DNA of 64,000 bases. Source: an uncultured Nitrospira sp. (GTDB lineage Bacteria > Nitrospirota > Nitrospiria > Nitrospirales > Nitrospiraceae). Made by a program: the position numbers and the translations under genes. The notes below the pieces were generated by a model. It ran no database searches. It was given only the letters and a program-made list of their open reading frames with translations, and was not told the origin of the DNA. Of this stretch, positions 1-64,000 are shown piece after piece (within the stretch, counting starts at the first letter, position 1; each line of letters starts with the position of its first letter). The DNA is taken from the NCBI GenBank assembly GCA_902500775.1, contig CABVRZ010000025.1, positions 1 through 64,000 on the forward strand, in the 5' to 3' direction.

Positions 1-3000
1 GAGTAAATCCGGTACGAACCGGTTCCCAGGGACCACGGGCCCCGATCCCGCCGTCCTCCGCCTTGGTGATACGGATGAGACATTCCTTCGGAACCGTATT
101 GATCGCGTGGTGATCGACCTGATAACCCCATTTAAACTTCCAAGCAATTGCGTGTTTGCCAGGAAGCGAGTCGGTCTGGTGCATCGGCATGAGCCAGTTT
201 CTGGTAAATGACTGTTGGGCCCCATACCGGAAGTTCGACTGATATCCCGTGTCGATGGCAATGGCGCGTCCATCCGGCCTGGTCTCGTGTCCTTTGACCG
301 ACTTTGGCGTGGAGACATACGGTGCATGCTTCGCCATGGTCACATGGTACGGATAAGCCGGGTTGTATTTCGCCCGGATCATGAGGCGCGCGACTTTGTA
401 GTAGGGATCGCTCGGTTTCCAGCCACGATAAGGGCGATCCACCGGGTTTCCGTCGACGTAGACATAGTCGCCGTCGTTGATACCACGGTCCTTCGCGGCC
501 TGTGGGTTGATGTGGATCTGGTGTTCACCGACTCCGGGAGTCCGCTTATCCATACGGTAAGGATCTCCGAAGTTCGACTCATAAATCTGTACCCAGTCGT
601 TCACTGACCATTGGCTATGAACTCGGTGACGTGTTTTCGGTGTGACACAGTAGAACTGATACCCCTTCTCCCACAATGGGTTTGAATGTCGCACAATTTC
701 ATGCCATGACAACTTGATGTTACGAACGGTCTTATCGTCATGGTGCTGCGCGGTGATGGGAATACCATAGTCGTCGGGACGGCAATACGGATTTGTCGTG
801 AAGATCGCATTCGGCAGATACGGTGTCGCCTCCGGTCCCTCACGATGGGAGATAAAATTCTCGCCATATTCGATCGCTTCCGGTTCGATACGGTAATTCT
901 CGTACCGACCGCTGCGGGTCCACATTGGCTTCGACTCGTTGGTTTCCTCCCAGAACGGATGCCGCGGATAGGTCCGTACCATGACCATCCATCCCTTTTC
1001 CGACTTCAACATGACGTCTGCTGAGTAGCCATAGAAGGTGCTGGACGCATCGAGCATGCGCTGCGCATAGACGTCCACACGGTTGGCGTAGACCATGGCG
1101 AAGTAGTCCTTCATACGCTTGTCGCCGGTCATCTCGGACAGTTTTGCAGCAACACCGGCAAAGGTGTCGAGGTCGTTCCGAGTGTCATACAACGGTCTGA
1201 TTCCACCCTTCCAAATTTGGACCCATGGGTTGGAAACCGTGATCGTCATCTCCGGATAGGTAAACTCCATCCAGGAGTTACACGCAAAGGCAATATCATT
1301 ATGATTCACATCGGACGTCATTTCGATGTCCTGCGTGATCAGGGTCTCGATGTTCGGATCTACGTTGCGCACCATGTCGTAGTGGTGCTTGGCATTGTTG
1401 AGCACGTTGACGTTCACGACCCAGCGGAATTTACTCGGGGTCGGCATGTGGGTTTTGCCGGTAAAGACCTTACGCCCATACTTCGGGGTATTCACGATCA
1501 AGGCTGTATCCCCGTGGTTCCAATACCCAACCTCCTCGCCGTAGTAGTAGGACTTGGTCTTGATTTCTTTTCCATGGGCATTCGGATCCAGCGTGATGTT
1601 GAACGGGTCTTCACCGGTATGAACCGCGATACCTGCCCCTGACCAAGGAGTTGCAGTCCAAGCGCCAGCTTTGTAGTTACCAGCCCAGGTATGCTGCCCG
1701 GTACCGAACTTACCGACGTTACCGGTAATGATGAGCACCATGGCCGCTGCACGACCGTTCGGGGTCATGTGGAAATAGTGCGTCACGCCTTCTCCGTTGT
1801 GAATCGCGGCTGGCTTAATCGTACCCGAGTCACGGGCCCAGCGGACAATGAGGTCCTTTGGAGTCCGGCAGATCTGGTGCGTGGTATCCAAATCGTAGTC
1901 TTGGAAATGCACGAGATACATCTGCCACACCGGCATCGCGTCAATTTCACGACCGTTCAACAACTTGACCCGGTAGGTTCCGTTGAGTGCTGCATCGATT
2001 CCGCTATTGATATAGTGCCATCCAACTTGTTCACGATGGAGCGGGACGGCCTGCTTCTTGTTCAAATCCCACACCATCATACCGCCAAGCCGTTCGACAT
2101 CTTGCGGCTTCAGAGCTTGAATCCGCCCTGAATAGCTCTTGGAGAAATCAGGGAACTTATAATCCGCTACGACGTCCCGAGGATCGAGGTATTGAAGAGT
2201 ATCCGTGCGCACCAAAATTGGGGCATCGGTAAACTGCTTTAGGAAGTCCACGTCATGCATATTTTCGTCGATGATGATTTTCATGGCTCCCATGAAGAGA
2301 GCGCCGTCTGACTGTGGACGGAGAGGCATCCAGTAGTCGGCTCGATAGGCCGTTGGATTGTATTCCGGCGTGATGACAACCACGCGCGCACCACGCTCAA
2401 TGCACTCCAGCTTCCAGTGCGCCTCAGGCATCTTATTCTCAACGAAGTTCTTTCCCCAGCTGGTGTTCAGCTTGGAAAAACGCATGTCCGAGAGATCGAT
2501 ATCCGAGCCTTGAACCCCGGACCAAAACGGCTGTGATGGGTTCTGATCTCCATGCCAGGTATAATTCGACCAATAACGACCACCCTGCGCTTGCTCCGGA
2601 CTGACCTTCCGAATCCAGGTGTCCAACAACGCATTGATCCCACCGTTCATGCGGGTGTTGCCCATTTTACCGATGATGCCGAGAACTGGCATTCCGGCAC
2701 GATGCTTAAAGCACCGCGTCCCGGCCCCCTTCATCATTTCGATCATCTCAGGCGCATAACCCTGTTCGCGCAATCTTCTAGCTCCAGCCTCGCCGGAATA
2801 GCGCGTTGCAATAATGATCATGGCCTTTGCAGCATAGGTAAAGGCTGTGTCCCAGGAGACACGGAGCATATCGTCCAAAAACCGGCTGTCGAATTTGTAC
2901 TTGCGTTTGGTTTCAGGCGTTAGCTCGGGTGATCCATCGTCCATCCACTGCTTCCAGCCCTTTCGCATGAGCGGGCCCTTAAGCCGGTAAGGACCGTATA

Positions 3001-3373
3001 CACGGCGATGGAACGTAAAGCCCTTCAAGCACATGCGCGGGTTATGCGCAAAAGTCCCACGATTCCCATAGAGGTCTTCGTAGGTTTGATGGTCATAGTT
3101 CTGCTCCACACGCATGACCACGCCGTTTCGGACAAAGGCTCGAACGCGGCAGGCATGGGTGTCATTGGGAGAGCAGACCCACGTAAAGGATGAATCGTAA
3201 CGATATTGGTCGTGGTAGACACGCTCCCATGACCGGTCCGGATAATCACCCAGCGGATTTCCGACCTCGATCACCGGTTGGAGCGCCGTCAATGCCAGGA
3301 CTTTGTCCGCCACGGCTGCGGCAGCAACCGTACCGACAGAGACCTTTAGAAATTGTCGACGTGACAAGAACAT
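1..3373 (-). CDS. nxrA: Nitrite oxidoreductase alpha subunit NxrA (3' end cut by window)
   Basis: Molybdenum catalytic subunit of nitrite oxidoreductase, which oxidises nitrite to nitrate and feeds electrons to respiration; in Nitrospira it acts on the periplasmic side of the membrane. My minus-strand reading starts at the ATG at 3373, with GAGGAGG just upstream, and stays open for about 1124 codons to the window edge, so only a short C-terminus is missing by comparison with known Nitrospira NxrA. The N-terminus reads MFLSRRQFLK, a textbook Tat motif. Cys67, Asp71, Cys75 and Cys115 lie where the N-terminal Fe-S cluster ligands of the NarG/type II DMSO reductase family sit. A WHGDQNP segment further on aligns with the region that carries the Mo-binding Asp in NarG. 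No partner gene (nxrB) is in the window; it would lie to the left. Confidence 0.95.
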   Translation of the reverse strand, partial: MFLSRRQFLKVSVGTVAAAAVADKVLALTALQPVIEVGNPLGDYPDRSWERVYHDQYRYDSSFTWVCSPNDTHACRVRAFVRNGVVMRVEQNYDHQTYEDLYGNRGTFAHNPRMCLKGFTFHRRVYGPYRLKGPLMRKGWKQWMDDGSPELTPETKRKYKFDSRFLDDMLRVSWDTAFTYAAKAMIIIATRYSGEAGARRLREQGYAPEMIEMMKGAGTRCFKHRAGMPVLGIIGKMGNTRMNGGINALLDTWIRKVSPEQAQGGRYWSNYTWHGDQNPSQPFWSGVQGSDIDLSDMRFSKLNTSWGKNFVENKMPEAHWKLECIERGARVVVITPEYNPTAYRADYWMPLRPQSDGALFMGAMKIIIDENMHDVDFLKQFTDAPILVRTDTLQYLDPRDVVADYKFPDFSKSYSGRIQALKPQDVERLGGMMVWDLNKKQAVPLHREQVGWHYINSGIDAALNGTYRVKLLNGREIDAMPVWQMYLVHFQDYDLDTTHQICRTPKDLIVRWARDSGTIKPAAIHNGEGVTHYFHMTPNGRAAAMVLIITGNVGKFGTGQHTWAGNYKAGAWTATPWSGAGIAVHTGEDPFNITLDPNAHGKEIKTKSYYYGEEVGYWNHGDTALIVNTPKYGRKVFTGKTHMPTPSKFRWVVNVNVLNNAKHHYDMVRNVDPNIETLITQDIEMTSDVNHNDIAFACNSWMEFTYPEMTITVSNPWVQIWKGGIRPLYDTRNDLDTFAGVAAKLSEMTGDKRMKDYFAMVYANRVDVYAQRMLDASSTFYGYSADVMLKSEKGWMVMVRTYPRHPFWEETNESKPMWTRSGRYENYRIEPEAIEYGENFISHREGPEATPYLPNAIFTTNPYCRPDDYGIPITAQHHDDKTVRNIKLSWHEIVRHSNPLWEKGYQFYCVTPKTRHRVHSQWSVNDWVQIYESNFGDPYRMDKRTPGVGEHQIHINPQAAKDRGINDGDYVYVDGNPVDRPYRGWKPSDPYYKVARLMIRAKYNPAYPYHVTMAKHAPYVSTPKSVKGHETRPDGRAIAIDTGYQSNFRYGAQQSFTRNWLMPMHQTDSLPGKHAIAWKFKWGYQVDHHAINTVPKECLIRITKAEDGGIGARGPWEPVRTGFT

Positions 3374-3858
3374 CGTAAATACCTCCTCACATAATGTGAA
3401 CTTGAACAAATCTTTTCTTAATCTAGTGATTCCCTTTATCTTTTCTTGTCTTAGCCTTCAGTTCAGATGTTGATCTCACGCAGGTAGACCGAAAAATAAG
3501 CCGCACATGCACCACCATGGCTGAAACTTCTCACCACGAATGGTTCGCAAGATTCAAACCAGAAATATTTGTGCACAGCTTTCACCGAGAAATTAAACCT
3601 AACTCATTCATAATTCTATTATTTATTGGCGTTGATGGACTTTGAATATTCGGCCAAGACATCATCTTTATGTGAGTAGTTTACGTAGCATGACTATTGA
3701 CCTGATAACGAAAATTCATTCGATTAAAATTCACAAGCCGCTGAAATATAAATTGAGTTTTACAAATATGGCGCACAGAGCTTTGCCATGTTACTAATTT
3801 GTAACTGTCGATGGTTAAGGAATCGGATTTTCTCTTTGCGCTGTGTGGGAATCGTGGC
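3374..3858. other. AT-rich intergenic region upstream of nxrA
   Basis: About 485 bases without a convincing gene, clearly more AT-rich than the flanks. It must contain the nxrA promoter (reading left) and leads into the tRNA-Gly promoter (reading right). I find no convincing -10/-35 or activator palindrome for nxrA. Its nxrA-proximal end carries the ribosome-binding sequence at 3381-3390. Confidence 0.6.
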
Positions 3859-3887
3859 TTGACAGTAGCGGGAGAGGTCAGTACACT
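3859..3887 (+). promoter_or_regulatory. Sigma-70 type promoter of tRNA-Gly
   Basis: TTGACA at 3859-3864, exactly 17 bases, then TACACT at 3882-3887, with the tRNA 5' end 21 bases further on. The spacing and hexamers match the housekeeping promoter consensus almost perfectly. Confidence 0.8.
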
Positions 3888-3907
3888 CCGCTCCTGGTTT
3901 TTCGCGA

Positions 3908-3982
3908 GCGGGAATAGCTCAGTGGTAGAGCATCGCCTTGCCAAGGCGAGGGTCGAGGGTTCAAATCCCTTTTCCCGCTCCA
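3908..3982 (+). tRNA. tRNA-Gly (GCC)
   Basis: Complete cloverleaf: acceptor GCGGGAA pairs with TTCCCGC, D-arm GCTCAGTGGTAGAGC, anticodon stem-loop CGCCTTGCCAAGGCG with anticodon GCC, T-arm GAGGGTTCAAATCCCTT, and an encoded CCA at 3980-3982. A good promoter lies directly upstream. Confidence 0.97.
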
Positions 3983-4069
3983 AGTATTGCCTGGCCGTTC
4001 TTCATAACCCTTCACTTGACGCCTCGATATCACTTCAGTCCAGGATGTGGGGGGCCCACTCTGTTACCC

Positions 4070-6289
4070 TTACGGTTTTGGAAGTTCCAATAGACGGCAG
4101 AGGTAGCCTTCGGCCTGTTTCACATCCTCGGAGGTGAGCGGAATGTGACCGAATCTGGTTCGGCAGTACAGCTCTGTGATTAGTGCCACTGCAGAATGGG
4201 CTTCCCTCCAGCGTGTGCGAGTGATCTCGACCAACTCAAGTGGTGCAATAGCTGTAGAGCTTGAAAAACCCTGCCCGGTCAGATAGGTGCGCATGCGGCG
4301 ATAGAGTTGCGCGATGACCTGTTCGTCGCTGTGGGTCATTTTCCAGAAACTTGTGGTCGCCCATGGTTGGCTCCGACCCAGCCAGAAGGCCATGGCAAGA
4401 CCTATCATTACAATGCCGAGGATCTCTCCCAGCAACCCAATTCTGACCTGAGACATATCGTGGGTCACCATTCCACTCAGGACTGCCATGAAGCTGCCGA
4501 ACAGTGCTGTCACAGAATCCAGCGCCTTGGTTTGAACCGAAAGGCCTTCGGCCTTGAATTCTCGAACGACGGCAAGCTGATCTGCAGCGCTATACTGCAC
4601 GAACAACCGGTTCCACTGGAGCCTGATGTTATCCATCATGGGTCCAAACACCTGCCAGACCGGGCCTCCAGCCGCTGGATTGTCTTCGGTGGGAGTTGGA
4701 TCCATCCTAATCCACCCGGAATACGGTAGATACACTTCAACCCACGCATGGGCATCCTGCTGTCTGACGACGTAGTAATTTCCGTAGTCGTTCCATTCCG
4801 TGGCCATGAAGCCTGTCACCAGACGAGCGGGAACCCCAATAGTTCGAAGCATAATGACCATCGCCGTGGCATAGTGCTCGCAATACCCAGTTTTTCTTGA
4901 GAAGAGAAATTCTTCGAGCGGTTGCTGCTGCTCGGCAAGCGGCGCATCCAGACTGTATCGATAGTTGCTGGTTAAGTGCGTTTGTATCGCCGTAGCCTTT
5001 TCGTACGCATTGCGTTGCCTCTGCGTCACTTCCTCTGCCAGCGTGGTGATACGGTCTGACTGAAGCGGGAGTTGGAGATAATGCCTGACCAATGTTTCAG
5101 GATACTGGCTGGGCTCGTACCCAAAATCCGACGGCACCAACACCGTGGGACGAGACACGACGGTATATTCGATGCGGGATGAGCTCGGGAAGGGCAGATA
5201 GACCGCACCGGTGTCATCGAAGAAGAGACTGGGGAACGTTCCGCTCACCCCTTCGATAAACGGTGCGGCAAACAGCACCGACGTATCCAGTGGTTCAAGG
5301 AGGATTTTCTGCTGTATCGCTTCACCACGCTGGACCCGCGCGACCGCTTGTTTCCCCCGAAACACGAAGGTGCCAGGGCTTTCCTCAATAAGACTCCGTC
5401 GGTGGCTTAGCTGGTTCGTCCACACCTTGCCGTCGTACCGGTCAAAGGAAACCCCTCGCAGATACAGGGGCCTACTGTCACGCGACGGGCTCTTGGGCAA
5501 CTCGACTCGCATTACGATACTGGGGTCGCGCTTGATCGTTCCGATCGAGCCTAAGTTCACCCGATCGGAAAACCCTGATGTGCGTATATTTTCCCCAAAT
5601 CCCTTCTGGTATACCCCCGCAGTAACCCGTGGGATGGTGAAGAAAATTATCACCGTGATGAGGAACGCCCCGCCAGCCAACCCATTCGCCATCCAGAAAA
5701 AGCGCGGCGAAACCCGGTTGCTCTCTTCGTAATACTCCTGTTGAATGGGCATGACCATCCCAACGTCGCCGCTCACCTCCGAATGTTTGGTCAACTGAAA
5801 TAGCAGCAGAGTCCAGACCCCGGCGAGCAGGTAGACCGAAAAGATCGGGAAGAACCACAGATCCGTCGTGAGGGATCCTGCGGCGAGAATGGCAACGAGA
5901 CTGATCGCATAAAGATGCAGATAGTCACGACGGAGTCGGAGGTTGAAGAGTTTGATGACCAACAAGATCATCAGAAAGTGGAGGCCAGCTGGAAGCAGAT
6001 CGCCAGAGATCCACAAGAGGTCAATCCAAAATCCCGAGAACCCGCCGAGCACGATCAGATTCCACCCAATGGCTGAAACAGGCATCTGCATGGTGAATCG
6101 CTCGACCGATTTGATTCCGATGTTTCGCAGAAGCACGGCGATCAGCGTTGCGCCGGTCAGTGCGGCCAGCCACTCTGGCAGACCGGCTCCCAGCGTCAAT
6201 CCGATGAAGGACGCTGACGCCAGCAACATGGAGGTCAGGTGAAGGGCCTGGCTAATCGGCATGAGCTGCTCCAGAAATGAGTTCCCCAT
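4070..6289 (-). CDS. TgpA-like transglutaminase membrane protein (DUF3488/transglutaminase)
   Basis: Large inner-membrane protein, about 739 aa from the chosen ATG at 6289; a longer reading to 6370 would overlap the upstream gene by 119 bases instead of 38. The N-terminal 200 residues form several hydrophobic segments, followed by a long soluble region with a transglutaminase-like core: Cys in TGYCEHYATAM (about residue 470), His in DAHAWVEVY and Asp in RMDPTP form the Cys-His-Asp triad. Another membrane segment and a cytoplasmic tail follow. This matches the TgpA/DUF3488 family. It is last in a MoxR-DUF58-transglutaminase operon, a very common trio whose cellular substrate is mostly unknown; the AAA protein presumably acts as chaperone for the pair. 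Confidence 0.88.
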   Translation of the reverse strand: MGNSFLEQLMPISQALHLTSMLLASASFIGLTLGAGLPEWLAALTGATLIAVLLRNIGIKSVERFTMQMPVSAIGWNLIVLGGFSGFWIDLLWISGDLLPAGLHFLMILLVIKLFNLRLRRDYLHLYAISLVAILAAGSLTTDLWFFPIFSVYLLAGVWTLLLFQLTKHSEVSGDVGMVMPIQQEYYEESNRVSPRFFWMANGLAGGAFLITVIIFFTIPRVTAGVYQKGFGENIRTSGFSDRVNLGSIGTIKRDPSIVMRVELPKSPSRDSRPLYLRGVSFDRYDGKVWTNQLSHRRSLIEESPGTFVFRGKQAVARVQRGEAIQQKILLEPLDTSVLFAAPFIEGVSGTFPSLFFDDTGAVYLPFPSSSRIEYTVVSRPTVLVPSDFGYEPSQYPETLVRHYLQLPLQSDRITTLAEEVTQRQRNAYEKATAIQTHLTSNYRYSLDAPLAEQQQPLEEFLFSRKTGYCEHYATAMVIMLRTIGVPARLVTGFMATEWNDYGNYYVVRQQDAHAWVEVYLPYSGWIRMDPTPTEDNPAAGGPVWQVFGPMMDNIRLQWNRLFVQYSAADQLAVVREFKAEGLSVQTKALDSVTALFGSFMAVLSGMVTHDMSQVRIGLLGEILGIVMIGLAMAFWLGRSQPWATTSFWKMTHSDEQVIAQLYRRMRTYLTGQGFSSSTAIAPLELVEITRTRWREAHSAVALITELYCRTRFGHIPLTSEDVKQAEGYLCRLLELPKP

Positions 6290-7373
6290 CGACGAAAACC
6301 CGCGGGAGTTCGGCTTCTCCATCTCTCGAATCAGACCAAGCCTGCACGAGAACCACCGTTCCTCCTTCATTGACTTCGAGGTATCCGCCTGGCCATTCGT
6401 CTTGCCTCATGGACATGGCGGTGGGAGCTGTTCGCTGGCAGAGCGCGAGCATGCGAAGCAGCTCGACGCGATGTGTGTCTCCTTGGCCAAACGAAGAACC
6501 CTCTGCGCCTATGCGCAATTGTAGGGAGTAACCCTGATGAGTCAGATGCTGAACTAACGAGGCGGCTAACGAGACCGCTCGCTCAAACAGAGCTTCGTGA
6601 CTTGCCGGTACGCTCGTTGAAACATGGATGATCGCGCGGCGTTGTTCCTCAGCTTCGGTCTCCCGAATGGTCAGTTGAGAGGTCCGTGCTGTTGTTGGCC
6701 AATGAATACTCCGAGAGTCATCTCCCGCGTGATACAGACGAAGATTGTACAGGTCACTGCCGTGTCCCCGCCGATGCACGCTCTGTTCATGCCCTGCAGT
6801 GCGCAGGCCACGTAGGAGACGCTCATGAATCGGCTGAAGCTCCGGACATACCAGGACCATGTCTTCCATCGGGAAGCACGTCCGCTTTGTGAAGAGCCCG
6901 AAGGGAAACTCCGTGCTGATTTGAACACCGCTTAGGCGCAATCGCCCCCGACGTATCGGAGTCAATTGGTAGGAGAGCAGCCGGCTCTCACCCGGAGGGA
7001 GGGCACGAATCTCCATAAGGGGTGAGATCACATGATCATCGCTGACATCACAGAGCCTCAGCGAAAAACTGGTTAATCGCGTTTTCCGATTTTTGACGAC
7101 GAGCCCTATGGTGACCGCAGTATTGGTAAAGAGGAGATCTGGCACATGTCGACGGAATTCGAGTCGCCGCAGACAGTACTCCGCCGCAATGCCTGATACC
7201 AGAATGAGGCTCAACATCATGGCCAGGAGGAGATAAAACAGGTTGTTCCCGGTATTGATGGCCGCGATGCCGATCGCCAGCGCGAAGATCAGAAATTGGA
7301 GCCCCTCTGATGTAATCCTCGTGGACCGATATCGGAGCATTCCACGGGCGAAGGACGGCAACTGAACCGACAT
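6252..7373 (-). CDS. DUF58 domain protein
   Basis: 373 aa. Two hydrophobic stretches near the N-terminus (about residues 25-65) precede a soluble part with the DUF58 hallmark around GHGSDLYNLRLYHAGDDSRSIHWPTTART, where an R-x-I-x-W segment sits ahead of a von Willebrand A-like fold. DUF58 proteins occur with MoxR ATPases and transglutaminase proteins, as here: the gene lies 42 bases after moxR and overlaps the transglutaminase gene. Exact function is unknown; the context suggests a membrane-associated, MoxR-activated complex. Confidence 0.88.
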   Translation of the reverse strand: MSVQLPSFARGMLRYRSTRITSEGLQFLIFALAIGIAAINTGNNLFYLLLAMMLSLILVSGIAAEYCLRRLEFRRHVPDLLFTNTAVTIGLVVKNRKTRLTSFSLRLCDVSDDHVISPLMEIRALPPGESRLLSYQLTPIRRGRLRLSGVQISTEFPFGLFTKRTCFPMEDMVLVCPELQPIHERLLRGLRTAGHEQSVHRRGHGSDLYNLRLYHAGDDSRSIHWPTTARTSQLTIRETEAEEQRRAIIHVSTSVPASHEALFERAVSLAASLVQHLTHQGYSLQLRIGAEGSSFGQGDTHRVELLRMLALCQRTAPTAMSMRQDEWPGGYLEVNEGGTVVLVQAWSDSRDGEAELPRVFVDGELISGAAHAD

Positions 7374-7415
7374 ATCCCACCAACTCGTTGAGGGCTAACC
7401 GACGACAGAACTGCG

Positions 7416-8357
7416 CTAGACAGGGACAGGAATCGAGTCGACCAAATCGCGAACGATGTGTTCGGCCTGTTCAAAACTTCGTTGGGGAAGGCCAGCCTGA
7501 CGTGCCACCATGATACGGTGAGAGAGAACGATCGGAGCAAGCTCTTTAATATCATCCGGCAGGCAATAGGTCCGCCCCCGCACAAACGCCAGGGCTTTTG
7601 CAGTCAGGCTTAACGCTAGCGCCCCTCTTGTGCTGACCCCGAGTGATAAGAGGTCGGACTGCCTGGTGCTCTGGACGATGGCCAGGAGATAGTCCGTTAA
7701 ACTTTCCTCCATAAAGACCTTGTCGACCTGGTTCTGAAGCTGGACGACTTCTTGTGCAGTCACAAGAGGGGACAACTCTTCGGCCGGGTGCAGGGACGAC
7801 GGTCGTTCTAGCACCTTCCTTTCTTCTTCCGGCGCTGGGTAGCCGATGCGCAGCCGCATCAAGAAGCGATCCAATTGTGACTCGGGAAGTGGAAAGGTTC
7901 CTTGATATTCTGCAGGGTTCTGCGTTGCAATGACCATAAATGGCGGGCTAAGTGGATAGGTCTTATTGTCGAACGAAATCTGTGCCTCGCTCATTGCCTC
8001 CAAGAGACTGCTCTGGGTTTTCGGCGTTGTACGATTGATTTCATCCGCCAGGACGATGTTCGCAAAAATGGGTCCAGGAATGAACTCAAACGCTTGCTTC
8101 TGTCGGTTGAAAATCGAAACCCCCACGATATCAGAAGGCAGCAGATCGCTTGTAAACTGGATTCGTTTGAACGAACAGTCCAGCGACCGTGCAAGACTAT
8201 GGGCCAGCGTGGTTTTGCCGACCCCTGGGACATCCTCGAGAAGGAGATGCCCACGAGCGAGCAGCGCGACGAGACTCATCTCGATAACATGGGGTTTCCC
8301 CTTGATAACCCGAGCAATGTTCTCCTGGACGGCCCGGATGGTCTCCGTTGAAGTCAT
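7416..8357 (-). CDS. MoxR-family AAA ATPase
   Basis: About 313 aa from ATG 8357; a TTG at 8423 would add 22 Pro/Ser-rich residues that look non-native. Walker A is GVGKTTLAH, Walker B is VLADEINRTTPK, and ATQNPAEYQGTFPLPESQLDRFLMR is the sensor 1 / arginine finger block typical of MoxR proteins. MoxR ATPases act as chaperones that activate or assemble metalloenzymes and envelope complexes. It leads the operon with the DUF58 and transglutaminase genes. The family assignment is secure; the client is unknown. Confidence 0.92.
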   Translation of the reverse strand: MTSTETIRAVQENIARVIKGKPHVIEMSLVALLARGHLLLEDVPGVGKTTLAHSLARSLDCSFKRIQFTSDLLPSDIVGVSIFNRQKQAFEFIPGPIFANIVLADEINRTTPKTQSSLLEAMSEAQISFDNKTYPLSPPFMVIATQNPAEYQGTFPLPESQLDRFLMRLRIGYPAPEEERKVLERPSSLHPAEELSPLVTAQEVVQLQNQVDKVFMEESLTDYLLAIVQSTRQSDLLSLGVSTRGALALSLTAKALAFVRGRTYCLPDDIKELAPIVLSHRIMVARQAGLPQRSFEQAEHIVRDLVDSIPVPV

Positions 8358-8500
8358 GATGGGATTTACGGTCTGCGATGGTGAGGGCGTAGGTGGTGAT
8401 TGGACACGCTCGAAGTCTAGCAAATGGTCCGGAAACGGTCAATAAATCACGTGTTTTGCACGTTGGCAACGTTACGCCACGGCCAACTTCTTCTTCTTTC

Positions 8501-9808
8501 CTAAGCAGGAATCAGCGTCACCAGCCAGGGAGGAACTTCTTCGGTCATGGCTGAAAACTTTCGTGCAGTACTGCTGGCCGGCATACCGGGAAAGATGGCG
8601 CCTCGGGTGATCCGGACATATCGAAAGGTGCTGTCGCGGTCATCCGTATGAAGAAATCCCGCAGAATCAGAACGTTTCTGCCTCAGGGGCGCGAGCTTGG
8701 CGAGGTCGATCGACTCACCGACGGGCAAGCTGGTGAGCGCCTCATAGATCTTGCCGAAAATCATGGGAAGGTTCTCCGGATGAAAAGCCTGGTCTTGAGG
8801 TCGGTACCGGGGGTCATCGAGCAGTTGCGCGAGAAGCTCCCAAAACACTTGCACATCGACCGATCCTAGTACACAGACGACCCCGCGCTGAGCAAGCAGC
8901 TTCAACAGCGCACGGGGACCGATCACGTCAAATTTCCATGAGGGGAAGAGAAGAGCGCGGTCACGATGTTGCACTTCAAGCGCAACCTCTTTCCCATAGC
9001 GAGTCTGCCGAAACGCCCCTCTGGTCCGCTCCAGATCTTGAGCAATCAGCACCTGTGACAGTCTCGTTGGCTCATAGGCAAAGGTGGGGCTGGCTGGCGC
9101 CCAACAGGTCGCAATCGTATAGCGAGGGGCAAGGGATCCTCGTTCATCCAATGCGCCAAGCTCAAACATGTCTTGATTCCCGAAGAAGGACAACGACAGG
9201 CCCTCGCGTTGCTGCAGCTTGTGAAGCCTTTCTGGCTCCACGTGAAGCGGACCACCCAATCGCGATCGTGGGTCGAGCCGATCGAGACAGTGGAGGATGA
9301 ATGGCCGATTCTCCTGGGTACAGCGCTGACCATACAGATCGACCAGCTCCTCTGCGAAGGACAGATCCCCGGCTCCGATGTCCAGTACGGACGCCACGTC
9401 GGCATGAGCCAAGAACTCGAATGGGTTCGTCAGCTGGCGCAGTTTCCCTTCGACCGCTTCACTCGACAGGCAAGTGGTCGGCCACTTTGAAGCCGGGGGA
9501 GGAACCAGTTGAAACCACACGCACAAGGCCCTGACCGCTTTAGCAGGAGGAAGTCCAGTTAGAGACTTCAGTGTTTCGCTGTTCAAGTCCTGAAGGCGTG
9601 ACGAGAGCGGTTGATCGAAGAGAGACAGGAGAACCTGCCTGACCACCTCCGGAAGATCCCTCCGCTGGATGGCATCGGACAGTTGGGCCATCGTGGAAGG
9701 CAGGGTGGAGCCCTCTACCAGTCGTTTTGAAGCCTCCCACTGGGCAGGTGCCTGGCGCGCACGACGACTGACTGCATGGCGAAATTCGGTAAGCTCGTCA
9801 GATGGCAT
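8501..9808 (-). CDS. Methyltransferase-like protein of unknown function
   Basis: 435 aa. I do not recognise the full-length family. The only clear signature is VLDIGAGDLSFAEEL at about residues 141-155, which resembles motif I of class I SAM-dependent methyltransferases, followed by LHCLDRLDP where motif II would place an acidic residue. The first 130 residues and the C-terminal half have no recognised motif. It is divergent from the ChaN-like gene and separated from moxR by about 140 bases, so it probably forms its own transcript. Confidence 0.65.
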   Translation of the reverse strand: MPSDELTEFRHAVSRRARQAPAQWEASKRLVEGSTLPSTMAQLSDAIQRRDLPEVVRQVLLSLFDQPLSSRLQDLNSETLKSLTGLPPAKAVRALCVWFQLVPPPASKWPTTCLSSEAVEGKLRQLTNPFEFLAHADVASVLDIGAGDLSFAEELVDLYGQRCTQENRPFILHCLDRLDPRSRLGGPLHVEPERLHKLQQREGLSLSFFGNQDMFELGALDERGSLAPRYTIATCWAPASPTFAYEPTRLSQVLIAQDLERTRGAFRQTRYGKEVALEVQHRDRALLFPSWKFDVIGPRALLKLLAQRGVVCVLGSVDVQVFWELLAQLLDDPRYRPQDQAFHPENLPMIFGKIYEALTSLPVGESIDLAKLAPLRQKRSDSAGFLHTDDRDSTFRYVRITRGAIFPGMPASSTARKFSAMTEEVPPWLVTLIPA

Positions 9809-9928
9809 CGGAAGTGGGACCGACCGTGCATGTTGGGACGTAAACGATCATGCAGCAGAATAGTGAGATCTCAACTTCATGGTCAAGTCCGCTTGTTCAG
9901 ACACACGCGGTATGGTAGGAGTGGTTTT

Positions 9929-10939
9929 ATGATCGCACGCCTAATATCTTTGCCCGTTCTCCATGCATGGCTGACCACCTTGCTCGTCGTTTTGCTGTCC
10001 ATCCCCATCTATTCAAACGACTCTTGGGCAGAAGACGAAACAAGCCTTGCGGTCAATCTCGATGTGGACTGGCAACCATGGCAAATCCTCGAGACTCGAA
10101 CCGGTCGCACCCTATTGTTTGCGGAATGGCTCAAGACGCTTGAACAGCAGGACATTATCTACCTTGGAGAGGAGCATCATAACTCCTTCCATATTGAAGC
10201 GGCACTGAAAGTACTGGATCAGCTGGTAACGGATGGTATAGAACCCACGATTGGTTTGGAGATGTTCGGGTGGGACGGCCAACCAGCGCTGGATGAGTAC
10301 GTGGCAGAGTCCAAACCGGTCACGGATGAGTTTTTGGAGCAGGTGCGCTGGAAACAAAATTGGGGTGGAGCGTTCGAAGATTATGGGCCATTGGTGGCTT
10401 TTGCCCGAGACCATCATCTGTCTGTCCGAGCCATGAACCCGCCCAAGCCCCTTATTCGTCGTGTTGTTCAGGTTGGACTCGAGCAGGCTAGGCAACAACC
10501 AGAATGGACGTCCTGGGGGATCCTACAGGACGAGATCATCGATGATCCCGCCTATCGCGACCGGATTGTCGATCAACTGACGCGATGCCATGGAGGCACG
10601 GAAGACCATTACCGAACGATGTACGAAGCGTCCATGGTTCGCGATGAGGGCATGGCGAAGACACTGGTGACTCGGCAGAAAGAACTTCGCAGGGATCCCA
10701 GTGAACCCCGTCGGATCATCGTAAGTTACACCGGAGGTGGCCACATCCAATACAACCTTCCTGTGCCCAAGCGGGTCGCCAGACGGATGGGTGAGGACAT
10801 CAAACAAACCACCGTGTATTTGATGTCGTTTGATACTACTAAGGTGAACGACCTGCGAAGCCACCTAGAAGATCCCATTGCAGACTATGTCTGGCTTACC
10901 CCAGTGGGAAAAGCCAACCCCGCCAAACCTTGCCGATAG
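9929..10939 (+). CDS. ChaN-family (haem-binding uptake, Tiki superfamily) exported protein
   Basis: 336 aa from ATG 9929, preceded by TAGGAG; a longer reading from 9776 would run through the divergent gene. The N-terminus is a signal peptide (hydrophobic core VLHAWLTTLLVVLLSIPIYS, then Ala-type cleavage near WAED). The mature part starts with IIYLGEEHHNSFH, the conserved E-x-H-x-N-x-x-H block of ChaN/TIKI proteins, and ends with a second conserved YTGGGHIQYNLPVPKR block. ChaN homologues are associated with haem or iron uptake in some bacteria; a metal-dependent hydrolase role is equally possible. Confidence 0.82.
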   Translation: MIARLISLPVLHAWLTTLLVVLLSIPIYSNDSWAEDETSLAVNLDVDWQPWQILETRTGRTLLFAEWLKTLEQQDIIYLGEEHHNSFHIEAALKVLDQLVTDGIEPTIGLEMFGWDGQPALDEYVAESKPVTDEFLEQVRWKQNWGGAFEDYGPLVAFARDHHLSVRAMNPPKPLIRRVVQVGLEQARQQPEWTSWGILQDEIIDDPAYRDRIVDQLTRCHGGTEDHYRTMYEASMVRDEGMAKTLVTRQKELRRDPSEPRRIIVSYTGGGHIQYNLPVPKRVARRMGEDIKQTTVYLMSFDTTKVNDLRSHLEDPIADYVWLTPVGKANPAKPCR

Positions 10940-11073
10940 CGTCATCTCTCCATCTGTCGGACTTCTCCCCCTAAATACGGGATGCCTGATACTGAAGGTT
11001 GCTTGACACTCTCCAAGTCGGTCGGCAAACTGGCGCGAGCATGGCGTTTAGAGGAGCATCAAGAACCCCCTCC

Positions 11074-11973
11074 ATGACGAACCGAATTCCATGTAGTGCT
11101 GATCGACTCGACCTCTTGGATCCAGAGATGATCCAAGCGATCTCCGAGGCATCCGCATTTCTCATCGCCCGTCAATACGTCACTGAAAAGCGCGTCCGTA
11201 TTGTCGAGGCGAATCATTCCCAGATCTCCTCAACAGTGATCGGTAAGGCCGGGCTGTACGAACAGCAGATCAATTTGAAAGACGGTCACCTCGTTTCCTC
11301 ATGCTCCTGCTCAGTAGCAGAAGATCCCATGTGCCGGCATTGTATGGCGGTCTTGTTGGAGTATCATCGATGGACCTCCCAGCCAGAAGCCTCACCATCA
11401 AGTTCCCGGAAGGGATCGCCATCACGACCACAGACCAATTCGAAAACACGGGCACCTTTGACCTTGCAGTCATCCGTCCCCGATATTAAACTGAGTGAGG
11501 TCTTGACATTTGTTGAATGGTTGCAGCACGCGATGAAAGCTATCGAAAAAGAGCAGCCACTTCCTCCTGCACCTGCCATTGACGGAGGAGAGGTTTCTGC
11601 TTGGATTATTGCGATCAAGAGCCTGGAGGATCGACGCCGAGAAACAGAGACTGTGTTAGCTACCTTAGATGCAGAACTGCGAGATCGTAAGGCCTACGCC
11701 GCTCGTCTCACGCAACAGCTCCAGGCCTCTATGGCAGACCTCAAAACAGCCCAGGTCACCACACGAGATCTGGAACATGAAGTCGACACCTATCGGTCTA
11801 CCCTCATGAAACTTGGCAAGTTGACACAGGAGGTAGCACAGCATGATGAGCAGATCCGTATGGCAGCCCGTGAAATCCTAGATAAAGGGTCGCACTTTGA
11901 CAAAGTCGCCACGTCCTTCAAGGAAGTGGCAGCGGCACTTCAAGCTGTAGCCAAGACCACACCGGAGCCATAA
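11074..11973 (+). CDS. SWIM zinc-finger protein with C-terminal coiled coil
   Basis: About 299 aa from ATG 11074; in-frame starts at 11041 and 10999 are possible and none has a clear SD. A SWIM-type finger CSCSVAEDPMCRHC (CxC then CxHC) lies in the first third. A Ser/Pro-rich linker follows, then about 100 residues of charged heptad-like sequence (LEDRRRETETVLATLDAEL onward) predicted to be coiled coil. SWIM domains bind DNA, RNA or protein and usually accompany SNF2 helicases; here the domain stands alone with no helicase neighbour. Confidence 0.72.
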   Translation: MTNRIPCSADRLDLLDPEMIQAISEASAFLIARQYVTEKRVRIVEANHSQISSTVIGKAGLYEQQINLKDGHLVSSCSCSVAEDPMCRHCMAVLLEYHRWTSQPEASPSSSRKGSPSRPQTNSKTRAPLTLQSSVPDIKLSEVLTFVEWLQHAMKAIEKEQPLPPAPAIDGGEVSAWIIAIKSLEDRRRETETVLATLDAELRDRKAYAARLTQQLQASMADLKTAQVTTRDLEHEVDTYRSTLMKLGKLTQEVAQHDEQIRMAAREILDKGSHFDKVATSFKEVAAALQAVAKTTPEP

Positions 11974-12089
11974 CGGGTTCCCTCCATTTCCGTGGAATTC
12001 TTCTGTCCTGGTTCCACCTCTTGCACCATCCACGCGATGTCCAGTAAAATGCGCCCACTTTTTGTTTGTGGATTTAGAAGGGGGAAGAG

Positions 12090-12272
12090 ATGAAGCAGTT
12101 ATTGTCACACATGGGACTCTTCACCGCGGCCTTGTTGGGCCAGGCGTTACCGGCAATGGCGAATGTGTCGGAAGGGCCTCCGGATTATAGCGGGATCACC
12201 GGCCTGTACTACGTGCTGATCGCGATTGTGCTTATTTACGGCGTCTACGACACGTTTTTTAAGAAGTCCTAG
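12090..12272 (+). CDS. Small membrane peptide, 60 aa
   Basis: A real-looking small gene: GAAGGGGGAAGAG provides a good SD just before ATG 12090. The peptide has an N-terminal hydrophobic signal-like segment ending around PAMANVSEG and a second hydrophobic stretch YYVLIAIVLIYGVYDTFF before a short basic end (KKS). It is either a processed one-TM membrane peptide or a two-TM hairpin. I do not recognise a family. A strong terminator lies downstream. Confidence 0.7.
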   Translation: MKQLLSHMGLFTAALLGQALPAMANVSEGPPDYSGITGLYYVLIAIVLIYGVYDTFFKKS

Positions 12273-12338
12273 ACCATCGCGGTTTGCGGATCTGCTGTAG
12301 AGAGTCTTGGTTTTTTGTTGCTCGCGAGCTAGTTGAGA

Positions 12339-12373
12339 AACCTCCCACGTCAACTCTGTTGACGTGGGAGGTT
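12339..12373. terminator. Bidirectional terminator, 15-bp perfect stem
   Basis: AACCTCCCACGTCAA at 12339-12353 pairs perfectly with TTGACGTGGGAGGTT at 12359-12373 around a 5-base loop. A T-run (TTTTTTG, 12311-12317) lies on one side and GGGCTTTTG on the other. It sits between convergent genes and overlaps the stop end of the esterase gene. Confidence 0.85.
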
Positions 12374-13036
12374 GGGCTTTTGTTCTCGTTCGTTGAGTAC
12401 TGGCCTGAGGACTTTTAGCAGATGCTCGACAACGACCTTATATCCCTCGCTGGTTGGATGAAGACCGTCCGCCTGATTCAATAAGGAATTTCCCCCAACG
12501 CCTTCGAGGAAAAATGGAATAAAGGGCACCTGGTGCTCTTGTGCTAGATTCCGGTACATGACCTCGAATTTCGTCGTGTAATCCTGGCCATAATTCGGCG
12601 GCAATTTCATCCCGGCTAAGATTACCGTGACCTGCGCCTCTTGCAGCCGGCGGATAATCTGACGAAGATTATTGTACGTATCGTTGACCTGCAGCCCTCG
12701 AAGCCCATCGTTAGCACCCAGCTCAAGAATGACCAGTTCGGGCTGACTATTCAAAATCCAGGAAACACGGCGAAGCCCGCCTGCAGTGGTGTCGCCACTG
12801 ACCCCGGCATTGATCACACGATAGTGATAGCCTAGACTGTCGAGCTGGCGTTGTAACTGTGCGGGATAGGATCCGTCGACCTGTACCCCCAACCCAGCTG
12901 TGAGACTGTCACCAAACGCCACGATACGAGGTCGACTATCCGATGCAGAAGGAGCAGCGTCCGCCACAGGAAAGGGGCAGAGCAGTGTCACGAGCAGGAA
13001 CCCAATGATGTGATAGGTTTGCCTGATCAACACCAT
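12350..13036 (-). CDS. Exported SGNH/GDSL esterase, TesA-like
   Basis: 228 aa from ATG 13036, immediately preceded by GGAGGA; a longer open frame to 13330 crosses the divergent ABC gene and is rejected. Signal peptide at the N-terminus (IIGFLLVTLLCPFPVADAA). SGNH blocks are all present: AFGDSLTAGLG (nucleophile Ser), GVSGDTT (Gly), ELGANDGLRG (Asn) and DGLHP (Asp/His). This is the arylesterase/lysophospholipase TesA family, acting in the periplasm on acyl esters or thioesters. The divergent neighbours are the ABC pair usually found next to tesA. Confidence 0.92.
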   Translation of the reverse strand: MVLIRQTYHIIGFLLVTLLCPFPVADAAPSASDSRPRIVAFGDSLTAGLGVQVDGSYPAQLQRQLDSLGYHYRVINAGVSGDTTAGGLRRVSWILNSQPELVILELGANDGLRGLQVNDTYNNLRQIIRRLQEAQVTVILAGMKLPPNYGQDYTTKFEVMYRNLAQEHQVPFIPFFLEGVGGNSLLNQADGLHPTSEGYKVVVEHLLKVLRPVLNEREQKPNLPRQQS

Positions 13037-13121
13037 AATCTCCTCCAACACTCGATCCTTGTCTTCGTTCCGTATGGTATCATCATTTGCACTCGCATCT
13101 CGATGACCAACTAGGTATCTC

Positions 13122-13898
13122 ATGATCACCGTGAAAGATGTGTCGATGGTACTGGCAGCGGGGGGACATTCCGTCATGATTCTGGACCGCCTTACCTTTG
13201 ACATTCCACCCAAACAGACGGTGGCGATTGTAGGACCATCTGGGAGCGGCAAATCGACATTGCTCGGACTCATGGCTGGTCTTGACCGGCCAACCTCCGG
13301 CCTCATTGCGCTAGATGGAACGGAGATCACGACGATGTCCGAAAACCAGATGGCACGGTTCCGACGAGAAAAAATAGGTTATATCTTCCAATCATTTCAT
13401 CTCATCCCGACGCTGACGGCCATCGAGAACGTGGCGGTTCCTCTCGAGTTGAGTGGTGAACAACGGAGCACGGATCGTGCTGCCGAGCTGCTGACTGCGG
13501 TTGGGCTGTCCGGCCGCATGGAGCACTATCCCGTCCAACTCTCTGGTGGAGAACAGCAACGAGTCGCTGTGGCTCGCGCCTTTGCATGTCGTCCCCCGAT
13601 TTTGTTTGCTGACGAGCCCACCGGCAATCTGGACAGTGCAACCGGTGCCCATGTCGTCGAACTCTTACTGGCCCTGCACCGTGACTATGGCACCACCCTC
13701 GTATTGGTCACACATGACGCCAACCTGGCGGCCTCAATGCAACGGGTGTTGTCGCTGAGAGATGGCCGCCTGATATCAGATACCTTGGCAGCATATCCCG
13801 AGTTTATCGATGCCGGTCCGGACGGCTCACCAGATGACAGCGGGATTTTCCCTACGATGGGTATGCAGATCGAGTCTCCCCCCACCCCTCGCTCATGA
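13122..13898 (+). CDS. ABC transporter ATP-binding protein (YbbA/LolD type)
   Basis: 258 aa. Walker [11 protein letters not shown]-loop [15 protein letters not shown], signature [14 protein letters not shown], Walker [13 protein letters not shown] and the switch His in VLVTHD are all intact, in the LolD/MacB-like subfamily. The stop overlaps the start of the permease gene in ATGA, indicating translational coupling. Next to a TesA-like esterase this is the bacterial YbbA; its substrate is not established, with envelope lipid or lipoprotein handling likely. The C-terminal tail after residue 225 is Pro/Ser-rich and looks unstructured. Confidence 0.92.
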
Positions 13899-16564
13899 CG
13901 TCTTTCTTGTTCAACATGGCTTGGCGAGAAACACGCGGAGCCTGGCGGCATTTCGTCTACTTTTTACTTTGTATCGCGATCGGAGTGGGTGCGTTGACCG
14001 GTGTCTCCCTGTTCTCCACGCAGGTCGAGCGAGTGGTACACAAAGAAGCACGTGGTCTTTTGGGTGGAGATCTAGAGATTCGCTTATCTCGATTACTGAG
14101 TCCAACCGGTCAATCGGTTTTGGACAAGTTGAGCGAGCGTGGAATTACGCTCACCCATGTGAGCGAGCTCGTCGCGATGGCCGCCAGAATGGAGTCTTCC
14201 GGGAGTGGACAGCCGACCCAGATCATCGAACTTAAAGCCGTCGAGACTCAGTATCCACTGTACGGCACGCTCCGACTGGAACCTCAATCCGCGTTATCAG
14301 AACTACTCAATGCACAGAACCGCCAATGCCCCACGAGGCCCTGTTACGGAGTGCTCGTCCAGGAGTCGCTCCTCATCAGAATGGGGCTGACGATCGGTGC
14401 TCGCCTCAGGATCGGTCAAGCCCAATTCATCATTACCGGCGTGCTCAGAACAGAACCGGATCGCATGGCCAATGCGTTCAGCCTAGGACCTCGAGTCCTC
14501 GTGTCCCGTGAGGGGTTGCACGCAGCGGAACTCATCAAAGTTGGTAGCAGAATCCGAGAACGGTATCTCCTCAAGCTTCCGAGTACAGTACGCCCAGAAC
14601 CCTTGCTCTACGAGTTGAGGGGTCTGCTCGCCTCAGACTCGGCCCGCGTGTCGAGTTATCGGGATGCGCAACCACAACTGAAGCAGTCATTGGAGCAGTT
14701 AACTCGGTATATCGGCTTGATCGGATTGACGGCGCTGTTTTTGGGAGGCTTAGGAGTCGCGACCTCCGTCCATGCGTTTGTACGGGAAAAATTGCACACG
14801 ATTGCCATCTTAAAAACGATCGGGGCGGATTCTCACGCCATTATTCGAACCTATGGATTCCAGGCGATGCTGCTCGGACTGCTAGGGAGCCTCATCGGCC
14901 TGGCTCTTGGCATACTCCTTCACCAAGGACTGCCGAGAGTGATCGCCTCCATGATGGCTTCGGATCTGCTCGACCAATTGGGATATATGAACGATGGGCT
15001 CGGAATCTCGATTGGCCCGCTTGCCAAAGGCTTGGCATTGGGCGTCTTGTCTACCCTGCTCTTTACGCTTTGGCCGCTGCTGACGATTCGTGACGTGAAA
15101 CCAGCTCGAATCTTTCGGCGAGAGGTGGTGCCGCTTGCACCCTCCGGTAGCCAGAAGACAACCCGATGGTGGAAGCGATGGCGAGAGATGGATCAAATCA
15201 AGGCTTGTGCCTCTCTTGTCATTGGCTCAGGATTGGCCCTGTTATCAGTGTGGCAAGCAAATTCTTGGGGGGTCGGTCTCCTCTTCATCCTCGCGTTCGC
15301 GATGGCCGTGCTGCTGTTGGGTGCGGCGGCCCGTGGCGGGCTGGTACTCCTGAGGAAAGCTCCACGGCCGGGGCTGCTCATCCTTCGCCAGGCACTAGGC
15401 AACGTCGTACGACCGGGAAGCCAGGCGGTGAGTATCACGATCGCGATCGGGATCGCCGTGATGATTATCACGACTGTGTCCCTCGTCGAACAGGCCCTGC
15501 TTGAGCAAGTCGGCGCGAATCGTCCGAAGGATACCCCGTCATTCTTTTTTATCGATATTCAACCAGATCAAGCTGATGGGATCATGGCGCTCTTACGTCA
15601 ACACTCCCGCGACCCGAACCCCAAACTGACCCCACTGGTGCGATCTCGCTTCTCAGCGGTTAATGGCGAGCCGGTGAAGTTCGATGCGATGTCGGAGGAG
15701 GAAGAACAGAGAGAGAAGTCTACCCCAAAGGAAGACCGCCGGAAGAAGTGGTACTTGACACGGGAATATGTTCTGACCTTCCTTCAGGACCTTCCCAAAG
15801 ATAATCGGATCGTGCAGGGTGAGTGGTGGAAACCCAGACAGGTGTTTCCGACGCCGCTGATTTCGATCGAAGAAGATGCCGCGAAACAACTCGGCCTCAC
15901 GGTTGGCGATTCTCTTGAACTCGACATTCAAGGCACACCCATCACAGGGGAGATCAGCAGCATTCGACAAGTGGACTGGGAAAACTTCTCCACCAACTTT
16001 TATATGATCTTTTCTCCGGGTTCCCTTGATGGCGCACCACATACCTATGTGGCTACCGTGCACGTCTCGCCATCTGAAGAAATCGCGTTACAACAAGCCG
16101 TTGTCTCATCCTTCCCTAACGTGACAGCCATCAATATGGGCGACGTCTTCGCCAATTTTTCACGTGTCCTTGATCGCCTGTCCCTTGCCATCCGTGCCGT
16201 GGCCTTGTTCTGCATCCTGTCTGGAGGATTGGTGATGGCGGCAGCCCTGGCGGCAACACGTTACCGCCGATTATATGAATCAGTTATTTTGAAAGCCTTG
16301 GGCGCCACACGCAGCGTGGTTGTGCGGTCGTTTGCAGCAGAATATGCGCTCCTCGGCACACTCGCGGGACTTCTTGGATGTGCAATGGCCAGTGCGCTCT
16401 CCTGGGGAGTGCTGGAGTCAATATTCGAGCTGTCTTGGAGTCTTCAACCAGCCGTGTTGGCCACGGGTTTCATCGCGACGATCGCGCTCACAATGCTGGT
16501 TGGGTTTCTCGGAACCTATCGGCTACTCGGTCAACCACCGCTGGCGGTCCTGCGCCAAGAATAA
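13895..16564 (+). CDS. ABC transporter permease, FtsX/MacB-like (YbbP type)
   Basis: 889 aa, usual length for YbbP. One N-terminal TM (FVYFLLCIAIGVGALTGVSLF), a large periplasmic domain, a first FtsX-like membrane block (about residues 270-400), a central TM pair, a second periplasmic domain and a final FtsX block ending GFLGTYRLLGQPPLAVLRQE. This duplicated FtsX layout identifies the permease partner of the preceding ATPase. It probably moves hydrophobic molecules from the outer face of the inner membrane. Start overlaps the ATPase stop by four bases. Confidence 0.92.
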   Translation: MTSFLFNMAWRETRGAWRHFVYFLLCIAIGVGALTGVSLFSTQVERVVHKEARGLLGGDLEIRLSRLLSPTGQSVLDKLSERGITLTHVSELVAMAARMESSGSGQPTQIIELKAVETQYPLYGTLRLEPQSALSELLNAQNRQCPTRPCYGVLVQESLLIRMGLTIGARLRIGQAQFIITGVLRTEPDRMANAFSLGPRVLVSREGLHAAELIKVGSRIRERYLLKLPSTVRPEPLLYELRGLLASDSARVSSYRDAQPQLKQSLEQLTRYIGLIGLTALFLGGLGVATSVHAFVREKLHTIAILKTIGADSHAIIRTYGFQAMLLGLLGSLIGLALGILLHQGLPRVIASMMASDLLDQLGYMNDGLGISIGPLAKGLALGVLSTLLFTLWPLLTIRDVKPARIFRREVVPLAPSGSQKTTRWWKRWREMDQIKACASLVIGSGLALLSVWQANSWGVGLLFILAFAMAVLLLGAAARGGLVLLRKAPRPGLLILRQALGNVVRPGSQAVSITIAIGIAVMIITTVSLVEQALLEQVGANRPKDTPSFFFIDIQPDQADGIMALLRQHSRDPNPKLTPLVRSRFSAVNGEPVKFDAMSEEEEQREKSTPKEDRRKKWYLTREYVLTFLQDLPKDNRIVQGEWWKPRQVFPTPLISIEEDAAKQLGLTVGDSLELDIQGTPITGEISSIRQVDWENFSTNFYMIFSPGSLDGAPHTYVATVHVSPSEEIALQQAVVSSFPNVTAINMGDVFANFSRVLDRLSLAIRAVALFCILSGGLVMAAALAATRYRRLYESVILKALGATRSVVVRSFAAEYALLGTLAGLLGCAMASALSWGVLESIFELSWSLQPAVLATGFIATIALTMLVGFLGTYRLLGQPPLAVLRQE

Positions 16565-16802
16565 ATGAGACGATTATCCACGTATTTCTTACACCACTCT
16601 ATCTGACGCACCACATTCGCTGATGCCCACCTGGCGCTGTCTCGCTTGTACAGAATCATTCCTCGGCTCACAGGGAACCCCTACCCAACGTACTTTGCTG
16701 TGCCTAGCAGAATTCAGCTCGCGAACCGCTGCGCCATGAGGTTCGTAGCTTGGTAGTCGGATTCGTGAAGGGATCGCAGGCTATCCACGGGTCCGCCCCC
16801 AA
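16565..16802. other. Intergenic region after the ABC permease
   Basis: 238 bases without a convincing gene, ahead of the RTX promoter module. I see no strong terminator or repeat in it. Confidence 0.5.
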
Positions 16803-16976
16803 GAATCAAATTTGATTCACCACGAGAATCGATTCCGATACACATCGCCGCGGTCACAAAAAATGTGTGTATACGTATATTGACTCAGCAAAGTCTTATC
16901 TTGTTGTAAATACATATTATTGTCCCATAACCGACTGTTGTCATTACACATGCTCAAGATTGGCATTGAGCTTGCT
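16803..16976 (+). promoter_or_regulatory. Sigma-54 promoter with tandem upstream activator sites (RTX gene)
   Basis: -24/-12 element TGGCATTGAGCTTGCT at 16961-16976: GG (16962-16963), exactly ten bases, GC (16974-16975), as required for RpoN. 158 bases upstream of it lie two inverted-repeat sites whose starts are 23 bp apart: GAATCAAATTTGATTC (16803-16818, perfect palindrome) and GAATCGATTC extended to CGATACA (16826-16841). Predicted transcription start is near 16986, about 235 bases before the RTX start codon. The whole block aligns without gaps to 18591-18764 ahead of the exporter operon. The promoter elements are visible; the identity of the enhancer-binding protein is unknown. Confidence 0.75.
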
Positions 16977-17079
16977 AGGTCCACACACAGAGCCGTTCTG
17001 GCGAACGATGCCAGCCTAGGCTTATGTACAACAGAGTTACCGCATCGGAAGGGACAGCGGGAAAGGAGGAAGAAATCCG

Positions 17080-17151
17080 ATGTGCGCAATAACGGTAGAG
17101 GCAACTAGTAAAGAGGTCCAAATCATGAGGACAGGTGAAGCCGACTTATAG
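17080..17151 (+). CDS. Putative 23-aa leader peptide in the RTX 5' UTR
   Basis: ATG at 17080 follows GAAAGGAGGAAG, the strongest SD in the region, ten bases away, and the frame stops with TAG at 17149-17151. The peptide starts MCAITVEATSK and has no recognisable motif. It lies entirely between the predicted transcription start and the RTX gene, followed by a hairpin (TCCCACT 17165-17171 / AGTGGGA 17192-17198) just before the RTX SD. It could be a regulatory upstream ORF; it could also be chance. Confidence 0.4.
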   Translation: MCAITVEATSKEVQIMRTGEADL

Positions 17152-17220
17152 GCAGCCTCCTCACTCCCACTGGACCAGGACGATCCAGGCTAGTGGGATT
17201 AACCAATAAAGGAGAAACAC

Positions 17221-18264
17221 ATGGCAACACCAGGCGATGATATCATTGTCGGCACGCTCGGTCCGGATACAATCAACGGGTTGGGGGGAAACGATACCAT
17301 AGTGGGGTTGGCGGGAGCTGACACACTCTATGGCGACGCTGCAGCGGGGCCGTATGGGAGGGATAACCTCATTGGTGGAGATGGCAATGATAAACTGTAC
17401 GGCTTTGGTGGAAATGATTGGCTGATCGGGGGTAAAGGTAATGACCTCCTGAATGGGGGATCAGGCATCGACACCGCCGACTACAGCAACCGGAGCATCA
17501 AAGGAATTGGCTACATTGGGGCAACTGCCGCCGTCACCGTCGACCTCAATCTGGCGGGCGCGCAGAACACGGGAGGAAGCGGCTTCGATACGCTCGTGAG
17601 TATCGAGAACGTGACCGGGACAAAGTTTAATGATACCCTCATCGGCAATGGGAGCGCCAACGTGCTTGTTGGATTGGAGGGGAACGACTTTCTCAACGGC
17701 AGGGGCGGCAATGACCGGCTGGAGGGCGGCACCGGTGACGACTTTCTCAACGGTGGTGATGGCAACGACACTCTCAACGGCGGCGATGGCATCGATACCT
17801 TGGACGGGTGGAACGGCCATGATACGTTGAACGGTGGGGCTGGCAATGACACGCTGCTTGGTTACTATGGCAACGATACCCTTACCGGTGGAGCTGGGAA
17901 AGATACGCTCTGGGGCGAAAGTGGGAACGATAAGTTCGTGTACACGTCTGTCAGTGACAGCCCAGCCTTTGGTGGCAGAGATGTCATCCAAGACTTTGCT
18001 GGAAATGGAGCATTCGCAGGCGATCAGATCGATGTGCATGCGATCGATGCCAATGGCACGCTGAGCGGCAACCAGGATTTCACCTATATTGGTAGCAATC
18101 CATTTACGTTTAACTTTTTTTCGGGTACTTACATTCCCGGCCAGCTCCGATATGACAGTGGAACAGGAATCCTCCAGGGCAATACTGATTTTGATGGTGC
18201 TCCAGAGTTCGAGGTTCAGCTCGACAACCATGCGAGCGTCTTCTTCACAGACCTCATCCTGTAA
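17221..18264 (+). CDS. RTX calcium-binding protein, type I secreted
   Basis: 347 aa with AAAGGAG before ATG 17221. Two blocks of GGxGxD nonapeptides (about residues 10-85 and 150-240; for example GGNGNDTLNGGDGIDTLDG-like runs) would form calcium-filled beta-rolls after export. Between them is a VTVDLNL...FDTLVSIENVTGT linker common in such proteins. The C-terminus ends TDLIL, an acidic residue followed by hydrophobic residues, as in extreme C-terminal type I secretion signals (DFIV/DFLV type). There is no N-terminal signal peptide and no protease or lipase domain, so it is a pure repeat protein, perhaps a surface or matrix component. The exporter genes follow after a terminator. Confidence 0.9.
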   Translation: MATPGDDIIVGTLGPDTINGLGGNDTIVGLAGADTLYGDAAAGPYGRDNLIGGDGNDKLYGFGGNDWLIGGKGNDLLNGGSGIDTADYSNRSIKGIGYIGATAAVTVDLNLAGAQNTGGSGFDTLVSIENVTGTKFNDTLIGNGSANVLVGLEGNDFLNGRGGNDRLEGGTGDDFLNGGDGNDTLNGGDGIDTLDGWNGHDTLNGGAGNDTLLGYYGNDTLTGGAGKDTLWGESGNDKFVYTSVSDSPAFGGRDVIQDFAGNGAFAGDQIDVHAIDANGTLSGNQDFTYIGSNPFTFNFFSGTYIPGQLRYDSGTGILQGNTDFDGAPEFEVQLDNHASVFFTDLIL

Positions 18265-18282
18265 GCATCCTGCCTCTGCGCT

Positions 18283-18304
18283 GGGGGCCCTATCCAGGGC
18301 CCCC
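18283..18304 (+). terminator. GC-rich hairpin after the RTX gene
   Basis: GGGGGCCCT (18283-18291) pairs perfectly with AGGGCCCCC (18296-18304) around ATCC. It lies 18 bases past the RTX stop codon. There is no clear T-run after it, so it may act as an mRNA 3' stabiliser or partial terminator, separating cargo and exporter transcripts. Confidence 0.65.
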
Positions 18305-18590
18305 GCATCCATGTGAGCAGAGTGACATCCGCTGTCGGTCCTATCGACACCCACCATACCTAATCATTTATTATTGCCCATCCTGTAATCATGGATTCGT
18401 AGTTGCAACAGGCCTTCGGAGAGTCGACTTGCTCACGCGACCGCGATGTCCTGTACCGAATACGCCTTGGTCTCGAAACTCCGCACACGTGCCTCGTACC
18501 ACAACTGTGTACCTTCTTCCTGCCCTGCCATGGAAATAGTGGGCTAGTGGCCTGCTGCGTAAAGACCTGTCCTCTCGAACTCGTTTCACT

Positions 18591-18764
18591 GAATCGAATT
18601 GGATACAGCCATGGAATCGATTTCGATACAGCTCTTAGCGATGATCAGGTATGTGTTGATACGTGCAACGGAGCGTATTGGTCCTATCATGTTGTAATTA
18701 CGTACAGTATACCAATCCTACTCTGTCGTTAACGTGCACACGGTAGATCGGCATCGAGTTTGCT
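18591..18764 (+). promoter_or_regulatory. Sigma-54 promoter with tandem upstream activator sites (exporter operon)
   Basis: -24/-12 element CGGCATCGAGTTTGCT at 18749-18764 with GG-N10-GC spacing. Two tandem activator-like sites start at 18591 (GAATCGAATTGGATACAG) and 18614 (GAATCGATTTCGATACAG), 23 bp apart, 158 bp ahead of the promoter element. All distances equal those upstream of the RTX gene (16803-16976). Blocks shared by the two modules include GAATCGATTYCGATACA, ATGTGTKKATACGT and GTCYTATCWTGTTGTAAWTA, the last being an AT-rich stretch between enhancer and promoter where a bending protein could bind. Confidence 0.75.
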
Positions 18765-18930
18765 AGATGCTGTGCAGCGAAACGGCTGCAAATAGTGACA
18801 AAGGAATCTACCCGTACGGCTTGAAAGCTCTTGTTATGATGCGTTACATACGTACCCCCATAAGAAAGCGGCAGTTCTCATGCGAGGGGTATCTGCCTCT
18901 CCATTATGGCTCCATGCACACACGACGACC

Positions 18931-20715
18931 ATGATGACACCAAGTCTTTCCACCTCGACCATACGTCACCCGAGTGAACCCTCCGATCTACGACGAGCCT
19001 TGGCAGCTTGCCGTCAGTCCTTTCTCGCTACGGCCTTTTTTAGCCTCTTCGTCAATATCCTGATGCTCGTGCCGGCGATCTACATGCTGGCGGTGTATGA
19101 CCGGGTGCTGATGAGCGGAAGCGAATCAACGTTGATGATGCTCTCTCTCATTACGGTATTTCTTTTTTTCGTGCTCGGCGGACTGGAATGGATTCGGACG
19201 CGTATCTTGGTGGCGACGAGTGCCCGCCTCGACGAACACCTGGGGGAACGAGTTTTCAATGCCGTCTTTGCCCAGTCCTTTACGAGCAGTGGGGCGATTT
19301 CCACCGCACAGCCCCTGACCGATCTCCTGCAGATTCGTCAATTTCTGACCGGCCAGGGGCTTCTGGCGTTTTTTGATGTGCCCTGGATGCCGATCTACGT
19401 CGGACTCATGTTTCTCTTTCATACGTACTTCGGCGCCGTTGCGGTCCTGTCTATGCTCCTGTTAACAGGACTTGCGATCTGGAATGAGCTGGCGACCCGC
19501 ACCGAGCTGGCAGCGGCGAACCGCGCCTCGCTCGAGGCTACCCAGTTCGCCCAACGCAACCTCCGCAATGCGGAAGTCATTGAAGCCATGGGCATGCTAC
19601 CGCGCTTGCGCGCCCGCTGGCAGGCGAAACAGTTCGACGTGTTATCACTCCAGAGTCAGGCCAGCACCAAAGCCGGCCTGATCAACGCATTCTCTCGAAC
19701 GTACCGACTGACGATTCAATCGCTGGTACTAGGGCTGGGCGCATATTTGGCTATCCAGAAGCAGATCTCACCGGGACTCGTCATTTCCGGATCGATTCTC
19801 TTGGGACGGGCCCTCGCCCCACTGGATCACATGATTGCAGGTTGGCGCGGGTTTCTTGGAGCCCGCGAGTCCTACCAGCGTCTCGATACGCTTCTTCGTA
19901 CCATTCCGGAACGAGAACCGCGAATGATATTGCCCCCACTCCGAGGGCAGGTGACCATCGAAGATCTCGTCATCGCGGTCCCAGGGCGGAGTGAGCCGAT
20001 TCTCAAAGGGATGAATTTGACGATTGAGCCAGGAACGGCGGTGGCGCTCATCGGACCGAGCGCGGCAGGAAAATCTACCTTAGCACGGGCAATCCTCGGA
20101 CTGCATCCGCCAGCACGTGGACGGGTGTGCCTTGACGGAGCGGAGATCCACAACTGGGATCGGACACAGCTCGGCCAGTCAGTGGGCTATCTTCCGCAGG
20201 ACGTGGAATTGCTCGACGGCACTGTGGCCGAAAACATTGCCCGTTTTGGCGAGATTGATTCCGACCGTGTCGTCGAAGCGGCGCAGTTGGCTGGCATCCA
20301 TGAGATGGTGTTGAGCTTGCCGCAGGCCTACGACACACCATTGATCGGTGGCGGCATCGCCCTCTCTGCTGGACAACGGCAACGAATCGGCATTGCCCGG
20401 GCCATCTACGGGCGCCCGCGTGTGGTGGTGCTCGATGAACCCAATGCCAACCTCGACGTAGCCGGGGAAGCGGCCCTGATGACGACGTTATTGCAGTTGC
20501 AGCGTGACGGAAGCACCGTCATTCTGGTCACCCATCGGACAAGTATACTCCAAGCCGTGCACAAGATTGCCATGATCGTCGGCGGCAAAGTAGCCCTGTA
20601 CGGACCGCGTGAAGAGGTCATGGCCAAATTGCAACCACCGGCAGCCTCCCTCAGACCTGCAGGGACAGCATCCCTGGCGCACGCGATGCCAGCTGTCCCG
20701 GGACCCGCATCATGA
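18931..20715 (+). CDS. Type I secretion ABC transporter (PrtD/HlyB-like)
   Basis: About 594 aa from ATG 18931; an ATG at 18880 would add 17 residues without a better SD. Six-TM export domain beginning ALAACRQSFLATAFFSLFVN, with no C39 peptidase domain, as in PrtD-type exporters of RTX proteins. The nucleotide-binding domain has Walker A GPSAAGKST, signature ALSAGQRQRIGIARA (LSAGQ, normal for this family), Walker B VVVLDEPNANLD and switch His in LVTHRTS. It energises one-step export of the RTX protein across both membranes. Overlaps the next gene by ATGA. Confidence 0.93.
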   Translation: MMTPSLSTSTIRHPSEPSDLRRALAACRQSFLATAFFSLFVNILMLVPAIYMLAVYDRVLMSGSESTLMMLSLITVFLFFVLGGLEWIRTRILVATSARLDEHLGERVFNAVFAQSFTSSGAISTAQPLTDLLQIRQFLTGQGLLAFFDVPWMPIYVGLMFLFHTYFGAVAVLSMLLLTGLAIWNELATRTELAAANRASLEATQFAQRNLRNAEVIEAMGMLPRLRARWQAKQFDVLSLQSQASTKAGLINAFSRTYRLTIQSLVLGLGAYLAIQKQISPGLVISGSILLGRALAPLDHMIAGWRGFLGARESYQRLDTLLRTIPEREPRMILPPLRGQVTIEDLVIAVPGRSEPILKGMNLTIEPGTAVALIGPSAAGKSTLARAILGLHPPARGRVCLDGAEIHNWDRTQLGQSVGYLPQDVELLDGTVAENIARFGEIDSDRVVEAAQLAGIHEMVLSLPQAYDTPLIGGGIALSAGQRQRIGIARAIYGRPRVVVLDEPNANLDVAGEAALMTTLLQLQRDGSTVILVTHRTSILQAVHKIAMIVGGKVALYGPREEVMAKLQPPAASLRPAGTASLAHAMPAVPGPAS

Positions 20716-22100
20716 AGCTGATCCCTTTGTCCAGTGAACAGCTTCCCATGACCGAACAGGTGCTCAACACTCCACGGCCTCTCTCGCGCTCGCTCTTAAG
20801 TGACGACCGCAAGATCCGCCGACAGGGGTTGGTGCTCGTATTGATCGTTTTTGGAGGATTCGGCGCCTGGGCCTCGCTGGCCCCGCTCCATAGTGCCGCC
20901 TTGGCGCCTGGTGTGATTACGGTGGAGCACTATCGGAAAACTGTGCAGCATCTTGAAGGTGGGATTATCCGGACGCTTGAGGTGCATGACGGGGACTCCG
21001 TGCAGCATGATCAGGTGGTGGCGACACTGGATGACACCCAATCTCGTGCACAGCTCGAGGTCTCGCGGGGACAGTTGTATCTGCGGATCGCACAAGAAGC
21101 CCGCCTGGCAGCCCAGCGCGATGGACTCCGTGCTGTGATCTACCCTCAGGAACTGCTCACCCATCGGGACGATCCACGCGTCGCAGACGCCATACGACTG
21201 CAAGATCAGACATTTCGTGTGCGCCAGGCATCCACTGATGGGGAAAGCGCGGTATACCGTCGACAGATCGAGCAATTGCGGGCCAAGGTAAAGGGGCTTC
21301 AGGCGCAGAAGTCGAGCCGTGACCGGCTCCTGGAATCCTATCGAGAAGATCTCACCGACTTCAAGAGTCTGTTAAAGGAAGGATTCACTGAAAAACAGAA
21401 GGTCGAGGAAATGGAACGGGCCCTGGCCCAAACCGAGGGCCAGCGGGGGGGGTTGTTGTCCGATATGGCGGCGAGCGAGCTGCAGATCGCGGAGATCGAA
21501 CTGAAGATCTTGCAGCTGCAGAAAGATTTGCAACGCGACGTCGCCAAAGAGTTGAGCGAGGCCCAAACGGAACTGTTCGGCTTGCGGGAGAAAGTGCAGG
21601 CGCTGGAGCGGACAGTCGACCGGACTGTTATCAAAGCGCCGGTTTCCGGAATGGTGCTGGGGTTGGCCGTGCATACCATTGGGGCCGTCGTTCCTCCTGG
21701 AGGACGGCTACTTGATATCGTCCCACAAGACCAGAAGCTGATCATCGAGGCCCAAGTTACACCCATCGATATTGATCGCGTCAAGGTGGGGCAAGTGGCG
21801 GAAATCCGGTTCAGCGCGTTCAAGTCCCGCGATCTCCCGACCATAGAAGGGACACTGATCAGCCTCTCTGCTGATCGGATTGTGGCGGATAACAAGGAGA
21901 ACAATGGTGGCGACACCGCTTACTACCTGGCTCGCGTTGAGGTCTCTCCCAGCGGCCTTCAGGCCCTGAGAGCGGCTGATCTCGAACTGGTCCCAGGCAT
22001 GCCCGCCGAGGTGCTCATCAAGACGGGAGCACGCACACTGGTCCAGTACTTGATGCAACCCCTCACGGACACTGTCAAACGCTCCTTGATTGAGGATTGA
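20712..22100 (+). CDS. Type I secretion membrane-fusion protein (HlyD/PrtE-like)
   Basis: 462 aa. One N-terminal TM (GLVLVLIVFGGFGAWASLAPL), then HYRKTVQHLEGGIIRTLEVHDGDSVQHDQ (the conserved HlyD lipoyl-like motif), a long coiled-coil hairpin (about residues 150-290), TVIKAPVSGMVLGL and a C-terminal beta domain. It bridges the ABC transporter to the outer-membrane channel in the periplasm. Start overlaps the ABC gene stop, and the next gene begins within or just after its stop. Confidence 0.93.
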   Translation: MKLIPLSSEQLPMTEQVLNTPRPLSRSLLSDDRKIRRQGLVLVLIVFGGFGAWASLAPLHSAALAPGVITVEHYRKTVQHLEGGIIRTLEVHDGDSVQHDQVVATLDDTQSRAQLEVSRGQLYLRIAQEARLAAQRDGLRAVIYPQELLTHRDDPRVADAIRLQDQTFRVRQASTDGESAVYRRQIEQLRAKVKGLQAQKSSRDRLLESYREDLTDFKSLLKEGFTEKQKVEEMERALAQTEGQRGGLLSDMAASELQIAEIELKILQLQKDLQRDVAKELSEAQTELFGLREKVQALERTVDRTVIKAPVSGMVLGLAVHTIGAVVPPGGRLLDIVPQDQKLIIEAQVTPIDIDRVKVGQVAEIRFSAFKSRDLPTIEGTLISLSADRIVADNKENNGGDTAYYLARVEVSPSGLQALRAADLELVPGMPAEVLIKTGARTLVQYLMQPLTDTVKRSLIED

Positions 22101-22174
22101 ATCGAGAAATCACGCAGTTGCTCGACAGCACGATGGTCGTCCCGACGACCGCTCACGTCAGAGACACGACGACC

Positions 22175-23521
22175 ATGAACAAGAATTACCTGCTCATCTT
22201 CTTATTTCTCACAACAGTAAGTACGACTGTTGGGGCCGCAGAGGGACAACCGGCCAATTTGCTGCAACTCTACGACCTCGCCCTGACCACCAACCCCATC
22301 GTGGAGGGCCGACGGTATTCCATCATGCAGGCCGAAGCACAAAAGGATCAGGCGCGCAGCAAACTCTTGCCCCAAGCATCGGCCACCGGTTTTATCTCTT
22401 GGAACGAATTGACCCAAGAAAATACCAACGCCTTTACGCGACAGACCACCGATTTCACCTCGCAGTATCAGGGGTTGCGTGGTGTCGTGCAGGCTCGGCA
22501 AGCCCTCTTCGATCTGGCCTCCTATCGGGCCTACGAAGGCGCCGGGTTCACCATCAAGCAGGCGGAGCAAGATTTAGCAGATGCCCGCATGAGCCTCGCC
22601 ACCGATGTGGTCGATCGCTACCTCGAGTTCTTGCAGGCCACCGACGAAGCTGGCTATCTACAGGGCGAGTTGGACTTGACCGATGGGGATACGCAACGGA
22701 TCCGCCGTCTGTACGAACGCGCTATGGCAAAAATCACTGACTTGTATGAGGTGGAAGCCTACTACCAAACGCTGAAGACACGCGAACTCGAAATCCGCAA
22801 TTTGCAGGCCGTCGCATTGGAAAAGATCCGAGAGGTGGTTGGTATCTCAGTTGCCGACCTGACTCGCCTCACGAAAGAGGAGTTACCGTCGGTGCCTGGA
22901 CAGTCCGACCAGTGGGTGGCCAACGCTGTCACACATCATCCGGCGATCCATGCGTTGCAACATGCGATGGACGCAGCCGCCAAAACGATTGCCAGTCAGT
23001 GGGCCAACCATCTACCACTGGTGTCCTTACAAATGTCCGGCATTTATGCCAAGAATGGTGGGTTCGACAACCGCCAGCTTGACCCGTACACGGTTGGCAC
23101 CTTGGGACTGCAGCTCAATATGCCGCTGTATTCTGGCGGCAGTGTGAAAGCCGGTGAACGTGAAGCCATCGCCCGCTTTGAAATGACCAAGTACAAGCAC
23201 ATGCAAAAGCAGCGTGAGATCGAACGTGAAACACGGACGGCGTATCTGAACGCGCAAACGGGGTACTCCCGTATCGCGTCAACGGCGCGTGAAGTAGAGG
23301 CACGCGTCAAGGCCCGAGACGGCCAACAACGCGGCTACGAATTAGGTGCGGCTACCATTGTGGCCCTGTTGGAATCAAAAAAGAATCTGTTGAAATCCAG
23401 GTTTGCCTACGCCAAAGCGCGGTATGACTATATCCGATCCCTCGTCGCTTTGCGGGTTTGGGGCGGAACCCTCTCACGTTCAGATCTGGAGGAGATCAAC
23501 AGTTGGTTGGCACGGAACTAA
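22175..23521 (+). CDS. Outer-membrane channel of type I secretion (TolC/PrtF-like)
   Basis: 448 aa from ATG 22175, which opens a clean signal peptide (MNKNYLLIFLFLTTVSTTVG then AAEG). A TTG at 22097 would add 26 hydrophilic residues and hide the signal. The mature protein shows the duplicated outer-membrane efflux pattern: LLQLYDLALTTNPIVEG at the start, QARQALFDLASY in the first half and TLGLQLNMPLYSGGSV in the second. It completes a dedicated exporter for the upstream RTX protein. Confidence 0.9.
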   Translation: MNKNYLLIFLFLTTVSTTVGAAEGQPANLLQLYDLALTTNPIVEGRRYSIMQAEAQKDQARSKLLPQASATGFISWNELTQENTNAFTRQTTDFTSQYQGLRGVVQARQALFDLASYRAYEGAGFTIKQAEQDLADARMSLATDVVDRYLEFLQATDEAGYLQGELDLTDGDTQRIRRLYERAMAKITDLYEVEAYYQTLKTRELEIRNLQAVALEKIREVVGISVADLTRLTKEELPSVPGQSDQWVANAVTHHPAIHALQHAMDAAAKTIASQWANHLPLVSLQMSGIYAKNGGFDNRQLDPYTVGTLGLQLNMPLYSGGSVKAGEREAIARFEMTKYKHMQKQREIERETRTAYLNAQTGYSRIASTAREVEARVKARDGQQRGYELGAATIVALLESKKNLLKSRFAYAKARYDYIRSLVALRVWGGTLSRSDLEEINSWLARN

Positions 23522-23582
23522 AACTCCCCGCCGAGAACGCTATACGCGTAGTGATGCGCAGACACATTAGCGCACCCTACTT

Positions 23583-26321
23583 TCAGAGATGACCTGAGCT
23601 GCGGAGGGTCGTAGACAGGATGGCTCCTTCCCGCTCACGGAATGAGACGGCCACACGCAACTGCTCAAGATACTGATCCAGTGTTTTCCCGCCGAGATCG
23701 ATCTTGTGAGACATAAAAAACCTGCGCACGTCCTGCTCAAGTTCGGGTGTCGCCAAACCGACAATGCCCCCACACATACGTCTGAGGCCTTGCTTAGGAA
23801 ATAATTTATCCATCTGATCCCAGTTGGCCTTCACAAACTCCCAGGCCTGTTCTCGACCGTAAACATTAGTCATCAATGACCCCACGATGAACGGAGCGTC
23901 TTGAGTGCGGATCTCGCCGTTAATGGTACGGGCCAGTGTGCGTTCAACAAGCTCCTTGGGATGAAACGCAGCGAGAGCAAACAGATATCGCCGCTCTTCT
24001 TGGGGAGTCGGTGCGGTTTGGTATCGCTCTGAGAATTCATTATAACGCGCTTCATCCCCTGTATAGGTGAGGATGGCCACAAGTGCTGGAATGACATTCA
24101 CATCGACAGTGGCTGGATCGTTTCGGTATTGTTGATACCGCTCCACGGCTTGGTGCTGGATCACTGGATCGTTGCCAAGCCGACCGAGTGTGCTGAGGAG
24201 GTCCCCACGTAGTTGTCTGACGAGGTCCGATTCGCCTGGTTTTGGATCCCATCCGAGATCTTGTGCGGCTGGCTTTACCCGGTCACGTACGAAGGCTTCC
24301 AGTGCCGGTCGATCCTCAGGTGTGATGATCCGATTCAATAAGGAGAAGGACTCTAGCAACACGGCCCAGACGTTCTTGTCTCGTTCATGCCTAAAGTGTG
24401 CAGTGAGCTGAAGGTATTCCGCGAGCGGCATCGCACCAGCCACTGTGGTTGCCCAGGCATCGCTGATGAGAATGAATCGTTCAATGGCTGCGAGACGATC
24501 CAACCCCTGATCGAGGATTTGCTGCAACAGTGGCGCACGATAGCAAACCCGATAAAACCCTGGCCCCCCTTCATTAACAATGAGGGCGGTGACATCTGCC
24601 GGCAAATCGATCGTGGTCTCACGTTGGGTCAGCACCACTCGACGATGCTCTGTATGATCCCCACGAAATAATCGAATTTGGATGGGGATCTGCCAGTGTT
24701 GATCAGCGTCTGACTCTTGCTGTAGATAGGTGAATCGCTGTTGGGAGAGTGTCAACTTTTCCCCCTGTCGCTCTACCGTTACCAAGGGAAAACCCGGCTG
24801 AAAGATCCAACCATCCATCAGTTCAGGAACCGGTTGACGCGCTACTGCACCGAGCGCAGTCCAGAGATCCTTGGTATCGGCATTCCCATAGGCATGAGTG
24901 CGGAGATATTGTCGAACCCCGTCTCGGAAGACTGTAGGTCCAATATGCTGCTCCAACATCCGAAGGACCGACGCCCCCTTTTCATAGGTCAGGATATCGA
25001 ACATGGCGTCCGCATCCTTCGGGGCTCGAACGGGATACTCAATAGGCCTGGTACTCACAAGCCCATCCACGGAAAACGCCGCAGCCCGTGTCACCGCAAA
25101 GGACTCCCACCGTTTCCATTCCGGCTTCCAAGCGTCGACGGCCAGCATTTCCATAAAAGTGGCGAAGGCTTCATTGAGCCACAGCCCATTCCACCAGGAC
25201 ATGGTGACGAGATCACCGAACCACATATGGGCGTTCTCGTGGGCGACCACGTCGGCAATGCGTTCCAGTTCGGCATGGGTGCCTGTCCGTTGATCGACGA
25301 GGAGTGCCGTTTCACGGAACGTGATCGCCCCGAGATTCTCCATCGCACCGGATGCAAAGTCTGGAATCGCTAAGAGATCCAACTTATCCCCGGGATAGGG
25401 TACGTCGTAGTAGTCCTCAAAAAACTTGAGCGAAGCGACCGCGATCTCCTGCCCAAATGGCGTGAGTGGCTGCTTACCAGGCACCGTCCAGAGTCGCAAC
25501 GGAGTCTTCCCGACGAAGAGCGGCTTGGTTGCTTCTATCCGACCCACAACAAACGCGACGAGGTACGTCGACATCTGGATCGTCTCAGCAAACCGCATGA
25601 CCTTCTTGTTGTTCTCGAGCGCCTCGGAGATCAGAGAGGTGTTCGAGACCGCGGTGAGTTGCGGGTCAATGACCAAGGTCGTCGCGAACACGGCCTTAAA
25701 ATCCGGCTCATCCCAACAGGGGAAGGCACGGCGCGCATCAGTCGCTTCGAACTGAGTCGCGGCAAGTGTCTGTGTCGCTCCGGATGCATCTTTGTAGGTG
25801 CTGCGGTAGAACCCTCGAAGCTTGTCGTTAAGTTGACCATGAAACGTGATGTGCAGCTGCCAGTCACCAGGCGAAATTGGTTCTCCGAACGTCAACCGGA
25901 CCCGTTGTGTCTGTGGCTCCATCTCGATCGACGCTTTGAACGATGATGTGTTCTGTCTTTCTAATACGGCTGATTCGATCACCAAATCGACGGCGTTCAA
26001 CAGAATGGTCTTTGTTGCTTGTGTGATCGTTATAGCGATGATCTCATGGCCACGAAACGTGGCGGCCACGAGGTCTGGCTCAAGTCTCAACTCATAGCAA
26101 GTTGGAATCACATGGCGCGGAAGTCTATACGGATCGGTCGTGGCGGACACATCGTCAACGGTCATCTCGTCCCCTTGTGGTCTGGTCATTGTTGTAACAC
26201 CGGCGGATGTTGATGGTAGTACGGTATACGCTATCGGGAGGGTGAGAAGAAAGCGGGTGCGTCGCCCGATCGTCAACAGCAGATCTCGTCTACTGAGCGA
26301 GCGCTTATTTCCTTGGGACAT
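23583..26321 (-). CDS. M1-family zinc aminopeptidase (PepN/ERAP-like)
   Basis: About 912 aa from ATG 26321. Zinc site HENAH followed by NEAFATF (HExxH-x18-E), and the substrate motif GAMENLGA; both fall around residues 325-385. A C-terminal helical ERAP1-type domain makes up the second half. The N-terminus MSQGNKRSLSRRDLLLTIG is Tat-like (SRRDLLL) and precedes a hydrophobic stretch, suggesting an exported or membrane-anchored form, unlike cytosolic PepN. The start lies inside the end of rpiA (17-base overlap), so it is probably the last gene of the sugar-phosphate operon. A later Met (MTRPQGDEM) would give a cytosolic protein. Confidence 0.9.
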   Translation of the reverse strand: MSQGNKRSLSRRDLLLTIGRRTRFLLTLPIAYTVLPSTSAGVTTMTRPQGDEMTVDDVSATTDPYRLPRHVIPTCYELRLEPDLVAATFRGHEIIAITITQATKTILLNAVDLVIESAVLERQNTSSFKASIEMEPQTQRVRLTFGEPISPGDWQLHITFHGQLNDKLRGFYRSTYKDASGATQTLAATQFEATDARRAFPCWDEPDFKAVFATTLVIDPQLTAVSNTSLISEALENNKKVMRFAETIQMSTYLVAFVVGRIEATKPLFVGKTPLRLWTVPGKQPLTPFGQEIAVASLKFFEDYYDVPYPGDKLDLLAIPDFASGAMENLGAITFRETALLVDQRTGTHAELERIADVVAHENAHMWFGDLVTMSWWNGLWLNEAFATFMEMLAVDAWKPEWKRWESFAVTRAAAFSVDGLVSTRPIEYPVRAPKDADAMFDILTYEKGASVLRMLEQHIGPTVFRDGVRQYLRTHAYGNADTKDLWTALGAVARQPVPELMDGWIFQPGFPLVTVERQGEKLTLSQQRFTYLQQESDADQHWQIPIQIRLFRGDHTEHRRVVLTQRETTIDLPADVTALIVNEGGPGFYRVCYRAPLLQQILDQGLDRLAAIERFILISDAWATTVAGAMPLAEYLQLTAHFRHERDKNVWAVLLESFSLLNRIITPEDRPALEAFVRDRVKPAAQDLGWDPKPGESDLVRQLRGDLLSTLGRLGNDPVIQHQAVERYQQYRNDPATVDVNVIPALVAILTYTGDEARYNEFSERYQTAPTPQEERRYLFALAAFHPKELVERTLARTINGEIRTQDAPFIVGSLMTNVYGREQAWEFVKANWDQMDKLFPKQGLRRMCGGIVGLATPELEQDVRRFFMSHKIDLGGKTLDQYLEQLRVAVSFREREGAILSTTLRSSGHL

Positions 26322-27003
26322 GCAAGGTTTGAACACCCTGTGCGGTACCGACAAGGACGATATGCGTTCGATTGACAAAGAGGCCTGTTTCCACCACACC
26401 GGGAATCAGGTTCAATGCCGTCTCTAGCTCACCAGGATGGTCGATGCGGTTCATGTGCACATCGATGATCAAATGGCCTGCTTCGGTCTTAAACGGGGCC
26501 CCATTGCGTTCTCGAAGCACCACTAGGCTTTTAGTCAGCGCTTCAATTGCACACGCCGTATTCCCCCAGCCGAAGGGAATCACCTCAATCGGTAAGGGGA
26601 ACGATCCTCCCAGCACAGGCACCTGTTTGGTGTGATCAACCATCACGATGAATTGCTTGGCCGACGCGGCTACGATTTTTTCTTTCAGAAGCGCACCACC
26701 CCCACCCTTGATGAGATTGAATTGAGGATCGACTTGATCCGCCCCATCAATCGCCACATCGATCGCCCATCGATTCTCTGCATCGATGAGAGGAATGCCG
26801 TACTGCTTGGCAAGCGCGCCGGTTTCCTGCGACGTGGGCACACCCCGAAGTTTCATCCCGGCACGGACTCGTTCGCCTAAGGCAATCACGAGATGCTTTG
26901 CGGTTGATCCAGTTCCCAGTCCGACCACCATACCGTCACGCACAAACTCTACGGCTTTGAGGGCAGCATCTTTTTTAAGTTTTTCGAGATCCGACGTTGT
27001 CAT
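26305..27003 (-). CDS. rpiA: Ribose-5-phosphate isomerase A
   Basis: 232 aa, standard length. GLGTGSTAKH phosphate-binding loop, DGADQVDP catalytic segment and KGGGGALLKEKIVA are all present. It interconverts ribose-5-phosphate and ribulose-5-phosphate in the pentose-phosphate network. It overlaps the stop of glk by four bases, so it is coupled to it. Confidence 0.96.
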   Translation of the reverse strand: MTTSDLEKLKKDAALKAVEFVRDGMVVGLGTGSTAKHLVIALGERVRAGMKLRGVPTSQETGALAKQYGIPLIDAENRWAIDVAIDGADQVDPQFNLIKGGGGALLKEKIVAASAKQFIVMVDHTKQVPVLGGSFPLPIEVIPFGWGNTACAIEALTKSLVVLRERNGAPFKTEAGHLIIDVHMNRIDHPGELETALNLIPGVVETGLFVNRTHIVLVGTAQGVQTLHVPRK

Positions 27004-28070
27004 GAGGAGGAAGCAGATGAGAGGGCGCTAGCCACGGACGCTGCCCCGAGCAGAGCGGTCTGTTGATTCATAATGACTTTCACCGGCATGTTGCTAAGAA
27101 GCTTCTTATAACGTCCCTTGTTCAGAAACCCTTTCATAAAGGTCCCGTCTTGGAGTTTTGCGATGAGCTTAGGTGCAATGCCCCCTCCCACATACACTCC
27201 ATCGAGTGAGAGCGCCTTCAAGGCGAGATTCCCGGCCTCTGCCCCGTAAATTGATGCAAAGAGTTCTAGGGCTTGCTTGGCAATTTCTGCTTGGCCTTGG
27301 AGACCGGCTTGGGCAATTTCTGCTGCTGGATTACCGGCCTTAATTTTTTCCATAAGCCACGTTGGCTCATTCTTTTTTGTGTCGCGGAGAAACTCATACA
27401 CTGCATGCAGGCCGGGCCCAGATAGAATTCGCTCATAGCTCACGTGGAGATACTGGCTTCGCAAGTAACGAAGCAGGTCGATCTCCTGATCATTATTCGG
27501 GGCGAAATCCGCATGACCACCTTCTGACGGCATGGGACGGTAGGTCTTGCCGTCCCAGAACAGAATCGCTTCACCCAATCCCGTACCAGCGGCAATCAAC
27601 GCAAGCGCCTGTCGTTTTTTGGGAGGATTCCCCACATTCAACACTTCCAGCTCGTCCGACCGCAGCGATAAAATGCCATAGGCAGTCGCTTCCAGATCAT
27701 TGAGCAGCTGAACGCGCAGAATACCGAACTGTTTCGCAATGGATGGACCATCCACAACCCAAGGCAGATTCGTCGTCTCACTATGATTATCGATCACAGG
27801 GCCAGCAATGCCAAAACAAGCGGCCGTGAGCTTCACTGGTTCAGAAGGTGATTTGGCAGTTTTCTCATCTTCGATTTTGTCGTCCGCCTCAAGGAGCGCA
27901 TGTGGGGATAGAGCTTTCGGTGCTGTAAGAAACTCTACGAGAATCTCCTCCAGCGACTTGTAATCGCCGCTATGAAAACTTTCCAGGCGGATTGGCTCCA
28001 CTCGATTTGTGGTCCAGTCATACAGGGCCAGGTTCGTCTTCGTCCCACCGATGTCACCTGCGAGAATCAT
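27000..28070 (-). CDS. glk: Glucokinase
   Basis: 356 aa. LAGDIGGTKTNLALYD is the ROK/glucokinase phosphate-1 motif at the extreme N-terminus; AAGTGLGEAILF and the PSEGGHADFAP substrate segment identify a bacterial Glk. It phosphorylates glucose with ATP. There is a charged insertion around residues 60-75 (DDKIEDEKTAKS) not usual for the family. For a nitrifier, a glucokinase suggests turnover of stored glycogen or scavenged sugar. Confidence 0.93.
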   Translation of the reverse strand: MILAGDIGGTKTNLALYDWTTNRVEPIRLESFHSGDYKSLEEILVEFLTAPKALSPHALLEADDKIEDEKTAKSPSEPVKLTAACFGIAGPVIDNHSETTNLPWVVDGPSIAKQFGILRVQLLNDLEATAYGILSLRSDELEVLNVGNPPKKRQALALIAAGTGLGEAILFWDGKTYRPMPSEGGHADFAPNNDQEIDLLRYLRSQYLHVSYERILSGPGLHAVYEFLRDTKKNEPTWLMEKIKAGNPAAEIAQAGLQGQAEIAKQALELFASIYGAEAGNLALKALSLDGVYVGGGIAPKLIAKLQDGTFMKGFLNKGRYKKLLSNMPVKVIMNQQTALLGAASVASALSSASSS

Positions 28071-28097
28071 CGTCTACTTCTTGTCCCTCTCGAGATC

Positions 28098-28847
28098 CTA
28101 TTTCAGTTGCGCACCAGCCGCCTGATCCAGCATCCAGATCAACTGACCTGATTCCGGTGCAACCCGTGCCGCCGGCAATGAACGATCCGCGTCTGTCTCA
28201 GGTTGAATCACTCGGCGAACCATAGTCGCCTTACCAGCACCGGTGACCAGGAACAGTACCACAGCTGCCCGGTTCAACACACCTAAGGTGAGAGTGATAC
28301 GAGTCGGAACCCCCGTAGGCGCGTGCCCAACAGTGACCACACTACTCTGTTCTTCCAAGGCTGTGGTTCCTGGAAACAGCGAGGCCGTATGGCCGTCTTC
28401 CCCAATACCCAGAAGTACGAGGTCAATAGTCGGAAGGTTTGGAGCAGGGCATCGCGTGACGGTGCGAAGTTGGTCTTCGTATTCCTGAGCCGCGGCGCGC
28501 GGACTTTCATATTCGCCTTTCATTCTGAAAATATGATCGCTGTGAATCTTGAGCGGTTGGAACAGCGTGGCCCGTGCCATCCCGAAATTACTATCAGGAT
28601 GGTCCGGCGGAACACAGCGTTCATCCCCAAACAGGAATAGGATCTTGTCCCACTTGAATCGTCCTTTCCATTCAGGAGTGGCGAGCGTCTGAAAGAGGGT
28701 CTTGGGCGTCGAGCCTCCCGAAAGGGCGATGAGGAAGCGGCCATGAGACCGAATGGCTTGTTCACTCAGGGCATGGATGTAGGTAGCCACGTCCTGCGCC
28801 CACTGCTGAACATTCCGGGCGATGCGAATGTCAGGGGTGGCTCTCAT
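28098..28847 (-). CDS. pgl: 6-Phosphogluconolactonase
   Basis: 249 aa. IALSGGSTPKTLFQ and FGDERCVPPDHPDSN are the diagnostic blocks, with LLGIGEDGHTASLFPG in the second half. Hydrolyses 6-phosphogluconolactone in the oxidative pentose-phosphate route. It overlaps the upstream isomerase stop by four bases. Its partner enzymes glucose-6-phosphate dehydrogenase and 6-phosphogluconate dehydrogenase are not in the window. Confidence 0.95.
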   Translation of the reverse strand: MRATPDIRIARNVQQWAQDVATYIHALSEQAIRSHGRFLIALSGGSTPKTLFQTLATPEWKGRFKWDKILFLFGDERCVPPDHPDSNFGMARATLFQPLKIHSDHIFRMKGEYESPRAAAQEYEDQLRTVTRCPAPNLPTIDLVLLGIGEDGHTASLFPGTTALEEQSSVVTVGHAPTGVPTRITLTLGVLNRAAVVLFLVTGAGKATMVRRVIQPETDADRSLPAARVAPESGQLIWMLDQAAGAQLK

Positions 28848-30547
28848 CGTGAACGACGGGTGGTCTTCCGGCCAGCGGCGGCCCCTGCACGCGGCTGGGA
28901 TGCGGTGGTTTTCTCGAGTGCGACTGAGATGGCATTCACGGTCGAGGCTTGATCACGTCCCAGTTGCACTCGAATTGCCTGACGATTATGGGTATGCAAC
29001 GATGCGAGATCACCCGCAGCCTGAGCCTGCGCCAATATGCCAAACGAAAACGGTTTGCCTGGAATGGGCACGTCGGGCGCCATTCGGTCGACAAGTTCTA
29101 CAAATATGCCCGTATTGGGTCCGCCTTTGTGCAGCTGTCCCGTTGAATGGAGATATCGTGGTCCATATCCAAATGTCGTGGCGACTTGGTGTTGCGCCAT
29201 AAGGACCTGGCGAAGCCGACGCATGGCCACCTCGAATGACTTGCTTGGTATCGTGTAGGCAAGTATCGAGACATAGATACCGGGTTTGAGATGAGTCGCG
29301 AGTGCTTGCGCCGCCTCTTTGGCTGAATGACTGGTTTGTTTCGGAAGCCGCCCGGTGGAGTGGAAACTCTCGAGAACCCGATTTGTGTTGTCTTTGCTTT
29401 CCTGGACATTCGGTTGATCGAACGGGTGAATACCAAGGAGATGACCTGCGACTGCCGTGGCAAACTCCCAGCGGAAAAATTCCGCCCCAATGTCATAACG
29501 ATCTCGGAGATCAAACTGCAGCACCGGGTGCTTGGCCTTGACCAACGCCTGAACGGCACGGTCCAATGCGTGATTCTTGTCCCCTTTCAGCTTGAGATAG
29601 ACAAAGAATCGATCGGTACCATAGGCGTTGGGTTTCAACAGTGGTTCTTGTGCGATGGGAATGAGACCTGTTCCTTCTTTCCCAGTACTTTCCGCAAGAA
29701 GTTGTTCTGCCCACAGACCGAAGGTCGACAGTGTTGGTGAAACCAGAACCGTCACCTTGTCTCGCCCCGCTTTTGCGAGACTCCCCATCGCTGCCCCAAG
29801 ATACGCCCCTGGATTGGACTGCATGCCATCAACGTTTCGACAGTGCTCCGCCATGCCGGCAGCGCGATCGAGCAAACGCTTGATGTCGAGCCCCAGAAGC
29901 GCAGCCGGTACAAGGCCAAAAAACGAGAGGACGGAATAGCGTCCACCGATGTCTGGAGGATTTGTAAAGATCTGTCCGAATTCGTACTCTTTGGCCATCT
30001 GCTCCAAGCCAGTCCCCGGATCAGTGATCGCGATAAATTGCTTTCCTCTATGATTGCCCTTCGCCTTGGTCACGAGGTTCCAGAAATGTCCGAAGAGCGA
30101 CATGACCTCGATCGTCCCACCTGATTTACTCGCGACCAGAAAGAGCGTTCTCGTTGGGGTGATGCTCTTGGTCACCTGTCGCACCCATCCTGGAACGGTT
30201 GAGTCCAGGACCCAAAGGCGCGGTGCCCCCTTCTGTGCTCCAAACACGGTGCGGAACACTTCCGGTCCCAAACTGCTGCCGCCCATTCCTAACAACACCA
30301 CATCCTTTATCTTGAGATTCTTTGCGACTGAGACACAGTCCTGGAGCTGTGCATGCTGTTGCCGCATTTTATCCTGAACCGTGAGCCAGCCCAGACGATT
30401 AGAAATTTCTGTAGGCTCTTGTTTCCAGAGCCGGTAGTCTTTCCGCCAAATGCGCTCCACGGCTTGATCGTGATGGAGTGCCTCAAGAGCGGGCGTGATT
30501 GTGGATCGGAAAAATGCTGGAAGCTGGTCATTCCTGCGCATTGGCAT
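28844..30547 (-). CDS. pgi: Glucose-6-phosphate isomerase
   Basis: 567 aa from ATG 30547, which follows GAGGAGG; an in-frame ATG nine codons earlier has no SD. LLGMGGSSLGPEVFRTVFG, LFLVASKSGGTIE, DPGTGLEQ and GGRYSVLSFFGLVPAALLG are the sugar-isomerase blocks, in the form seen in the isomerase half of bacterial transaldolase-isomerase fusions. The protein ends with a basic, Ala/Arg-rich tail (AAAGRKTTRRSR) that looks disordered. First gene of the pgi-pgl-glk-rpiA operon. Confidence 0.94.
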   Translation of the reverse strand: MPMRRNDQLPAFFRSTITPALEALHHDQAVERIWRKDYRLWKQEPTEISNRLGWLTVQDKMRQQHAQLQDCVSVAKNLKIKDVVLLGMGGSSLGPEVFRTVFGAQKGAPRLWVLDSTVPGWVRQVTKSITPTRTLFLVASKSGGTIEVMSLFGHFWNLVTKAKGNHRGKQFIAITDPGTGLEQMAKEYEFGQIFTNPPDIGGRYSVLSFFGLVPAALLGLDIKRLLDRAAGMAEHCRNVDGMQSNPGAYLGAAMGSLAKAGRDKVTVLVSPTLSTFGLWAEQLLAESTGKEGTGLIPIAQEPLLKPNAYGTDRFFVYLKLKGDKNHALDRAVQALVKAKHPVLQFDLRDRYDIGAEFFRWEFATAVAGHLLGIHPFDQPNVQESKDNTNRVLESFHSTGRLPKQTSHSAKEAAQALATHLKPGIYVSILAYTIPSKSFEVAMRRLRQVLMAQHQVATTFGYGPRYLHSTGQLHKGGPNTGIFVELVDRMAPDVPIPGKPFSFGILAQAQAAGDLASLHTHNRQAIRVQLGRDQASTVNAISVALEKTTASQPRAGAAAGRKTTRRSR

Positions 30548-30653
30548 GGGCCTCCTCTTGGATTGAACCGGCATTGCGGATTTGGTAGGGACTATAAGCG
30601 TATCTTATTGATCCACTGGGGAAAAGGCAATGCAAACTGAATGCTGTGCTTCT

Positions 30654-31292
30654 CTATGGATTGGAAGCCCGTCGGATGACGACCGCCATTCCATCTACCA
30701 ACGACCAGGCAAGGGATTGAGCATGATCACCAGAGACAGTGAGTTGGAGTTGTCCACCCTGTTTGGAGGACTGATCTGAAAAGAGGGTTCCGGCCAAGCT
30801 CCTGGTCTGACGCCACCACGCTTTACCGAGGAACACCACCCCCTTAAGTAAACTGTCCGCCGAAGCAGATGGAACCACGGTGATGGTGAGGGCGGGCGTG
30901 AATGTCAGCACATAGTCAACCGGCATATCGTCGACAGCAATGGGTTCCTGCTCAGTCGCTGCACCAGGTTCGATCTTTCGCCTAACGACGGCCGGTCGCA
31001 TCGTCAGCTTATGAATACCTTTCAAGTGGTCGTGTGAATTTGATGCCCATGAAATGATGGGGATCTGATGAAGATCCATCCCGCGGCCTTTGATATGAAT
31101 GATCTTGGTGGCCAGATCGATGAGGACATAGGTTTGCGAACGTGCTGCAAGTTTGACCTCTTCCTCAAGAACACGGGAGGCTTCTTTAAGCGCCTGGCCG
31201 TCAGCCAGGTTCAGATCAGGAAAGGCCTCGGGCTCCTTTCCCCATCCCGGCGTGGTGAACGCGAGCAGCAGAAGAATGGCGCAGAGGTTCAT
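30654..31292 (-). CDS. Exported L,D-transpeptidase-related protein lacking the catalytic motif
   Basis: 212 aa with signal peptide MNLCAILLLLAFTTPGWG. The segment SQTYVLIDLATKIIHIKGRGM resembles the opening strands of the YkuD domain in the neighbouring transpeptidase (QPYILVDTARNRLYVKRQD), but no HGT...SHGCxR catalytic block follows. The C-terminal part ends in a hydrophobic Trp/Val-rich strand. It lies 27 bases after the active paralogue, in the same operon. It may be a regulatory or binding paralogue; the resemblance is by eye only. Confidence 0.7.
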   Translation of the reverse strand: MNLCAILLLLAFTTPGWGKEPEAFPDLNLADGQALKEASRVLEEEVKLAARSQTYVLIDLATKIIHIKGRGMDLHQIPIISWASNSHDHLKGIHKLTMRPAVVRRKIEPGAATEQEPIAVDDMPVDYVLTFTPALTITVVPSASADSLLKGVVFLGKAWWRQTRSLAGTLFSDQSSKQGGQLQLTVSGDHAQSLAWSLVDGMAVVIRRASNP

Positions 31293-31319
31293 GAGTAGTA
31301 TCTGCGCGCCCTTGAGCGA

Positions 31320-31982
31320 TCAAAAGATCATGATTGGTGTCCCCACTCGAGCGAGTTTGTAGACACCCTTCAGATCGTTGTCATTGAGGCGAATACATCC
31401 GTGTGTCACGTTCTTCCCCAACAATCGGGTATAGAGCGTCCCATGGATAAAGTAGCCTTTCCCAAACCCGAGTGCATAGTCACCAAGCACGCCAGGCTCT
31501 GCCCGCTCCGCCGAATTTTTTGGAAGATCGAGACCTTCTTCGACAAACGCCCAGTCTGGTTTAATCCATGTCGGATTGGTGATTTTTGACTGAACCAGAA
31601 ACTCTCCACGCGGCGTATCGAAGATCCATTGGTCGTTGCCTTCGCCCGGCTTGTCAAGAATCGTCCCACTCCCCGTTGATGCAATGGCATCAAGCACGAT
31701 TTCATCCTGACGCTTGACATAGAGGCGGTTTCGAGCCGTGTCTACCAATATATACGGCTGGTTAGGCATGAGCTGAGCCAGCTGTTTCGAAAGCGTCTTA
31801 TATTTGGCCTGCAGCATACGAAGGGACGCTTTCTCCTCAACGCGTGGTTGCTGGACCTCGCGACTGGTTCCTGACGTGGGAGAGGTTGTCGTCGGAGCAT
31901 TCATCACCAGCACCGTGATGAGGATGACCGCGAACGCTGCGAGAACGATTCGGCCCATTGGTCTCTGCTCAGATTTCTTCAT
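31320..31982 (-). CDS. L,D-transpeptidase (YkuD domain)
   Basis: 220 aa. N-terminal membrane anchor (GRIVLAAFAVILITVLVM), Thr/Ser-rich spacer, then a YkuD domain with GKGYFIHGTLYTRLLG and NVTHGCIRLNDNDLKG carrying the catalytic His and Cys. It cross-links peptidoglycan or attaches proteins to it in the periplasm. Its start overlaps the end of the upstream transpeptidase gene. Confidence 0.93.
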   Translation of the reverse strand: MKKSEQRPMGRIVLAAFAVILITVLVMNAPTTTSPTSGTSREVQQPRVEEKASLRMLQAKYKTLSKQLAQLMPNQPYILVDTARNRLYVKRQDEIVLDAIASTGSGTILDKPGEGNDQWIFDTPRGEFLVQSKITNPTWIKPDWAFVEEGLDLPKNSAERAEPGVLGDYALGFGKGYFIHGTLYTRLLGKNVTHGCIRLNDNDLKGVYKLARVGTPIMIF

Positions 31983-33102
31983 CGCTACGATGGAGTTGCG
32001 CCAACGTCAAGGCCACCGCATTTTGCCTAGTCAACGCCCCGACAATGGTAACAGGTGCCCCAACAGGGACGCTCTCATAGAGCACCGTCATGTTTGGGTT
32101 GTCGAGCATAATGCATCCGAGAGTTTGTGCCAGCCGTTCATTGTCTGCGCCATGAATTTCGATCTGGCCCCCGATGTCCTTATACGAGGCGATTTTCCCC
32201 GACCTCTTTGCCAGCTGGAATCGCCGTCGATCCGCACCATTCGGGTAGTCCAGAGCCAATGCCCGGTAGAATTGCGTTTGGCCTGGCCCTCGCCTGTCGG
32301 TGATATGATACCGCCCTTCCGGTGTTGCCCCATCCCCCTGAAATTGTTTCTCAAGCATGCCGTTGAAGCCTAAACGCACAGGGTATGATACCACCTTCCG
32401 ACCGTTCTTGTAGAGGCTCAACTCTCGCTCAGCCTTGCTCACCACAATGGCAGTCGCCTGATGAGTGCGTGACCACTCAACAGTCTGTTTGGCTAAGGTC
32501 TGCCAGTAGATGATCCGACTTTCGTCAGCATAGCGCCCCAATTCTTGATTGAGTAGGGACGCCTGCGCTTTAAGCGCATGATCAGCTTTTTCCGCAGTCT
32601 GTATGGCCCTCAGGTAGTCTTTTTGATCTAGGTATGACCGCGCCTGCTTGACGAGAACATCCGTCTGAACGCCCTTGTCTCCAAATAGAATACGCCCGTC
32701 TATCGCCTGAACCCGAACGGTGATGTAGTGGAGCTGAGTTTCGAGACGAGTGACCCGCTCCTGTATTGCCTGCTGTTGTGAGACCTGCCGATCGTGGAGC
32801 TGTGAAACGGTACGCTCCCCCATGACGTAGAGCCAGCGTAGGTCAGTTTCAAGATCACTCGATTCCCAGGGCCACCGAATCAGATCGTCGTCCAGTTGGG
32901 TACGCGCTTTGAGCAAGGCCCATTGTCGAACGAATTGTCCGTACTCTTCGGGAGCCGTTTCTGGAGCACGCAGGGCGATGAGATCTTGATCGATGGTCTC
33001 AATAGCCGCAACAAGATCGGGAGGGACAGCTTGCACGCAGCCGACGAGGCAAGCCGTACTGAGCAGTACAACAAGTGTGCTATATATGTGGCCTCCCCGC
33101 AT
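31969..33102 (-). CDS. L,D-transpeptidase with N-terminal helical region, lipoprotein
   Basis: 377 aa. The N-terminus STLVVLLSTACLVGCVQ contains a lipobox (LVGC). About 180 residues of helical, coiled-coil-like sequence follow, then a C-terminal YkuD domain. Catalytic region: IEIHGADNERLAQTLGCIMLDN, in which TLGC replaces the more usual SHGC and the Arg after Cys is Met, so activity may differ from canonical enzymes. Middle member of the envelope operon. Confidence 0.85.
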   Translation of the reverse strand: MRGGHIYSTLVVLLSTACLVGCVQAVPPDLVAAIETIDQDLIALRAPETAPEEYGQFVRQWALLKARTQLDDDLIRWPWESSDLETDLRWLYVMGERTVSQLHDRQVSQQQAIQERVTRLETQLHYITVRVQAIDGRILFGDKGVQTDVLVKQARSYLDQKDYLRAIQTAEKADHALKAQASLLNQELGRYADESRIIYWQTLAKQTVEWSRTHQATAIVVSKAERELSLYKNGRKVVSYPVRLGFNGMLEKQFQGDGATPEGRYHITDRRGPGQTQFYRALALDYPNGADRRRFQLAKRSGKIASYKDIGGQIEIHGADNERLAQTLGCIMLDNPNMTVLYESVPVGAPVTIVGALTRQNAVALTLAQLHRSDEEI

Positions 33103-33110
33103 TGCTGTGA

Positions 33111-33722
33111 TTATCTTTTCCGCCCTGGTTTGCCTTTTCCAACTTTCGCGAGGGCGTTTTGTATTTCGGTTGAAACCCCTTGGCTCATATCGTGAATGGC
33201 CTTGGCCTGAGTTTGTGCAGCGGGAAAATCTTCCTTATCAATCGATGATTGAACCTGTTTGAGCAAGGACTTCAAACCTTCAACATCATTCTTGATCGCT
33301 TCTACGGCGGCGCGATCCTTTCCAACCGGGGCCTTCGCAACTAGATCTTGCGTGGCTCTCACAGCTTCTTCCGCCACCTGCTGGGCCTGCAAGGCCGCAG
33401 CTTTGGCTTCTTCCTTCTTTTGAACTGAGGCGGTCTTTATTCGATCACTTTCTGCCTTGGCTGAAGCGGAGAGCTGTTGCGCCTTGCCGTAGTCTCGAAA
33501 CAGTCCGAATTTTCCTTCTTGATCTGATACTTCCTTCCTCATGGCCGCCAGAGTTCCCTCAAGCTTGGCGTACTCTTCGGCAGAATACGTGGCTGCCCCA
33601 CTTTCCTGCACTTCTTTCAAAGCCTTTTCAGCCTCTTGGAGCTGTTGGGTAGGGGGATCCGCACACCCGGCCGTAAGGGCCAGAGCTAGTGTTATCGATA
33701 CAAGGGTTACTCTTCTTGCCAT
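33111..33722 (-). CDS. DUF4398-type lipoprotein with helical repeats
   Basis: 203 aa. Signal with lipobox LTAGC. The mature protein is almost entirely alpha-helical, rich in Ala, Lys, Glu and Gln (QQLQEAEKALKEVQESGA...YAKLEGTLAAM), in the style of DUF4398 lipoproteins. It is eight bases ahead of the lipidated transpeptidase and probably works with it at the cell wall. First gene of the four-gene operon, with an SD (AGGAGGA) at 33733-33740. Confidence 0.8.
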   Translation of the reverse strand: MARRVTLVSITLALALTAGCADPPTQQLQEAEKALKEVQESGAATYSAEEYAKLEGTLAAMRKEVSDQEGKFGLFRDYGKAQQLSASAKAESDRIKTASVQKKEEAKAAALQAQQVAEEAVRATQDLVAKAPVGKDRAAVEAIKNDVEGLKSLLKQVQSSIDKEDFPAAQTQAKAIHDMSQGVSTEIQNALAKVGKGKPGRKR

Positions 33723-34061
33723 GCTGTGGGTCCTCCTCCTTCAATAAATTCGATTCTGAAACCTAAGTTACTACCGATCTTCCATGGACGGGTCAACGAG
33801 ATAACAGAGACCAGCGCATCGGAGTTTGGGCATACTAACACACCCAAAGCAGCGAGCAAGCCCGGTGCCACCGACTGTCATGACCATTGAACCATGACCC
33901 CGTCGATTTCAGCTACTTATATCGTAATGATTACCTCGATGAAGGAGGGTTTGTGGCATTCTGGTGACGGAACGCAAAAGCGCCTCATTAAATAATAGAA
34001 CTGATTGGGAGGAGCAAGTGTGGAATCCTTAACAGGTGACACTCACCGTAATGCCATCAAA
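33723..34061. other. Intergenic region between the envelope operon and rpmH
   Basis: Divergent promoter region. I looked for a cluster of DnaA boxes, because rpmH-rnpA-yidC often lies at the origin, and found none; dnaA itself is not in the window. Confidence 0.6.
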
Positions 34062-34090
34062 TTGACAGACCCCTTTTGCTCCCCTATAAT
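34062..34090 (+). promoter_or_regulatory. Perfect consensus sigma-70 promoter of rpmH
   Basis: TTGACA (34062-34067), 17 bases, TATAAT (34085-34090): an exact match to the housekeeping consensus. It lies 54 bases ahead of the L34 start codon. Confidence 0.92.
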
Positions 34091-34143
34091 TCGCCGTTCA
34101 TTTTGTCTCGGCCGGTCAGGCTCGGAGAAGGAGAAGGGGAACC

Positions 34144-34281
34144 ATGTCGTTTACATTTCAGCAGCCGTCTAACTTAAAGAAAAAACGTGAACATGGGTTT
34201 CGAAAACGCATGAGCACAAAAAACGGGCGTAAGGTCTTGGCCCGCCGACGCGCAAAAGGACGGGCTCGGTTGACTGTCTAA
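34144..34281 (+). CDS. rpmH: 50S ribosomal protein L34
   Basis: 45 aa, starting [19 protein letters not shown] and containing [22 protein letters not shown], the conserved basic L34 body. A strong SD (GAGAAGGAGAAGGGG) precedes ATG 34144. First gene of the rpmH-rnpA-yidD-yidC block. Confidence 0.97.
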
Positions 34282-34393
34282 ACCTATCGTCTCGGGTTAT
34301 GCTGGTGTTCTTCGTGTCGCTCCCCAGTCTCTTGCGTTCTTGTTGAGCGTACGCCCACCTACCAGTTGCGATCTATTCCGGGGTCATGAGCAG

Positions 34394-34786
34394 ATGGGAC
34401 ACGACAGAGGCACACCCCCTTACCCGGGTGCACTCGAGGCACAAAAGCACGACAATATTTTTTTAAGGAATCACCGCGATATCCAAGCCGTCAAGCATCA
34501 TGGCCGTCGAATATCGACAACACTCTTTAACCTTCAGGCCTATAAAATGAATGATGCGCCGAGTCGTGTAGGAATTGTCGTGGGAAGACGATTTGGAAAT
34601 GCCGTCCGGCGTAATCGTGCAAAGCGGGTGTTCCGCGAGTTAGTCCGTCATTCTTATTCCGAATTGGTTTTCGGACGTGGGGTGCTTGTTTTTCCCAAGA
34701 AGGACGTTCTCTTATTGTCTCGAGCCGATTTAATGCAGGCCTGGAAGACGTCACTGCAACGCATGCATCTGCTTCGTCCTAATTGA
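34394..34786 (+). CDS. rnpA: Ribonuclease P protein component
   Basis: About 130 aa. RVGIVVGRRFGNAVRRNRAKRVFRELVR is the RNR motif of RnpA, preceded by FLRNHRDIQAVKHHGRRIS as in other family members. It binds RNase P RNA and helps 5' processing of tRNAs. The start is uncertain: ATG 34394 and TTG 34340 are in frame and neither has a good SD; family length favours the later one, and even that leaves about 20 extra N-terminal residues. Confidence 0.92.
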   Translation: MGHDRGTPPYPGALEAQKHDNIFLRNHRDIQAVKHHGRRISTTLFNLQAYKMNDAPSRVGIVVGRRFGNAVRRNRAKRVFRELVRHSYSELVFGRGVLVFPKKDVLLLSRADLMQAWKTSLQRMHLLRPN

Positions 34787-34795
34787 CACTAAATT

Positions 34796-35005
34796 ATGAA
34801 ACGAGTTCTCCTATGGATTCTGCAGGGCTATCGTCTGGTGATCTCACCAATGTATGGTCCGACCTGTCGTTTTTATCCGTCATGTTCACGCTATGCTTCA
34901 GAAGCCATCGCCAAGCATGGCGCATGGTATGGATTTTGGCTGGCCTTTGTCCGACTGATGAAATGTCACCCCTTCCACCCGGGAGGGGAAGATCCCGTCA
35001 GGTAG
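34796..35005 (+). CDS. yidD: Membrane protein insertion efficiency factor YidD
   Basis: 69 aa, usual length. [28 protein letters not shown] and [13 protein letters not shown] are the diagnostic Cys-containing blocks. It assists YidC-dependent membrane insertion and lies between rnpA and yidC, as in most bacteria. An overlapping 96-codon frame starting at 34783 is not credible. Confidence 0.96.
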
Positions 35006-35045
35006 TGATAGACGCCTTATTCACTAACGAAAGTACAATTTCCAC

Positions 35046-36743
35046 ATGGAAAAGCGCCTTGTTGTCTTCCTAATACTCTCGGCCGCAATTGTTTTTGGAT
35101 ACGAGTTTGCACTCAAGGGATTAGGCCTGCTTCCGCCACCGACCATTTCAGAACCTGCCGGACCAGTCCCCGGCGAAGCAACCCCTCCGCCCGACACAAG
35201 TCCCGGCAGTCCCCCGGTGACGGCTGCGACGGGGAAAAATCCTGAGACGCTCAACTCCACTCCTGGTGCTGTTTCAAAAACGCAATCTGTTCGCGTGGAA
35301 TCGGTTACTGGTGAAACGGTCGAGATAGAGACAGAGCTCTATCGCGCCAAATTCAGCTCCCGGGGAGCCGTTCTGACAAGCTGGGAGCTAAAACGATACC
35401 GCAGTAGCTCTGATGGGAAACCTCTGGTCCAGCTGGTTCGACAAGGGAGCAAGTTTGCTGATCCATTGACGGTCACAACTGACGACGCAGCACTGACGAA
35501 GGAATTTAGAGATAGTGCGTACAAGGTCGAGAAGGATTTTACGACGCTAGACCAGGAGCACCCGACCGGTCACATTACATTCTACTACAACAACCCTGGT
35601 TCCAACATACGACTTGAGAAACAACTCACTTTTCATGCCGACAGTTACCTCGTAGATATCAGCTTGACGTCAACGGGCCTGACGAGCCCGGTTAAATTGG
35701 AATTGGGCACAAATTTCGGCGTCGTGGAGTGGGGCGAAGGGTTCATCGGCTCAGTTGGGACCGTCTCGTTGATCGATGACAAGATTGAGACTGACGCCCC
35801 AGAGGCTGACACGGAGCGTAAAGGTGCCCTGGCTTGGACCGCCCTACAAGACAAGTATTTTATGTCTGCCCTTATTCCAAAAGGGGCTGCCTCCGCTTGG
35901 CCGAAGAAGCAGGGTGAAAAACTGGTCTCAACCGGCGTTCGCATGGCTGGAGATCCATCTGCGGCACCGCTCATGTTGCAGTTATTCGCCGGCCCAAAAG
36001 AATTTGACACGCTTCAAAACCTGAACATTCGGCTGGAAGATACGATTGATTTTGGATGGTTTCTGTTCGGTAGTTGGGACACGGTGAGGGCCGTCGCCAA
36101 GCCGATCTTCTATGTACTACGTTCCATCAATGAATACACCCACAATTACGGTGTGACCATCATCCTGCTCACCGTTGCGATCAAGCTGCTGTTTATCCCC
36201 TTGCAGTACAAAAGCTACTCCTCGATGAAGCAGATGCAGACCATCCAACCAAAGGTAGCGGCGGTCCAAGAAAAATTTAAGGATGATCGTGACCGTTTAA
36301 ATCGGGAACTTATCAAGCTCTACCGCGATCATAAGGTCAATCCTGTGGGGGGATGCCTCCCAATGGTCCTTCAAATGCCAGTATTTGTGTCGCTGTTCAA
36401 TATCCTGTACATGACGATTGATCTGCGGCAAGCACCCTTGGGCCTCTGGATTACCGACCTATCCGTTCAGGATCCCTATTACATTCTCCCCATCATCATG
36501 GGAATCAGTATGATGGTGATGCAGAAGATTCAGCCCACTACGATGGATCCTGCGCAAGCGAAGGTCATGCTGGCGCTGCCTGCCCTCATGACGTTCTTAT
36601 TCATCAATTTTCCGGCAGGTTTGGTCCTCTATTGGCTGACCAACAACGTGCTGTCCATCCTTCAGCAGTTTGTCACAGACAGGTTTTTCATGAAGAATCG
36701 CTCGGTGGCCCTCAGCACGGAGGACGCAGGGACTCAGAAATAA
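35046..36743 (+). CDS. yidC: Membrane protein insertase YidC
   Basis: 565 aa. N-terminal TM (LVVFLILSAAIVFGYEFAL), a Pro/Thr-rich spacer, a large periplasmic domain of Gram-negative type (about residues 85-350) and the conserved 60-kDa membrane core: YTHNYGVTIILLTVAIKLLFIPLQYKSYSSM, VNPVGGCLPMVLQMPVF and a C-terminal TM with FPAGLVLYWLTNNVLSILQQF. It inserts inner-membrane proteins with or without Sec. Confidence 0.97.
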   Translation: MEKRLVVFLILSAAIVFGYEFALKGLGLLPPPTISEPAGPVPGEATPPPDTSPGSPPVTAATGKNPETLNSTPGAVSKTQSVRVESVTGETVEIETELYRAKFSSRGAVLTSWELKRYRSSSDGKPLVQLVRQGSKFADPLTVTTDDAALTKEFRDSAYKVEKDFTTLDQEHPTGHITFYYNNPGSNIRLEKQLTFHADSYLVDISLTSTGLTSPVKLELGTNFGVVEWGEGFIGSVGTVSLIDDKIETDAPEADTERKGALAWTALQDKYFMSALIPKGAASAWPKKQGEKLVSTGVRMAGDPSAAPLMLQLFAGPKEFDTLQNLNIRLEDTIDFGWFLFGSWDTVRAVAKPIFYVLRSINEYTHNYGVTIILLTVAIKLLFIPLQYKSYSSMKQMQTIQPKVAAVQEKFKDDRDRLNRELIKLYRDHKVNPVGGCLPMVLQMPVFVSLFNILYMTIDLRQAPLGLWITDLSVQDPYYILPIIMGISMMVMQKIQPTTMDPAQAKVMLALPALMTFLFINFPAGLVLYWLTNNVLSILQQFVTDRFFMKNRSVALSTEDAGTQK

Positions 36744-36793
36744 GACGCGCTGGTTTGGCCTAACGCGATGACGCATCAAGTCGATGGTGGATC

Positions 36794-38239
36794 GTGCCTA
36801 TCGATGGAACACTTGAGGACACAATTTGTGCCATCGCAACTCCATTGGGAGAGGGAGGCGTTGGGATTGTTCGAATTAGTGGTCCAGGCGCCACAGACAT
36901 CTCCTCTAAAATTGTGCGGCTGCATATAAATCGCGCTCTCGACACTCTTCCCACGCATACGCTACACCTCGCTGATATCATCTCAACTCCACGTCATGAT
37001 TCAGATGGTGATTCTCAATCATCCATGAGTCACGAACGGATCATTGATGAAGGCTTGGTGGTCTACATGAAAGGGCCTCACTCGTTTACTGCTGAAGACG
37101 TGGTGGAACTCCATTGCCATGGAAGTATGACGATACTTCGTCGTGTATGTGAGTCCTGTGTTGCTGCTGGCGCTCGACTGGCACAACCGGGTGAATTCAC
37201 CAAGCGTGCGTTTTTAAATGGACGCTTAGATCTGTCTCAGGCTGAGGCTGTCCTCGATACCATCAAGGCCAAATCCGAGTTTGCTTTGACCGTCGCCCAA
37301 CGCCAGCTTCGCGGAGAATTAGGCTGTTATGTGGGCGAGCTGCGGACTACTATTCTGTCCCTACAGGCACGCGTCGAGGCTGGAATCGATTTTTCAGATG
37401 AGGACATTTCTTTCGTGACGCGCGCTGAGCTCAAGGCGGGTCTCCAGAACGTTGGACGGCAAATACAGAAGATGCTCGACACAGCCAAGACCGGTCGGGC
37501 CTTGCGCGACGGGGTACGCGTGGTGCTTGCGGGCCTTCCGAATGTCGGCAAATCCAGTTTACTTAATAGCCTCATTCATGATAATCGCGCGATTGTCACT
37601 GATATCCCTGGAACCACACGTGATGTTATTGAAGAATCAGTCATCTGGAACGGGCTTCCCGTCACATTGGTGGATACAGCCGGTTTGCGAGACACCACGG
37701 ACGTGGTGGAACGGGAGGGAATCAAGCGGTCGAAGGATGCCCAGGCTCAGGGGGATTTGATTCTTTATGTCCTGGATGCAGTGGAAGTTGAGCAGGCTAC
37801 GACTCTTGAGTTGCCTTTCCGATTACCTGGACGAAAGGATCTCTTTGTTCTCAACAAGATCGATGTACTGACTCCTCCAACAATACGGACCCTTTCCCAC
37901 GAGTTGGAGAGACGGATAGGCCAAACAATTCTCCCCATTTCCACAAAGACCGGCGCAGGCTTGGATGAGCTCAAAGCGGCCATCGCCTCATGCTTTGTCA
38001 CTGGATCCTTTGAGTCTACTGAAGGAGTAGTGATTACGAATGTGCGTCATCGTGTCGCATTGGAGCAGGCTTTCATCGCGATTACAGAAACCCTCTCTTC
38101 CCTTGAGCGAGGAGCACAGGCAGAATTGTTGTCCGTCGATCTTCAGGAAGCTGCGGACGACCTTGGGGAGATCATCGGAAGTATTACCTCTGACGATGTC
38201 TTGGAGCGAATTTTTTCTGATTTTTGTATCGGCAAGTAA
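36794..38239 (+). CDS. mnmE: tRNA uridine-5-carboxymethylaminomethyl modification GTPase MnmE
   Basis: 481 aa from GTG 36794. N-terminal formyl-THF-binding domain (IATPLGEGGVGIVRISG), central G domain with GLPNVGKSSLLNSL, DTAG and NKID, and the C-terminal CIGK motif that completes the active site. With MnmG it adds the 5-carboxymethylaminomethyl group to wobble uridine of tRNA. The mnmG gene starts nine bases downstream. Confidence 0.97.
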   Translation: MPIDGTLEDTICAIATPLGEGGVGIVRISGPGATDISSKIVRLHINRALDTLPTHTLHLADIISTPRHDSDGDSQSSMSHERIIDEGLVVYMKGPHSFTAEDVVELHCHGSMTILRRVCESCVAAGARLAQPGEFTKRAFLNGRLDLSQAEAVLDTIKAKSEFALTVAQRQLRGELGCYVGELRTTILSLQARVEAGIDFSDEDISFVTRAELKAGLQNVGRQIQKMLDTAKTGRALRDGVRVVLAGLPNVGKSSLLNSLIHDNRAIVTDIPGTTRDVIEESVIWNGLPVTLVDTAGLRDTTDVVEREGIKRSKDAQAQGDLILYVLDAVEVEQATTLELPFRLPGRKDLFVLNKIDVLTPPTIRTLSHELERRIGQTILPISTKTGAGLDELKAAIASCFVTGSFESTEGVVITNVRHRVALEQAFIAITETLSSLERGAQAELLSVDLQEAADDLGEIIGSITSDDVLERIFSDFCIGK

Positions 38240-38248
38240 GGGGCGTCC

Positions 38249-40150
38249 GTGGCACAAGCTTTCGATGTGATCGTGGTAGGTGGTGGACATGCAGGCTGCG
38301 AGGCCGCTCTGGCTTCCGCACGAATGGGCGCGACCACCTTACTCTTGACGATGGACCTTTCTCGTATCGCCCAGATGTCGTGCAATCCAGCCATTGGTGG
38401 GATCGCCAAAGGACACCTGGTTAAGGAAATTGATGCCCTTGGCGGAGAAATGGGCCGAAATACTGACCAGGCGGGTATCCAGTTTCGATTTATCAATACA
38501 AGCAAAGGTCCCGCAGTCCGTGCCCTACGGGCCCAGTGTGACAAGTCACTGTATCGACAGGCGATGCAGGCGACACTCCAGCGTCAATCCCTACTCACAA
38601 TGGCGGAAGGAGTCGTTGATCGATTGTTGGTGCAGGGTGGAACTGTAACCGGAATTGTCACCGGTGCTGGCGAAACAATAGTCGCAGAAGCCATTATTCT
38701 TACTTCAGGTACTTTTCTTAAGGGACTTATCCATATCGGCCTGCAACACTTCCCCGCTGGCCGCGCTGGTGAAGCGTCGGCTGAACACCTTTCGGATTGC
38801 ATGCGTGACCTTGGGTTCGAAGTTGGTCGGCTGAAGACCGGAACGCCTCCCCGGTTAGACAAAGAGACCATAGATTTCTCTGTGATGGTTCCCCAGCCTG
38901 GTGATGCACCACCTCCTGCATTTTCCTATCGCACCCAGACCATCACCAACCAGCAGGTTCTTTGTCATTTAACCTATACGAATCAAGAGACACACGAACT
39001 AATTCGAAAAAGTTTGGATCGGTCACCGTTGTACAGTGGTGTGATTGAATCTACAGGCCCTCGGTATTGTCCTTCAATCGAGGACAAGGTGGTACGTTTT
39101 GCTGATAAGGAACGACACCAGATTTTTATCGAACCGGAAGGCTTAGACTCCCACGAGTTCTACCCAAACGGCATTTCGACAAGCCTACCTGTCGATGTCC
39201 AGACGGCGATGCTCAAAACGATACCCGGTCTTGAGTACTCGAAAATACTTAAGCCTGGTTATGCCATTGAGTACGATTATTTTCCCCCTCGACAACTGTT
39301 CCGAACGCTTGAAACGAAATTGGTCGCTGGCCTCTATCATGCTGGCCAGATCAATGGGACCTCTGGCTATGAGGAAGCCGCCGCACAAGGCCTCGTGGCG
39401 GGAATCAATGCCGTCTTGAAAATAAGAGCACAACTGCCGTTTCTTTTGGATCGCTCTCAGGCCTATATCGGGGTCCTTGTTGATGATCTCATCACCAAGG
39501 ATGCCTATGAGCCGTATCGCATGTTCACTTCACGAGCTGAATATCGCTTGCTCCTCCGCCACGGAAACGCCGACCTTCGGCTTATGGAGATCGGATATGG
39601 TTTTGGACTCATCGCTCACGAAGTCCGTGAAAATCTAATACGCAAGAGACAAATGATCGAAACTGAAATCTCAAATCTTCAAAGATTGAGACCTCAATTT
39701 ACTGAGCGGACTAGTTTGAGAGTGAGAGGGACCTACCTAGAGAACGCTGCTTCCGTCCAATCCATGGCTCAACTCCTTCGAAGGCAAGAATCCAGCTATC
39801 ACGAGCTTATGAATATTTTTGAGATTCAACCAGTTGATGACGATATCGCTGACGAAGTCGAGCTTCAGATCAAATACGAAGGATACATACAGAGGCAAGT
39901 TCGTCAGGTGGAAAAATTCAAGAAATTCGAGAAGAAATCAATTCCCTATACTTTTGACTACAATATGGTCTCTGGATTTTCACGGGAAGTCCGTGAAAAA
40001 TTCAATCGTGTGAGGCCTGAGACCGTCGGCCAGGCATCACGAATATCTGGCGTCACTCCCGCTGCCATTTCTTTGCTGCTAGTTGCCATAGAAAAATGTA
40101 GGCGCCAATCTCACCGTTCTCATACTGAACTTTCAGAGAATCCTCGATAA
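38249..40150 (+). CDS. mnmG: tRNA uridine-5-carboxymethylaminomethyl modification enzyme MnmG (GidA)
   Basis: 633 aa from GTG 38249. FAD-binding [21 protein letters not shown] at the N-terminus, [12 protein letters not shown], the [11 protein letters not shown]-like segment ([12 protein letters not shown]) and a C-terminal MnmE-interaction region. Partner of MnmE, immediately downstream of it. Confidence 0.97.
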
Positions 40151-40188
40151 GCACCTTTTCTATTGACCTCCTCTCTCTATCGGCGTAA

Positions 40189-40881
40189 GTGTTCCACGTG
40201 GAACAATATGGAGCACTTGAGCACCTATTTCATGAATGTTCGACAGAAATTGGAATCCCAACCGAACCAGACCAAGTTCAACTATTTCTGATTTACCTCA
40301 AGCAACTTCAACTTTGGAATCAATCCTTCAACCTCACGGCCATTACAAAGGATGAAGACGTTATCATCAAACACTTTATAGATTCATTAGCAGTACTAAA
40401 AGCTGTGAATATTGGACAGGGGTCACATATCTTGGATGTCGGAGCAGGGGCTGGATTTCCTGGAATTCCTCTCAAAATCCTTCGCCCTGACCTTTTCATG
40501 ACCCTGGTTGAGCCTACCCACAAAAAGTCAGCTTTTCTACATTTTATGGTGGGTGTTCTTCGATTGAAAAATGTAGACCTGTTCCAGGGAACCGTGGAGC
40601 GGCTTATTCATTCACACCGTGAATCAACCAGGTACGACTATATTACAGCTCGAGCACTAAACCCATCGTTAATCTTTCATACAGCTAAGAAATTGCTCAA
40701 ATCGTCTGGTAAAGCGATCATTTATTCATCCAAGCCACTTGTTTCTGCATCCATACCAAATGAGTGGCGTTTTATGAGTAACTATACATTTGAACTTCCC
40801 CATGCCTATGGGTCTCGAACTATTTCAATATTTTCCCATCACGGTGATTCATCATCTCTTACTGTTCCACGTGGAACATAA
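40189..40881 (+). CDS. rsmG: 16S rRNA (guanine-527-N7) methyltransferase RsmG (GidB)
   Basis: 230 aa. ILDVGAGAGFPGIPLKILRPDL is the SAM-binding motif, with NLTAITKDEDVIIKHFIDSLA before it, typical of RsmG. Methylates N7 of G527 in 16S rRNA. The start is GTG 40189, and its first codons are the parS site itself, giving MFHVEQ; the last codons before the stop are a second parS, giving TVPRGT. There is no SD before the GTG. Confidence 0.96.
   Translation: MFHVEQYGALEHLFHECSTEIGIPTEPDQVQLFLIYLKQLQLWNQSFNLTAITKDEDVIIKHFIDSLAVLKAVNIGQGSHILDVGAGAGFPGIPLKILRPDLFMTLVEPTHKKSAFLHFMVGVLRLKNVDLFQGTVERLIHSHRESTRYDYITARALNPSLIFHTAKKLLKSSGKAIIYSSKPLVSASIPNEWRFMSNYTFELPHAYGSRTISIFSHHGDSSSLTVPRGT
40190..40205. 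promoter_or_regulatory. parS site 1
   Basis: TGTTCCACGTGGAACA, a perfect 16-base palindrome, differing from the common parS consensus TGTTTCACGTGAAACA only at two symmetric positions. It overlaps the start codon region of rsmG, about 1.45 kb before parB, and is the expected ParB binding and spreading site. Confidence 0.9.
40863..40878. promoter_or_regulatory. parS site 2
   Basis: Identical TGTTCCACGTGGAACA palindrome, lying in the last codons of rsmG and 23 bases ahead of the parA start. Proximity to parA allows ParB-mediated autoregulation as well as segregation. Confidence 0.9.
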
Positions 40882-40901
40882 TCTGGATTAGGAGTTTTCT
40901 A

Positions 40902-41678
40902 GTGGGAAGAGTCATAGCAGTCGCCAATCAAAAAGGCGGGGTTGGAAAGACGACTACTGCCATCAACCTGTCAACAGCAGTTGCCCTCGAAGGAAAAACC
41001 GTGCTGTTGATTGATATGGATCCACAAGGAAATGCGACAAGTGGTCTTGGTATTGACCAAAGAACATTGAAAAGAAGCACGTATAGCTGTCTTGTAAGAA
41101 ACAGCACCATTCATGAGTCGATCATTGAAACAACGATCTCTGGACTTACACTTTTACCGGCCAATGCTGACCTTGCCGGCGCTGAGGTGGAACTTGCCAA
41201 TCTTGAAGGCCGTGAAGGTCACCTCCGATCACTCATTGCGGAGATACGGGATGGATACGACTTTGTTTTCCTTGATTGCCCACCGGCACTTGGCATCCTC
41301 ACCATTAATGCTCTCACCGCCGCCAATTCGGTACTCATCCCTGTTCAATGTGAATATTATGCGATGGAAGGGCTAACCAGACTCATCGGAAGCATTGACC
41401 TGGTTCGTCAATCCTACAATCCGAACTTGGAGATTGAGGGCATCGCCCTCACGATGTATGATTCGCGAATCAGCCTATCTAGACAGGTGGCTGACCAGGT
41501 ACGTGCTCATTTCACTCACAAGGTGTATCAGGCGGTCATCCCACGCAACGTTGCACTCGCAGAGGCACCAAGTTACGGTCGTCCAGGCATCTTGTACAAC
41601 ATGGCATCATCGGGGTCACAGTCATACGTATCATTAGCTAGGGAGTTTATTGCCCATGGAAAAAAAGGCCCTCGGTAA
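40902..41678 (+). CDS. parA: Chromosome-partitioning ATPase ParA (Soj)
   Basis: 258 aa from GTG 40902. Deviant Walker A NQKGGVGKTTTAINLS at the N-terminus, DMDPQGNATSGLG and FLDCPPALG. It forms the ATP-dependent nucleoid gradient that moves ParB-parS complexes. Overlaps parB by 23 bases. Confidence 0.97.
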   Translation: MGRVIAVANQKGGVGKTTTAINLSTAVALEGKTVLLIDMDPQGNATSGLGIDQRTLKRSTYSCLVRNSTIHESIIETTISGLTLLPANADLAGAEVELANLEGREGHLRSLIAEIRDGYDFVFLDCPPALGILTINALTAANSVLIPVQCEYYAMEGLTRLIGSIDLVRQSYNPNLEIEGIALTMYDSRISLSRQVADQVRAHFTHKVYQAVIPRNVALAEAPSYGRPGILYNMASSGSQSYVSLAREFIAHGKKGPR

Positions 41679-42504
41679 AGGACTCGATGCGCTCCTGCCT
41701 TCGCCGACATTGAGCACGGCGGTAGCAACGGCCGATGTACAGCGTATCCCGCTCAGCCAGATTGTGCCCAACCGCTACCAACCGCGCCAAACGTTCTCTC
41801 AGGAAGAACTGGCTGGGCTCGCCGCCTCCATTAAGGAAAGTGGTGTCATTCAGCCAATCATGGTCCGCCGGAAGGGTGATGGCACCTATGAGCTGATTGC
41901 AGGGGAACGCCGCTGGCGTGCCTCTAAAGACGCTGGACTTACTGTCATTCCTGCCGTTGTCAAGAACTGTACGGATCAGGAAGCCCTCCTCCTGGCACTG
42001 GTAGAAAACCTCCAGCGTGAAGATTTAAACCCAATGGAAACAGCCCGTGCCTATTCCCGAATGATGAAAGAATTCGGTCTGACCCAAGAGGCCGTCGCTA
42101 CCAAAGTGGGACGGGACCGTTCTTCCGTGGCGAACTTCATCCGCTTGACCCACCTCCATCCCGAGCTTCAGATCCTTGTTGAAGAAGGTGCCCTTTCCGC
42201 AGGGCATGCCAAGGCACTGCTCAGTCTCCCAACCCCAGAGTCCCAACTCCGGATTGGGAAACAAGTGGCAACAGCACGTCTGTCCGTTCGTGAGACGGAA
42301 AAACTTGTGGAACAGTCCATTGTTGGGAAACAATCCCTTCCGAAGACCCCTCGGACCCCGGAGTGGGCAGACCTCCAGGACAGACTCCAAAAACGCCTTG
42401 GAACCAAAGTAACCCTCCACACTCAAGGACACGGTGGCAAGCTTGTGATCCACTACTTCTCCCCAGACGAACTGGATGGCGTCATTGAAACCCTATTGGG
42501 CTGA
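41656..42504 (+). CDS. parB: Chromosome-partitioning protein ParB (Spo0J)
   Basis: 282 aa from ATG 41656 (TTG 41650 is also in frame). N-terminal ALGKGLDALLPS segment that contacts ParA, then IVPNRYQPRQTF and the GERRWRA CTP-binding motif, a helix-turn-helix around GLTQEAVATKVGRDRSSVANFIRL, and a C-terminal dimerisation domain. Binds the two parS sites upstream. Confidence 0.97.
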   Translation: MEKKALGKGLDALLPSPTLSTAVATADVQRIPLSQIVPNRYQPRQTFSQEELAGLAASIKESGVIQPIMVRRKGDGTYELIAGERRWRASKDAGLTVIPAVVKNCTDQEALLLALVENLQREDLNPMETARAYSRMMKEFGLTQEAVATKVGRDRSSVANFIRLTHLHPELQILVEEGALSAGHAKALLSLPTPESQLRIGKQVATARLSVRETEKLVEQSIVGKQSLPKTPRTPEWADLQDRLQKRLGTKVTLHTQGHGGKLVIHYFSPDELDGVIETLLG

Positions 42505-42661
42505 AACCATCCCCTAGCCTCCTCTCCTGCCACCCATCATTTTTTTCCTCACCCCCCGTTCAACGCTAAATTTCTTCCGGTGACCAACCGATATGAGACA
42601 TAACGGCAACGCACCACGCGTTCGAGCCGGAGCCAGCCACATTGTGAGAGGAGGCGATCGT

Positions 42662-43156
42662 ATGTGGAAAGATAAGCAGGATAGCAGGCGTATGGATGAC
42701 AACGACCTAGATGCCGCGGGAGCCGCCCTCGACACACCGCGACCGGAGTCGAACCAGGACGTCAGCGCCTTTGTTGGTAAAGGGGTCGTTTTTAAGGGCA
42801 TGATTTCCTATAACGGAACCGTACGAATTGATGGGACGCTCGAGGGGGAACTTCATACGGACGGTGTCCTCCTCGTGGGGGAAGAGGCTGTTCTCAATGC
42901 CAAAGTCACTGCCGGAACCATTGTGTGTAAGGGAAAGATCACAGGCGATATCACCGCACGGGAAAAGATGAAGTTGCGAGCACCAGCCGTGATCAACGGT
43001 GGAGTCACAACCCCGATGCTCTCTATGGAAGAAGGCGTCTTATTTAATGGCACTTTGGAGATGGAACAACAGGCCCGCCCCGTTCACAAAGAGCCACCAC
43101 TGCATGCCCTTGGGACCGGTAACGAGCCACCAGTTCGGAGGCTCACGTCTAGCTAA
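42662..43156 (+). CDS. Bactofilin 1
   Basis: About 164 aa from ATG 42662, with AGAGGAGG 8 bases before; an upstream ATG at 42593 has no SD. The core (GVVFKGMISYNGTVRIDGTLEGELHTDG...VNAKVTAGTIVCKGKITGDI type) is the bactofilin right-handed beta-helix, with disordered charged ends. Bactofilins polymerise into membrane-associated scaffolds. It lies next to parAB, an arrangement used in some bacteria to position the ParAB-parS complex. Confidence 0.9.
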   Translation: MWKDKQDSRRMDDNDLDAAGAALDTPRPESNQDVSAFVGKGVVFKGMISYNGTVRIDGTLEGELHTDGVLLVGEEAVLNAKVTAGTIVCKGKITGDITAREKMKLRAPAVINGGVTTPMLSMEEGVLFNGTLEMEQQARPVHKEPPLHALGTGNEPPVRRLTSS

Positions 43157-43272
43157 GTGGCATCGCCTGACAAGCGAGTAACACCCGTCAGATGCGGCGG
43201 CATGTATTCATTCGTCTACGGAAAGCACCGCGACCTTATACTCAGCCCTGTCAGAAGGAGCAGAGAGCGCTC

Positions 43273-43716
43273 ATGTGGTCTATCGGAGAAAAACACGGGG
43301 CCGACGCCGCTCCAGATGAAAACTTTACCTTCCTCAGCAAGGGGGTCGATTTTAAGGGAATTGTAAACTTTGATGGAACCATCCGCATTGATGGTCGCGT
43401 CGAAGGAGAAATCAATACCAGCGGGACGCTCATCATCGGAGAACAAGCTGTAGTCAAAGGTGTCATCTCTGCCGGAATTCTGATTACCAGTGGCAAAGTC
43501 CATGCGACGATCACGGCAACTGCCAAAATTCAAATCCAAAAACCCGGTATCCTCATCGGAGATATTCGTACACCTGGAATCTCCATTGAGGATGGGGCCC
43601 ATTTCCATGGGATGTGCGACATGGGCGCCCATAAATGGGTAGATGAACACTCCTCCATAAAAACCGTGCATGACCCCACAGCCTATCGGGGAAAGGCTCG
43701 CCCAACCACCCTCTAG
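43273..43716 (+). CDS. Bactofilin 2
   Basis: About 147 aa from ATG 43273, preceded by AGAAGGAG. Core GVDFKGIVNFDGTIRIDGRVEGEI...AGILITSGKVHATITATAKIQI is clearly homologous to the bactofilin just upstream, so the pair arose by tandem duplication. The C-terminal tail differs (GMCDMGAHKWVDE). It may co-polymerise with bactofilin 1. Confidence 0.9.
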   Translation: MWSIGEKHGADAAPDENFTFLSKGVDFKGIVNFDGTIRIDGRVEGEINTSGTLIIGEQAVVKGVISAGILITSGKVHATITATAKIQIQKPGILIGDIRTPGISIEDGAHFHGMCDMGAHKWVDEHSSIKTVHDPTAYRGKARPTTL

Positions 43717-43751
43717 CCCTTTCCCTCGACCCTCGGTACAATACCATCCTT

Positions 43752-44840
43752 ATGGCTCGGAAGTCTGTTCTCCTTGGCATGAGCGGGGGAGTCGATAGCT
43801 CTGTCGCAGCGGCATTACTCGTCCGACAAGGCTACGATGTCCATGGTGTGACCCTTCAGGTGTGGGAACATGAAGACGAATCAGTCGCCACATCAAAGAA
43901 ATGGCAAGAACGCGGCTGTTGCAAAGTTGGAATCGCACGACATGTAGCAAATACTCTCGGCATCTCGCATGAAGTGATCGATGCCCAACACACATTTCGT
44001 CATGCCGTCATCGACGACTTCATACAAGGCTATACCACTGGTACGACCCCCAACCCCTGTGTGCGTTGTAATGAACGGGTCAAGATCCATTCGCTCATCG
44101 AACTCGCAACTCAACGGTCATTCGACTATGCAGCAACTGGACATTATGCTCGGTTGCATGATCAGCGAGGCTTCCCGGTCATCTCCCGGTCGGCAGATCT
44201 CCGAAAAGACCAAACCTATTTTCTGTATCGGCTACGATCGGAGTGGTTACCCCGTCTCCGCTTTCCGTTGGGCGGCCTCGAGAAAACCGCGGTCTGGAAA
44301 GAGGCGGAAGCAATGGGCCTACCCGTGGATGAACTCAAAGAAAGTCAGGAAATCTGCTTCGTCAGCCACGGTGATTATCGAACCTTCATCGAAAAAGAAG
44401 CACCGGATGCGAAAAGACATGGGGTCTTTGTTGACCAAGATGGCCGGCAGCTTGGTGAGCATGATGGGATCGCATTCTATACGCCTGGCCAGCGTCGCGG
44501 CCTTGGGATAGCTGTAGGACATCGCCTTTACGTGCATCACGTACATCCCGCGACCAATACCATTGTCGTCGGACGTGACGAGTTACTTCACTCTCAATGC
44601 ACGGTTGGTGATCTCAACATGTTTGCCCCAAATTTCCTGAGAGACAGCACCAACGTTCACGTGAAAGTACGCTATGCAACCCCCCCCACACTCGCCACGG
44701 TTACACCAATCAACTCTTCAAACCTAGACGTCCAATTCCATCAACCCCAACGAGCGCTCAGCCCTGGCCAGTCCGCGGTCTTCTATGATGGAGACGATGT
44801 TCTTGGCGGTGGCATCATCCAATCATTCTCTGCACCCTAA
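43752..44840 (+). CDS. mnmA: tRNA-specific 2-thiouridylase MnmA
   Basis: 362 aa. PP-loop GMSGGVDSSVAAALL, catalytic Cys in TPNPCVRCNERVK and second Cys in ESQEICFVSHGDY, with GQRRGLGI downstream. It thiolates position 2 of wobble uridine in tRNA-Lys, -Glu and -Gln; genes for tRNA-Lys and tRNA-Glu are in this window. Works on the same nucleotide as MnmE/MnmG. Confidence 0.97.
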   Translation: MARKSVLLGMSGGVDSSVAAALLVRQGYDVHGVTLQVWEHEDESVATSKKWQERGCCKVGIARHVANTLGISHEVIDAQHTFRHAVIDDFIQGYTTGTTPNPCVRCNERVKIHSLIELATQRSFDYAATGHYARLHDQRGFPVISRSADLRKDQTYFLYRLRSEWLPRLRFPLGGLEKTAVWKEAEAMGLPVDELKESQEICFVSHGDYRTFIEKEAPDAKRHGVFVDQDGRQLGEHDGIAFYTPGQRRGLGIAVGHRLYVHHVHPATNTIVVGRDELLHSQCTVGDLNMFAPNFLRDSTNVHVKVRYATPPTLATVTPINSSNLDVQFHQPQRALSPGQSAVFYDGDDVLGGGIIQSFSAP

Positions 44841-44962
44841 ACAAAACCGTTCATCTTGACTTGTCCCTGAATTTTCAGATAGCCTCAGCCGGTACAAGTG
44901 TGTAGTTTCCCGGCCCGATTAGGTCAGAGGCAGGGGAATCGTCCTTTTTTTCCGAGGGAATC

Positions 44963-45247
44963 ATGTTCGGCTCATTTGGTTGGATGGAACTCCTCCTGAT
45001 TCTCATTATTGTGCTGATCATTTTCGGTGCAGGAAAGCTCCCTCAATTGGGAGAAGGGCTCGGCAAGGCCATCAAGGGTTTTAAGAAATCCGTGCATGAG
45101 GCCGACGCGATTGATGTGACACCAGGGGAACAGCCTTCGCAGAGCGAGCCACAGGCCGCCTCTTCTGCTCAGGTCGCCACCCATTCAGAAACAACACCAT
45201 CGTCTCGGCCAGCGACGACGCAACCCGGTCAGGTGAAACAAAGCTAA
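44963..45247 (+). CDS. tatA: Twin-arginine translocase subunit TatA
   Basis: 94 aa. One N-terminal TM (WMELLLILIIVLIIFGAGKLP) with the FGxGKLP hinge, amphipathic helix LGEGLGKAIKGFKKSVHEA and a Ser/Gln/Pro-rich tail. Forms the pore for folded Tat substrates; NxrA at the left end has such a signal. No tatC is in the window. Confidence 0.9.
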   Translation: MFGSFGWMELLLILIIVLIIFGAGKLPQLGEGLGKAIKGFKKSVHEADAIDVTPGEQPSQSEPQAASSAQVATHSETTPSSRPATTQPGQVKQS

Positions 45248-45316
45248 GAGCCCACCCACCTGACGGATGAACAGATAACGGGCTACCGTCTCGGACCATT
45301 ACCACAATAGCCAACC

Positions 45317-45616
45317 ATGTTTGGACTGGGCGCAAGCGAGATCCTCATCATTTTGATCATCGCCTTCCTTCTATTTGGACCAAAAGAGCTCCCAGAAGTC
45401 GGTCGTCAAGTCGGTAAGGCCATCAAGGGCTTTAAAGATACGGCTGAAGATCTTCGCAAATCTGTTGAGCCGGAGCTCAACATGATTCAGCAGGAAGTCA
45501 AAATGGTGGAGCAAGACCTTCAAGCCTCTCTAAAAGAGGCCGAAGAAGAAATCACAGCCGAGCCAAAACCGTCAGAGACGAACCCCGCATCATTGTCTAA
45601 GTCTGGCCCTGTTTGA
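45317..45616 (+). CDS. TatA/TatB-like subunit
   Basis: 99 aa. TM SEILIILIIAFLLFGPKELP, amphipathic helix VGRQVGKAIKGFKD and a longer charged, coiled-coil-like C-terminus. Glu8 in the membrane segment and the GP at the hinge are traits of TatB, which receives Tat substrates together with TatC, whereas the VGKAIKGFK helix looks like TatA. It may be a TatB or a second TatA. Confidence 0.85.
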   Translation: MFGLGASEILIILIIAFLLFGPKELPEVGRQVGKAIKGFKDTAEDLRKSVEPELNMIQQEVKMVEQDLQASLKEAEEEITAEPKPSETNPASLSKSGPV

Positions 45617-45866
45617 CCGGATGTGATCACCACCTATTTCATCACCCACATTAAGGAGAAAGACAGCCGACACACCGACATCTCGTAGGCTCGCCCTCAT
45701 CAAAAGCTTCGTGACCATGGTCGTATAGTCTGACCAAGCTGTTCTCCCCCTCGGGTGTGCCACTCAAACCCAAGGACGTTCGAGACCGCAACCAATACCA
45801 CATGATGATGAGAGCATGGAGGTGGCACCTGCCTGTCTAATGCAGATCATGGAGAAACCACAAAGC

Positions 45867-47576
45867 ATGGGAACACCGAAGACGTTTGGATGCGGGAAAC
45901 GAGCATTTGTACAGTGTCTGACACTAGCGAGTCTCCTTGCAGGTCCTGTCACCCTACAGGCTGCATTCCAGCTCCCAGCGGGAGAGAAAATCACGAATCC
46001 GATCGTCATCGGGCGGGGCATTCCTCAAAAAGAGGCCTATGAGCCATTCGATCCGAAGATCGGACGAAATTTCGACCTCAAAAACCTCTGGATGCGAGCG
46101 GACATGCGCGTCCGACCAGAGTATCGAACCAACGTCTGCTTTGGCGGTGGCATAGGAGCGGCCGGCCAATGTAATGCTCCCAGCCCTATAGCCAATAACC
46201 TTCCTGGTAAGGCCAACGACCAATTCGTACAACAGATGACTCGGTTGGGTATCGGGTATGATCTTTCACCCGATGTCAATTTCTACCTAGAATTCATCGA
46301 TTCAAGAACCTGGGGGGGTAATGGAACGCCAGTTGGGGCGGGAGGTGCAGGAAATAATGGAGATCCAGCCATTCATACATGTGGATCCACCCTTGTTGGA
46401 TCTAGCCCAGCAAACGTACGTCCCGCTTGCACCCTTGGAATCCGTGCCGGCTACATGTTGATTCGCAACTTTGCAGGCGTTCAAGGATTGGGGCTCAAGG
46501 CCGGACGGCAATACCTCGTCTTTGGAGATCAAAGCCTCTTCGGTCACTTTGACTGGGCTAACACGGGATGGTCATTTGACGGCGTGATGCTGCAGTACGC
46601 AAATACCATCATGGATACGCACCTTGGCTGGTTTCGCACTGCAGAAACCGACCTCTTACAGGGCTCCACTCTTGGAAGCGGCGGACCGAATATCGGTGGA
46701 ACTGGTCAAGCAAAAAATGCCGCCGGTGACGCGGATCTTATTATCTTGTATAACCAAATCAAGACAGTCCCAGGTTTCCTCGTTGAACCATTCTACGTCT
46801 ACTACAAAAGTAATCTCGGTGGAGGAGACATCTCCTCACAAGGCTTAGGCACCCCAAAACATGGTAATCAGACCCGTCACACTCTGGGCACCAGAGTCGC
46901 CATGAAAAAGGGTTATTTCGATGCTTCCAGTGAGGTCGTCTATCAGTTTGGACAGATGGGAGACACTGCTGCCAGTGCCAGTAGTCTATGCGGTGATCCA
47001 GGCGGCGAGGGAAAGTGCCTTCACATCAATGCCTGGGCGACTAGAAACTGGATCGGATACACAGCCTTTGACTTGCCTGGTAAACCTCGCATCGCCTTCA
47101 ATTTTGACTACGCGTCCGGCGATGGTCGTGCCAATTGCACCTTAGCGAGCGGAGCCTATGGCGATTGCAAAACCGCGAACACGTTTGAAAACTTCTTCCC
47201 CACAAATCACATTCACATGGGCTACATGGATGTCATGGCGTGGAAAAACATGATGAGCTTCTCGGGGAACTTCCAAGCACGCCTGACCCCGGACGACCAT
47301 ATCGAACTGTGGTACACGAACCTGCATATCGCCAATGCTAAAGACAACTGGTATCGCGCGAGTCAAGGAGTCTATGTCTTCTCACGGCCTGACAATACCG
47401 TCACACATATCGGCGATGAGGTAAGCTTCGTGTGGACCCATTTCTTCATGAACGGCATGGTTGCGTTTCAAAGCGGCTATGGGCACCTATTTCCCGGCCC
47501 CTACATTTCCCATAACTTGGGACGTCGTGCCGTGAGTCAAGATTGGGCCTATGCCCAGCTCTGGATCAACTTCTGA
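45867..47576 (+). CDS. Outer-membrane beta-barrel porin-like protein
   Basis: About 569 aa from ATG 45867 (ATG 45849 and 45816 also in frame), with a signal-like N-terminus ending VTLQAA. The mature protein alternates aromatic and polar residues in the pattern of a 16-18-strand barrel (NVNFYLEFID, WSFDGVMLQYANTIMDTHLGWF, IHMGYMDVMAW) and ends AYAQLWINF with C-terminal aromatic Phe, the outer-membrane insertion signal. It resembles alginate-export-type porins; the permeating solute is unknown. Confidence 0.75.
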   Translation: MGTPKTFGCGKRAFVQCLTLASLLAGPVTLQAAFQLPAGEKITNPIVIGRGIPQKEAYEPFDPKIGRNFDLKNLWMRADMRVRPEYRTNVCFGGGIGAAGQCNAPSPIANNLPGKANDQFVQQMTRLGIGYDLSPDVNFYLEFIDSRTWGGNGTPVGAGGAGNNGDPAIHTCGSTLVGSSPANVRPACTLGIRAGYMLIRNFAGVQGLGLKAGRQYLVFGDQSLFGHFDWANTGWSFDGVMLQYANTIMDTHLGWFRTAETDLLQGSTLGSGGPNIGGTGQAKNAAGDADLIILYNQIKTVPGFLVEPFYVYYKSNLGGGDISSQGLGTPKHGNQTRHTLGTRVAMKKGYFDASSEVVYQFGQMGDTAASASSLCGDPGGEGKCLHINAWATRNWIGYTAFDLPGKPRIAFNFDYASGDGRANCTLASGAYGDCKTANTFENFFPTNHIHMGYMDVMAWKNMMSFSGNFQARLTPDDHIELWYTNLHIANAKDNWYRASQGVYVFSRPDNTVTHIGDEVSFVWTHFFMNGMVAFQSGYGHLFPGPYISHNLGRRAVSQDWAYAQLWINF

Positions 47577-47684
47577 GAACCTGTCAGGCTGCATGCATCA
47601 CAAGATAGCCGCAACAGCTTGTGACATGGGCACATGGGGTTATCCATACGAGGTGGGATAGTGTAATGAGCTATTATTAAGAAC

Positions 47685-47720
47685 GGGGCCGACTCACTCT
47701 TCCTCTAATGATCCGGCCCC
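47685..47720. terminator. Bidirectional terminator-like hairpin
   Basis: GGGGCCG (47685-47691) pairs with CGGCCCC (47714-47720), loop about 22 bases. It sits between the convergent porin and thrH genes. There is no long T-run, so the call is moderate. Confidence 0.5.
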
Positions 47721-47723
47721 TCT

Positions 47724-48344
47724 TCAAGCTGAGAAACATCCAACCTTGAGAAACCACTCCTGAAGTTCCCCGTAAGTCTGGCTTACTGGAAACGCTGGGA
47801 ATTCCTTCGGCAAATGGTCAGGCGGTCTGAAGAAAAACCCTTTATCTGCTTCTCCTAACATCCCAAGATCATTGTACGAATCCCCTGCAGCCATGGTGAA
47901 GAAGTTCAAGGCCTTCAGCGAGGCGACTGCACGCTTCTTCGGATTCTGCATTCGCATGTGGTAGTTCACAATCCGACCCCCCGGGTCAATGTCAAGTTGG
48001 TTGCAGAAGAGCGTGGGGTAACCCAGCAGTCGCATGAGCGGTTGGGCAAACTGATAGAAGGTGTCGGATAAAATAATGACCTGACTACGCTCCCTGAGCC
48101 AGTCCAAGAAGGCCGTAGCCCCCTCTAATGGACCCATCTCGGCTATAACATCTTGAATCTGCGCAATCTTCACACCACGTCGATCGAGAATCCCTAACCG
48201 TTGCTTCATGAGTTGGTCATAGTCGGGCATCTCCCGGGTGGTGATCTTCAACTCATCAATCCCCGTCTTTCGCGCAACATTAATCCAGATCTCAGGAACA
48301 AGCACACCTTCCAAGTCTAAACACACGACAACAGGTTTCTGCAT
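47724..48344 (-). CDS. thrH: ThrH-type HAD phosphatase (phosphoserine phosphatase/homoserine phosphotransferase)
   Basis: 206 aa from ATG 48344, with GAGAGGAG just before. CLDLEGVLVPEIWI at the N-terminus is the ThrH form of the HAD motif I (DxE rather than DxD), then IILSDTFY and GDSYNDLGML. ThrH dephosphorylates phosphoserine and can transfer the phosphate to homoserine, linking serine and threonine synthesis. Close match to the family throughout. Confidence 0.93.
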   Translation of the reverse strand: MQKPVVVCLDLEGVLVPEIWINVARKTGIDELKITTREMPDYDQLMKQRLGILDRRGVKIAQIQDVIAEMGPLEGATAFLDWLRERSQVIILSDTFYQFAQPLMRLLGYPTLFCNQLDIDPGGRIVNYHMRMQNPKKRAVASLKALNFFTMAAGDSYNDLGMLGEADKGFFFRPPDHLPKEFPAFPVSQTYGELQEWFLKVGCFSA

Positions 48345-48385
48345 TTCTTTCTCTCCTCTCACGGGGAAACCAACGGATAGGACGA

Positions 48386-49186
48386 TCAGCCGCCAGCTGC
48401 CTTGTCCCCATCTGAAAATGACTGGCTTAAAAATCGCCACGCCTTATCCAAAGCCTGGTCGAAGAGCTGAGTGCCCCTCCACATTTGGTCGTTGTCTCGT
48501 GCATGACTTTTCGCCCAATCCAACGCCAGTGGCAATGGAATCAACCGCGTTGAGCTACAGGACAAGTCTTGCCATAGCAAGCCTAGGACCGTGCTTATCC
48601 GCATCGGTGTGGGAACAGTCTCTACCGGGTTTGCAATGAGATCATCACATTGGTCGGCTGGAGACGTAACCAACAACTCACGACATGCGGCAGGGCGTTC
48701 GTCATAGATTGTGCATGCTTCTTCTTCCAGGAAAGGGCACGCCATCCGCAGCGCGTAATACCTATGATTCACTTCGTCAGCGACTTCGTCGCTTGTATGA
48801 TCAGAAACCTCACATAACTCCGAAAGCTGTTGCCAGACCCCCTTGGCTAACAACCTCACTTTTGCTTCAGCAAACCGCGCAACAATCCGACCTTGTTGCT
48901 CAGCAGGACGGGAGCGAACCCAGTCGTGTACTGCAAACGCTTCCGGTACGGACAGGGGAACCAACATGCGACAGCAAGCAGCACAACCCTTTTGACATGA
49001 AGGCACCCTCCCCTGCTCCGCCAACCGTGCGACATCCAGGGCTTGGGCCTCCTCCCCCAACCGTCTCATGAGCGGCACGATGGACGTAATGGGAACGAAC
49101 CCGGTCGGCACATCAACGGCCGTGGTAATTTGGCCAACAGACGTGTTCAGCGAAATCTCGAAGCGTTCAGTGATTGGGGGAGTCAT
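48386..49186 (-). CDS. YkgJ-family cysteine cluster protein
   Basis: About 266 aa from ATG 49186; a GTG at 49228 is also possible. VPSCQKGCAACCRMLVPLS is the CxxxCxxCC cluster, with further Cys in MACPFLEEEACTIYDERPAACRELL. YkgJ proteins chelate zinc or iron; the precise role is unknown. A shorter paralogue lies at 56478-57131. Confidence 0.85.
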   Translation of the reverse strand: MTPPITERFEISLNTSVGQITTAVDVPTGFVPITSIVPLMRRLGEEAQALDVARLAEQGRVPSCQKGCAACCRMLVPLSVPEAFAVHDWVRSRPAEQQGRIVARFAEAKVRLLAKGVWQQLSELCEVSDHTSDEVADEVNHRYYALRMACPFLEEEACTIYDERPAACRELLVTSPADQCDDLIANPVETVPTPMRISTVLGLLWQDLSCSSTRLIPLPLALDWAKSHARDNDQMWRGTQLFDQALDKAWRFLSQSFSDGDKAAGG

Positions 49187-49228
49187 CCACAAAACCAACT
49201 TGGAATTGGACCAGTCTCCTTCATGCAC

Positions 49229-49676
49229 CCACTCGTAGAAAGTAATATGCGTCTGTGCGGCGAATCAAGAGCTCTGGTTCCGTGGTCTGGCCACGCAACA
49301 GAAGACCCAGGTGCGCATGAGACCCATGCACCGGGGGCTTCATGAAACCATCAGATTGTCCTCGTCAGGCACAACAGATCCTACCGGCTCAATGCCCGTA
49401 CCCCAAATGGACTTCCATATAAGGCCATCTTTGGGTCTTGCGTGTATAAAGAAAAGGCGTAAAGTTTGCAATGCGCGGGTACACCGACCCTGCCGTCCAT
49501 GAGATAGCCAATGAGAGATCGTCACTCATACCGAGTCAGCGAGGTGTACCCCCGCCCAACCGCCACGGATCTCTTCCAAATACACGCATGGTCATCCTTC
49601 CCAGCAGACTCCTCGGCTAGCCCACATCCATAATCGATCACCTTGCTCCCTATTGGCAGAAGCTCGATAATGGCGC
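49229..49676. other. Gap without convincing genes
   Basis: About 450 bases. Small frames exist on both strands (for example 49340-49525 minus) but none has an SD or recognisable sequence. I see no repeat or promoter I would defend. Confidence 0.5.
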
Positions 49677-50063
49677 ATGGAATCGCCGAAATGGTTTTCC
49701 GGTCATGTCATTGGCTTGCTCAAAACGTACATGCGCGACTTAGTCGATCAGGCTGAGCAAGAGATGCATTCCCACGAACAATTTGGCTTTACTCCCCATC
49801 CCTACCGACCAGATCAGGCGCTGTCTGATCTGCTAGCCTTGCTCGATGATCGCATCGAGTCGGAAGGGGTACAGGTGGGCTTGCCAAATACTTTCCTCCA
49901 TGACATGTGGCATCTCTGTGACGAGGCTCTCACTCTAATCTCGGATCGTGTTTGGCTCGAGAACAATCTTGACAGCCAGAACCCCGGAAAAGCGAGAATA
50001 AGGGAACTGACCTACCACGCTCTGATCGATTTTATCGATTCCCGCTCACGGGAAGGGAGTTGA
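49677..50063 (+). CDS. Hypothetical protein, 128 aa
   Basis: Not recognised. It is a plausible small cytosolic protein: helical, with a Trp/His-rich end (LPNTFLHDMWHLCDEALTLI) and no membrane segment. The SD is weak. It precedes the EVE-domain gene by 74 bases and could be co-transcribed. Confidence 0.55.
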   Translation: MESPKWFSGHVIGLLKTYMRDLVDQAEQEMHSHEQFGFTPHPYRPDQALSDLLALLDDRIESEGVQVGLPNTFLHDMWHLCDEALTLISDRVWLENNLDSQNPGKARIRELTYHALIDFIDSRSREGS

Positions 50064-50136
50064 TCCTGTGAGACAGAGCTACTCACGCCGTGATTAACGG
50101 CTCACAGTATTGCTCTAGAAGAAGGGAGCGTGACGA

Positions 50137-50607
50137 ATGGTTTCAAAAAAGTATTGGCTGATGAAATCAGAGCCTTCTACGTTCTCGATCAACGACCTCA
50201 CACGATCCCCGAGGCAGACCACCTGTTGGGATGGGGTTCGCAATTATCAAGCGCGCAATTTTATGCGCACGATGATGGTTGGTGATCAGGTACTGTTTTA
50301 CCATAGTAATGCGGATCCTCCCGCAATCGTTGGTATCGCAGAAGTCGTCACAACCGCCTATCCTGACTCCACACAATTCGATAAGAAGGACAAACATTAC
50401 GACCCGGATAGCAAGCCCTTCGCACCAAGATGGGATATGGTCGACATCAAATATGTCAGGGCATTTCCCAAACCATTGGCATTGGACAACTTACGAAGAG
50501 ATTCTACACTCAAGAGCATGGTCCTGTTGAAGAAAGGCTCTCGGCTTTCCGTTCAGCCAGTAACGTCAGAGGAATGGAAGCACATCTTGCGATTGGCCGA
50601 AGGTTGA
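50137..50607 (+). CDS. EVE-domain protein
   Basis: 156 aa. KKYWLMKSEPSTFSINDL at the start, CWDGVRNYQARNFMR and VGDQVLFYHSNADPPAIVGIAEV are the conserved EVE blocks that form the modified-base binding pocket. EVE domains read modified cytosine or related bases. A stand-alone EVE protein of this size is common; SD GAAGGGAG precedes ATG 50137. Confidence 0.92.
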   Translation: MVSKKYWLMKSEPSTFSINDLTRSPRQTTCWDGVRNYQARNFMRTMMVGDQVLFYHSNADPPAIVGIAEVVTTAYPDSTQFDKKDKHYDPDSKPFAPRWDMVDIKYVRAFPKPLALDNLRRDSTLKSMVLLKKGSRLSVQPVTSEEWKHILRLAEG

Positions 50608-50619
50608 TCGGTGAACGAG

Positions 50620-50898
50620 TCAGATACTGGCTTTCCCATCGTCCATATATCGATGTTGCCAGTCTAGCCATGCATGGCCAAGCTCGTGGGCGAGGATGTA
50701 CCGGCGGCGAGTCACAGGAAGCCGTTTTCGCACATAAATTGTTTTTGTGTCATCGTCCCAGATCCCATCAGCATTAGGATCTCGTTTGTCCATCTCCGCA
50801 TCCGATAGCTGCCGAACCGCTATTCGATAACCAAACGGCAGAACAACCTGATTGGGAATACGGAGCATCTTCCTCCGCTCTTTTAGCATAGTCCCCAT
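50620..50898 (-). CDS. Small ImmA/IrrE-type zinc metallopeptidase-like protein
   Basis: 92 aa from ATG 50898, with GAAGGAG ahead. The HELGHAWLDWQH segment (HExxH) near the C-terminus, preceded by RRRYILAHELGH, is the metal site of ImmA/IrrE or similar peptidases. The frame ends 24 residues after HExxH, so the usual C-terminal half is missing; the gene may be minimal or truncated. Faces the EVE gene tail to tail. Confidence 0.7.
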   Translation of the reverse strand: MGTMLKERRKMLRIPNQVVLPFGYRIAVRQLSDAEMDKRDPNADGIWDDDTKTIYVRKRLPVTRRRYILAHELGHAWLDWQHRYMDDGKASI

Positions 50899-51086
50899 GG
50901 GTCACTCCTTCTTTTTCCTCCTCGTGGATTAGCCTACCACAAGCAAGCAACAGGAGTAGTAGTATTTTTCTTCTTTACTATTAACTGGTTATGCGACCAT
51001 TACACAAAAAGACGTGGCTGAAACTTTTATCTTCCGCGCGTCTTCAACTCTTTTCACCATGCGAGAGAATTGTGTATGATCAGCAT

Positions 51087-51851
51087 ATGGAATCCGCCAC
51101 GCACCAAGACCTATTGACCCCCTGGCCCACATGGGTACAGCTGGTTGGCGTCAAAATTAGGAACCGCGGTGAGGTCAAGAAGCTAGGGTCCAATGGACTA
51201 CCATTGTCACATGGTGACCCCGTCCTCCTCGAGGCTGACGGCGAGGTAACCTACGGGATGGTCTATACTGAGCCCTACTCAGCCCCTTTTACTCCACCCA
51301 TGCGGGCCATGAAGTCAATCTTGCGCAAACCGGACTCCGAGGAAGCTGAACTCATTCCTCGGCTGGAGCACCTTTCCGAAGAGGCTACCACCTACTGCAA
51401 GGCGAGAGCCGCCCATCTCAACATCCGCCTTAAGCTGGTTGAGGTCTATGGAGCAATGGATCGCCGGCAACTCACCTTTGTCTATACGGCAGACGAACGC
51501 GTTGATTTTCGAGAGCTCGTGCGTGACCTTGCCCGGCGGTTTGGCGGTCGAATCGAAATGCGGCAGGTCGGAGTTCGTGAAGAGGCCAGACGTCTGGGTG
51601 GAATCGATACCTGTGGTCTGGTGTTATGTTGTGCGTCGTTCCTCACCGATGTGAAGCCGGTTACAGCCAAGCAGGCAAAGAAAATGGACCTGCCGATAGA
51701 TGATCCACGCCTCCTGGGTGTCTGCGGACGGCTGAAATGTTGTTTGATGTTTGAGATGATGGACGCTCAGGGAAAGATTCTCCCCCAGGCACATCAGCTC
51801 ATTACTCCGACCAAAGCCGACTCGCCGCCCTCGCCGATTCTGCCATCCTAA
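51087..51851 (+). CDS. PSP1-domain protein, RicT-like
   Basis: About 254 aa from ATG 51087; an ATG at 50991 would add 32 residues. The PSP1 core carries the Cys-rich block DTCGLVLCCASFL and GVCGRLKCCLMFE, which in RicT binds Fe-S clusters, and DDPRLLGVCGRL. In Bacillus RicT is part of the Y-complex that controls mRNA maturation; a similar role is likely, but not shown here. Confidence 0.9.
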   Translation: MESATHQDLLTPWPTWVQLVGVKIRNRGEVKKLGSNGLPLSHGDPVLLEADGEVTYGMVYTEPYSAPFTPPMRAMKSILRKPDSEEAELIPRLEHLSEEATTYCKARAAHLNIRLKLVEVYGAMDRRQLTFVYTADERVDFRELVRDLARRFGGRIEMRQVGVREEARRLGGIDTCGLVLCCASFLTDVKPVTAKQAKKMDLPIDDPRLLGVCGRLKCCLMFEMMDAQGKILPQAHQLITPTKADSPPSPILPS

Positions 51852-52011
51852 ATGTGCGCCACCCCGACTCTGTGGTGAGGCGGCTCTTTTTCTGGCATCT
51901 ATTTGAATCCTTTTCTACACAACACTCTCTAATACGCCATCGATTACTGAGGTCGTTCTATGCCTAGATGGGCTAGGAGAGAACTCCTCAAACTGAGGAA
52001 GGGGTATTCCC

Positions 52012-52530
52012 ATGAGAAAAGGACTCTTAGTCATTGTCGCCATCGCTGCCGTTGGATGTAGCAGCGTCGCCGCGCAAAAAGCCGTCAGCGCAGAACCTGC
52101 CAGTCCGGCAGTTGGATATGATATCCATGTCCAGGCTCCCCATATGATGCCGGACGGAACCCCAGGAGGACCGTTTCACCACTATTGTAAGGGTATCTCC
52201 GATAAGATCCTCCAATGTCTCCTGTTTGAGTCTACTGATCCTAAAGCACCGCTGGTCGCCATTGAATACTTCGTCGCTAAAGACCTCACCCGGAAGCTCC
52301 CGGCTATTCAGTGGCACCGTCATTTCCATGATCACAAGGTAGAAATCGCAACAGGTCGGGTCCAAGTGCTCGGCGTGCCCCCTGACCAAGCTGCCAAGAT
52401 AGCCGAAGCTGCTGCCGGGACAGACGGCGTCATCTATCAGCTTTGGCAACACGGTCAAGAATTCCCGGATGGCACCGTGACTTTTCCACAGTCCCTCGGG
52501 CATAAGTTCCCAGGGTATTCCGACAAGTAA
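52012..52530 (+). CDS. DUF1264-family lipoprotein
   Basis: 172 aa. Signal with lipobox AVGC (residues about 12-15), then GYDIHVQAPHMMPDGTPGGPFHHYCK and WHRHFHDHKVEIATGRV, a His-rich pattern of DUF1264 proteins. Function unknown; could bind metal. SD GAGGAAGGGG precedes the start. The cytochrome gene follows 72 bases later. Confidence 0.8.
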   Translation: MRKGLLVIVAIAAVGCSSVAAQKAVSAEPASPAVGYDIHVQAPHMMPDGTPGGPFHHYCKGISDKILQCLLFESTDPKAPLVAIEYFVAKDLTRKLPAIQWHRHFHDHKVEIATGRVQVLGVPPDQAAKIAEAAAGTDGVIYQLWQHGQEFPDGTVTFPQSLGHKFPGYSDK

Positions 52531-52602
52531 GTAGCTACACGTTGGCTTCAAGCCGCCGGGAAGCATCGTTTCAATCGCCTCCCGGCGGACCAGAGAGGAA
52601 AT

Positions 52603-53073
52603 ATGCTTCCAACAATCAGTCTATTTGCTCTGCCAACTACGATTGCCGGAGTCCTCGCTCTCGTCTCTTGGACGAGCCCTGCTCTTGGAGCCGATGACGT
52701 GGTGCTCAAACCACGAGTCCCAGCCGATCAAATCGAGCAGGCCAAAACTTGGAAGAATCCCATCCCGCCAACGCTAGAATCCATTGAGAAAGGCAAGCTG
52801 CTCTTCCAGGGGAAAGCTTTCTGCGTCACCTGCCATGGACGAGACGGTAAGGGACTCGGAGGGGACATTGAGCCGGGAACGCTTAAGGGTCCCTTGCCGC
52901 GCAACTTCACGGACAGGGATTGGCAAACAGCCAGAACAGATGGCGAACTCTTCTGGATTTTGAAAAACGGCAGCAACGGTACGGCGATGGCGCCGTTTAT
53001 CCCACTGATCCTTACTGAGGAAGAAGCCTGGCAGGTGCTGCTCTATGTGCGCTCATTCGGTCAGAACCAATAA
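52603..53073 (+). CDS. Mono-haem c-type cytochrome
   Basis: 156 aa. Signal-like N-terminus ending SPALGADD, one haem motif CVTCH (in GKAFCVTCHGRDGKGLGG) and a likely axial Met in GTAMAPFIPLI. A small periplasmic electron carrier, plausible partner for the nitrite-oxidising chain. Preceded by AGAGAGGAA. Confidence 0.92.
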   Translation: MLPTISLFALPTTIAGVLALVSWTSPALGADDVVLKPRVPADQIEQAKTWKNPIPPTLESIEKGKLLFQGKAFCVTCHGRDGKGLGGDIEPGTLKGPLPRNFTDRDWQTARTDGELFWILKNGSNGTAMAPFIPLILTEEEAWQVLLYVRSFGQNQ

Positions 53074-53173
53074 TCCATCAGGATCCCGCCCTTGTGCTTC
53101 AGGCCAATCAGAATACTACGAGCAACGCAGCTCTAGAAACGCCTCGCCGGAGAGAGGCCTCACTCGCGATTCG

Positions 53174-54514
53174 TTAAGATTCAGTGGACTGAGACGGTGG
53201 GCGGTCTTGTAGGAGTGACGAGATCGTTTCTCCAGCTAATGCTCGCTCTACTGCCTGATCGCGACGGCGTAAGAGTGCCGACACCGGATCGCTTGTCTCG
53301 AGGTGGGGCACGATCCACGGCGGGGTGCCATTGCGCACCGAATTCAGTACCTCCTGCACAAAGATCAAGTCCGGTGACTTAATGAGGCTGAACCCTTCAG
53401 GCTCTTGAAGTCGGCCCACGAACCCATTTGTCACGAGACGCTCGACCTCCGCTTCCACCAGCGACAAGGGCATATTCAATTCGCTCGAGAGCTCCGGTAG
53501 CTTCAGTGGACGATCCCCCTTGAGATAGTGATGGCCCAAGACTCGCAAGACTTTCAGGGCCAATTGCTCACGGAAGAGATACGTGCCTTGATCCCAGAGC
53601 AGACGCGACAAATAGGCGGTAGGGTATTGATAGAAAAAGGAGAGCTGCGCACCGATTAATACAATCATCCACCCGGTATAGAGCCACAGGAGGAACAGGA
53701 TGAGCACGGCAAAACTCGAATAGATCGCACTATAGTTGGCCGAGGCAACCACAAATTTCGCAAACGCCTCCCCAGCGATGATCCACAGAATGGCCGCCGA
53801 GACGCCACCAATTACAGCTGAGCGCACCTCGACATAGGTATTGGGAATGAACTTATAGAAAAACGTGAACAGCGCACAGAGCATGACGAAGGGAATGATG
53901 TCTCCGCACCACACCAACAACGTGCCAAACGGCTCCATTTGCGAGAGATACTGGACCAGCGTGTGGCTTTGTAGTGACGCCAACAAGCCAAATGCGCTCA
54001 TAACGAGTACCGGCCCCACGAGAACCGCACTGAGATAGTCGGCAAACTTCCGTTCCCACGTACGCCCCTGCTTGACCTGCCAAATGACGTTCAAGGCTTG
54101 TTCGATCTTATCGATTAGCGAGTAGGTCGTATAAAAGAGACCGGCAACGCCGGCAACCCCCAAGACACTGATCTTGATGTTATCCACAAACCGAACAATT
54201 GTGGCCGTAACCTCGTGACTCTTCGAGCCCAGCGGTTCCAGCAACTGAGCCAGCATCGGTTCGATCACGTGGTGGACATCAAAGGCTTTGAGTACAGAGA
54301 ACGTCACGGCAAGAAACGGGACCAATGACAGCAACGTCGTGAAGACGAGACCTGCGGCGCGCGCATCCAGTAGGCGGTGTCTGAACTCCATGCCCACAGC
54401 CGTGGCTAACCTGATCACTTGTGTGACTAAGCGCCTGGCCCACGACATAGTTGTCAGGTCCTTCGTCCAGAGGTCCCCTTTTTCAAATGAGGAGGTGCGT
54501 GTAGAGTCAGCCAT
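53174..54514 (-). CDS. YihY/BrkB-type inner-membrane protein
   Basis: About 446 aa; starts at 54544, 54514 and 54448 are in frame and none has a clear SD. Six TM helices in the YihY/BrkB pattern (AAGLVFTTLLSLVPFLAVTFSVL, IKISVLGVAGVAGLFYTTYSLID, GGVSAAILWIIAGEAFAKFV), then a C-terminal cytoplasmic extension of about 130 residues with a winged-helix-like segment (LPELSSELNMPLSLVEAEVERLVTNGFVGR). Despite the old RNase BN label the family is a membrane protein of unknown function. Confidence 0.88.
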   Translation of the reverse strand: MADSTRTSSFEKGDLWTKDLTTMSWARRLVTQVIRLATAVGMEFRHRLLDARAAGLVFTTLLSLVPFLAVTFSVLKAFDVHHVIEPMLAQLLEPLGSKSHEVTATIVRFVDNIKISVLGVAGVAGLFYTTYSLIDKIEQALNVIWQVKQGRTWERKFADYLSAVLVGPVLVMSAFGLLASLQSHTLVQYLSQMEPFGTLLVWCGDIIPFVMLCALFTFFYKFIPNTYVEVRSAVIGGVSAAILWIIAGEAFAKFVVASANYSAIYSSFAVLILFLLWLYTGWMIVLIGAQLSFFYQYPTAYLSRLLWDQGTYLFREQLALKVLRVLGHHYLKGDRPLKLPELSSELNMPLSLVEAEVERLVTNGFVGRLQEPEGFSLIKSPDLIFVQEVLNSVRNGTPPWIVPHLETSDPVSALLRRRDQAVERALAGETISSLLQDRPPSQSTES

Positions 54515-54752
54515 AAGTCTTACTGCTCGGAGTAGGATGCTCAAAAGCCTTAGGACACTGTACCGCGAATCACACTGCTGGTGGAACCCCTATGGCCTCA
54601 AGGACTCCATTCGGAAATTATTCATGCACTCCGTACGTCGTAGATACAGAGTCGACTTCGGAGAGGACCAAGTGGCCTTTTAGTTTTCTCACCCAGACGA
54701 GGGCCCAGCATATTTGATGCCCATACCCCAGTGTGCTAGGGTCCGAGTTCTC

Positions 54753-56129
54753 ATGCCTGATTCCCCTCACTCCTTCGGATTAGTCGATGTACCAGGCGCG
54801 GTGCCCTTGCTGGGACACCTCAGGGCATTCAGGCAGCATCCATTGAAGTCTCTCTCGGCCTGGTGGCGTCAGCATGGTGATGCGCTCCGCTTTCGGCTTG
54901 GCCCAAAGACATTCTATCTATTCAGCCATCCCGACCTCGCCGAAGAGATCCTCGTCAAACAATCCGACCGTTTTGTGAAGGTCTACAACCCTCAGAAGCC
55001 ACATGGTCTTGCTCTGGTGCTGGGTAATGGTTTGGTGACCAGTTCGGGTGAGCTGTGGAAACGACATCGCCGCATCATCCAGCCGATCTTCCACCGTTCA
55101 CGAATGGCCGCGATGGCTGATCGTATGGCGCAGGTGGGCGAGCAACGCCTGGCAATGTGGAAAGACCGAGAAGGGGACACGATCGACATCGCCGCAGAAA
55201 TGATGCAGCTCGCCCTAGAAGTGATCTCGCAAACGATGTTCACCACCAGCATGGCGCAACACACCGACCGAATCAGCCATGCGCTGCAAGTGAGCATCAA
55301 GTACGCCTTTGACTCGTTCAGTAATCCTCTCTCCCTCCCCTTGTGGGTGCCGACCGCACGCAACCGCGAGTTTCGGTCGGTGATGCAGTTCATGGATGGC
55401 CTCATGTACGGCTTGCTCGCTGAACGGCGCCAGAGTGGCGCGCACCATGATGATCTGCTCGATCTGCTACTTCACGCTCGAGACGAAGAAACCGGTGAGG
55501 GACTGAGTGACCAAGAGTTGCGCGACGAAACATTGACCATCTTTGCCGCGGGTCACGAGACCACGGCGAACGCACTCGCCTGGACCTGGTATCTCTTAGC
55601 AACTCATCACGAAGCGAAGGCGCGGTTTCATGAGGAAGTGGATCGCGTGCTCCAGGGGCGAACCCCCACCGCCGAGGACCTTGAGCATCTCCCCTACACA
55701 CGCGCGATCTTCGAGGAATCACTCCGCCTCTATCCACCTGTTCCGGCTGTCCACCGTAAAGCGGCGACGAACACGATAGTCGGTGGGTTATCACTGCCGG
55801 AAGGCGTCTTCGTCTTGGTCGGCACATACAATCTGCATCGACACCAAGATTTTTGGACGGACCCTGATCACTTTCGGCCGGAGCGATGGCTGGATGGTGA
55901 GCGCCCACGTTCTCGCTACGCGTACATGCCATTTGGCGCAGGACCGCGCACCTGCGTGGGACTCCATTTTGCGTCTGTCGAAGGACCGCTCTTGCTGGCC
56001 TTAATCGGCGAGCGCTACGACCCCCAACTTGCACAAGACCACGTTGAGCCCTACCTCATGGTGACCTTACGGCCAAAAGGCGGCATCAAAATGAGGCTTC
56101 AGCCGCGGCGGGTGCCGGTCGTCGTCTAA
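54753..56129 (+). CDS. Cytochrome P450
   Basis: About 458 aa from ATG 54753 (TTG 54714 and ATG 54717 in frame). PPRO-like start VPGAVPLLGHL, I-helix AGHETTAN, K-helix EESLRLYPP (ExxR) and haem-binding FGAGPRTCVG with the thiolate Cys. A monooxygenase; the substrate and the redox partner are unknown, and no ferredoxin gene is adjacent. Soluble, with no N-terminal anchor. Confidence 0.95.
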   Translation: MPDSPHSFGLVDVPGAVPLLGHLRAFRQHPLKSLSAWWRQHGDALRFRLGPKTFYLFSHPDLAEEILVKQSDRFVKVYNPQKPHGLALVLGNGLVTSSGELWKRHRRIIQPIFHRSRMAAMADRMAQVGEQRLAMWKDREGDTIDIAAEMMQLALEVISQTMFTTSMAQHTDRISHALQVSIKYAFDSFSNPLSLPLWVPTARNREFRSVMQFMDGLMYGLLAERRQSGAHHDDLLDLLLHARDEETGEGLSDQELRDETLTIFAAGHETTANALAWTWYLLATHHEAKARFHEEVDRVLQGRTPTAEDLEHLPYTRAIFEESLRLYPPVPAVHRKAATNTIVGGLSLPEGVFVLVGTYNLHRHQDFWTDPDHFRPERWLDGERPRSRYAYMPFGAGPRTCVGLHFASVEGPLLLALIGERYDPQLAQDHVEPYLMVTLRPKGGIKMRLQPRRVPVVV

Positions 56130-56227
56130 AACAACGCCGTGAGGAAAAGACACCATCCACAGAGAGAGTTTTCTACCTGCGAACAGTCACGATAAGGGAA
56201 TAAATAGCTGGCGGGATGAAAGAGGTT

Positions 56228-56303
<76 letters not shown>

Positions 56304-56344
56304 CACCGGGTATTGAATTGTCGCTGCGACCACAAGAGGCGGTT

Positions 56345-56421
56345 TGGTGCGCCTGACAGGATTTGAACCTGTGGCCCTCAGCTCCGGAGGCTGATGCTCT
56401 ATCCAGCTGAGCTACAGGCGC
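56345..56421 (-). tRNA. tRNA-Arg (CCG)
   Basis: Minus-strand cloverleaf: acceptor GCGCCTG/CAGGCGC, D-arm GCTCAGCTGGATAGAGC, anticodon arm CAGCCTCCGGAGCTG (anticodon CCG), T-arm ACAGGTTCAAATCCTGT and encoded CCA. Upstream of and co-oriented with tRNA-Lys; 41 bases separate them. Confidence 0.97.
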
Positions 56422-56477
56422 TCCCGTAACCAAGGCTCGTCACCTTAGCATAGCAAGAAATATGGTGTCTAGGCCGA

Positions 56478-57131
56478 CTAAGACGATCTCTCCGGTACGA
56501 ATGCGAAGGGGAGGAGTATCTCTTCACCTTCGGCTCCTTGCTGAAGGCGCAACGACTCCAGTTGTTCCGCTTCCAGTGCAGCAAGACGATTCTCCTCTTC
56601 GCGAAGAGCACTCGAGAGTCGGATCAGTGGAACCGCTGTTTGTACGGAACAGGCACCATTGACACAACCCTTGTCATCCGAGGGAATCCCCATGGATCGA
56701 CAGACGAGCGGCCGAAACTGATAGAGCGCACACCTTCCGTCATTCTCCAATGCAGGGCAAGGCCAAGCAGAAAATCGTTCGATCACCCGGTCACATTCTG
56801 GCTCTGCCCAGTGACCGATGAACCGATTTGTGAGCAACTGTGGAGCCACCGTCGTCAGTTGCGCGACCTGGGCGACCGCAGCCTCCAGAATTCGCTTCCG
56901 GTTGGGGTCGGAAAGAGTCTTCAGCCCGAGTTGGATAACCTGTTCATCAAGAAGTGTGACTGGGAAAATTCCCACACAACAGTGGGCGCAGCCTTGCCGG
57001 CATGGCAGTTGGCCCAACATGGCAGCGTTCGAACGGTCAAACCATCGTGCCGTTTGCTCGAAGAGTGAGGAGGATCGGCCACTCAGCGCCTGCACCACAT
57101 CAACTCTCGGTAGGATTTGACAGATCGACAA
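56478..57131 (-). CDS. YkgJ-family cysteine cluster protein, short form
   Basis: 217 aa. LPCRQGCAHCCVGIFPVTLLDE is the metal-binding cluster, with CPALENDGRCALYQFRPLVCRSMGI downstream. Same family as 48386-49186 but shorter and with a charged helical C-terminus. Its start overlaps the end of the upstream gene by 32 bases, indicating coupling. Confidence 0.87.
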   Translation of the reverse strand: MSICQILPRVDVVQALSGRSSSLFEQTARWFDRSNAAMLGQLPCRQGCAHCCVGIFPVTLLDEQVIQLGLKTLSDPNRKRILEAAVAQVAQLTTVAPQLLTNRFIGHWAEPECDRVIERFSAWPCPALENDGRCALYQFRPLVCRSMGIPSDDKGCVNGACSVQTAVPLIRLSSALREEENRLAALEAEQLESLRLQQGAEGEEILLPFAFVPERSS

Positions 57132-57660
57132 TTAATTCTCCCTTTGGAGAATAGAACCCCTGCCGATCAATTTGCACGATGCCGTTGCACTGCTCTTGGT
57201 AGAACTCGAGTATCCATCCGTTGAAATCATAGCCTTCGTCGCTGACATCCTGTTCAACCATACGAGTCGTCAAAATAAATCTGCACCGGCTTACATATTC
57301 CAACGCTAACTGGGCTTCCACATCGGCATAGGCCGTGAGTAAATCTAAGAATTCTTGCTTCTCTTGCTCATAGACATCTCGATAGCTACCGCGATCGCGT
57401 ACGCAGAAGACCTGGATGGGCTTCCGATCCCGGTGATAGCCCAATGCGACTTGAACCCAAGCCCACTCCTGCAGCATTCCAGACTCAACGGTGCTGGGGA
57501 GAATCGGATCTTGGCCACGAGACCGGAGAAACTCCATCAACAGGCCGAGGGGAGGTGAGTTTTCCTTTTGGCAGAAGACTCGAGAATAGACAAAGTTGTC
57601 AGACTGTTCCGATGGAACTTCTGGTGTACCTACGGAGATTATAGGAAGGTCTTTACCCAT
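57100..57660 (-). CDS. Hypothetical protein, 186 aa
   Basis: Not recognised. Mixed alpha/beta composition without signal or membrane segment; motif-like YHRDRKPIQVFCVRDRGSYRDVYEQE has no family I can name. It is co-transcribed with the YkgJ gene that overlaps its end. Confidence 0.6.
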   Translation of the reverse strand: MGKDLPIISVGTPEVPSEQSDNFVYSRVFCQKENSPPLGLLMEFLRSRGQDPILPSTVESGMLQEWAWVQVALGYHRDRKPIQVFCVRDRGSYRDVYEQEKQEFLDLLTAYADVEAQLALEYVSRCRFILTTRMVEQDVSDEGYDFNGWILEFYQEQCNGIVQIDRQGFYSPKGELIVDLSNPTES

Positions 57661-57792
57661 CTTATCTGATCCTTGGTCAAGAGCCGTTTACGCTATCCGT
57701 GCCATCCATCTAGCCCTACTGTACCCTTCCATTTGCAGGATGCGCAAGAGGCCTTGTACGCATTTCATCGCGCCAGTCGCGCGTTTTTCTCG
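57661..57792. other. Upstream region of the HU gene
   Basis: 132 bases without a convincing gene between the divergent 186-aa ORF and the HU promoter. I see no repeat or motif in it. Confidence 0.5.
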
Positions 57793-57821
57793 TTGACACT
57801 CCTTCGCCTCTTGGCTACACT
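57793..57821 (+). promoter_or_regulatory. Sigma-70 type promoter of the HU gene
   Basis: TTGACA (57793-57798), 17 bases, TACACT (57816-57821), the same hexamers and spacing as the tRNA-Gly promoter. Leader of about 125 bases before ATG 57955. Confidence 0.8.
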
Positions 57822-57954
57822 CTCGCGGACTTTCACGAGGCGAGCACGAATGAACATTCAGGCATTCCCAACTTCTCTGCAGAATGTTTCAGTGCGAGGC
57901 GCGTCACACGAAGCATAAGTTTCTTTCATTCCTTACCCTCAAGGAGGTTTACGA

Positions 57955-58242
57955 ATGGCAAAATCAATGACCAAGTCTCAGATTGCTGACTATCTCGCCG
58001 GGAAAGCTGGCATCACGAAGAAAGGGGCCGTCCAGATTCTTGATGATCTGGCAGCCTTAGCGTATCGTGAAGCCAAGAATGTCTTCACTGTCCCGGGTAT
58101 CGGCAAACTCAAGCTGGCCAACCGGAAAGCGCGGATCGGGCGTAATCCGCAAACCGGCGAAGAGATCAAGATCCCCGCAAAGCGCGTTGTGAAATTCCGA
58201 GTAGCGAAGGCAGCCAAGGACGCGATTCTCGGCAAGAAATAA
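57955..58242 (+). CDS. HU-family DNA-binding protein
   Basis: 95 aa, standard HU length. Basic beta-ribbon arms: RIGRNPQTGEEIKIPAKRVVKFRVAK with the GRNPxTGxxIxIPA signature. SD AAGGAGG precedes the start. A nucleoid-compacting protein; could also provide the DNA bending suggested for the sigma-54 modules. Terminator follows. Confidence 0.95.
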   Translation: MAKSMTKSQIADYLAGKAGITKKGAVQILDDLAALAYREAKNVFTVPGIGKLKLANRKARIGRNPQTGEEIKIPAKRVVKFRVAKAAKDAILGKK

Positions 58243-58321
58243 CACGAACTCCTGTCCTGGCTTACTGCAGCGCTTGATCTACAGCTAACCGGGTCATCCG
58301 CTGTAACTCGCTCCGTTTCAT

Positions 58322-58362
58322 GGGGGGATCGAAACCTACACCGCTTCGATCCCCCCGTTTTC
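58322..58362 (+). terminator. Rho-independent terminator after HU
   Basis: GGGGGGATCGAA (58322-58333) pairs perfectly with TTCGATCCCCCC (58345-58356), followed by GTTTTCTT. Confidence 0.88.
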
Positions 58363-58379
58363 TTGAGATCTCCTGCCCC

Positions 58380-58655
58380 CTACAGATGCATCGGTCCAAG
58401 CCCGTTCCCGCCCATCCCGTCGTGGCCTATGAGACGAATGGCATCTCCGTCCTGAACAAGTGAATCTTCGCTCGCGATTCGCTTATTGATGGTAACCAGC
58501 ACTTTTTTCTCCCGTAACAGCTGTAGTAAATGGCGCAACCGAATACCTTGCCGTTGAATCAATTGGCGAACGGATACGGTCTGATCGATATCACAGGCCA
58601 GATCACATTCACCATCCGTGGTTTGGAGTTGTCCCGTCAACACAATCGTCACCAT
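58380..58655 (-). CDS. ThiS/MoaD-like protein with extended C-terminus
   Basis: About 91 aa from ATG 58655, with AGAGGAA before it. VSVRQLIQRQGIRLRHLLQLLREKKVLVTINKR and DGDAIRLIGHDGMGG follow the ubiquitin-like fold of ThiS/MoaD, but the terminal GG is not at the end: eight residues (NGLGPMHL) follow. Family members normally end in Gly-Gly, which becomes the thiocarboxylate. Either the tail is removed by a protease, or it is not a sulfur carrier. Confidence 0.65.
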   Translation of the reverse strand: MVTIVLTGQLQTTDGECDLACDIDQTVSVRQLIQRQGIRLRHLLQLLREKKVLVTINKRIASEDSLVQDGDAIRLIGHDGMGGNGLGPMHL

Positions 58656-58744
58656 TTCCTCTACTCCCCTTATCGATCGCCACAAGGCATGCACAACGGA
58701 TCCGAACCGTTGACTCGCTAGGCATCAACACGGATAATGTCTCG

Positions 58745-59173
58745 ATGCCTTCTCTCAATGTTAACCATCCGGAAATGCCTGAGCTCCAGTTTGTCTTATT
58801 CGTGTCAGCGCTTTGTACCGCGGATCTGACGACGATCAATGTCTCCCAAGAGCTTCGCCAAACAATTTTCGACCGCTGTTGGAGACTACTTCATACCGAG
58901 CCACCCCCGACCAACCCTCAAGAGCGCGTGCTTGATCTCCGTGGGGGAACTGAACTCACACTCGAGGCCTGTGCGTCTACGATCCGGTCGTTGCTCCAGG
59001 AAGCCAATATCTCCACCTTGGTCTGGGACCATCCTGTCAGTGCCCCGAGCATGAACAGCACACCGGAGGCATTGCCATTGGTAGACCGATTTGGAGAATT
59101 GTACCCCGATACAACTCGAGGCGTCGATCCTTCACCGCACCACCAGCCTGGACAGCCTCCTAAGCCGGAATAG
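58745..59173 (+). CDS. Hypothetical protein, 142 aa
   Basis: Not recognised. The N-terminal 100 residues look folded, with LTLEACASTIRSLLQEANIST helical; the C-terminus (GVDPSPHHQPGQPPKPE) is Pro/His-rich and disordered. It ends nine bases before rfbC, so the two probably share a transcript. Confidence 0.55.
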   Translation: MPSLNVNHPEMPELQFVLFVSALCTADLTTINVSQELRQTIFDRCWRLLHTEPPPTNPQERVLDLRGGTELTLEACASTIRSLLQEANISTLVWDHPVSAPSMNSTPEALPLVDRFGELYPDTTRGVDPSPHHQPGQPPKPE

Positions 59174-59182
59174 ATAGGGCCC

Positions 59183-59746
59183 ATGCGCGTCACTTCCATC
59201 GGCATTCCAGGCGTCCTCATACTTGCGCCGTCTGTCCTGACTGATCATCGAGGCTCTTTTGCAGAAACCTATCATGAGCAGCGATACCGTGACATGGGTA
59301 TTACGGAACGCTTCGTCCAGGATAACTACTCCCGATCCATTCGCAATACCCTACGAGGCCTTCACTTCCAACACCCCAATGCTCAAGGAAAGCTTGTCAT
59401 GGCCCTTGAGGGTACGGTGTACGATGTGATTCTTGATATACGAAAAGGCTCGCCGACATTCGGCCAGTGGTATGGGATGGTGTTGTCCGGCTCAACCCTT
59501 CAGCAAGTGTACATTCCCCCTGGATGTGCCCATGGCTTTTGCGTCACCAGCGAGACGGCTTGTTTCCTCTACAAATGCACGGCCTATTATTCCCCCAAAG
59601 ATGATCGCGGGGTACTCTGGAATGATCCAGCTGTCGGAATTTCCTGGCCGGTGACGCAACCGATTCTCTCCCGCAAGGACCAAGACCACCGCGCCCTCGC
59701 TGCCATGGAAGAAGACCTACCGCCCTATAATCCCTCGCGTGAATGA
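59183..59746 (+). CDS. rfbC: dTDP-4-dehydrorhamnose 3,5-epimerase (RmlC)
   Basis: 187 aa. RGSFAETYHEQRY, DNYSRSIRNTLRGLHFQHP (catalytic His), KLVMALEGTVYDVILDIRKGSPTFGQW and YIPPGCAHGF are the conserved RmlC blocks. Epimerises dTDP-4-keto-6-deoxyglucose for dTDP-rhamnose. The other rml genes are not in the window. Confidence 0.95.
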   Translation: MRVTSIGIPGVLILAPSVLTDHRGSFAETYHEQRYRDMGITERFVQDNYSRSIRNTLRGLHFQHPNAQGKLVMALEGTVYDVILDIRKGSPTFGQWYGMVLSGSTLQQVYIPPGCAHGFCVTSETACFLYKCTAYYSPKDDRGVLWNDPAVGISWPVTQPILSRKDQDHRALAAMEEDLPPYNPSRE

Positions 59747-60071
59747 AAATTCACGTACTCTCACCCTCACCTACAGGTAGGTCACCTCTACCACGCCATA
59801 CACCACACGAGGGCTACCTCTCCACACCAACATAACTCATGACGGTTCGTCACGAAATCGCGCGGTCGCATTGCGAGACCGGTACGCGGAGTTCCGAGGG
59901 ATCAAGGCGTACTTGAAACAGTACGTCGAGGTCACAAGGGGCCAGCCTACCCGCCGAAGGCCTGTCCTAGCCACGAATCCGCGATTGCAGTAGACGCGTT
60001 CATGAACAATGTGGGCTAGTGACAGCACCGCTCTGAATGTGGTATCCATTTCTCCTGGCCCTTGCGGTCAC
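59747..60071. other. Gap before tRNA-Glu, possible gene remnant
   Basis: 325 bases. On the plus strand one frame ending at 59992 reads RDRYAEFRGIKAYLKQYVEV, which looks protein-like but has no start or SD; a minus 70-codon frame (59837-60049) covers the same stretch. It may be debris of an older insertion near the tRNA. Otherwise nothing. Confidence 0.4.
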
Positions 60072-60149
60072 GTCCCCATCGTCTAGCCTGGCCTAGGACA
60101 TTGCCCTTTCAAGGCAGTAACACGGGTTCAAATCCCGTTGGGGACACCA
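60072..60149 (+). tRNA. tRNA-Glu (TTC)
   Basis: Acceptor GTCCCCA/TGGGGAC, anticodon arm TGCCCTTTCAAGGCA with anticodon TTC, T-arm ACGGGTTCAAATCCCGT and encoded CCA at 60147-60149. It is the insertion target of the adjacent island. Confidence 0.95.
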
Positions 60150-60436
60150 AACCTTTCAATGCACGCTAACCCATTGAAAAATCCATTCACTGCAGCTTCT
60201 CTCTCAAACGAATAACGCTTCTCTCCGTCTCTCCTCATCATCGCTGTAGCCGAAAAGCTCTCTTCTTCAGCGAGGAAGTTCTCACTCATGGCATGGCTCC
60301 TCTGTTGTGCACCCTCTGCTGGCCTATCTCATGGACGCAGACCACGGGCGTCAGGTGTGGTGTGAGACACAGTTGTCAGGGTGATCGGCATCGCCCCTGT
60401 CCTCCACAGGTCCTCGGTGAGGAAGAGAAAGACCCC

Positions 60437-60515
60437 GCGACCGGTGAGGTGCCGGTCGCAGGCGCGAGGGGATTAGCCCCGCGCTTGGGTCTCCACGTCA
60501 CAAGCAAGGACGTGG
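60437..60515. other. Cluster of three strong hairpins
   Basis: GCGACCGG (60437-60444)/CCGGTCGC (60452-60459); GCGC..GGGG (60462-60471)/CCCCGCGC (60477-60484); CCACGTC (60493-60499)/GACGTGG (60509-60515). Each stem is 7-8 bp, tightly packed. It could be a structured leader RNA or recombination site; no family recognised. Confidence 0.4.
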
Positions 60516-60542
60516 GGCTATCGTATGCTGGGGGCGGAGGGG

Positions 60543-60800
60543 ATGTACATATGTGCTGAGTGCAAGGAAAGCGGAACACACAGGCTGGGCATGATGGTCA
60601 GGCAAGCTCACAGAATACAAGAGTCGCTGTCTAATGGTACCAAGCGAGGTCCTCAGTCAACTCCTGAAAGGGCTGGACCGCCGGAGGAGTTCTTGGTCTG
60701 GGTCCGAGTGATCTTGGCAGGAAAACAACGGGCTACGTATTGCGGGATGATCCAACACTACTTTCGACGAGCGTCAACGACCGCTGCAAAGCGAGATTGA
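60543..60800 (+). CDS. Possible small ORF or gene remnant, 85 aa
   Basis: Starts MYICAECKESGTH after GGCGGAGGGG (spacing too short to be ideal) and includes GPPEEFLVWVRVILAGKQR and a basic end. A CxxC pair is present near the start. Overlaps the end of the convergent membrane gene by 43 bases. May be a real small protein, or a decayed one; an overlapping 88-codon frame at 60293-60559 is less convincing. Confidence 0.3.
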   Translation: MYICAECKESGTHRLGMMVRQAHRIQESLSNGTKRGPQSTPERAGPPEEFLVWVRVILAGKQRATYCGMIQHYFRRASTTAAKRD

Positions 60801-61951
60801 TCCTCTATTCTTCTAATATGTAGGCCAACCGCATAGCTATCTCCGTTTGTATGTTCTTCGCCATCAGGGGAGGAGGCATGGACTGATGTGCCAGTAATCG
60901 TAATGTCTTCAAGAGTCAAGCATATCTGTTGGTTCTTAGAGAAGGTCATGGTCTCGAGGGAATGAGTAACATAGGCTCCACTTCCATTTTCAGAGATCTG
61001 GACTACCCTACCAACTCCTGATCCCGACTCCCAGGCAATACGGCAAACTAGTTCGTTAAGCAAACGGTGGCGCGCTACCCTTTGCTTCTTGCTCTGCGTC
61101 TCTTCATTGACCCGTGTCCCTTTTTTCCGGAGAAACTCTTTATACTGATTTATGTGCTGCTCAGCACCACCAAACCCATATAGACGTATTAGACCAGTAG
61201 CGATGATGTGGGGCTTGTAAATTTGGCTACTTCCATCAACATCTTGATTAAGAGTTAGAAGATCAGAATCTTTGTGATGTGTGTGTCGGTGATGTTTATA
61301 AAAACTAACCAGCATATTCTCAGTATATTTAACCACGAGAAGGTAAGCACAACCATCAATAATTGGGCCCGTGGACTGGTAGAAATGTTTATATATTGGG
61401 GCCAGCATGCTAGGAACAAGGTAATACAGGAGCTTACCAAGATCTGTCAGAGTTCTCCTTCGAACGCTAGTACCCGATGTTGATTCACCAGTGATGTATT
61501 CTATGGGCAACGCCTCTTGTTGTTTACGAACATAATGATAAGTCCTCCTGGTGAGAAGAAAATGTCCTACGACCGTAATCAGTATCAAACCAAGCAGGTG
61601 AATCTCTCCCAAACCTGGTGCGTCTTCGTGGTAAACATAATTATAGAACTTCTTTGCCAAAGGGATTCCCCCTAGCTGGATTGTGCAGATGAGAAGGGTA
61701 GACACTGCGCACGAGGCGAGGACCCAAACAAAAACCCACCACGCATGGCGTCGGATGCTTGGCCACCCTCCAAGGGAATCTGGGTTTCTAAGAAACCGAA
61801 GCCAAGGGACTTCTGTAAGTGAATATCTTGCAGATAAGGCGGAACAAATCGAAGACAGCGCAGTACACGCCATTATAATAACATAGTCACTCCAAACTAT
61901 ACTTATAAATGGAAAGACTGGCTGATCTAGAAATGGCAAGGGATCGGTCAA
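60758..61951 (-). CDS. Multi-TM membrane protein with possible C-terminal PilZ-like domain
   Basis: 397 aa. Several hydrophobic helices in the first half (VWSDYVIIMACTALSSIC, WWVFVWVLASCAVSTLLICTI, IHLLGLILITVVGHFLL), then a basic soluble region. Its C-terminal 110 residues run RHRLLNELVCRIAWESGSG, VVQISENGSGAYV and SYAVGLHIRRI: an xxSxxG-like motif between beta strands recalls PilZ. Not certain. Overlaps the upstream winged-helix gene by four bases. Confidence 0.6.
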   Translation of the reverse strand: MTDPLPFLDQPVFPFISIVWSDYVIIMACTALSSICSALSARYSLTEVPWLRFLRNPDSLGGWPSIRRHAWWVFVWVLASCAVSTLLICTIQLGGIPLAKKFYNYVYHEDAPGLGEIHLLGLILITVVGHFLLTRRTYHYVRKQQEALPIEYITGESTSGTSVRRRTLTDLGKLLYYLVPSMLAPIYKHFYQSTGPIIDGCAYLLVVKYTENMLVSFYKHHRHTHHKDSDLLTLNQDVDGSSQIYKPHIIATGLIRLYGFGGAEQHINQYKEFLRKKGTRVNEETQSKKQRVARHRLLNELVCRIAWESGSGVGRVVQISENGSGAYVTHSLETMTFSKNQQICLTLEDITITGTSVHASSPDGEEHTNGDSYAVGLHIRRIEDQSRFAAVVDARRK

Positions 61952-62271
61952 AAGCAGCTAACCTTCTTAGGCACTAGTGCAAATACTGTATACTCCCATC
62001 GGTCCTGGCTTCGGCCAGCCCTTCTGAATTGACCAGCTGATATTCGCCCTTCCCGTTGAAGTCGCTCTAGAACTTCGTCCAAGTCTTGCTCGGGAACACC
62101 TGTGAGCAAACGTAGATTGGAATAGGATTGGGCACCCTCTCTCCATAGGGTGTAGATGACCTTTTGTTCTATTGTTTGAATTCGTCGTGGGAAATATAAC
62201 TCAAGCTCTATATCGTTGGGGAAAGCCCGAGATCGTTGAGGTCCAATACATTGTTCTTCTTCGGCTATCAT
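61948..62271 (-). CDS. Small winged-helix-like protein, 107 aa
   Basis: The middle reads RIQTIEQKVIYTLWREGAQSYSNLRLLTGVPEQDLDEVLERLQREGRI, a winged-helix pattern. Likely a DNA-binding or protein-interaction regulator of the membrane gene it overlaps (ATGA). Island gene; no closer family assigned. Confidence 0.6.
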   Translation of the reverse strand: MIAEEEQCIGPQRSRAFPNDIELELYFPRRIQTIEQKVIYTLWREGAQSYSNLRLLTGVPEQDLDEVLERLQREGRISAGQFRRAGRSQDRWEYTVFALVPKKVSCF

Positions 62272-62631
62272 GCGTCACCTCTGCATTACTGGTCTACCAT
62301 GTAGATAATGTTCTAACGCAGCGTAAGAAAGTGCAGAACAACTGCTTGACTACGTGACCTGCAACTGAATTCATTTGAAGCTAAGAGAAGATTTTAGGGG
62401 GACAGTATCAACCTCCCCCCTTAATCCTACTTATAGTAGATCGTACCAAACCTGGCAACAGGAATCCGGCATTCCGTGATGGCGTAAGCGGCCCTATCTA
62501 CTAGGTACATATGCACCTACTCCTGGAATTGGTTCCGTGGTCAGCCATTGCGCGCTCAACCAGAATTATCATTCCCCTGGGGTATCAGTGCAATCTCTGC
62601 TAATATCGTCGCACTAGCCAATTGGGATTAG
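62272..62631. other. Divergent intergenic region of the island
   Basis: 360 bases between the two divergent island pairs. Contains AGGGGG at 62396-62401 with CCTCCCCCCTT at about 62422-62432 forming a hairpin, possibly a terminator. No gene is visible; it should hold both promoters. Confidence 0.5.
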
Positions 62632-63141
62632 ATGGGGGTGAAGATGACGACCAAATTTCATATCAAAATGGGGTTGGTAGAGGTTGATTATGACGGTAGC
62701 GAAGAATTCCTAAAAGCGGAATTGCCTGCCCTACTCACCGCCGTATCGGATCTTTACAAACAAAGTGGACTCCACAACGAGAGGGAGCGCTTGAACAATG
62801 TCGGAGAAGCTTCGGAGGAAGATGAGCTCGACAATGGATCAGGACTAAAAATGTCCACTACTACAATTGCCGGAAAACTAAGTGTCCAGAGTGGCTCTGA
62901 TTTGACACTTGCAGCAGGGATCAAGCTGGGGGTCGTGCATGGCCAGGGAACCTTCACAAGAAAAGAAATATTGAAGGAAATGCAATCCGCTACAGGTTTT
63001 TACAAAGCCTCATATGGGGCGAACCTCTCAAAATCACTTTTAACACTCGTAAAGGACAAAAAGTTTAATGAACAGTCCAAAGGTGTTTATTCATTAGTTC
63101 CCAGTGCTAAAGCAGAGTTAAAAGCTAAACTTGCTAACTAG
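62632..63141 (+). CDS. Winged-helix-like partner protein of the HEPN gene
   Basis: 169 aa; ATG 62644 (after GGGGGTGAAG) may be the real start. The N-terminus TTKFHIKMGLVEVDYDGSEEFLKAEL is compact and acidic. The C-terminal 85 residues (FTRKEILKEMQSATGFYKASYG...LSKSLLTLVKDKKFNEQSKGVYSLV) look like a winged helix. It overlaps the HEPN gene by 11 bases, so translation is coupled. It could be an antitoxin-like or sensor partner; no family recognised. Confidence 0.6.
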   Translation: MGVKMTTKFHIKMGLVEVDYDGSEEFLKAELPALLTAVSDLYKQSGLHNERERLNNVGEASEEDELDNGSGLKMSTTTIAGKLSVQSGSDLTLAAGIKLGVVHGQGTFTRKEILKEMQSATGFYKASYGANLSKSLLTLVKDKKFNEQSKGVYSLVPSAKAELKAKLAN

Positions 63142-63868
63142 ACCTCACCTTAAAGACGCACTGCATCAGGCAGGCCTATCAAAGACAGACAGACTGTTAA
63201 TCTGCCTCCTGATAGACCCGCAACACCCAAAATCTGTAAGTGCCATTAAGGACCTTGCTCGTGCAGGCGGAATTCATAGTATTAAAACATGGAACATTTC
63301 TAGTCTTCTGAGCGCTTCCAAGGGGAAAGCCGTTCGTACCGGTGACGGTTGGGAGTTGACCCAACCTGGAATCGATCACGCGAGGAAACTAACAAGCCAT
63401 TTATCTAATACAGTTGCTCCTCTTCAAGCAGCGGTTAAGCTCAGAGATGCCTTGCACAAAATCGTCCATTTAGAAGCACGCAGTTTTGTAGAGGAAGCCG
63501 TTCTGTGCTTCGATTACAAACTTTACAGAGCAGCTGTAGTGCTTTCTTGGGTAGGTGCTGTGTCCATACTTTACCAGCATGTAGTCTCTAATAAGCTTCT
63601 AGAATTCAATACCGCAGCATCCGCTCGCTTTACAAAGTGGAAATCCGCAAAAACGTCAGATGATCTAGCTCTATTGAAGGAAACGGATTTCCTGCTGGTT
63701 CTCCAAGATATCTCCATTATTGGGAAGAGTGTAAGACAGGAACTGGAAAGTCGTCTGAAGCTAAGAAACGGCTGTGGTCATCCAAACTCTCTTGTCGTGG
63801 GAGAGCACACGGTGTCAGCACACATTGAAGTTCTTATAGACAATATTTTCTCAAAGTTCACAGCATAA
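63131..63868 (+). CDS. HEPN-like protein with N-terminal winged helix (candidate effector RNase)
   Basis: 245 aa, TTG start at 63131 overlapping the upstream gene. N-terminal winged-helix-like region (TDRLLICLLIDPQHPKSVSAIKDLARAG...ELTQPGIDHA), then an all-helical part (EAVLCFDYKLYRAAVVLSWVGAVSILY). Near the C-terminus LKLRNGCGHPNS carries R212-N-x-x-x-H217, the RNxxxH catalytic motif of HEPN ribonucleases. A toxin or anti-phage effector is likely from the architecture; the C-terminal motif could also be structural. Confidence 0.65.
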   Translation: MLTRPHLKDALHQAGLSKTDRLLICLLIDPQHPKSVSAIKDLARAGGIHSIKTWNISSLLSASKGKAVRTGDGWELTQPGIDHARKLTSHLSNTVAPLQAAVKLRDALHKIVHLEARSFVEEAVLCFDYKLYRAAVVLSWVGAVSILYQHVVSNKLLEFNTAASARFTKWKSAKTSDDLALLKETDFLLVLQDISIIGKSVRQELESRLKLRNGCGHPNSLVVGEHTVSAHIEVLIDNIFSKFTA

Positions 63869-63962
63869 TTGATTCTATGAATCTTCACAGAATTAGTTCA
63901 AGCCGCTATCCTCATTTCCCCTGTAAACGGAATGATCAGGCGGGCCACCGACGACATTGAAA

Positions 63963-63988
63963 GGTTCACATTCCGATTGGGGACACCA
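63963..63988 (+). repeat. Degenerate copy of the tRNA-Glu 3' end (putative att site)
   Basis: Reads GGTTCACATTCCGATTGGGG then ACACCA; the tRNA 3' end reads GGTTCAAATCCCGTTGGGG then ACACCA. The last 12 bases (TTGGGGACACCA) are identical, with three differences and one inserted base before. It cannot fold a tRNA T-arm, so it is not a tRNA gene. Marks the right end of the island. Confidence 0.65.
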
Positions 63989-64000
63989 GAATTTTCAGCA

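What the first reader, a model, noticed from the sequence alone, without database searches (positions are those of the whole stretch)
60758..62271. Second island pair: winged-helix-like protein overlapping a membrane protein with PilZ-like tail
A four-base overlap couples a small winged-helix-like gene to a multi-TM protein whose tail has an SxxG-type motif between strands. If PilZ-like, it might sense a cyclic dinucleotide; with the HEPN pair on the other strand this could form a sensor-effector defence system with a membrane arm.
Basis: inference. Interest (0 to 1): 0.5.

Follow-up and report, generated by a model that had tools for sequence, protein, structure and literature searches.

The report
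Orphan regulator and membrane protein pair
Two coupled genes, a small DNA-binding-like protein and an unknown three-helix membrane protein, sit in a spot beside a tRNA gene where some related bacteria keep anti-virus systems; nothing found shows that they sense a signalling nucleotide or work with the neighbouring HEPN genes.

Summary
In detail: a wHTH-like gene (61948-62271, -) and a membrane gene (60758-61951, -) share a TTGA overlap; the protein has three hydrophobic helices, a long C-terminal part and an SxxG. The reading is only partly supported. The tail lacks both c-di-GMP motifs of PilZ (RxxxR, [DN]xSxxG), which 19 and 17 of 20 PilZ domains of the same genome carry; SxxG occurs three times in the tail and means little. 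Profile alignment to those domains is weak, end to end and slightly above controls: a degenerate PilZ-like barrel is possible, not shown. AlphaFold models without relatives failed. Relatives of the HEPN gene were found in seven other places, none beside a relative of this pair, so one joint system is not supported. No relative of the membrane protein was found. All four genes form a 3.8-kb, low-GC islet without integrase between a tRNA-Glu gene and a repeat of its 3' end. At this site relatives have almost nothing, or other cargo: CBASS genes, IetA, Panacea genes, serine recombinases. Best reading: cargo of a tRNA hotspot that can carry defence genes, a regulator plus a membrane effector or anchor of unknown family; function inferred from place only.

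The parts
60072..60149 (+). tRNA-Glu(ttc), left boundary and integration target
   Evidence: ARAGORN; Rfam tRNA; conserved in relatives
60123..60149 (+). 3' end of tRNA-Glu, first copy of the att-like 27-nt repeat (70% identical to the second copy)
   Evidence: 12-nt core TTGGGGACACCA occurs twice in the 64-kb window (60138 and 63977), both strands counted, 0.008 expected with equal base frequencies
60758..61951 (-). 397-aa membrane protein of unknown family (TTG start)
   Evidence: no convincing family match; no relative
61832..61909 (-). predicted TM1 (residues 15-40)
   Evidence: hydropathy
61658..61744 (-). predicted TM2 (residues 70-98)
   Evidence: hydropathy
61550..61618 (-). predicted TM3 (residues 112-134)
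   Evidence: hydropathy
60761..61099 (-). C-terminal tail (residues 285-397), possible degenerate PilZ-like domain
   Evidence: hhalign 14.67 against own-genome PilZ profile, 0 of 200 shuffles and 0 of 300 decoys reach it; RxxxR and [DN]xSxxG absent
61948..61951 (-). TTGA overlap of the two genes
61948..62271 (-). 107-aa winged-helix-like protein (core about residues 30-100)
62272..62631 (.). 360-bp divergent intergenic region between the two gene pairs
   Evidence: sequence; promoter-like sites of the region scanned not above shuffles
62632..63141 (+). 169-aa partner of the HEPN gene (neighbouring module, not part of the pair)
   Evidence: relatives have a gene of similar size in the same place
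63131..63868 (+). 245-aa HEPN-type protein with RNxxxH (R212-H217; neighbouring module)
   Evidence: alignment A1
63962..63988 (+). second copy of the tRNA-end repeat, right boundary of the islet; a third copy lies at contig 64850-64876, beyond the window

Best explanation
The pair is a small operon of a wHTH-like regulator and a three-TM membrane protein of no known family. It lies, together with a separate HEPN two-gene module, in an islet without integrase at the 3' end of a tRNA-Glu gene, a site that holds varied cargo, anti-phage genes included, in this genus. Most likely mechanism: the wHTH protein binds DNA and holds its own operon (perhaps also the divergent HEPN operon) low; when relieved, the membrane protein is made by coupled translation, sits N-out/C-in, and acts on the membrane, or is anchored there, through its about 260-residue cytosolic part. 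That part may end in a PilZ-derived barrel that no longer reads c-di-GMP and works as a protein-interaction domain. Shown: genes, overlap, composition, three hydrophobic stretches, a tRNA site with varied cargo, missing motifs, HEPN module elsewhere without the pair. Inferred: DNA binding, repression, topology, membrane effector role, any role against phage.
For: Genes and overlap; chance test for the long ORF; hydropathy and charges. Site: the distance from tRNA-Glu to the right-hand marker gene runs from 211 to 6289 bp in the 14 of 35 loci where the marker was found, 5083 bp here; repeats of the tRNA end bound the islet. Cargo at the same tRNA in relatives: CBASS cyclase (PADLOC 5.6e-95), 2TM effector (2.9e-61) and bSEFIR (1.4e-41) in G344, IetA (2e-81) in G051, Panacea protein in G011 and G007, serine recombinases in G019 and G058. 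wHTH. HEPN modules without the pair.
Against: The defence role rests on location alone. Of 19 cargo proteins that I chose by eye from 9 loci for PADLOC (10, 9), clear known-defence matches came from two loci, G344 and G051 (one more, L060, has a short DrmA match, E 7e-5); the 9 proteins gave no PADLOC match. No relative of the membrane protein means no conservation to show that it is maintained. No inverted repeat of 14 nt or more lies in the intergenic region and promoter-like sites are not above shuffles. The wHTH matches in Pfam and NCBIfam are all below curated cut-offs, and no wHTH relative was found in genome contigs, plasmids or the 78 other genomes of the genus.
Confidence: 0.45

Rival explanations
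1. One reading: the tail is a working PilZ domain that senses c-di-GMP or another cyclic dinucleotide, and the four genes form one sensor-effector defence system with a membrane arm and a HEPN nuclease.
For: Both pairs share one islet and diverge from a common 360-bp region. Tail aligns end to end with own-genome PilZ domains, score just above controls. The genome has 30 PilZ hits. A relative's islet at the same tRNA holds CBASS genes. One weak wHTH relative (G216, L103) is followed by a PilZ protein.
Against: RxxxR and [DN]xSxxG absent, while 19 and 17 of 20 own-genome PilZ domains have them; no Pfam PilZ match. HEPN relatives at 7 other places, none with a convincing relative of the pair in the stretch fetched. 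Only 1 of 7 wHTH-relative loci has a PilZ neighbour (by eye; that one confirmed by Pfam).
Confidence: 0.06
2. Toxin-antitoxin-like pair: the membrane protein is a membrane-damaging toxin and the small wHTH protein is its repressor or antitoxin, kept as an addiction module on the islet.
For: Small upstream gene coupled to a membrane gene by a TTGA overlap; the same site holds Panacea (SocA-like antitoxin) genes beside a gene of 97-98 aa in G011 and G007.
Against: 397 aa with a long cytosolic part is large for the known small membrane toxins (recalled); no match to a toxin or antitoxin family.
Confidence: 0.22
3. Element-maintenance or plain passenger genes: wHTH and membrane protein serve the mobile element (regulation, surface exclusion) or are ORFan cargo with no defence role.
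For: No relatives of the membrane protein in what was searched; the islet lacks an integrase (by eye), so it may be a remnant; 9 of the 19 cargo proteins scanned, from other islets or recombinases at the site, have no PADLOC match at all.
Against: The 397-codon frame is intact and coupled, which argues against decay.
Confidence: 0.27

Closest known systems
PilZ domain (PF07238), as in YcgR, Alg44 and BcsA
   Same: C-terminal soluble segment after membrane helices, as in BcsA (recalled); weak end-to-end profile alignment with own-genome PilZ domains, including S-E-N-G at the place of SxxG
   Different: No Pfam match; RxxxR and [DN]xSxxG missing; no other domain matched
CBASS membrane effectors (SLATT / 2TM), as held by G344 at the same tRNA
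   Same: Membrane protein carried at the same integration site
   Different: No cyclase among the four islet proteins; no SLATT or PADLOC effector match; three hydrophobic helices rather than two
tRNA-located defence hotspots and islands with unclear mobility in E. coli (PLoS Genet 2023, PMC10121019; passages seen)
   Same: Variable cargo with defence genes beside a tRNA, bounded by conserved genes, in some cases without identifiable mobile elements
   Different: Another organism, a small islet (3.8 kb), no integrase inside (by eye)
Small wHTH proteins: DUF5805, ORF80, and distantly the Z-alpha domain of ZBP1
   Same: Match over about residues 33-87, the helix-turn-helix core
   Different: Scores below family cut-offs or E 0.12 and weaker; the Z-alpha Asn and Tyr that contact Z-DNA (recalled) seem replaced, read by eye

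Membership tests
PilZ c-di-GMP receptor | RxxxR motif in the N-terminal loop | tested here: not met
   No RxxxR in residues 281-397; present in 19 of 20 own-genome PilZ domains; definition from passages of PMC7288161
PilZ c-di-GMP receptor | DxSxxG motif (taken here as [DN]xSxxG; the N variant is recalled) | tested here: not met
   Tail has QISENG; motif present in 17 of 20 own-genome PilZ domains; definition
PilZ c-di-GMP receptor | Match to the Pfam PilZ model | tested here: not met
   Not listed at E up to 10 for the full protein or the tail alone (HMMER filters on); the PilZ protein in L103 passes the cut-off
PilZ c-di-GMP receptor | PilZ beta-barrel fold | tested here: inconclusive
   AlphaFold without relatives failed (pLDDT 37.8 and 35.0). 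hhalign: 0 of 200 shuffles, 0 of 300 decoys reach the tail, but probability 2.3%. hmmsearch: 1 of 500 shuffles higher, second of the 854 scored among the tail and 1086 decoy segments
Joint HEPN / membrane sensor-effector system | The two pairs occur together | tested here: not met
   0 of 7 other HEPN places show a convincing relative of the membrane pair in the 6-15 kb fetched; the converse is not testable
HEPN superfamily (neighbouring module) | RxxxxH-type motif (RNxxxH; recalled) | tested here: met
   RN-x-CGH invariant in the three aligned proteins; weak RiboL-PSP-HEPN match of relative L100 (E 0.16); no Pfam HEPN match for the window protein
CBASS | CD-NTase gene with effector | tested here: not met
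   No cyclase match among the four islet proteins
tRNA-targeted integrative islet | Direct repeat of the tRNA 3' end bounding the insert, site nearly empty in relatives | tested here: met
tRNA-targeted integrative islet | Own integrase | tested here: not met
   No recombinase among the islet ORFs (by eye) and no Pfam recombinase match for its four named genes

The most novel reading that the evidence does not exclude
A new two-gene anti-phage module: a membrane effector built from three helices plus a PilZ barrel that has lost c-di-GMP binding and been re-used to sense another ligand or a protein, under a dedicated wHTH regulator that also governs the divergent HEPN module.
Probability: 0.1. 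Interest if true: 0.65.

Novelty: new member of a known kind. Interest (0 to 1): 0.3.

Why it matters
The pair itself is an orphan, but the site is useful: one tRNA-Glu gene, in a genus with 79 genomes held, collects small islets with known anti-phage genes (CBASS in one relative, IetA in another) and unknown cargo. Comparing that single site between genomes is a cheap way to find untested defence candidates, among them the HEPN two-gene module, which recurs in two other genomes of the genus, in three other genera of the phylum and on an Ochrobactrum plasmid. If the membrane pair protects against phage, it would be a family that PADLOC-DB 2.0.0 does not hold.

Tried and rejected
Homologue searches for the membrane protein: 98 relatives, 295 genomes of the phylum, 175 of the family, plasmids, phages; the genome sets overlap. 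The scans of genome contigs and viral contigs start from exact 8-residue patterns and would find close relatives only. Besides the own genome, one search gave two matches at E 0.001-0.004 and thirteen at E up to 0.05 (best 18.6 bits, one shared). I looked at the two: L004 is the start of another membrane ORF, aligned over part of the helices; L005 is a transposase-like locus (by eye). All were taken as chance.

AlphaFold of the full protein and of the tail, single sequence: useless; no fold search was made on them.

wHTH as Z-DNA binder: ZBP1 match E 0.12-0.17, rejected as generic winged-helix similarity. The 'Lysozyme' match (5i8l, E 1.1e-4) is the sum of three weak repeats, none significant alone; rejected.

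Six of the ten HEPN matches (E 0.001 or worse) were dropped as chance; I opened one, L050, whose matched region lies in an acetyl-CoA-synthetase-like gene (by eye). That leaves own, G034, G029 and G013. A scan of viral contigs with the HEPN alignment found none.

Weak matches of the tail in 98 relatives at E up to 5: 31 besides itself, 29 with loci examined (the two others had no locus). Two of 29 lie in ORFs with a PilZ-profile score above 20 bits: in L127 the domain overlaps the match, in L116 it lies just before it. Three near-top matches (L112-L114) are copies of one other protein, and most of the rest are partial or in frames without a likely gene. Slight support at best.

One search gave seven weak wHTH-relative loci; six have no PilZ neighbour by eye within about 1.5 kb, so the one in L103 is not counted as an association.

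Literature: searches 'PilZ/anti-phage/defence', 'integrative element/tRNA gene/defense island hotspot/Nitrospira', 'PilZ/HEPN', 'PD-T7-3/HEPN', 'defense systems/integration hotspot/tRNA/integrase/Nitrospirota' and 'PilZ domain/transmembrane/RxxxR/winged helix': among the titles listed I saw none on this pair or site. Passages only were seen of PMC9519451, PMC10121019 and PMC7288161. That the host is a Nitrospira was my guess; it was not tested.

Full report
What is there. The window is bases 1-64000 of a 65,658-bp contig of a 4.5-Mb genome. On the minus strand a 107-aa gene (61948-62271) and a 397-aa gene (60758-61951, TTG start) share four bases, TTGA. The long frame is beyond chance (0 of 500 simulations), the short one alone is not (208 of 500). 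Divergent from them, across 360 bp, lie a 169-aa gene and a 245-aa HEPN-type gene on the plus strand. All four have GC 0.44-0.47 and third-position GC 0.39-0.45, against 0.53-0.58 and 0.57-0.65 in three genes to the left.

The membrane protein. Hydropathy gives three helices (about 15-40, 70-98, 112-134); the charges (no K/R before helix 1, 5 in loop 1, 2 in loop 2, 7 in the 36 residues after helix 3) suggest N-out/C-in, with about 260 residues in the cytosol (inference). It has no convincing match in Pfam, NCBIfam, PADLOC or PHROGs and no relative in the searched genomes, plasmids, phages or viral contigs.

Is the tail PilZ? The genome has 30 PilZ hits. From 20 of them I built a profile. The tail scores 8.7 bits by hmmsearch; 1 of 500 shuffles is higher, and the full protein's best domain gets only 3.1 bits. 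It ranks second of the 854 segments that got a score, out of itself and 1086 decoy segments of 262 ORFs. By hhalign it scores 14.67 over 89 columns from end to end; none of 200 shuffles (best 14.53) and none of 300 sampled decoys (best 11.94) reaches it. The ligand motifs are absent: no RxxxR, and QISENG in place of [DN]xSxxG, while 19 and 17 of the 20 own-genome domains have them (motif roles from passages of PMC7288161). SxxG occurs three times in the tail. AlphaFold without relatives gave pLDDT 37.8 and 35.0. My estimate: about 40% that the fold is PilZ-like, under 10% that it binds c-di-GMP.

The small protein. Weak wHTH-type matches: DUF5805 4.5e-4 and ORF80 1.5e-4, both below cut-off, and ZBP1 Z-alpha 0.12. 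No relative in genome contigs, plasmids or the other 78 genomes of the genus. Among 395 genomes of the phylum, seven weak matches lie in four genomes of the same family (E 1e-4 to 0.008). One of these (G216, L103) is followed 160 bp on by a PilZ protein (Pfam 9.3e-5); the other six are not, judged by eye. That is a lead, not an association.

Does the pair travel with the HEPN pair? HEPN relatives were found in G034, G029 and G013 (79 genomes of the genus), in G203, G175 and G262, with a domain-only match in G327 (395 genomes of the phylum), and on Ochrobactrum plasmid pLM19O1. RNxxxH is invariant in the three proteins aligned. In the six cases other than G013 and G327 a gene of about 170-210 aa lies directly upstream, so the HEPN module looks like a two-gene unit; but the upstream genes match our 169-aa gene in place and size only: tblastn with it finds none of them, and the alignment of two of them with it is loose (28-29% identity). 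No convincing relative of the membrane or wHTH gene lies in the stretches fetched around the seven places: the best tblastn match of the wHTH protein is E 0.012 (21% over 42 residues, in L073), of the membrane protein E 0.11. In G013 the HEPN copy is decayed (stops inside), lies beside a transposase gene, and sits next to an RRM-protein gene like the one that lies at the right end of the site here; the contig end hides the rest. The two pairs are best seen as separate modules sharing an islet.

The site. The islet lies between tRNA-Glu (60072-60149) and a 27-nt imperfect repeat of the tRNA end at 63962-63988; a third copy at 64850-64876 closes a module with an RRM protein (Pfam RRM_1 7.1e-23). 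The 12-nt core occurs twice in the window, 0.008 expected. In 35 loci oriented on this tRNA (34 from relatives), the right-hand 127-aa marker was found in 14, at 211 to 6289 bp from the tRNA start: 211-231 bp in G018, G041 and G227, and 5083 bp here. The RRM gene is present in 10 of the 35. Cargo: G344 has TIR, CBASS cyclase, 2TM effector and SEFIR-cold-shock genes; G051 has IetA; G011 and G007 have Panacea proteins; G019 and G058 have serine recombinases next to the tRNA; G022 has a DUF6538 protein that I take by recall for a tyrosine recombinase. I listed cargo ORFs of 17 loci by eye and gave PADLOC 19 proteins from 9 of them; clear known-defence matches came from two loci. The G344 and G051 hits are strong; that the site is a defence hotspot is therefore indicated, not surveyed. 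Such tRNA hotspots are known: PMC10121019 places 18 of its 41 E. coli hotspots in tRNA loci (passages).

Conclusion. The most economical reading is a regulator plus membrane protein carried as a separate module on an islet without integrase at a tRNA-Glu site. Its action on the membrane and any role against phage are inferences from place.

Noticed in passing
L057:2468-7055 (G344, same tRNA-Glu site): Islet at the same tRNA holds a TIR protein, a CBASS cyclase, a 2TM SLATT-like effector and a SEFIR plus cold-shock-domain protein.
   Followed up: partly
L064:1371-2552 (G051, same tRNA-Glu site): IetA-type AAA ATPase (PADLOC 2e-81) next to the tRNA on a 3.1-kb contig.
   Followed up: partly
window 62632-63868: Two-gene HEPN module; HEPN relatives with an upstream gene of similar size in G034, G029, G203, G175, G262 and Ochrobactrum plasmid pLM19O1, decayed in G013; weak PD-T7-3 (PADLOC) similarity of the window protein (E 0.015) and of three of five relatives scanned (E 0.0012-0.0062).
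   Followed up: partly
L002:6291-6877 (contig 64291-64877): RRM RNA-binding protein gene (Pfam) between the second and third copies of the tRNA-end repeat; present in 9 of 34 relative loci on this tRNA.
   Followed up: partly
L103:258-1026 (G216:C21): Distant wHTH relative followed 160 bp downstream by a stand-alone PilZ protein.
   Followed up: partly
L076, L067 and L068 beside tRNA-Glu: Serine recombinases in G019 and G058, and a DUF6538 protein in G022, lie directly at the tRNA 3' end: likely drivers of insertion at this site.
   Followed up: partly
window 60382-60553: Block between tRNA and islet genes, conserved at 74-85% in several relatives; no Rfam match.
   Followed up: no
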